Source: a virus
IMG/VR virus record: IMGVR_UViG_3300032316_000105
Coordinates: 1 to 20,878 of that record
Strand: one strand, 5' to 3'
Length of the DNA: 20,878 nt
The notes under the pieces are model-generated. The model made no database searches, was not told where the DNA came from, and was given only the letters and a program-made list of their open reading frames with translations. Shown here in pieces: positions 1-20,878 of the stretch. Numbering within the stretch: position 1 is the stretch's first letter; every line of letters begins with the position of its first letter. The translations under genes were made by a program, and so were the position numbers.

Positions 1-59
1 AGCTGGTATTGCAGCCGAATGTCGGTTATCAGTTGGTGCTGGTAGGGGCGGAGGTTCAT
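1..59 (-). CDS. N-terminal fragment of probable SF2 (DEAD/DEAH-type) helicase, truncated by window edge
   Basis: Reading the minus strand from the ATG at 59-57 gives MNLRPYQHQLITDIRLQYQ and then the window ends. The LRPYQ-x(n)-I pattern right after the initiator is the usual opening of phage and type III restriction-like SF2 helicases, where the Arg/Pro/Tyr/Gln act as a Q-motif-like adenine contact. The start codon overlaps the TGA stop of the neighbouring SF1 helicase in an ATGA junction (56-59), so the two genes are probably translationally coupled and form a minus-strand replication/repair operon. Only 19 codons are visible and no Walker motif can be checked, so the family assignment rests on this short match. 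The existence of a gene here is more certain than its identity. Confidence 0.6.
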   Translation of the reverse strand, partial: MNLRPYQHQLITDIRLQYQ

Positions 60-1474
60 CGGTCAGCTACCACATGCAAGCTTTCCGCCGATCTTGTAAT
101 ACCCACATATGCCAATTGGTTTTGCCTTGCGGATGGCATAGAATCCCATCCGTCTACATCCCAATGCAAAAAAACGTTTTTAAAAGTTGAACCTTGCGAC
201 TTATGAATAGTCAATGCTGATACTGGCTCAAGCCTGCCTATCTGGTCTTGACGCTGAAAAAACATTTTCCACCATGCTTTTTTGCCGTCTGGGTCATCAC
301 AATTTTTAGCTGCATCTGCGAATTGTTTTTGTATTTTTCGCCAACGTGGCTCTTCTTCCTTCTCAAGGACTCTAACCTCTATAATTTTGCCCTCATCAAG
401 CATTTCAACCTCTAAAAGCCAAGTCTTCCACGGTTCAATATCTAAGCAATCAAAAGGAGCTCTAAAAATGTCAATCTCTGCGTTTCGTATATAAACTTCA
501 ACGGTGCTGTTTAATAATATACCACCAGTTGGATCAGGTATTGCATCAACAGTAACGCAAGCCATACCTGCTAAATATTGAGGTGCATTTATACCATATT
601 TACGACTATGAATTTTTTGGTTTAATTCTAAAACGTTTTTGTTAGTCCATGCCAAAACGCGGCAATAGTCAGGGTCATCGACAGATTCCGCAGACGCCAT
701 CATCTCAAGCAAAGATGCCAACCATTGATCCCTTCGCCAATATGTAACAACTTGAGAACCTCCTCCGCGTTTGTCAATAAACTTTGCTCGGCCAACAGAA
801 AGCAACCTAGTGTCAGTAGCTAAATTTAGTATTGCGCCATCGTGTCGCAATACTTTGTTTAATTTATAAATTGAGCTTGCGTCAACAAACGCAGCGCAAA
901 CTTTATCTTCTTTCACTGGTAGCAATTGGCGATCGTCGCCAACAAAAACTACAGACCGCGCGTCGGCTTCGGAAATCAAAGTTTCATAAAGCTCTTTATG
1001 TAGCATTGATGTTTCGTCAACAATTACAACATCAATTTTTTTGGTATTTGCTTCTTTGTATTCGGCCCAAGTTTCGTCAGTCTTTTCTAGCAAGTAATCA
1101 TCCCAAGTTTTTTTGCGTATGCCATCTGAAAGCAAATTTTGGCCTTTAAAATCAGGTTTGAATGATTCTTCGCCTGTTATGTAATCCCTAACTTGTTTCA
1201 AGCCAAGCAAACGGTGAACCGTCACGCATTCAAAATCCCTTGCGCCGTTTGCCTCTAAAGCTTTTTCAACTTGTGCCCGTGCTTTGTGGGTTGGCGTTGA
1301 AACAACAACAGTTAGTCCAATTGCTTTTAATGCAACAACTAAAGCCGCAGTTGTGACTGTTTTGCCTGTGCCGGCATAACCACATAACATAATTCGAGCT
1401 TTAGGCTGCTGAACGTCTCGCAATATTCCTTCTATAACTTGTTCTTGATCTTGCGTTAGTTTTAATTCAGGCAT
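56..1474 (-). CDS. Dda/RecD-like SF1 DNA helicase
   Basis: A 472-residue ATP-dependent DNA helicase of superfamily 1B, close in size and motif order to T4 Dda (about 440 aa). Visible motifs are Walker A GYAGTGKT (32-39), motif Ia STPTHKA (59-65), Walker B VIVDETSM (150-157), motif III VGDDRQLLP (178-186), and the UvrD_C_2-type C-terminal motifs TIHKSQGST (422-430) and YVGITRS (456-462). Enzymes of this family translocate 5'-3' on single-stranded DNA and help open forks, displace proteins and aid recombination. The ATG at 1474 lies just before motif Q (LTQDQEQVI); no clear Shine-Dalgarno is seen. The gene is transcribed away from the plus-strand primase gene across a short divergent region, and its stop overlaps the next minus-strand start. 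Sampled lines are near 37% G+C by hand count, lower than the primase gene, suggesting a different recent history. The helicase call is firm; the exact cellular role is inferred. Confidence 0.93.
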   Translation of the reverse strand: MPELKLTQDQEQVIEGILRDVQQPKARIMLCGYAGTGKTVTTAALVVALKAIGLTVVVSTPTHKARAQVEKALEANGARDFECVTVHRLLGLKQVRDYITGEESFKPDFKGQNLLSDGIRKKTWDDYLLEKTDETWAEYKEANTKKIDVVIVDETSMLHKELYETLISEADARSVVFVGDDRQLLPVKEDKVCAAFVDASSIYKLNKVLRHDGAILNLATDTRLLSVGRAKFIDKRGGGSQVVTYWRRDQWLASLLEMMASAESVDDPDYCRVLAWTNKNVLELNQKIHSRKYGINAPQYLAGMACVTVDAIPDPTGGILLNSTVEVYIRNAEIDIFRAPFDCLDIEPWKTWLLEVEMLDEGKIIEVRVLEKEEEPRWRKIQKQFADAAKNCDDPDGKKAWWKMFFQRQDQIGRLEPVSALTIHKSQGSTFKNVFLHWDVDGWDSMPSARQNQLAYVGITRSAESLHVVADR

Positions 1475-1543
1475 TACTAAGGCGCTTATGGCTTGCCAAC
1501 CATAACACTATCCGCTAGGGTCTGCAAGTAACCGCTAGCGACC
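1475..1543. promoter_or_regulatory. Divergent intergenic region with inverted and direct repeats (possible operator/promoter)
   Basis: This gap separates the leftward helicase operon from the rightward RHH/primase operon, so it should hold both promoters. Visible structure: the inverted repeat TTATGG (1486-1491) / CCATAA (1500-1505) with an 8-nt spacer; two direct copies of CCGCTAG at 1512-1518 and 1532-1538, exactly 20 bp (two helical turns) apart; and TAGGGTC (1516-1522) paired with GACCCTA (1546-1552), which runs into the proposed RHH coding start. No convincing -35/-10 pair was found by eye. Operator function is inferred from position and spacing only. Confidence 0.35.
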
Positions 1544-1693
1544 GTGACCCTATCCCATCCATTAGCAGTGCAGTTCACGCCAGAGCAGGTAGCGTGGCTG
1601 GACAGCCGCCGCGTAGCAGGTTTAACCCGTAGTGCCGTAATACGCCTAGTGGTTGAAGAAGCAATGCGGCAGGCCAAGCGCACACAGAAATGA
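1544..1693 (+). CDS. Small ribbon-helix-helix (CopG/Arc-type) DNA-binding protein
   Basis: A 49-codon reading frame from GTG 1544 (or 41 codons from GTG 1568) ends with a TGA that overlaps the primase ATG as ATGA (1690-1693). The core has the RHH pattern: a short beta strand (LAVQFT), a helix PEQVAWLDSRRVAG, then LTRSAVIRLVVEEAMRQ as the second helix. The 'TRS-x-VIR-x-LV-x-EAM' signature is typical of CopG/MetJ/Arc-fold regulators, which dimerise and insert the strand pair into the major groove. I prefer 1544 because it keeps residues on both sides of the DNA-contacting strand; neither start has a Shine-Dalgarno. Being first in the rightward operon and coupled to the primase, it is likely an autoregulator of replication genes. 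RHH proteins often bind tandem heptad-like sites, so the CGTAAGA array at 4172-4436 is a candidate target (inference). The fold call is good; the target is unknown. Confidence 0.7.
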   Translation: MTLSHPLAVQFTPEQVAWLDSRRVAGLTRSAVIRLVVEEAMRQAKRTQK

Positions 1694-4176
1694 ATATTCA
1701 AGAACTCACCAACGGCAGGTGGCCGGACCTGCTGGCGCATTTTTGCGGCCTTACAGCATCACAACTCACAGATAAGCACCAGCCTTGCCCCCTTTGCGGC
1801 GGTGAAGACCGCTACCGCTTTGATGACATAGACGGCAACGGCTCATGGTTTTGCAATCAATGCGGCGGTAAAGATCATGCAGGTGGCGCCGGCAATGGCA
1901 TGGATATGCTCATGCGGCGTCAGAAATGGCCTTTTGCTGAAGCCTGCAAACGCATCGAGCAGCATCTAGGCATCAGGCCAGAACCGCCAATCAAAAATGC
2001 TGAGCATGTTTGGCGCTATAACGATGATTTTTATGTTTGCAGGTTTCCTGGCAAGCGCATCAGACCGCTCTGGTTTGATGGCACCGAATGGAAGTGGACC
2101 GCACCTCCAGCGCCTCGCCCTTTATACAACCTTGACTCGCTAAGCCAACGGCCTGATGCACCTGTATTAATAGTTGAAGGCGAAAAGACCGCTGATGCAG
2201 CCGCCAAGCTGTTCCCACATGCTGTAGTAATTACATGGCCTAGCGGTTGCAAAGCGCATGGCAAAGCCAACTGGGCACCAATAGCAAACCGTAAATGCGT
2301 GTTATGGCCTGATGCTGATGACGCAGGCCGCGACGCAATGGCGAAATTAGTGCCGCGACTTATTGCCGCTGGTGCCGATCAAATACGTATGGTCCAGCCG
2401 CCTTCTGATGTTGAAAGCGGTTGGGACCTTGCAGATTGCGATTGGACCGCAGCCGAAGCTGGTGCTTATTACAAAGCCAACCGCACGCCACCGATTGAAT
2501 TTCCAGCCGTAATTAAAGCTGAACCCTTACCGGAACCTGCGCTAGAGCCGCCACCTTTACCAAAAGCCGATGAATCATTTTTATGCCTCGGGTTTGATGC
2601 TGATGCTTACTATTACCAACCTCATAGCACCGGCCAAGTAACGCGCCTTTCGCGTTCAGCTCACTCAGGTGTAAACCTAGTAGCACTAGCACCGTTGCCT
2701 TATTGGGAATCGTTATACCCATCAAAAGTTGGTGTAAACTGGACCGCCGCCGCATCTAGCCTATTTGCACGCCAGGCTGATATTGGAGTTTACTCCCCTG
2801 ATCGCATCCGTGGCCGTGGCGCATGGTGGGATCAAAAGCAATCTGTCCTACACCTCGGCGATAAATTAGTTGTTAATGGCATAAACCGGCCCATACGTGA
2901 TGGGATTAACGGCAGCCCATACCTATATCAACGCCTTAGCGCCTTACGTGGCTGCGCTGGTGCCGAGCCATTAACCGATAATGAAGCCTTTTCAATTGCT
3001 GAATTAGCAGAACGCTTCCACTGGGAAGTGCCTGCATCTGGCCTACTGCTCGCCGGTTGGGTAGTGCTAGGCCCCATCTGCGGTGCATTGGATTGGCGCC
3101 CCCATGTATGGCTGACAGCATCCGCTGGCTCTGGTAAGTCAGCAGTGCTTGCGCGTTATGTAACGCCTCTATTAGGTGATATGGGTTTAATCGTTACCGG
3201 TAACACAACTGAACCTGGTATCCGTCAAGCCTTACGTGCGGACGCCTTACCTGTTGTATTTGATGAAGCCGAATCCAACGAACGCAACGATCAAGCACGT
3301 ATGCAAGCAATACTTGGCCTTGCGCGTGTCGCATCTAGTGAATCAAGAGCGCATACACTTAAAGGCAGCCCAGAAGGTGATACTCAGCGTTACACCATCC
3401 GTAGCATGTTTATGATGTCATCTATTGCCACCGCATTAAAGCAAGGAGCTGATAAATCGAGATTTGCACAATTAACATTACGCAGCCACAATGAGATACC
3501 AAAAGCTGAACGTTTAGCTCATTGGGAATCATTAGACCGCGACCTTGATAAATACATAAGCGATGCAATTGGCCGTCGGTTACAAGCGCGTACAATTGCA
3601 TTAATACCAATCATACGCCAATCAATTGCGATCTTTACCCGTGCCGCCGCTGAAGTATTTGACAGCCAACGGCTTGGTGATCAATACGGCACCTTACTTG
3701 CTGGTGCATGGTCGTTACAATCTTCTGAAGTTGTAACCCGCGATCAAGCATGGAAATTAATTGAGCAAAACAACTGGGAGTCTTACAGTCAATCAGTTGA
3801 AATATCAGATGAAAAGCGTTGCCTTCAAAAGATCCTCCAGCATCAATTCCGCGTTGAAGGTGACAAGGCCGTAACCCGTACCATTGGTGAGCTGATAGAT
3901 ATTGCGCTGAACCATGCAACCGACATCCACGTCGGCGCCAACGAGGCACAGGCAGTGCTTGGGCGTAATGGCATCAAAGCCGAGGAGGCCGCCATCTACG
4001 TGTCAAATACTGCCGACGCAATCGGCAATATCTTGCGTGATACGGCCTGGGCAAATTGTTGGTCCGTGATTTTGGCTCGTATTCCTAACGCTGTAAAAGC
4101 TGGCGTAATTTATTTCAAAGGCTCTGGCATGTCAGGTCGTGCCGTCAAAATACCGTTAGAAGCCATACAAGCGTAA
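1690..4176 (+). CDS. Bifunctional primase-helicase (zinc ribbon, Toprim, DUF927-like ATPase)
   Basis: An 828-residue replication protein. The N-terminal primase zinc ribbon has C33-x2-C36-x18-C55-x2-C58 (CPLCGGEDRYRF ... WFCNQC). A Toprim domain follows, with the acidic VEGEKTADA (E163) and DADDAGRDA (D208/D210) motifs that would bind Mg2+ during primer synthesis. A Pro-rich linker (about 269-293) leads to a C-terminal P-loop ATPase with Walker A ASAGSGKSA (477-485) and Walker B VVFDEAE (522-528), resembling DUF927-type prophage helicases. This gives a one-chain primase plus replicative helicase, as in P4 alpha or T7 gp4 in concept, though the ATPase family differs from T7. It starts at the ATG overlapping the RHH gene stop and ends exactly where the first CGTAAGA repeat begins, so the stop codon lies inside that repeat. 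A replication protein flanked by iterons suggests an initiator role (inference). No disrupted motifs were seen. Confidence 0.92.
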   Translation: MNIQELTNGRWPDLLAHFCGLTASQLTDKHQPCPLCGGEDRYRFDDIDGNGSWFCNQCGGKDHAGGAGNGMDMLMRRQKWPFAEACKRIEQHLGIRPEPPIKNAEHVWRYNDDFYVCRFPGKRIRPLWFDGTEWKWTAPPAPRPLYNLDSLSQRPDAPVLIVEGEKTADAAAKLFPHAVVITWPSGCKAHGKANWAPIANRKCVLWPDADDAGRDAMAKLVPRLIAAGADQIRMVQPPSDVESGWDLADCDWTAAEAGAYYKANRTPPIEFPAVIKAEPLPEPALEPPPLPKADESFLCLGFDADAYYYQPHSTGQVTRLSRSAHSGVNLVALAPLPYWESLYPSKVGVNWTAAASSLFARQADIGVYSPDRIRGRGAWWDQKQSVLHLGDKLVVNGINRPIRDGINGSPYLYQRLSALRGCAGAEPLTDNEAFSIAELAERFHWEVPASGLLLAGWVVLGPICGALDWRPHVWLTASAGSGKSAVLARYVTPLLGDMGLIVTGNTTEPGIRQALRADALPVVFDEAESNERNDQARMQAILGLARVASSESRAHTLKGSPEGDTQRYTIRSMFMMSSIATALKQGADKSRFAQLTLRSHNEIPKAERLAHWESLDRDLDKYISDAIGRRLQARTIALIPIIRQSIAIFTRAAAEVFDSQRLGDQYGTLLAGAWSLQSSEVVTRDQAWKLIEQNNWESYSQSVEISDEKRCLQKILQHQFRVEGDKAVTRTIGELIDIALNHATDIHVGANEAQAVLGRNGIKAEEAAIYVSNTADAIGNILRDTAWANCWSVILARIPNAVKAGVIYFKGSGMSGRAVKIPLEAIQA

Positions 4177-4451
4177 GAAACGTAAGAGACCGTAAGACTG
4201 AAAACCCTTGCCACCACTCATTTCTTACGCTTCTTACGCTTCTTACGCTTTTTAAGGTATAGCTCTCTATAAATAGAAAATAAAAAAAATAAAATGAAAC
4301 ACCTTTTATTTTTTTGCTTCTCTAGTCTATCTATATACCTTTTTTACCGTAAGAAACGTAAGAAAGAGGAAAATCACTGTGCTGGCGGGTGATCTCAGTC
4401 TTACGCTTACCGTAAGAGACCGTAAGAAGCGTAAGAAACCAAACCCTTGCC
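4172..4451. repeat. CGTAAGA iteron array around an A+T-rich palindromic core: candidate replication origin or operator cluster
   Basis: Twelve exact CGTAAGA heptamers occur here. Forward copies start at 4172, 4181, 4191, 4348, 4357, 4411, 4421 and 4430. Reverse copies (TCTTACG) start at 4223, 4232, 4241 and 4399. Within clusters the period is 9-10 bp, about one helical turn, so bound proteins would line up on one DNA face. Between the clusters, about 4250-4346 is strongly A+T-rich and contains a 12-bp perfect inverted repeat (4283-4294 / 4304-4315) bounded by AAGGTATA (4254-4261) and TATACCTT (4334-4341). The stretch 4177-4499 has no convincing gene. Iterons plus an easily melted core directly after a primase-helicase gene is the usual anatomy of a phage or plasmid origin. 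An alternative is a multi-site operator for the RHH protein encoded at 1544. The array is certain; the function is inferred. Confidence 0.8.
4283..4315. repeat. A/T-only 12-bp perfect inverted repeat in the iteron core
   Basis: AAAAAAATAAAA (4283-4294) is followed by a 9-nt spacer and its exact reverse complement (4304-4315). It has no G or C in the stem, so it is poor as a rho-independent terminator. It is well suited to being a DNA unwinding element or a site bent by a host architectural protein. A terminator for the primase transcript cannot be fully excluded because the right arm ends in a T-run. Confidence 0.6.
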
Positions 4452-4499
4452 CAATTGACCACAGCGAACTACCATCACACCGTTACCAGCGCCTCCACA

Positions 4500-4727
4500 A
4501 TGCCCTCAGTCAAACAAGCACCAGTGATTGAACGTCTGCACCATTTGATGGGGGAAGCAGCCGCTGTGGCCGCTGCCGTGCGGGATAACGCGCAAGACGA
4601 CGGCGAGCCATTGGATGCTGCTGAGCTGATTGATTTGATTGCTGATTACCAAGTCGTCTTAGATTTATTAGATGAAGCCTTCAACGTGGAACCTGCCCAA
4701 AGCAATGGCGCGTGCAGTATCGGCTGA
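4500..4727 (+). CDS. Small acidic helical protein of unknown function
   Basis: A 75-residue protein from ATG 4500; the frame stays open to a TTG at 4455, which would add 15 residues and begin only a few bases after the AAACCCTTGCC repeat (4441-4451). I prefer the ATG because the extension would begin almost against the repeat region and most genes here use ATG. No Shine-Dalgarno supports either start. The protein is rich in Ala, Asp, Glu and Leu, with a continuous helical pattern (HHLMGEAAAVAAAVRDNA, then LIDLIADYQVVLDLLDEAF), and ends with a short SNGACSIG tail. There is no signal peptide, membrane segment or recognisable domain. It lies between the iteron region and the methyltransferase gene and could be a small replication or regulatory accessory protein, but I do not recognise it. 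Confidence 0.6.
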   Translation: MPSVKQAPVIERLHHLMGEAAAVAAAVRDNAQDDGEPLDAAELIDLIADYQVVLDLLDEAFNVEPAQSNGACSIG

Positions 4728-4771
4728 CCGGTTACAATAAATTCAAATAGCTCAACTTTTCAAGTTAGGAA

Positions 4772-6016
4772 ATGACATCCATCAAGGATCTCAAGGCTGA
4801 CCATAGAAATGCTCGTAAACGTACTGATCGTTCTGCATCATTAATTGCAGAATCACTTAAACGATTTGGCGCTGCACGCAGCATTGTTATTGATGAAGAC
4901 AACCGGATCCTTGCTGGTAATGGCACGGTTGAAGGCGCAAAAGCTGCTGGCATACAAAACATTCGTGTTATCGAAACTGATGGCACCGAAATTATTGCCG
5001 TAAAACGCACTGGCTTAAGTGAAGACGACAAGATCGGCCTTGCGCTAGCTGATAACCGCACCAGTGATTTATCCGATTGGGATAAGGACATGCTGCAACA
5101 GCTCAGCGCAGAACACGACCTAGCGCCATGGTTTGAAGCGGATGACCTAGCCGAGATCATTGGCGAAGCAGAGCAGTTACCAACCGAGGGCCTGACCGAT
5201 GCCGATGACGTGCCTGAGGCCCCTGAGGAGCCGATCACCAAGCCTGGCGATGTGTGGCTGCTAGGGAACCACCGCGTTATGTGCGGGGACAGCACAGACG
5301 TGCTAGCCGTTGGGCGCTTGATGAGTGGCAAAAAGGCGGACATGGTGTTTACCGATCCACCGTATGGCGTTGCCTACACAGGCAATAGCAACCCAAATAC
5401 GCAAAATGCACACAACAGCGGCAAAGCTATGGAAATAAAGAATGATAAATTACAAGGAGAAGAATTAAAGCAATTGTTTCAAATGTCGATGACAAACGCA
5501 ATGTGCGTTACAACAAAAAAAGCGGTATTTTATATCTGGTATGCAACATCTAAATCAATAGAAACTTTGACTGGTGTTAGGGATTCCGGGCTTGATGTAA
5601 GAGCTTATATATTTTGGTACAAAGTAAAATCCCCAATGAGTGCTTTTATGAGTCAATATATTCCAAATTACGAACCACTTTTGTATTGCTACAAAACAGG
5701 AAGCTCGACGGATTGGTATGGCCCTACAAATGAAAAATGCGTATGGGAGCAACAGGTCCAAACAAGAGATAGAGTGCACCCGACGCAGAAGCCTGTTGAG
5801 TTACCTGAGCGAGCTATCAACAACAGCAGCAAGAAGGGCCAGCTCATACTTGACCTGTTTGGCGGCAGCGGCAGCACGTTGATTGCTTGCGAGAAAACTA
5901 ACCGCCATGCTCGCCTAATGGAGCTAGACCCGAAGTATTGTGACGTGATCGTGAAACGCTGGGAGCAGTTCACGGGCAACAAGGCTATGCTTGAGCTAAT
6001 ATCTGAGGCGTTTTAG
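4772..6016 (+). CDS. ParB-like domain fused to beta-class DNA methyltransferase (DPPY)
   Basis: A 414-residue protein. Residues 1-130 form a ParB/Srx-like domain with core RILAGNGTVEGAKAAGI (45-61), common at the N-terminus of phage stand-alone methylases. The catalytic half has motif IV DPPY (195-198), then the variable target-recognition region (about 205-332), then HPTQKP (336-341) and the SAM-binding motif I LDLFGGSGST (360-369). That order, IV before I, is the beta class. DPPY points to N6-adenine methylation, with N4-cytosine less likely. No cognate restriction gene is adjacent, so it is probably an orphan phage methyltransferase for evading host restriction or for marking DNA. The ATG at 4772 is preceded by a weak AGGAA (4765-4769). 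The stop overlaps the next GTG by one base. The target-recognition segment is 32-38% G+C over most of its length by hand count, against about 62% just upstream. The recognition sequence cannot be read from the protein. Confidence 0.93.
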   Translation: MTSIKDLKADHRNARKRTDRSASLIAESLKRFGAARSIVIDEDNRILAGNGTVEGAKAAGIQNIRVIETDGTEIIAVKRTGLSEDDKIGLALADNRTSDLSDWDKDMLQQLSAEHDLAPWFEADDLAEIIGEAEQLPTEGLTDADDVPEAPEEPITKPGDVWLLGNHRVMCGDSTDVLAVGRLMSGKKADMVFTDPPYGVAYTGNSNPNTQNAHNSGKAMEIKNDKLQGEELKQLFQMSMTNAMCVTTKKAVFYIWYATSKSIETLTGVRDSGLDVRAYIFWYKVKSPMSAFMSQYIPNYEPLLYCYKTGSSTDWYGPTNEKCVWEQQVQTRDRVHPTQKPVELPERAINNSSKKGQLILDLFGGSGSTLIACEKTNRHARLMELDPKYCDVIVKRWEQFTGNKAMLELISEAF

Positions 6017-6339
6017 TGGCCGCCCCAAGAGGCACCAGGCAAGATACACTCGACCGCGCAAATCGTTTTGCGCGGATAATAGCTAGCGGAGGTCGTAGGT
6101 CTGATTGCATTCGATATGCCTCGGAACATTGGGGAGTAGGTGATCGCACTGTTGATCAATATCTTAAACTTGCGCGTGAACAACTTAAGGCTGATTGGGA
6201 TATTGAACGCCCGCAAATGGTAGCTGATTTATTAAGTCAACTAAGCACTTTACAGATGGAAGCTAGACGTGCAGGGCAGTTTCATATTGCGCTTGGTGCT
6301 ATTAATACGGCAGCTAAATTAACTCAACTCTGTTCGTGA
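6016..6339 (+). CDS. terS: Probable terminase small subunit
   Basis: A 107-residue protein starting at a GTG that shares one base with the methyltransferase TAG stop. Residues about 26-55 form a helix-turn-helix-like stretch (RRSDCIRYASEHWGVGDRTV, then DQYLKLAREQL), resembling the DNA-binding region of TerS proteins. The C-terminal half (DLLSQLSTLQMEARRAGQFH, then IALGAINTAAKLTQL) looks like the oligomerising helices. TerS recognises the packaging site and recruits the large subunit. The gene lies directly upstream of the large terminase with a 4-nt GTGA overlap (6336-6339), the classical arrangement. Sequence similarity within this family is low, so the call leans on position plus the helix-turn-helix pattern. 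Confidence 0.78.
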   Translation: MAAPRGTRQDTLDRANRFARIIASGGRRSDCIRYASEHWGVGDRTVDQYLKLAREQLKADWDIERPQMVADLLSQLSTLQMEARRAGQFHIALGAINTAAKLTQLCS

Positions 6340-7685
6340 GTATTCTTGCTATTGCCCGTGAAGGGCATGTACTGCAACAACTTAATCACGGCGGTGAGTT
6401 AATAGATATAGAAGCATTGCTGTTAAAGATCCAAGCTGATTTGCATCCAGGCCAGCTTGATTTTGTAAATGACCATACAACCCAAATTCTTGGCGTATCA
6501 GCAGGCTATGGGGCTGGTAAAACCCGAGCGCTGTGTGCGAAAGCGGTACATCTTGCAGCAGCTAACCAAGGCTTTATCGGGTTAGTGATGGAGCCGACTG
6601 GGCCGCTAATTCGGGATATTTGGCAAGAAGATTTTGATGATTTCCTGGAAGCGTATGGTATCCCGTACAGTTTCCGCGCTAGCCCATTACCTGAATATGT
6701 GCTTCATCTACCGTTAGGTGATACCAAGATCCTATGCCGTAGCTTTGAAAATTGGCAACGTTGCATTGGCATTAATGCCGCATGGTGCCTTTGCGATGAA
6801 TTGGACACAGTGATGCCAGCCATTGCTAACAAGGCATTCCCTAAAATCCTTGGCCGATTGCGTGCTGGTAATACCCGGCAATTTGCGGTGGCGTCCACAC
6901 CAGAAGGCTTTAGGTGGATGTTTAATACGTTTGCTAGTGAGGACGCATTATCACGTACTGATCGAAAGCTGATCAAGATGCGTACCCAAGACAACCCATA
7001 TTTGCCGCCGGATTTCATCGAACGGTTGCAGGCAAACTATGACCCAAACTTATTACGTGCATATCTTGATGGCGAGTTTATTAACCTTACGACTGGCACT
7101 GTTTACGACAGGTTTGATAGGGCTAAACATGTAGTAACGCAATTGCCAGATTACAGTGAAGAACCATTGCGTATTGGCGTTGACTTTAACATTGGCAACA
7201 TGTCGGCGGTTATTGGTATCCGTAGCGGTAAAGGTTTATTAATAATTGACGAAATCAGCGGTGCGCATGATACCGATGCATTAGGTGCCGAGATCCGCAG
7301 GCGATATCCAGCCCACAGGCTTTATGGCTACCCAGACGCCAGCGGCGGTAATCGCTCTACAAATGCAACGCAAACCGATATCCAGATATTGGAGCAATAT
7401 GGCATCAGCAACCAATCACCTAAAGCAAATCCGCCTGTGCGTGATCGTGTTGCAGCAGTGCAGGGGTTACTTGAAAACGGTAAAGGCGAGCACCGGTTGC
7501 AAGTCAGCAGCACCTGCAAACGCATGATCGAATGCTTAGAGCTGCAATGCTATAACGATAAAGGCACGCCAGATAAAGAAGGCGGACATGACCACATGAC
7601 AGACGCATTGGGCTATCTAGTATGGCGTGAGTTCAACCCGCTACACGCTGGTGCTGGGCGCGGTACAGGCATTAGAATCTATTAA
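6336..7685 (+). CDS. terL: Terminase large subunit (ATPase-nuclease)
   Basis: A 449-residue DNA-packaging motor. The N-terminal ATPase has Walker A AGYGAGKT (56-63), Walker B CLCDELD (151-157) and coupling motif VASTPEG (185-191). The C-terminal RNase H-fold nuclease shows the three acidic positions in GVDFNIGN (D283), YGYPDASGG (D334) and HDHMTDALGYLVW (D423). TerL cuts concatemeric DNA and pumps it through the portal. The start is GTG 6336, overlapping the terS stop; the next gene, portal, starts 15 nt after the stop. The length is normal for the family and no motif is damaged. The packaging mode (cos or pac) cannot be told from this alone. Confidence 0.95.
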   Translation: MSILAIAREGHVLQQLNHGGELIDIEALLLKIQADLHPGQLDFVNDHTTQILGVSAGYGAGKTRALCAKAVHLAAANQGFIGLVMEPTGPLIRDIWQEDFDDFLEAYGIPYSFRASPLPEYVLHLPLGDTKILCRSFENWQRCIGINAAWCLCDELDTVMPAIANKAFPKILGRLRAGNTRQFAVASTPEGFRWMFNTFASEDALSRTDRKLIKMRTQDNPYLPPDFIERLQANYDPNLLRAYLDGEFINLTTGTVYDRFDRAKHVVTQLPDYSEEPLRIGVDFNIGNMSAVIGIRSGKGLLIIDEISGAHDTDALGAEIRRRYPAHRLYGYPDASGGNRSTNATQTDIQILEQYGISNQSPKANPPVRDRVAAVQGLLENGKGEHRLQVSSTCKRMIECLELQCYNDKGTPDKEGGHDHMTDALGYLVWREFNPLHAGAGRGTGIRIY

Positions 7686-7700
7686 CCAAAGGCCGGTTGC

Positions 7701-9086
7701 ATGTACACAGGTTTTAATTTCTACAACCGGCCTACTGCTGACCGCAAGGTCACAAAGGTGCAAGATGCAAATACTGCATGGTATGCGCAAGAGCCGCATT
7801 GGATGTTGATTGAGGACCTGATGCAGGGCACCTACGGGATGCGCAAAAGGCACCGCCGCTATCTGCCGCAGGAACCACGCGAACAGGATGAGTCTTATGA
7901 TAATCGCCTAGCACGTAGCGTATGCCCGCCGTACTATCAACGTTTAGAACGTATGTTGGCAGGAATGTTGACACGTAAGCCCGTTAGGTTAAATGATACC
8001 AGCGACAACATACGGGAACAACTATTCGATGTAGATCTGCAAGGTAATGATCTAAATGTTTGGACTTTTGAGTCAGCCCGCAAGATGGTACGTTACGGCC
8101 ACATCGGCACATTAGTTGATGCGCCATCAGATGGCGGCAGGCCGTATTGGTGCACCTACACACCACGGCAAATTTTAGGCTGGCGTACTGAAGCAAAAGA
8201 CGGGCAGCAGCAACTTACAATGTTGCGATTGCTGGAATCGGTGATTGTGCCTGATGGCGATTACGGTGAGAAGGCAGTGCAGCAGGTTCGCGTCTTAACA
8301 CCAGGCGCATACGAGCTACATCAAAAGCAAGATAACAGCGAGTTTAAAATTGTAGAAGAAGGCAATACAAGCCTGGCAGAAATTCCATTCAGCGTGGCCT
8401 ACAGCAACCGCGTTGGTTATTTAGAGTCAAGGCCACCATTAGAAGATATTGCAGAACTAAACCTTAAAACCTATCAAATACAATCAGATCTTGACAACCA
8501 GCTACATATATCAGCAGTGCCGATGTTGGCATTCTTTGGCTTCCCGTCAGCAGCAGAAGAAGTATCAGCAGGCCCAGGAGAGGCTATAGCCTTTCCCGAA
8601 AATGGAAGGGCGGAATTTATAGAACCAGGCGGTGCCAGTTTTGAGTATCAATTCAAACGGTTAGAGCAGCTTGCCGGGCAGATTAATGAGCTGGGGCTAT
8701 CAGCAGTGTTAGGGCAAAAGTTAAGCGCCGAAACGGCAGAAGCAAAACGCATTGACCGCAGCCAGGGCGATTCAACGATGATGGTTGTAGCCCAAAACGT
8801 GCAAGACATGATTGATAACTGCTTACGCTTTCATGCTGAATATCTCGGCACCAGTGAAGCGGCTGGCAGTTGCCTAGTAAATCGTGATTTTATTGGCGCA
8901 AGGCTAGAACCTGCTGAGATCCAAGCATTATTACAGCTTTATACCGCTGGCACTATCACGCAAGAAACATTATTGCAACAGTTAGCAGATGGCGAGGTAT
9001 TGGGCGATGATTTTGATGTAGAAGAAGAACTAAGCGCAACTGCTAATGGAGGGCTGAATGACAATACCAGCAGCCTTATTTCGTAA
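7701..9086 (+). CDS. Portal protein (DUF4055-type)
   Basis: A 461-residue protein with the pattern of DUF4055-family portals. It has an N-terminal region of short charged helices with YDNRLARSVCPPYYQRLERM and LAGMLTRKPVRL, a middle beta-rich section (YGHIGTLVDAPSDGGRPYW, then PRQILGWR), and a helical stem/crown region with LGLSAVLGQKLSAETAEAKR, which is typical of portals. The dodecameric portal sits at one capsid vertex, takes DNA from TerL and later joins the connector. AAAGG lies about 8 nt before the ATG. Its last 29 bases overlap the start of the minor head gene, whose Shine-Dalgarno is inside the portal gene. Position after TerL and before MuF supports the call. Confidence 0.88.
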   Translation: MYTGFNFYNRPTADRKVTKVQDANTAWYAQEPHWMLIEDLMQGTYGMRKRHRRYLPQEPREQDESYDNRLARSVCPPYYQRLERMLAGMLTRKPVRLNDTSDNIREQLFDVDLQGNDLNVWTFESARKMVRYGHIGTLVDAPSDGGRPYWCTYTPRQILGWRTEAKDGQQQLTMLRLLESVIVPDGDYGEKAVQQVRVLTPGAYELHQKQDNSEFKIVEEGNTSLAEIPFSVAYSNRVGYLESRPPLEDIAELNLKTYQIQSDLDNQLHISAVPMLAFFGFPSAAEEVSAGPGEAIAFPENGRAEFIEPGGASFEYQFKRLEQLAGQINELGLSAVLGQKLSAETAEAKRIDRSQGDSTMMVVAQNVQDMIDNCLRFHAEYLGTSEAAGSCLVNRDFIGARLEPAEIQALLQLYTAGTITQETLLQQLADGEVLGDDFDVEEELSATANGGLNDNTSSLIS

Positions 9087-10251
9087 CGCAATTGATTTAA
9101 ACCGTTACAGCAATAGTGTAGGGCGACAAGTAATTACAACTTATAATGATATTATTATTGATGCTGTAAACCAGCTACGAACAATTGATGAGTTAGCAGC
9201 ACCAGTAAAAGCAGCAAGGTTACGTGCGATATTAGCCCAGCTTAAAGACAGCCTTAATACATGGTCGGGCGATAGTATCACTGCACTATCTACAGAATTG
9301 CAAGGATTAGCAGAACTGCAATCTGATTTCGTTACTGAAGAGCTACGAAAGGCATTACCGGCAGGCGCACGTACTGCAGTTAATACAGTTGAAATAAGCC
9401 CGCAATTTGCGCAATCAGTAGTTACAACTGATCCGACACAGCTTAACGTGGTGGCATTATCGGATGATTTATTTGCAGCCGTGCAAGGTGCACCACAAAC
9501 GTTTAGCCTTACTGCTGCCCAAGGTGCAACGATTACGCTGCCTAACGGTGAGGTAGTAAGTAAAGCATTCCGTGGTATTGCAGTTGATCAATCTGAACGA
9601 TTTGGGCAGGTGGTGCGTAATGGGTTGCTAACAGGTGAACCCACACCTGATATTGCAAAGCGATTGATTGGGCAATTGCAATTTGGCGAAACCGCAAAAA
9701 CGGCACGTCAGTTAGCAGCCGCAGGCGGTGAACTCACGGCGGTAGCTGATAACCAGATAATGGCGCTTGTACGTACAAGCATTAATCAAGTTGCTAATGC
9801 TGCCAGCCAACAGGTATATGAAGCGAACCAAGATATAACTAAAAAGTATCGTTACATTGCAACACTTGACACTAGGACTAGCGCTAGGTGCCGCGCATTA
9901 GATGGCCGTGAGTTTGAGTATGGCAAAGGGCCGATGCCGCCACAACATTTTAATTGCAGATCAACAACAGTACCAATCATTGATCCTGATATCTTGCCAC
10001 CATCAACAGTTGCAACACGCGCCAGTAAAGATGGTCCAGTGCCAGTTAATACAAGCTATGGCCAATGGTTAAAAGATCAACCGCGCTCAGTGCAGGAAAA
10101 AGTATTAGGCAAAGATAAAGTAGTTTATTTTAATAAATTAGCTGAAAAACATGGCGCCCGGGATGCCATGGCAAAGCTCGTACGTGACGATGGGTCGGAG
10201 CTATCATTAGATGACCTCCGCAAGCGTTACGGTGCCATTAAAGAAAGGTAA
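9058..10251 (+). CDS. MuF-like minor head protein
   Basis: A 397-residue protein with the phage Mu gpF-like domain near residues 230-310. The key pattern is TLDTRTSARCRALDG (D271, R273, T274, S275, C278), followed by PPQHFNCRSTTVPI (H297, N299, C300, R301). MuF proteins are present in few copies inside the capsid near the portal and may be injected or help assembly. The C-terminal part (YGQWLKDQPRSVQEKVLG, later SLDDLRKRYG) is also common in this family. A strong GGAGGG at 9048-9053 lies 4-5 nt before the ATG, deciding the start within the portal gene. No extra toxin-like domain is visible. Confidence 0.9.
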   Translation: MTIPAALFRNAIDLNRYSNSVGRQVITTYNDIIIDAVNQLRTIDELAAPVKAARLRAILAQLKDSLNTWSGDSITALSTELQGLAELQSDFVTEELRKALPAGARTAVNTVEISPQFAQSVVTTDPTQLNVVALSDDLFAAVQGAPQTFSLTAAQGATITLPNGEVVSKAFRGIAVDQSERFGQVVRNGLLTGEPTPDIAKRLIGQLQFGETAKTARQLAAAGGELTAVADNQIMALVRTSINQVANAASQQVYEANQDITKKYRYIATLDTRTSARCRALDGREFEYGKGPMPPQHFNCRSTTVPIIDPDILPPSTVATRASKDGPVPVNTSYGQWLKDQPRSVQEKVLGKDKVVYFNKLAEKHGARDAMAKLVRDDGSELSLDDLRKRYGAIKER

Positions 10252-10261
10252 AGGCAAGGAC

Positions 10262-10369
10262 ATGATTCAGTCGAACATTAAGGCTGAAATCAAAGCTGGC
10301 AAACCACCTAAGCAAGCAGTAGCGATCGCCTACGCTAAAGCTGGCAAAAGTCGCAAACCCAAAAAGTAA
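10262..10369 (+). CDS. Very small basic phage protein (35 aa)
   Basis: ATG 10262 to TAA 10367-10369 encodes a 35-residue, strongly basic peptide with IKAEIKAGKPPKQAVAIAYA followed by KAGKSRKPKK. The 'AGKP-x-KQAVAIA' pattern recurs in small phage proteins, so this is probably a real gene. It could bind nucleic acid or a structural protein through its Lys-rich tail, but no function is known to me. AAAGG at 10250-10254 lies 7 nt before the ATG. It fills the gap between the minor head gene and the next ORF, which starts one base after its stop. It contains the palindrome GCGATCGC at 10322-10329. Confidence 0.72.
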   Translation: MIQSNIKAEIKAGKPPKQAVAIAYAKAGKSRKPKK

Positions 10370-10370
10370 A

Positions 10371-10601
10371 ATGGCTATCGGCGTTGGCTCCCGCGTCTCT
10401 TGGCAGTATCAAGGTAAGACCACCTATGGCGTGGTTACTAGCACTGCTGGCACTCGCGCTACTATCACTGGCCCTAGCGGCGGCAAGGTAACGCGGCTAG
10501 GTACTAAGGAAGATCCAGTGCTGCGCATTAAATCCGAATCCACTGGCAACCCAGTGCTAAAGCCACGTTCTGAGGTAAAAGCAGCACCTAAGCGCAAATG
10601 A
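10371..10601 (+). CDS. HVA1/DUF2945-like small TUDOR-fold protein
   Basis: A 76-residue protein beginning GVGSRVSWQYQGKTTYGVV, then EDPVLRIKSESTGNPVLKP. This fits the HVA1 (hypervirulence-associated TUDOR, DUF2945) pattern of a V-x-W strand, a G-x-V turn, 'dPvl-x-I-x-S' and an 'sGn-x-vlk' end. The fold is a small SH3-like barrel found in bacterial and phage proteins without a firm function. The Lys/Arg-rich tail (KAAPKRK) could give nucleic-acid affinity. The ATG directly follows the preceding small gene, and the last four bases overlap the next start (ATGA, 10598-10601). Role in the head module is unknown; being embedded among capsid genes suggests a virion-associated or assembly role (inference). 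Confidence 0.75.
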   Translation: MAIGVGSRVSWQYQGKTTYGVVTSTAGTRATITGPSGGKVTRLGTKEDPVLRIKSESTGNPVLKPRSEVKAAPKRK

Positions 10602-10870
10602 TCAACTATCGCGGTGAGCAATTCGAGGGTTATAACAAACCCAAGCGGACACCGAAGCATGAGAGTAAATCCCATGCGGTATTAGCTAAAGAAGGCGAAA
10701 CCGTTCGGTTGATACGTTTTGGCCAGCAAGGTGTATCGGGCTCACCAGCAGCAAAAGGCGAATCAGCAGCAGACAAAGCTAGGCGTGCATCATTCAAGGC
10801 ACGCCATGCTGAAAATATTGCAAAAGGTAAAATGAGTGCTGCTTATTGGGCTGACAAAGTTAAGTGGTAA
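10598..10870 (+). CDS. Small conserved phage protein with FKARHA...AAYWADKVKW motif
   Basis: A 90-residue basic protein. The C-terminal half carries RRASFKARHAENIAKGKMSA followed by AYWADKVKW. The pairing of an R-x-x-F-K-A-R-H block with a terminal Y-W aromatic block is something I recall from small proteins of cyanophages and other large marine phages, where a pair of Cys often occupies nearby sites; here there are none. No enzymatic motif is visible. It is translationally coupled to the HVA1-like gene (ATGA) and lies immediately before the scaffold. Function unknown; a head-associated or DNA-associated role is only inferred from neighbours and charge. Confidence 0.72.
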   Translation: MINYRGEQFEGYNKPKRTPKHESKSHAVLAKEGETVRLIRFGQQGVSGSPAAKGESAADKARRASFKARHAENIAKGKMSAAYWADKVKW

Positions 10871-10904
10871 CTGATAACATAAGATTGCAAACGATTTGCA
10901 CAAA

Positions 10905-11555
10905 ATGACCGAAGAACAATCAACAGCTCCCGACACACAAGCAATCCAAGCAGAACTAGAGGCTTTACGCCGCAAGAATGCTGAATTGCTAGATGACTAT
11001 AAAAAAGCCGTAGCACAAGCTAAGGCCATACCTGATGGTGTCAATGTAGATGAACTGTTGGAATTTAAGCGCCAAGCCGAGCAAACTGCCCTTGAATCTC
11101 AAGGCAAGTACACCGAAGCAAGGCAGGTATTGGAGCAGCAGTACCGTGAGGCGTCGGCGGAAAAGGACCAGCGCATTACTGAACTTGAAGCCAAATGCCG
11201 TGAACTTGAACTCATCACACCAGCAGTAACAGCATTAGCAGATCTAGTGCATGATCCAGATATGGTGCTTAAAACTAAGTTAAGCAGCGATAAAATTGAA
11301 CGTGAACCTGATGGCACTGTTGTAGTAGTAGATGGCTACCAACGCACACCAGTAGCTGAATGGGCTAAAACGCTACCAGCATGGATGCAAAAGCAACCAA
11401 AACCACAAGGTAGCGGCGCACCATCAGGCCGTAGCACCAGTGAATTAGCAGGTATCAAAAACCCATTTGCACCTGAAACATTCAACCTGACGGAGCAATC
11501 AAGGTTGTTTAAGACAGACCGTGATATGTATGACAGGTTAAAGGCGCTAGCATAA
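10905..11555 (+). CDS. Capsid scaffolding protein
   Basis: A 216-residue protein from ATG 10905 (a TTG at 10896 is possible but less likely). Residues about 12-105 are a long heptad-rich coiled coil with many Glu, Gln, Lys and Ala. The middle is 'LSSDKIEREPDGTVVVVDGY', and the tail has NPFAPETFNLTEQSRLFKTD. The NPF-x-NLTEQ-x-R signature before the C-terminus is seen in many scaffold-like proteins encoded just before major capsid genes. Scaffolds fill the prohead and leave or are cleaved before packaging. No protease gene is seen in the window, so exit rather than cleavage is a possibility. Position directly before the major capsid gene supports the call. Confidence 0.85.
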   Translation: MTEEQSTAPDTQAIQAELEALRRKNAELLDDYKKAVAQAKAIPDGVNVDELLEFKRQAEQTALESQGKYTEARQVLEQQYREASAEKDQRITELEAKCRELELITPAVTALADLVHDPDMVLKTKLSSDKIEREPDGTVVVVDGYQRTPVAEWAKTLPAWMQKQPKPQGSGAPSGRSTSELAGIKNPFAPETFNLTEQSRLFKTDRDMYDRLKALA

Positions 11556-11620
11556 TTGCATCCAGTTGTGCTGGCTAGGGTTGTGCCCGAACTTGCAAAC
11601 CACTAATTCTTGAGGATCTC

Positions 11621-12640
11621 ATGGCGACACTTCGCTCTGACATCATCGTACCGGAGATTTTTACACCCTATTTGATTGAAGCTACCACTCAGCGCGACGC
11701 ATTTTTGTCGTCTGGTGTAGTTCAACCAATGGCGGAGTTGGATGCTTCTGAAGGCGGTGATTTCATCAACGTTCCATTCTTTTCAGCTAACTTAAGCGGT
11801 GATTTTGAAGTACTGACTGACAGTTCTTCATTAACACCTGGCAAAATCACTGCCAACAAGCAAGTTGGTGTTGTTTTGCACCGTGGCCGTGCATTTGAAT
11901 CACGCGATCTTGCCGCTCTTGCTGCTGGCGCTGATCCTATGGCCGCTATCGCTACTAAGGTTGCCGCCTATGTAGCTAACCAACGTCAAAAAGATCTCAT
12001 TAAGTGCCTTGAAGGTGTATTTGGCGGCTTGACTTCCAACACCGGCGCTGCATTTATTGATTTGTCTTTTGATAAGACTGGCCAAACAGCACTTGGTCCC
12101 CGCCAAGTAGCTAAAGCCCGTGCATTGCTAGGTGATCAAGGCGACAAGCTAACTGCTGTTGCTATGCACTCTGCTGTTTACTACGACCTAGTAGAACGCA
12201 AGGCAATTGATTACATTACTAACACTGAGGCACGTCTAAGCACTGCTGCGACTGGTGCTAGCACCATCAACGCAATTGCTGGTTCTATTGCATCTGCTTA
12301 TGCCGGTGACAATTCAGTACCAACATTCATGTCCTTGCGTGTTATCGTTTCCGACGATTTAGCACCAACTAGCACCAACTATCCTGTTTATTTCTTCACC
12401 GCAGGCGCTATCGCTTCTGGTGAGCAAATGGCATTGCGCACTGAAACTGACCGTGACATCCTCGCCAAGAGTGATGCTATGGCAATTGATTTGCACTACT
12501 GCTACCACCCAATTGGTGCTAGGTGGGGAACTACCGTAAACCCAACTCAGGCTCAGCTTGCCACTATTGGCAACTGGACCAAAGTATATGAAACCAAAAA
12601 TATTGGTATTGTACGCGCTACTTGTACCTCTAACTACTAA
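11621..12640 (+). CDS. Major capsid protein (HK97 fold)
   Basis: A 339-residue protein beginning MATLRSDIIVPEIFTPYLIE, then TTQRDAFLSSGVVQP. This is typical of a group of major capsid proteins from tailed phages with HK97 fold. It continues with FINVPFFSANLSGDFEVL, GVVLHRGRAFESRDLAAL, a central AMHSAVYYDLVERKAID and a C-terminal HPIGARWGTTVNPTQAQLA. It would form the icosahedral shell around the scaffold. It has the clearest Shine-Dalgarno in the area (GAGGA, 11612-11616, 4 nt before ATG) and an own leader of 65 bases, fitting high expression. There is no N-terminal delta domain visible, in line with a separate scaffold gene. Confidence 0.93.
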   Translation: MATLRSDIIVPEIFTPYLIEATTQRDAFLSSGVVQPMAELDASEGGDFINVPFFSANLSGDFEVLTDSSSLTPGKITANKQVGVVLHRGRAFESRDLAALAAGADPMAAIATKVAAYVANQRQKDLIKCLEGVFGGLTSNTGAAFIDLSFDKTGQTALGPRQVAKARALLGDQGDKLTAVAMHSAVYYDLVERKAIDYITNTEARLSTAATGASTINAIAGSIASAYAGDNSVPTFMSLRVIVSDDLAPTSTNYPVYFFTAGAIASGEQMALRTETDRDILAKSDAMAIDLHYCYHPIGARWGTTVNPTQAQLATIGNWTKVYETKNIGIVRATCTSNY

Positions 12641-12645
12641 TAGTC

Positions 12646-13059
12646 ATGGCAAGTATCTTTGAACTTGGCGACATTCCAGGCGGCCTTCTGCCTGGGCAAA
12701 TGGGTTTAGCAGCTCCTACTGCTACTGCAACCCTAAGTACAGCTAACAGCTACAACGTCATTATTCGTGGCGTTCCTTCTGCTGCTGCTACATATACCAC
12801 AGCTACGGCTGCGGCAATTGTGGCTGCTATCGGCGGTGACTGCGCTATTGGCACCACTTTTATGGTGGTTGTTATTAACGCATCGGCTGGCGCTAATACC
12901 ATCACTATTGCTGGTGGTACTGACGTAACAGTTAGCGGCGTAGCAACTGTTGTGCAGAATGCTTCCAAGGTATTCCTTGGCCGTGTTACTGCTGTAGCTG
13001 CTGGATCTGAAGCCATTACGTTGTATGGCTTAGGCTCTACTGCTGCTGCTGCTGCCTGA
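12646..13059 (+). CDS. Ala/Thr-rich beta-strand protein, possible capsid decoration protein
   Basis: A 137-residue protein that begins only 5 nt after the major capsid gene. It is very rich in Ala, Thr, Val and Gly, and has alternating beta patterns: ATAAAIVAAIGGDCAIGTTF, VVVINASAGANTITIAGG and VTVSGVATVVQN. It ends in a poly-Ala tail from repeated GCT codons. Small beta-rich proteins of this kind next to the capsid gene are often decoration or capsid-fibre proteins, but I cannot name a family. The 'I-x-A-x-x-G-T-x-V-T-x-S-G' pattern is common in metagenomic phage proteins. Its stop overlaps the next start (TGATG). Confidence 0.68.
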   Translation: MASIFELGDIPGGLLPGQMGLAAPTATATLSTANSYNVIIRGVPSAAATYTTATAAAIVAAIGGDCAIGTTFMVVVINASAGANTITIAGGTDVTVSGVATVVQNASKVFLGRVTAVAAGSEAITLYGLGSTAAAAA

Positions 13060-13247
13060 TGGGTTTATTTGCATTCCGCAGAATGCGTGATCGTGAGGCT
13101 ATCTCCCAGGAGGTGGCCTCATTTCCTATTGTGGAGCCTACACTAATACCAGAGGAGGCTACTGATGGCAATCGTGATAGTGGCGACCCCAAACGCCGCC
13201 GACGCAAACTCGTACATAACGCTGGCGAATGCCCAGTTGATAGTTGA
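13059..13247 (+). CDS. Short Arg-rich ORF, possible head-module protein
   Basis: A 62-residue frame that starts at ATG 13059, overlapping the previous TGA by one base, and runs 83 bases into the next gene. It reads MGLFAFRRMRDREAISQEVA, then a Pro/Glu-rich part and RRRRRKLVHNAG. It fills what would otherwise be a 105-base gap and is coupled at its start, which supports it being real. The overlap with the well-supported 13165 gene and the lack of any known domain argue for caution. It may be a small basic accessory protein. Confidence 0.45.
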   Translation: MGLFAFRRMRDREAISQEVASFPIVEPTLIPEEATDGNRDSGDPKRRRRKLVHNAGECPVDS

Positions 13248-13725
13248 CTCGTTGGTGCTTGACGCAGATATCACCGCATGGGGTTCTGCTACTACAGACG
13301 CCAAAAATCGTGCACTTTGCACCGCAACACAACGATTAGATCGTGAACGGTTCTTAGGTGCTAGGGCAACTGATACGCAGTCGCTGCAATGGCCGCGGAC
13401 TGGCGTGAGAAGGCCCGATACTTATATCAATACTTATGCCGTCGGGTTCCCATTTCGCATTACCACCGATTATTTTAACGACAACGAAATTCCGCCGCAG
13501 GTGCAATATGCACAGGTGCTGCTTGCGGCATACCTAAATAACAACACTGATGGCATTGGGCTTAGCGGGCTAGAAGATTTCAAGAATGTAAAAATCGGTA
13601 GCCTTGACGTGACGCCAAATTTTAGCGGCGCCGTGGGGGCAGATAAAATCCCGCCGATGGTTGAACGTTACCTAACAGGGCTTAGAATAAGCGGACCAGG
13701 CAATTTCTCCATCAAACGATCATGA
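13165..13725 (+). CDS. DnaT-like head-tail connector (adaptor) candidate
   Basis: A 186-residue protein with NAADANSYITLANAQLIVDS near the start, then a helical section with ALCTATQRLDRERFLGARAT and SLQWPRTGVRRPD, and IPPQVQYAQVLLAAYLNN. This pattern matches the phage protein family often labelled 'putative DnaT-like ssDNA-binding protein', which by position behaves as the head-tail adaptor on the portal. I favour the adaptor role because it lies between capsid and neck genes. The start is decided by AGAGGAGG (13151-13158), 6 nt before the ATG. The last four bases overlap the next gene (ATGA). True DnaT activity is unlikely. Confidence 0.78.
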   Translation: MAIVIVATPNAADANSYITLANAQLIVDSLVLDADITAWGSATTDAKNRALCTATQRLDRERFLGARATDTQSLQWPRTGVRRPDTYINTYAVGFPFRITTDYFNDNEIPPQVQYAQVLLAAYLNNNTDGIGLSGLEDFKNVKIGSLDVTPNFSGAVGADKIPPMVERYLTGLRISGPGNFSIKRS

Positions 13726-13946
13726 GCGAATACCCAGGCGCTGAGTTTATTGATGACACTGCTGCTCATACCGGCAGGTTCGGCGAGATTGTGGCATTAG
13801 AGGATTCAGTGATTGCAAGCGTTACGGCGCTGGATTACACGGGCAATGCACTTACAGCCATTCCAATCAAAGCAAGCTGCGAGATGTGTGGTGTATTCAC
13901 CAGCATCACATTAACTAGCGGCACCGTTATCGCGTACAAGATATGA
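13722..13946 (+). CDS. Small beta-rich protein, paralogue A of a tandem pair
   Basis: A 74-residue protein with DDTAAHTGRFGEIVALEDSV, a TGNALT turn, and GVFTSITLTSGTVIAYKI at the end. It has no Cys cluster of known type, although two Cys (CEMCG) lie close together. From residue 8 onward it aligns without gaps over 67 residues with the product of the next gene, with 31 identical positions by hand count. The fold looks all-beta. Similar 'TGRF/W-x-x-I ... G-x-F-x-x-I-x-L-x-x-G-x-V-x-A-Y-K' proteins are common in phage structural regions, perhaps as small decoration, neck or fibre-like proteins. Function is unknown. Confidence 0.72.
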   Translation: MSEYPGAEFIDDTAAHTGRFGEIVALEDSVIASVTALDYTGNALTAIPIKASCEMCGVFTSITLTSGTVIAYKI

Positions 13947-14197
13947 GCTTCAAAGGACACCAAGGCGGCGATGTTGACTACACGCTCGGCGGTGAGGTTA
14001 TTACTGACACGGCTGTGCATACTGGTCGATTTAACCATATTGATTTTTTTGAAAACACTCATATTGATACAATTGTTAGCACTAACATGACGGGCAACAC
14101 TTTAAACGGTGAGACATTCCCGGCAGGTTCTGAAATCCGTGGTGTATTCAGTAGCATTAAATTGCAAACTGGCGCTTGCATCGCGTATAAGATATGA
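13943..14197 (+). CDS. Small beta-rich protein, paralogue B of a tandem pair
   Basis: An 84-residue protein with TDTAVHTGRFNHIDFFENTH, TGNTLNGETFPAGSEIRGVF, SSIKLQTGACIAYKI. It shares the HTGRF, TGN-x-L, GVF-x-SI-x-L and IAYKI blocks with the preceding gene but lacks its CEMCG pair and has a Gly-rich N-terminal extension. It starts at an ATGA overlap with its paralogue and ends with an ATGA overlap with the head-closure gene. The junction sequences at 13929-13948 and 14180-14199 are identical at 19 of 20 bases, so the coupled stop/start was copied with the gene. Likely a virion component; exact role unknown. Confidence 0.72.
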   Translation: MSFKGHQGGDVDYTLGGEVITDTAVHTGRFNHIDFFENTHIDTIVSTNMTGNTLNGETFPAGSEIRGVFSSIKLQTGACIAYKI

Positions 14198-14550
14198 GCC
14201 TTTCCAGCCCGCTACGTAAGGTCGCATCGAAGCTGATGGCTAAGTTTGGCGGTGTTGCGACCATCAGGCGTATTACGATGGGCGCTTACGATCCAGCTAC
14301 TGGCACCGCAGCCGAAACTGCTGCTGATACCGTAGTGCGCGGTGTACTAGAGGACGTTAATTTGCGCGAGGTGAATGATCTAATCCAAGCTGGTGACAAG
14401 CGGCTAACGATTGCCGCAGCAGATGTTGCAAATGCACCAACACCAGCGGATAAAGTGCTGATTGCATCAGTAGTGCATCAAATAATCACCGTTGCGACAA
14501 CTGAGCAAGATAATATAGCGATAACCTATGAGCTGATTTTGAGGGTCTGA
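14194..14550 (+). CDS. Head-closure (stopper) protein candidate
   Basis: A 118-residue protein with the layout of phage head-closure proteins: a short basic N-terminal helix (SPLRKVASKLMAKFGGVATI), RRITMGAYDPATGTAAE, a central GVLEDVNLREVNDLIQAGDK, and beta strands near the end (DKVLIASVVHQIITVATTEQ, YELILRV). The 'f-G-x-x-x-T/I-x-R-x-x-x-G-x-Y-D-P-x-T-G' opening is characteristic. Such proteins form a ring below the adaptor and hold packaged DNA until tail attachment. Its place between the connector and gp10-like genes supports this. It overlaps both neighbours by 1-4 bases. Confidence 0.8.
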   Translation: MSLSSPLRKVASKLMAKFGGVATIRRITMGAYDPATGTAAETAADTVVRGVLEDVNLREVNDLIQAGDKRLTIAAADVANAPTPADKVLIASVVHQIITVATTEQDNIAITYELILRV

Positions 14551-15047
14551 TGGCACGCAATATAAAAATTACTGAGATTGGTGATTATGCCAATAATCAA
14601 ATGGAGAAGCTATTACGTGCAGCAGTATTAGAAACTGATAGTTTATTGAAACAAGCAAGCCCAGTTGATCTTGGGCGTTTTCGCTTAAGTTGGGCTATTG
14701 GAGAGAATGCAGCCCCATTTCAAGGTGTGCCGCCTGGGGATTATCGTGGACAGCCAGTGCCTCCGCCACGCGCTATTAATTACACACTCGGCAATGAGAG
14801 GTTAGGTAATATTTATAGCATTCACAATAATTTGCCATACGCCGAAAAGCTCGCAATTGGCGCTCCCGGTGCTGGTGCAAATGAAAAAGAAAAACGATAC
14901 AACCCATTTAGAAAAGTAAAGAATTGGGCAACACCTGGCGGAGGCAGCAGCATCCAAACAGGCGGCCCAGGCTGGATTCAAGGTATTGCCAAAGATTTGC
15001 AGGGCAGAATACGACGTGCCGCTGACGATATAGGCCGCAACTCATGA
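14550..15047 (+). CDS. HK97 gp10-like neck / tail completion protein
   Basis: A 165-residue protein with LLKQASPVDLGRFRLSWAIG near residues 32-51. This is the hallmark 'SPVDTGRxRxSW' of the HK97 gp10 and related minor tail/neck proteins. It continues with NIYSIHNNLPYAEKLAIGAP (typically 'I-x-N-x-x-PYA-x-x-x-E-x-G'), and a Gly-rich end with TPGGGSSIQTGGPGW and a helix. The protein helps join head to tail. The start overlaps the previous stop (TGATG) and its end overlaps the tail terminator start (ATGA). Family call is firm; the precise ring position is inferred from order. Confidence 0.87.
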   Translation: MARNIKITEIGDYANNQMEKLLRAAVLETDSLLKQASPVDLGRFRLSWAIGENAAPFQGVPPGDYRGQPVPPPRAINYTLGNERLGNIYSIHNNLPYAEKLAIGAPGAGANEKEKRYNPFRKVKNWATPGGGSSIQTGGPGWIQGIAKDLQGRIRRAADDIGRNS

Positions 15048-15466
15048 GCAGCACCTACAACAACGTCCGCGCTGCGATTGAAGGCCGTATTGCTACTGAA
15101 ATGGCAATTGCACCTGTGTATCCGGTCAGCTATCAAAACGTACCATTTACGCCGCCAGGCAATGCACCATGGCTGCAGACATTTATACGGTTTGGTGACA
15201 ATGCTTATGCAACGCTGCTACCTACAGGCGGTGTAGGGTTCAACCGCCAAAACGGTGTACTTGTAGTAAATGTATTCACGCCCGTTGGTGTTGGCGCAGC
15301 AGCGAATTACACCATCGCTGAGCGCATTAAGGATTTATTTGATCGCGCTAAGTTCTCAAGCATTATATTTGATGCCGCATCAGGGCCAGCGGTTGTAACG
15401 CCTGCATCACCTGAACCATATTTCCAAACACAGCTAACCGCAACTTTTGAAGCTTACTTGGATTGA
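15044..15466 (+). CDS. Tail terminator protein (DUF4128-like)
   Basis: A 140-residue protein with a helical start (NNVRAAIEGRIATEM), a strand segment with APVYPVSYQNVPFTPP, LQTFIRFGDNAYATLLPTGG, GVLVVNVFTPVGVGAAANYT, IAERIKDLFDR and a closing FQTQLTATFEAYLD. This is the usual layout of phage tail terminators such as lambda gpU relatives and DUF4128. The hexamer caps the tail tube and fixes its length at the head-facing end. It overlaps the gp10-like gene by four bases; 36 bases separate it from the tube gene. Confidence 0.85.
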   Translation: MSSTYNNVRAAIEGRIATEMAIAPVYPVSYQNVPFTPPGNAPWLQTFIRFGDNAYATLLPTGGVGFNRQNGVLVVNVFTPVGVGAAANYTIAERIKDLFDRAKFSSIIFDAASGPAVVTPASPEPYFQTQLTATFEAYLD

Positions 15467-15502
15467 CGCTATACTAAAACAAGCCAATCATCTGCTAAAT
15501 CA

Positions 15503-16237
15503 ATGGCCGTTACCGTCCTTTCCGGCACTTCCGGTGCTCTGTACTACAAGCCCGCTGGCACTAGTGTCGAATTGGCGGCATCCGCTTTTCCTGCTACCGG
15601 CTCCAGCATTCAAGTCGGGGCATATTTAGGCTTTAGGGTAAATGATCCTGTAACACTGACTTATCCTGCTGGCGCAACCACAACCAACGCGATTGCAGCA
15701 GGCGCTAAATTTGTTCAGGCCTACAACGCATCTACTGGTGTGTTGGCATTAAGTGCTACCGCAGGCGGCGCGGCATTAACCGCAACAGCACTACCTTCAG
15801 GTTTTGGCGCTTTATTTGCAACCATCGCTTACACCGATTTTGCTGCTGTAGCTTCAGTGCAAAACTGGAGTTTCAATATAACCCGTGCTGAAATTGACAC
15901 CACAACCATTGGTCAAGCCCTTGGTCAGTACGCACCATTCAGAAGCTATATCCCAGGCTTTGCCGAGGGTGACGGCAGTGCGACTGTATTCGTAACTAGT
16001 GACGATACAGCACTAGCTAACCGAATGGTAGAAGACGTTCTTCAACGTCAGCAAGTTGGTGCTGCATTCAAGCTTTATATGGACAAGCAAAGCACTGAAG
16101 CCTTAAGCCGTAGCATTGCAGTGGAAGCTACACTCCTAAGCGCCTCACGGAGTATCAATCCTGATGATGCACAGATAGTGGAGATCACTTTCCGTCCAAA
16201 CGGCGTTCCTACATTCGACTTCTCTACCACTGCTTGA
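15503..16237 (+). CDS. Major tail tube protein
   Basis: A 244-residue protein lying between terminator and tail chaperone genes. The C-terminal half has the tail-tube pattern: VQNWSFNITRAEIDTTTIGQ, FRSYIPGFAEGDGSATVFVT, and VEATLLSASRSINPDDAQIV followed by EITFRPNG. The N-terminal 100 residues are Ala/Thr-rich beta sequence (GAYLGFRVNDPVTLTYPAG) that may be an extra surface domain. The protein would stack as hexamer rings around the tape measure. No strong Shine-Dalgarno; a TATACT at 15472-15477 lies upstream but lacks a clear -35. Confidence 0.87.
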   Translation: MAVTVLSGTSGALYYKPAGTSVELAASAFPATGSSIQVGAYLGFRVNDPVTLTYPAGATTTNAIAAGAKFVQAYNASTGVLALSATAGGAALTATALPSGFGALFATIAYTDFAAVASVQNWSFNITRAEIDTTTIGQALGQYAPFRSYIPGFAEGDGSATVFVTSDDTALANRMVEDVLQRQQVGAAFKLYMDKQSTEALSRSIAVEATLLSASRSINPDDAQIVEITFRPNGVPTFDFSTTA

Positions 16238-16243
16238 TAACTA

Positions 16244-16591
16244 ATGGCATCCACTGCACTCAGGGCAATAGACCGGTTAAAGAAAGCTGCTAATTTAGTG
16301 CCCGTCAAAAAAACGGTTGTACTAACTGATGGCGCTGAGTTTGTGTTCTACCGTTCACCATTAACAATGGCTGAACGCGAACGGGCACAAAAGGACGCTG
16401 CATCCGATGATGTAAATGCTTTTGCATTGCAACTGCTGGTTCAAAAAGCAACAGACGAAAACGGCCAGCGGATATTTGCTGCTGGTGAAATTGCCGAGTT
16501 GAAAAACGAGGTGCGCGATGCTGACCTCCAATTATTGATGCTTGCTGTTATCAGCGAGGATATCAAGGAAGAGGTTGATACAAAAAAATAA
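16244..16591 (+). CDS. Tail assembly chaperone, short (G-type) product
   Basis: A 115-residue protein starting 6 nt after the tube gene. It has KKTVVLTDGAEFVFYRSPLT then MAERERAQKDA, ALQLLVQKATDENGQRIFAA, and a helical end 'LQLLMLAVISEDIKEEV'. This is the pattern of phage tail assembly chaperones, which bind the tape measure and recruit tube subunits. Its frame ends ACA AAA AAA TAA, and the -1 frame remains open for a further 59 codons that carry a classic GT-type extension. That identifies it as the G member of a G/GT pair. Confidence 0.88.
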   Translation: MASTALRAIDRLKKAANLVPVKKTVVLTDGAEFVFYRSPLTMAERERAQKDAASDDVNAFALQLLVQKATDENGQRIFAAGEIAELKNEVRDADLQLLMLAVISEDIKEEVDTKK

Positions 16592-16767
16592 AGGCGGAGC
16601 TTAAAAAGGATAACCTGCTTAGGCTCCAGCTTGGTGTAGCTAAAGAATTAGGCTATACGTTAGCTAAGTTAAATTCAGAGCTGACTATGGAAGAATTGCT
16701 TCTGTGGTCAGCTTATTTTGAATTAAGCAATGACGAGCAAGAAGCTGCGATGCGACGGCGACGCTAG
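16244..16767 (+). CDS. Tail assembly chaperone, long (GT-type) product made by -1 frameshift
   Basis: If ribosomes slip back one base on A AAA AAA (16582-16588), translation continues from 16588 in the -1 frame to TAG 16765-16767. This adds 59 residues for a total of about 174. The extension reads IKAELKKDNLLRLQLGVAKE, LGYTLAKLNSELTMEELLLW, SAYFELSNDEQEAAMRRRR. The 'LG-x-T-L-x-x-L-x-x-x-x-T-x-x-EL-x-x-W-x-AYFEL' block is the DUF4035-like T region found in many siphoviruses. The extension has no start codon of its own at the correct place, and conserved T-domain sequence there is strong evidence that it is translated. In lambda the G:GT ratio is set by the slip rate; the same is expected here. 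Confidence 0.85.
16582..16588 (+). promoter_or_regulatory. Programmed -1 ribosomal frameshift site A AAA AAA
   Basis: The seven A bases follow the C of an ACA codon, so the zero-frame reading is (AC)A AAA AAA, then TAA. This is an ideal X XXY YYZ heptamer. A short stem GGAGC (16596-16600) / GCTCC (16623-16627), with a possible inner AGG/CCT pairing, begins 7 nt downstream and could stimulate slippage. The stop codon immediately after the heptamer fits as well. Confidence 0.82.
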
Positions 16768-16794
16768 AATGGCCTTAGTAGTAGGTGGCTAATT

Positions 16795-19700
16795 ATGGCG
16801 GGACAAGTTACTATTGGCATTAATATTGACAGCAGTGGTGCAACGCAACCGTTACGTGCGGTAAAGCAAGGCGCAGAAGCAACAAGCCAAGCAATTGATA
16901 AATTAAACGCAACTACAAAAGCAGTAGGCGATAAATTTAAGATTGCTGCTAATGGCATTAAATATTTTACTGATGCAACTGGTAGAGCAAGAGCAGAAAA
17001 TGGTCGATTTTTAAGCTCGTCAGAACGTGCAGCAGCAGGATTGCAAGCACAAGGACGCGCAGCGCAACAAGCGACCGGGCAGATGTCTGGGCTTGTAGGC
17101 GGCATAGGTAGATTGGCTGGGGCTTATCTAGGACTTAGGGCTGCACAGCAAGCGTTTCAAGCCAGTATTGGCATGGTTGAATCGGAACGCAGGATAGCTG
17201 CGCTTTCAAGGGCATTTGGCGAAACAGCGCAAGCGCAAGAAGCAGCAGCAAGAGCAGCACAAAAATTTGGCTTAAGTCAAACTGAAGCAAACCAATCGTT
17301 TTCTCAAATTTATGCGCGATTAAGGCCAATTGGTGTTTCTTTAGCAGAAATTGAAGTTGCATACAATGGTTTTAATACAGCGGCAAAGCTAAGTGGCGCC
17401 TCAATATCTGAGTCATCTAGCGCATGGCTGCAATTAAGCCAAGCTTTAGGCTCTGGTGTTTTGCGAGGCGAAGAATTAAATAGTGTATTTGAACAAACGC
17501 CAGCAATTGTTCAGGGTATCGCCAAAGAAATGGGAGCACCCATCGGCCAGATTAGACAACTTGCGGCAGATGGAAAAATTACTAGCGATATAGTTATTCG
17601 TGCATTAAAGCGTATTGAGACCGAAGGCGCAAGTCAACTTGCGGAAGCAATGAATGGCCCAGCGCAGCAAGTCAAGAATTTACAAAATGAATTTGAAAAA
17701 CTACAAGTTGCAACTACTAAAGATTTGATTCCGTCAATGATAGATGTGGTTAAAGAATTGCGTGGCGTGCTTGAGTCCTTAGGCCCTGTTTTAAGAAGCC
17801 TTGGTGGAATTGCGGCTCAAACTTTGGGCACTGTTGCTGATTTAATTAACGCAGCAACTAAGCCGCGCCAAGAAGCTGCAAAAATTGCAATACGAGGCGG
17901 GAGGTTGCCGTTGGCAGGCATGGGAGGCATTTCTGGTGCAGAAGAATTATTTTTAGGAACTAGCGGGGCAGAAGGTACTGGTCTAACAGGAATAAAAAAA
18001 GAAGCTGAAAATCTTTCTAAAATGCGCCGAGAACCGATAACAAAAGTTTTAGCTGAACTTATGAAAAATAGGTTGGCACGAATGGAGGCGCCAGCATCAA
18101 CGCCAACGCCAACACTGCCAACTGGTGCAGGCGCAGGCGCGGTATTAGATCCTAAAGCAGCAAAAAAAGCAGCAAGCGATGCAGAGAAGGCAGCAAAATT
18201 AGCTGATAAATTAGCTATGGATTCAGCGCAATATCGAATGCAAATTGATGGTCAAGTATTTAAAAATCAAGTTGATCTTGATAAGTTACGCTATGACCTG
18301 CAACGCCAATTGCAAGAAAAAGAACTTAGTAATTTTGTAAATAAATTTACTGGCGCCGCCAAGGAGCAAGCTGGCATTATTCAATCTATGATGATGGGCT
18401 CAACTTCATTTGATGCACAGATTAAAGAATTAGAAAACAAAATCAAAGAAGCGCAACAAAGATTGCAATCAGGCACAAGAATGAATCAAGTGCAATCTAC
18501 TATCGTTGCTGGTGGAGGAGGTGGCGGGTTTCTTGTTGGTAGCACAGGTGCAAGCAGTGGGCCACATTTAGATTTGCGTGGTTCTGACCGTGAAGGCGTA
18601 ATCAGGGAAGCGGCTGCAATTATAAAAGTATGGCAAAAGCAAGGATTGCCTTATATCGAATTACCAAATGCAAAAATAAATGTAAAAAATATGCTTGATG
18701 AATTGAAATTATTACAAGCATTACGTAAAGAACAAATGGCTCATGATGTCACAAGAGGAAGACCTATAGGAAGCAGTGGAAACGCAGTTGATATATCCGT
18801 TCCTTCAGGCACTAAGGTGCCTGTGGTTGCTGGTGCGGCTTCCTTGCAGGGCAGAGGTGGATATACCGCAACATCATTAGCAACAGGCAATAGGATGCTG
18901 CATGGCTTGCCTCAATCAAAAGCAGGTGGCGGAGGTCTAGCAGGTGGCGGCCTAGCAGGCGGCGTACCTGGCGAAAATGTAGATCAAACAAAAGCAGAAA
19001 TTCAAGGTTTAACACAACAGCTTGCACTACTTAAATCACAAGCAAAATCATTTCAAGCGGCAGACTTAACAGCAGGAATTTTAGCCAGTACATCTGCATT
19101 CCGAGAACAAACAGCACAATTAGGGTTGCAATCAGAAGCGTTTACACTGCGAAATCGGTTACAGATGGAAGGCGTTAAGCCTGAGCTGATAGAAGGTGAA
19201 TTGCAAGTATTAGCAGTAAACCAAAGATTAAGGGATGCGGCTTCAGCCCTTAATATGGACAATAAGGACCATGTAGCAATATATAACGAATTAAATCAGG
19301 CAGCTATAACTACAGCAACTGCAATTCGTGCTTACGCCGAAGCTACCGCCGCCGCATCATCACCAATACAGCAATTCATTGGATCTGCTCAAACACAACT
19401 AAAAGACCTTGAATCTGTGGCTGTTCGTGTATCGCAAGGTATTGGCGATGCTGTTGGCAATTCATTAACAAAAGGCATCCAAGGTTTAGTTGAAGGCACA
19501 ACAACAGCGCAACAAGTATTCTCTGACTTCCTTAAATCTATAGGCGACATTTTAATGCAGGAAGGCACAAAGATGATTGCTACTTACACTGCAATCGCGA
19601 TAGCAAAATCACTAGCCGGACTGTTCGGCGGTGGCGGCAGTGCCATCGGTGGCGGCAGTACTTATGGAGGTGCAGCCTCAAGTTCTATTTTTAGCGCTGG

Positions 19701-20130
19701 CACAGGCACAGCTTTTGGTGGCATGAGCATCCCAGGGTTCGCCGCTGGCGGCAATCCACCAATTGGCAAGGCATCACTGGTCGGCGAAAAAGGCCCTGAG
19801 TTGTTCGTGCCACGCACCTCAGGCACTATCGTTCCAGCAGATGCTACGGCAGCAGCAATGGCGCGGTATCAACGCCAAGGCGGTAGTAGCAGCGGTAATA
19901 GCAGCAGTGATGCAATGGGCGCTGACGTAGCGGCAACTCCTGTACTATCAATGAGCTTTGAAACAACTAGATTCCTAGGGCAGGATTATGTCAGCACTGA
20001 CCAGTTGCAGGCAGCGATGATGGCAACAGAAAAACGTGCAGCAGCGGCTGGAGCAAAGGCTGGTGCTGCGCAAGTTACCAGTAAGTTGCAGCAATCGCCG
20101 GCCTATCGCAGACAGGTAGGTTTAAGATGA
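16795..20130 (+). CDS. Tail tape measure protein
   Basis: A 1111-residue protein, by far the longest in the window, as expected for a tape measure. The N-terminal third carries the tape-measure domain: VESERRIAALSRAFGETAQA, LSQALGSGVLRGEELNSVFE, GKITSDIVIRALKRIE. Long Ala/Gln/Lys helices follow. Between about 575 and 725 is a Gly-rich, less helical section with STGASSGPHLDLR (583-595) and GNAVDISVPSG (662-672), which resembles pieces of an M23/M15-type peptidase but without the full set of metal ligands. A glycine hinge (GGGGLAGGGLAGG, 711-723) closes it. Near the C-terminus are a hydrophobic helix (MIATYTAIAIAKSLAGLFGG) and PGFAAGGNPPIGKASLVGEK followed by GPELFVPRTSG, a standard tape-measure end. 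AGGTGG lies 8 nt before the ATG. Tail length should scale with this protein. Confidence 0.93.
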   Translation: MAGQVTIGINIDSSGATQPLRAVKQGAEATSQAIDKLNATTKAVGDKFKIAANGIKYFTDATGRARAENGRFLSSSERAAAGLQAQGRAAQQATGQMSGLVGGIGRLAGAYLGLRAAQQAFQASIGMVESERRIAALSRAFGETAQAQEAAARAAQKFGLSQTEANQSFSQIYARLRPIGVSLAEIEVAYNGFNTAAKLSGASISESSSAWLQLSQALGSGVLRGEELNSVFEQTPAIVQGIAKEMGAPIGQIRQLAADGKITSDIVIRALKRIETEGASQLAEAMNGPAQQVKNLQNEFEKLQVATTKDLIPSMIDVVKELRGVLESLGPVLRSLGGIAAQTLGTVADLINAATKPRQEAAKIAIRGGRLPLAGMGGISGAEELFLGTSGAEGTGLTGIKKEAENLSKMRREPITKVLAELMKNRLARMEAPASTPTPTLPTGAGAGAVLDPKAAKKAASDAEKAAKLADKLAMDSAQYRMQIDGQVFKNQVDLDKLRYDLQRQLQEKELSNFVNKFTGAAKEQAGIIQSMMMGSTSFDAQIKELENKIKEAQQRLQSGTRMNQVQSTIVAGGGGGGFLVGSTGASSGPHLDLRGSDREGVIREAAAIIKVWQKQGLPYIELPNAKINVKNMLDELKLLQALRKEQMAHDVTRGRPIGSSGNAVDISVPSGTKVPVVAGAASLQGRGGYTATSLATGNRMLHGLPQSKAGGGGLAGGGLAGGVPGENVDQTKAEIQGLTQQLALLKSQAKSFQAADLTAGILASTSAFREQTAQLGLQSEAFTLRNRLQMEGVKPELIEGELQVLAVNQRLRDAASALNMDNKDHVAIYNELNQAAITTATAIRAYAEATAAASSPIQQFIGSAQTQLKDLESVAVRVSQGIGDAVGNSLTKGIQGLVEGTTTAQQVFSDFLKSIGDILMQEGTKMIATYTAIAIAKSLAGLFGGGGSAIGGGSTYGGAASSSIFSAGTGTAFGGMSIPGFAAGGNPPIGKASLVGEKGPELFVPRTSGTIVPADATAAAMARYQRQGGSSSGNSSSDAMGADVAATPVLSMSFETTRFLGQDYVSTDQLQAAMMATEKRAAAAGAKAGAAQVTSKLQQSPAYRRQVGLR

Positions 20131-20591
20131 GCGTATTTGTTATTGGTAATTTTGTTACTTTTACTGATACTGCCGGCGGCATTACGCGGTATCAAAACTT
20201 CTTTTCTGAAGGGCAGATCACATTTGCAAGCAATACATATCAGCTATTGCCATTTAATTATCAAGGCGCACAAAAGACAAAAAGCGGCGATAACATATCC
20301 AGCCGACTTACTCTGCCAGCCAACCCATTAGCTTTAAACTGGGTGCAAGATGCAGTGAATAACGGCTGGCAGGTAAATGTCAAAACATATCAGCTCAGTG
20401 ATATTTATGCGCCCTATTTACTGTTAGGTGATGAAACCTGGATCGCTACTGGATTAACGTATAATACACAAGCGGTCGAGATGGAATTAAGTAGTGCGAT
20501 CGATGCAATTGGTGCACAAGCGCCTAATTTACGAATCAGCCGTGAAGCCGTTGGTGCCTTGCCAACCACGGGCGCTATCAGATCCGGCTGA
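20127..20591 (+). CDS. Distal/minor tail protein (gpL-like)
   Basis: A 154-residue protein that overlaps the tape measure stop (ATGA). It is beta-rich, with ITRYQNFFSEGQITFASNTY, LTLPANPLALNWVQDAV, and a C-terminal block AVEMELSSAIDAIGAQAPNL, then VGALPTTGAIRSG. The end 'L-x-S-x-x-D-A-x-G-A-x-x-P-x-R/L ... LPTTG' resembles the lambda gpL group of minor tail proteins. These proteins sit at the tail tip between tape measure and hub. Direct coupling to an NlpC/P60 tail peptidase gene (gpK-like) downstream supports an L-K order as in lambda. Homology is moderate, so call it gpL-like rather than gpL. Confidence 0.75.
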   Translation: MSVFVIGNFVTFTDTAGGITRYQNFFSEGQITFASNTYQLLPFNYQGAQKTKSGDNISSRLTLPANPLALNWVQDAVNNGWQVNVKTYQLSDIYAPYLLLGDETWIATGLTYNTQAVEMELSSAIDAIGAQAPNLRISREAVGALPTTGAIRSG

Positions 20592-20878
20592 TCTTATTGG
20601 CTTGCCGTATCGTTTAGGTGCTGAACCAGCGCGGCATGGCGCTACGGATTGCATTAATTTATGCCGGTGGGTGTTGGGATGGCATGGCATTGAAGCACCA
20701 GTACCAGCCCGCAATTGGTATCGGCGTTTACATGCAGGTGATACCAGCATCTTTAAGGAGCAATTAGACTTATGGGGAACACCAGCCGAAACTGGTATTA
20801 TTGCGTTAGTGCAAGCTGTTGACAGTTTTGGACTAGCTGTTTTCTACGACACCGGATGGCTTCATTGCAGCGCACAAA
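20542..20878 (+). CDS. NlpC/P60 tail peptidase (gpK-like), truncated at window edge
   Basis: The frame runs to the end of the window without a stop and is open upstream into the gpL-like gene. It reads LSDPADLIGLPYRLGAEPAR, HGATDCINLCRWVLGWHG, then TGIIALVQAVDSFGLAVFYD and TGWLHCSA. 'G-x-PY-x-x-G ... DC-x-x-L' with Cys (codon 20650-20652) and 'G-W-x-H' with His (codon 20863-20865) are the catalytic Cys and His of NlpC/P60. The start is uncertain: GTG 20542, TTG 20551 or GTG 20554 fit; ATG 20503 would overlap by about 90 bases. No Shine-Dalgarno is clear. In siphoviruses this enzyme sits at the tail tip and cuts peptidoglycan peptides during DNA entry. Confidence 0.85.
   Translation, partial: MKPLVPCQPRALSDPADLIGLPYRLGAEPARHGATDCINLCRWVLGWHGIEAPVPARNWYRRLHAGDTSIFKEQLDLWGTPAETGIIALVQAVDSFGLAVFYDTGWLHCSAQ

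Follow-up and report, generated by a model that had tools for sequence, protein, structure and literature searches.

A specificity cassette, probably exchanged as a block by recombination, in a ParB-like/DNA methyltransferase fusion gene of a virus

Does a G+C-poor segment in the middle of a viral DNA methyltransferase gene mark the place where a new sequence specificity was brought in, and, if so, what exactly was exchanged? The gene lies in IMG/VR record IMGVR_UViG_3300032316_000105, of which positions 1–20,878 (one strand; 20,878 nucleotides, the whole stretch analysed, hereafter the window) carry genes for helicase, primase, methyltransferase, TerL, portal, head and tail proteins. We compared the window with related loci and contigs, labelled L005–L254, a scan of viral contigs giving 47 loci. 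Judging from these sequence comparisons, we consider it highly probable (roughly 0.9) that positions 5368–5851 are one allele of an exchangeable specificity cassette that has been replaced as a block by recombination in a phage methyltransferase. The features on which the argument turns are as follows.

4772–6016, + strand: ParB-like/beta-class DNA methyltransferase fusion gene, 414 aa, phrog_498, PF01555 at residues 190–394
4772–5236, + strand: constant part, ParB-like domain and acidic linker, residues 1–155, about 78–100% identical per segment among the relatives first fetched
5237–5367, + strand: start of the methyltransferase domain, the putative left crossover zone, with CGDST at 5282–5296 and motif IV DPPY at 5354–5365
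5368–5851, + strand: putative exchangeable cassette, residues 200–360, with motifs V–VIII, target-recognition region and HPTQKP (motif X); L009, L023 and the window have unrelated sequence here
5385–5770, + strand: G+C-poor island of the first-pass annotation, inside the cassette
5852–6013, + strand: constant C-terminal part from motif I, DLFGGSGST (5852–5878), the putative right crossover zone
6016–6339, + strand: 107-aa ORF, phrog_34910 without assigned function, in the position of a small terminase and within the conserved right flank
6336–7685, + strand: large terminase subunit TerL (PF03237, PF17289), right flank, 70–78% identical to cultured cyanosiphophages

By profile, motif order and modelled fold, the gene product is predicted to be a beta-class N6-adenine/N4-cytosine DNA methyltransferase. 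The PF01555 match scores 91.3 bits against a cut-off of 26.7, and DPPY (195–198), HPTQKP (336–341) and DLFGGSGST (361–369) follow one another in the beta-class order (IV, recognition region, X, I). In an AlphaFold2 model, whose pLDDT is near 90 over large parts of the methyltransferase core and low in the ParB part (residues 1–140), the methyltransferase domain matches M.BceJIV (Z 21.2, 211 residues, rmsd 3.1), with further matches to MboIIA (Z 20.0), CcrM (Z 20.0), M1.HpyAVI and the EcoP15I Mod subunit; sequence identity to solved beta-class enzymes is about 20%. Since residues 223–328 of the model form helices and strands that belong to the catalytic fold, with 199–222 forming a low-confidence loop, the island appears to contain, in addition to the recognition region, motifs V–VIII, which we presume to lie there from knowledge of the beta class. 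The phrog_498 match extends over residues 3–407 (E 7e-115) and a ParB-like match, to phrog_620, over residues 3–141 (E 3e-24), while the Pfam ParB model did not reach the E 0.01 threshold with the 414-aa product. Related ParB-like domains (68–88% identical) also occur with other C-termini (L088, L091, L048, L095, L043, L093, L092, L100, L107 and L119), among them short zinc-ribbon-like tails (CPNCGHEF), in L100 a methyltransferase with motif I before (C/S)PPY, and other tails.

When the gene was compared segment by segment, the ParB part of close relatives was 89–99% identical to that of the window and the middle segment 7–51%. The same pattern is seen in the DNA, where the closest relatives are about 89–97% identical on both sides of the cassette and carry unrelated sequence at about 5368–5851. 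Against L009, the window is 97–100% identical up to about 5290, diverged over 5295–5367, without similarity over 5368–5851 and 96.6% identical from 5852, so that near-identity ends at about 5290–5295 and resumes exactly where the motif I codons start. Against L023, identity is 88.6% up to 5367, nothing aligns to 5828, and 92.0% is found over 5829–9957. This break recurs in 18 pairs from several sub-lineages, nearly always from DPPY to motif I and with the nearest flanks 84–95% identical. Different cassettes are carried by 157 of the 187 pairs with alignable ParB DNA, and the downstream 1.7 kb is alignable in 81–99%; cassettes of differing pairs are non-alignable by the definition of a type, and the evidence from these pairs consists of the alignable flanks and the type counts. 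A gene identical to that of the window is present in L005 and a 97% identical one in L006, both from other metagenomes, and L009–L011 come from three metagenomes; assembly chimerism was rejected, as the same junctions appear in independent metagenomes.

The number of alleles was counted on the 53 rows that match the window in their N-part at 70% identity or more, with types cut at 40% identity. Twelve cassette types are distributed over the ParB tree of these rows in a manner requiring at least 28 changes where 11 would do, which points to repeated block replacement. On a single ParB sequence, L112, L116, L121 and L122 carry four different cassette types, and the window, L006, L009 and L023 form a starred ParB clade with three types, in which the flanks are so close that at least two replacements are required. 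Because a type is a chain of 40% identities in 23 of the 53 rows, the number of types depends on the cut, being 12 at 40% (stricter set) and 20 at 60% (56-row set). One type, in L038, L039, L040, L103, L108 and L120, is about 100 residues longer, between the equivalents of residues 305 and 324. The ParB parts differ so little that support for their tree is modest (stars on 11 of 43 inner branches); the cases with identical or nearly identical ParB parts do not depend on that support. Separate trees for the parts of the gene had been proposed as a check by the first-pass annotation, and the ParB and cassette trees prove discordant, not of the same phylogeny.

Cassettes are also shared across unrelated ParB parts. 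The cassette of the window is 71% identical to that of L124, a gene with an N-part only 29% identical, and the cassette tree joins the window, L006 and L124 at 100/99; a cassette tree constrained to the unity of the ParB lineage is rejected (AU p 0.009; outer rows long-branched). As the C-part of L124 also resembles that of the window, over 58% of its length (72%), this exchange may have included part of the C-terminus. The L009 cassette is 86–89% identical in genes whose N-part is 35–41% identical, and it was found in 49 contigs with, among the matches listed, N-parts mostly 32–43% identical; the L023 cassette was found in 240 stretches. More generally, cassettes 86–93% identical recur on ParB parts 35–75% identical. 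For the window cassette no donor within 90% identity was found, the viral contigs yielding only L124 outside the lineage, cultured phages a best match of at most 31.8%, and genome contigs, searched with the whole gene only, two distant loci.

Within a type, cassettes are under purifying selection, with dN/dS of about 0.01–0.06 where dS is measurable (window–L006 0.06; L015–L018 dN 0), and these very low values suggest that each allele is a maintained, probably active part of an enzyme. Between types, cassettes of the window and L009 are saturated at a flank dS of 0.17–0.24. In the pair L007–L008 the cassette dS is 0.17 against 0.65–0.77 in the flanks, and this cassette thus appears younger than its flanks, as expected of travelling cassettes. 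That no exchange occurred and the middle simply evolves very fast, by relaxed constraint or positive selection, is scarcely credible even though target-recognition regions are generally the least conserved in such enzymes and the flanks are functionally conserved, because evolution within types is slow and purifying while types are saturated over little-diverged flanks, closely similar cassettes sit on ParB parts of only 35–75% identity and the two trees conflict; for the differences from type to type, the dN/dS values and shared cassettes refute it. The first-pass annotation had proposed that the specificity region was replaced by recombination, and near-identical flanks, unrelated middles, 12 types, discordant trees and contrasts in synonymous rates all bear this out. 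It had further proposed that the catalytic frame was kept, which is true of the DPPY-side start and of the C-terminus with motif I; motifs V–VIII move with the cassette. The exchanged unit is therefore larger than the island, reaching from the CGDST or DPPY codons (about 5295–5368) to motif I (5852), and is not just a target-recognition domain, given that motifs V–VIII are included.

How could such a block be exchanged without loss of function? The ParB-like N-terminal domain, the start of the methyltransferase and the C-terminus with the SAM-binding motif I are held constant, and we propose that the cassette (motifs V–VIII, target-recognition region and motif X) is swapped as a block with methyltransferase genes of other phages, through crossovers in or near the short DNA stretches coding for CGDST/DPPY on the left and DLFGGSGST on the right. 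The swap would be in frame and the catalytic residues would be retained. In the 157 differing pairs, the median edges of DNA homology lie 10 nt after the start of DPPY and at motif I +6, and recombination at short conserved stretches appears the simplest reading of edges at catalytic-motif codons, as in the Type III genes of H. pylori (PMC3983042). It should be noted that these edges mark where DNA similarity ceases to be detectable, and selection keeping the motifs alike may have set them instead of the crossovers themselves.

The striking uniformity of the edges could instead point to a dedicated mechanism, such as a diversity-generating retroelement, site-specific inversion from silent cassettes or a homing endonuclease, in place of ordinary phage recombination, and L009 has an additional 615-aa ORF downstream of terL. 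We regard such a mechanism as most improbable. Whole unrelated blocks differ, not scattered adenine-directed positions; no second methyltransferase, reverse transcriptase or recombinase was detected among the nine window proteins scanned against PHROGs, the contig being incomplete; and uniform edges would be expected as well if the enzyme stayed functional only after crossovers at conserved motifs. The additional ORF (L009 7852–9696) lies between terL and the portal gene, is absent from the window and had no Pfam match in the residues tested.

The composition that first drew attention to the locus was confirmed by exact counts. The 60-base lines from 5401 to 5700, put at 32–38% G+C by the first-pass annotation, contain 31.7–38.3% (5401–5460, 36.7%; 5461–5520, 31.7%; 5521–5580, 33.3%; 5581–5640, 38.3%; 5641–5700, 31.7%), and the flanks, put at about 62% for 5161–5280 and about 58% for 5821–5880, contain 63.3% (5161–5220), 61.7% (5221–5280) and 58.3%; on recounting, 5385–5770 corresponds to residues 205–333, between DPPY and HPTQKP, where about 205–332 had been given. 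At 36.5% G+C the island departs from the window mean of 47.1 (sd 3.9), and the fraction of all 386-base stretches of the window that are as low is 0.0004; the only equally G+C-poor stretch, at about 246–659, is in the helicase gene. Third codon positions of the cassette core have 34% G+C against 43% expected from the amino acids and the codon usage of the window (z −2.4), a mild deficit and a value near that of the window genes (30–55%), and those of the linker and catalytic flanks 62–71% against 34–46% expected (z +3.7 to +4.1). Since the flanks deviate more than the cassette, much of the contrast comes from G+C-rich flanks. The cassette is G+C-poorer than its flanks in 49 of 53 relatives (mean −6.8 points), the window being the second most extreme, and L009 has the same dip with a cassette unrelated to that of the window. 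Composition alone is therefore not diagnostic, and it was rejected as proof of transfer in view of the dip in relatives with unrelated cassettes and of flanks that are codon-usage outliers. The first-pass annotation had held that the same composition across the clade would speak against replacement, and this sharing is largely what we observe; nevertheless, recombination stands on the sequence comparison.

These composition data are what one would expect if the island merely reflected amino-acid content and G+C-rich flanks, the allele having been inherited together with the ParB part from an ancestor of the L007/L008 group without recent recombination, and L007, L008 and L089 do hold the nearest cassettes within the lineage (51–55% identical). 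We nonetheless judge this improbable: the window cassette is closer to that of L124, outside the lineage, whose unity in the cassette tree is rejected, and the close flanks of the window, L006, L009 and L023 call for replacements among them.

The role of the exchange has to be considered in the light of the virus itself. TerL and portal proteins of the window are 60–78% identical to those of the cultured Synechococcus phages KBS-S-2A and S-H1 and Prochlorococcus phages MED4-117, MED4-184 and P-HS2, and on this ground the virus is likely cyanosiphophage-like with a picocyanobacterial (aquatic) host. The neighbours of the methyltransferase gene are primase, a 90-aa ORF, the 107-aa ORF and TerL; the adjacent res gene of Type III restriction-modification is absent among them, and no partner restriction enzyme was detected in the contig. 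In the cultured relatives KBS-S-2A, S-H1 and MED4-184 the slot before terS/terL is without a ParB-methyltransferase gene. Other genes lie there between the replication genes and TerL in S-H1 and MED4-184 (L253 5188–6237; L254 3791–5915), namely an annotated polymerase III beta clamp in S-H1 and, in MED4-184, a ParB-like protein without methyltransferase (annotated DNA methylase), an FkbM-like protein and a queuine transferase. In TerL itself (window 6336–7070, L009 6490–7236), the window and L009 differ clearly in the N-terminal ATPase half and are nearly identical in the C-terminal nuclease half, a contrast suggestive of a second exchange at the level of domains and of a general tendency to domain exchange. 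Upstream, CGTAAGA occurs 12 times in the window where 1.4 copies are expected, and every copy falls within 265 bases, 4172–4436, in both orientations, surrounding an AT-rich core between the primase gene and orf90 (strand folding z −6.2); the cluster resembles an origin of the iteron type. Ahead of the ParB gene, close relatives apparently carry different repeated words (GGACGCA 10–11 times in L009 and L023; GTTACAA seven times in L006), and the iteron-like repeat sequence may therefore itself differ among near-identical phages.

The middle of the cassette probably sets the DNA sequence that is marked. By analogy with beta-class enzymes, each cassette type would recognize a different DNA motif, and the methylated motif would change with the cassette; selection by host restriction, other methylation-sensitive defences or competing phages may then keep many alleles in circulation. 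Alternatively, the exchange could be real but neutral, or serve an end other than the evasion of restriction; the ParB-like domain might, for instance, link methylation to the control of replication or packaging, or the phage might gain in competition against co-infecting ones. In favour of such a view, the constant ParB-like domain accompanies every cassette, as well as tails other than a beta-class methyltransferase, and nearby replication and packaging genes vary too. We hold it to be unlikely, though it deserves more weight than the other alternatives, since phage methyltransferases protect against restriction in the tested cases cited in PMC7468147, and diverse hosts exerting frequency-dependent selection would account for the number of alleles.

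The mechanism of exchange in Type III Mod genes and the variability of orphan methyltransferases in phages are already known. Like Type III Mod of Helicobacter pylori and modA/modB/modD of Neisseria, the present gene has the beta-class motif order, a variable center between conserved motifs and families of alleles, with unrelated centers within near-identical flanks and the same segment in non-orthologous genes; those are bacterial chromosomal restriction-modification genes, often phase-variable, whereas here a virus gene is fused to a ParB-like domain and no restriction partner was detected in the contig. In cryoconite phages, orphan methyltransferases are the most frequent variable genes, with alleles down to 38% identical and TerL also variable (Nat Commun 2020, PMC7468147), and there, too, near-identical genomes carry highly diverged methyltransferase and TerL alleles after recurrent recombination, explained by restriction evasion. 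That study treated whole genes or read-mapping gaps, whereas here the block is mapped inside the gene, with edges at catalytic motifs, a constant ParB-like domain and at least 12 types in one lineage. Fusions of a ParB-CTPase fold to an N6_N4 methyltransferase (PF01555), enriched in phages, have the same architecture, and variation of the recognition region within a lineage is not described in the available part of that article (PNAS 2025, PMC12704722). HsdS of Type I systems follows a similar working principle, a constant scaffold with exchangeable recognition domains, but is a separate subunit with two such domains, and the window enzyme is not of the HsdS family. Hill et al. (1991, cited in PMC7468147) reportedly observed that plasmid pTR2030 and a lactococcal phage exchanged a methylase domain, which likewise brought a methyltransferase domain into a phage, but this was a single laboratory event with a different enzyme. 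As far as our searches reach, the novelty lies in mapping the exchange to a motif-edged block within a gene whose ParB-like scaffold stays constant, in how many types one lineage holds and in finding that unrelated scaffolds carry the same cassettes; a limited literature search found no published description of motif-edged cassette exchange on such a scaffold.

More tentatively, and with slightly less than even confidence, we suggest that this cyanosiphophage-like lineage would share a pool of cassettes that enter and leave a ParB-anchored scaffold as they pass between unrelated phages. This would be the viral equivalent of Type I/III specificity shuffling, with the ParB-like domain, and not the methyltransferase, as the conserved function. 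For comparisons of phages, the finding means that specificity can change behind a gene name that stays the same. The locus also provides a natural series of isogenic-like alleles, one scaffold with at least 12 unrelated recognition cassettes, and the mapping of cassette to methylated motif thereby becomes possible; the series further allows asking which host restriction systems drive the frequencies of phage alleles and defining crossover points for the joining of active chimeric methyltransferases. For the virus, replacement of the cassette probably offers a means to outrun the defences of its hosts.
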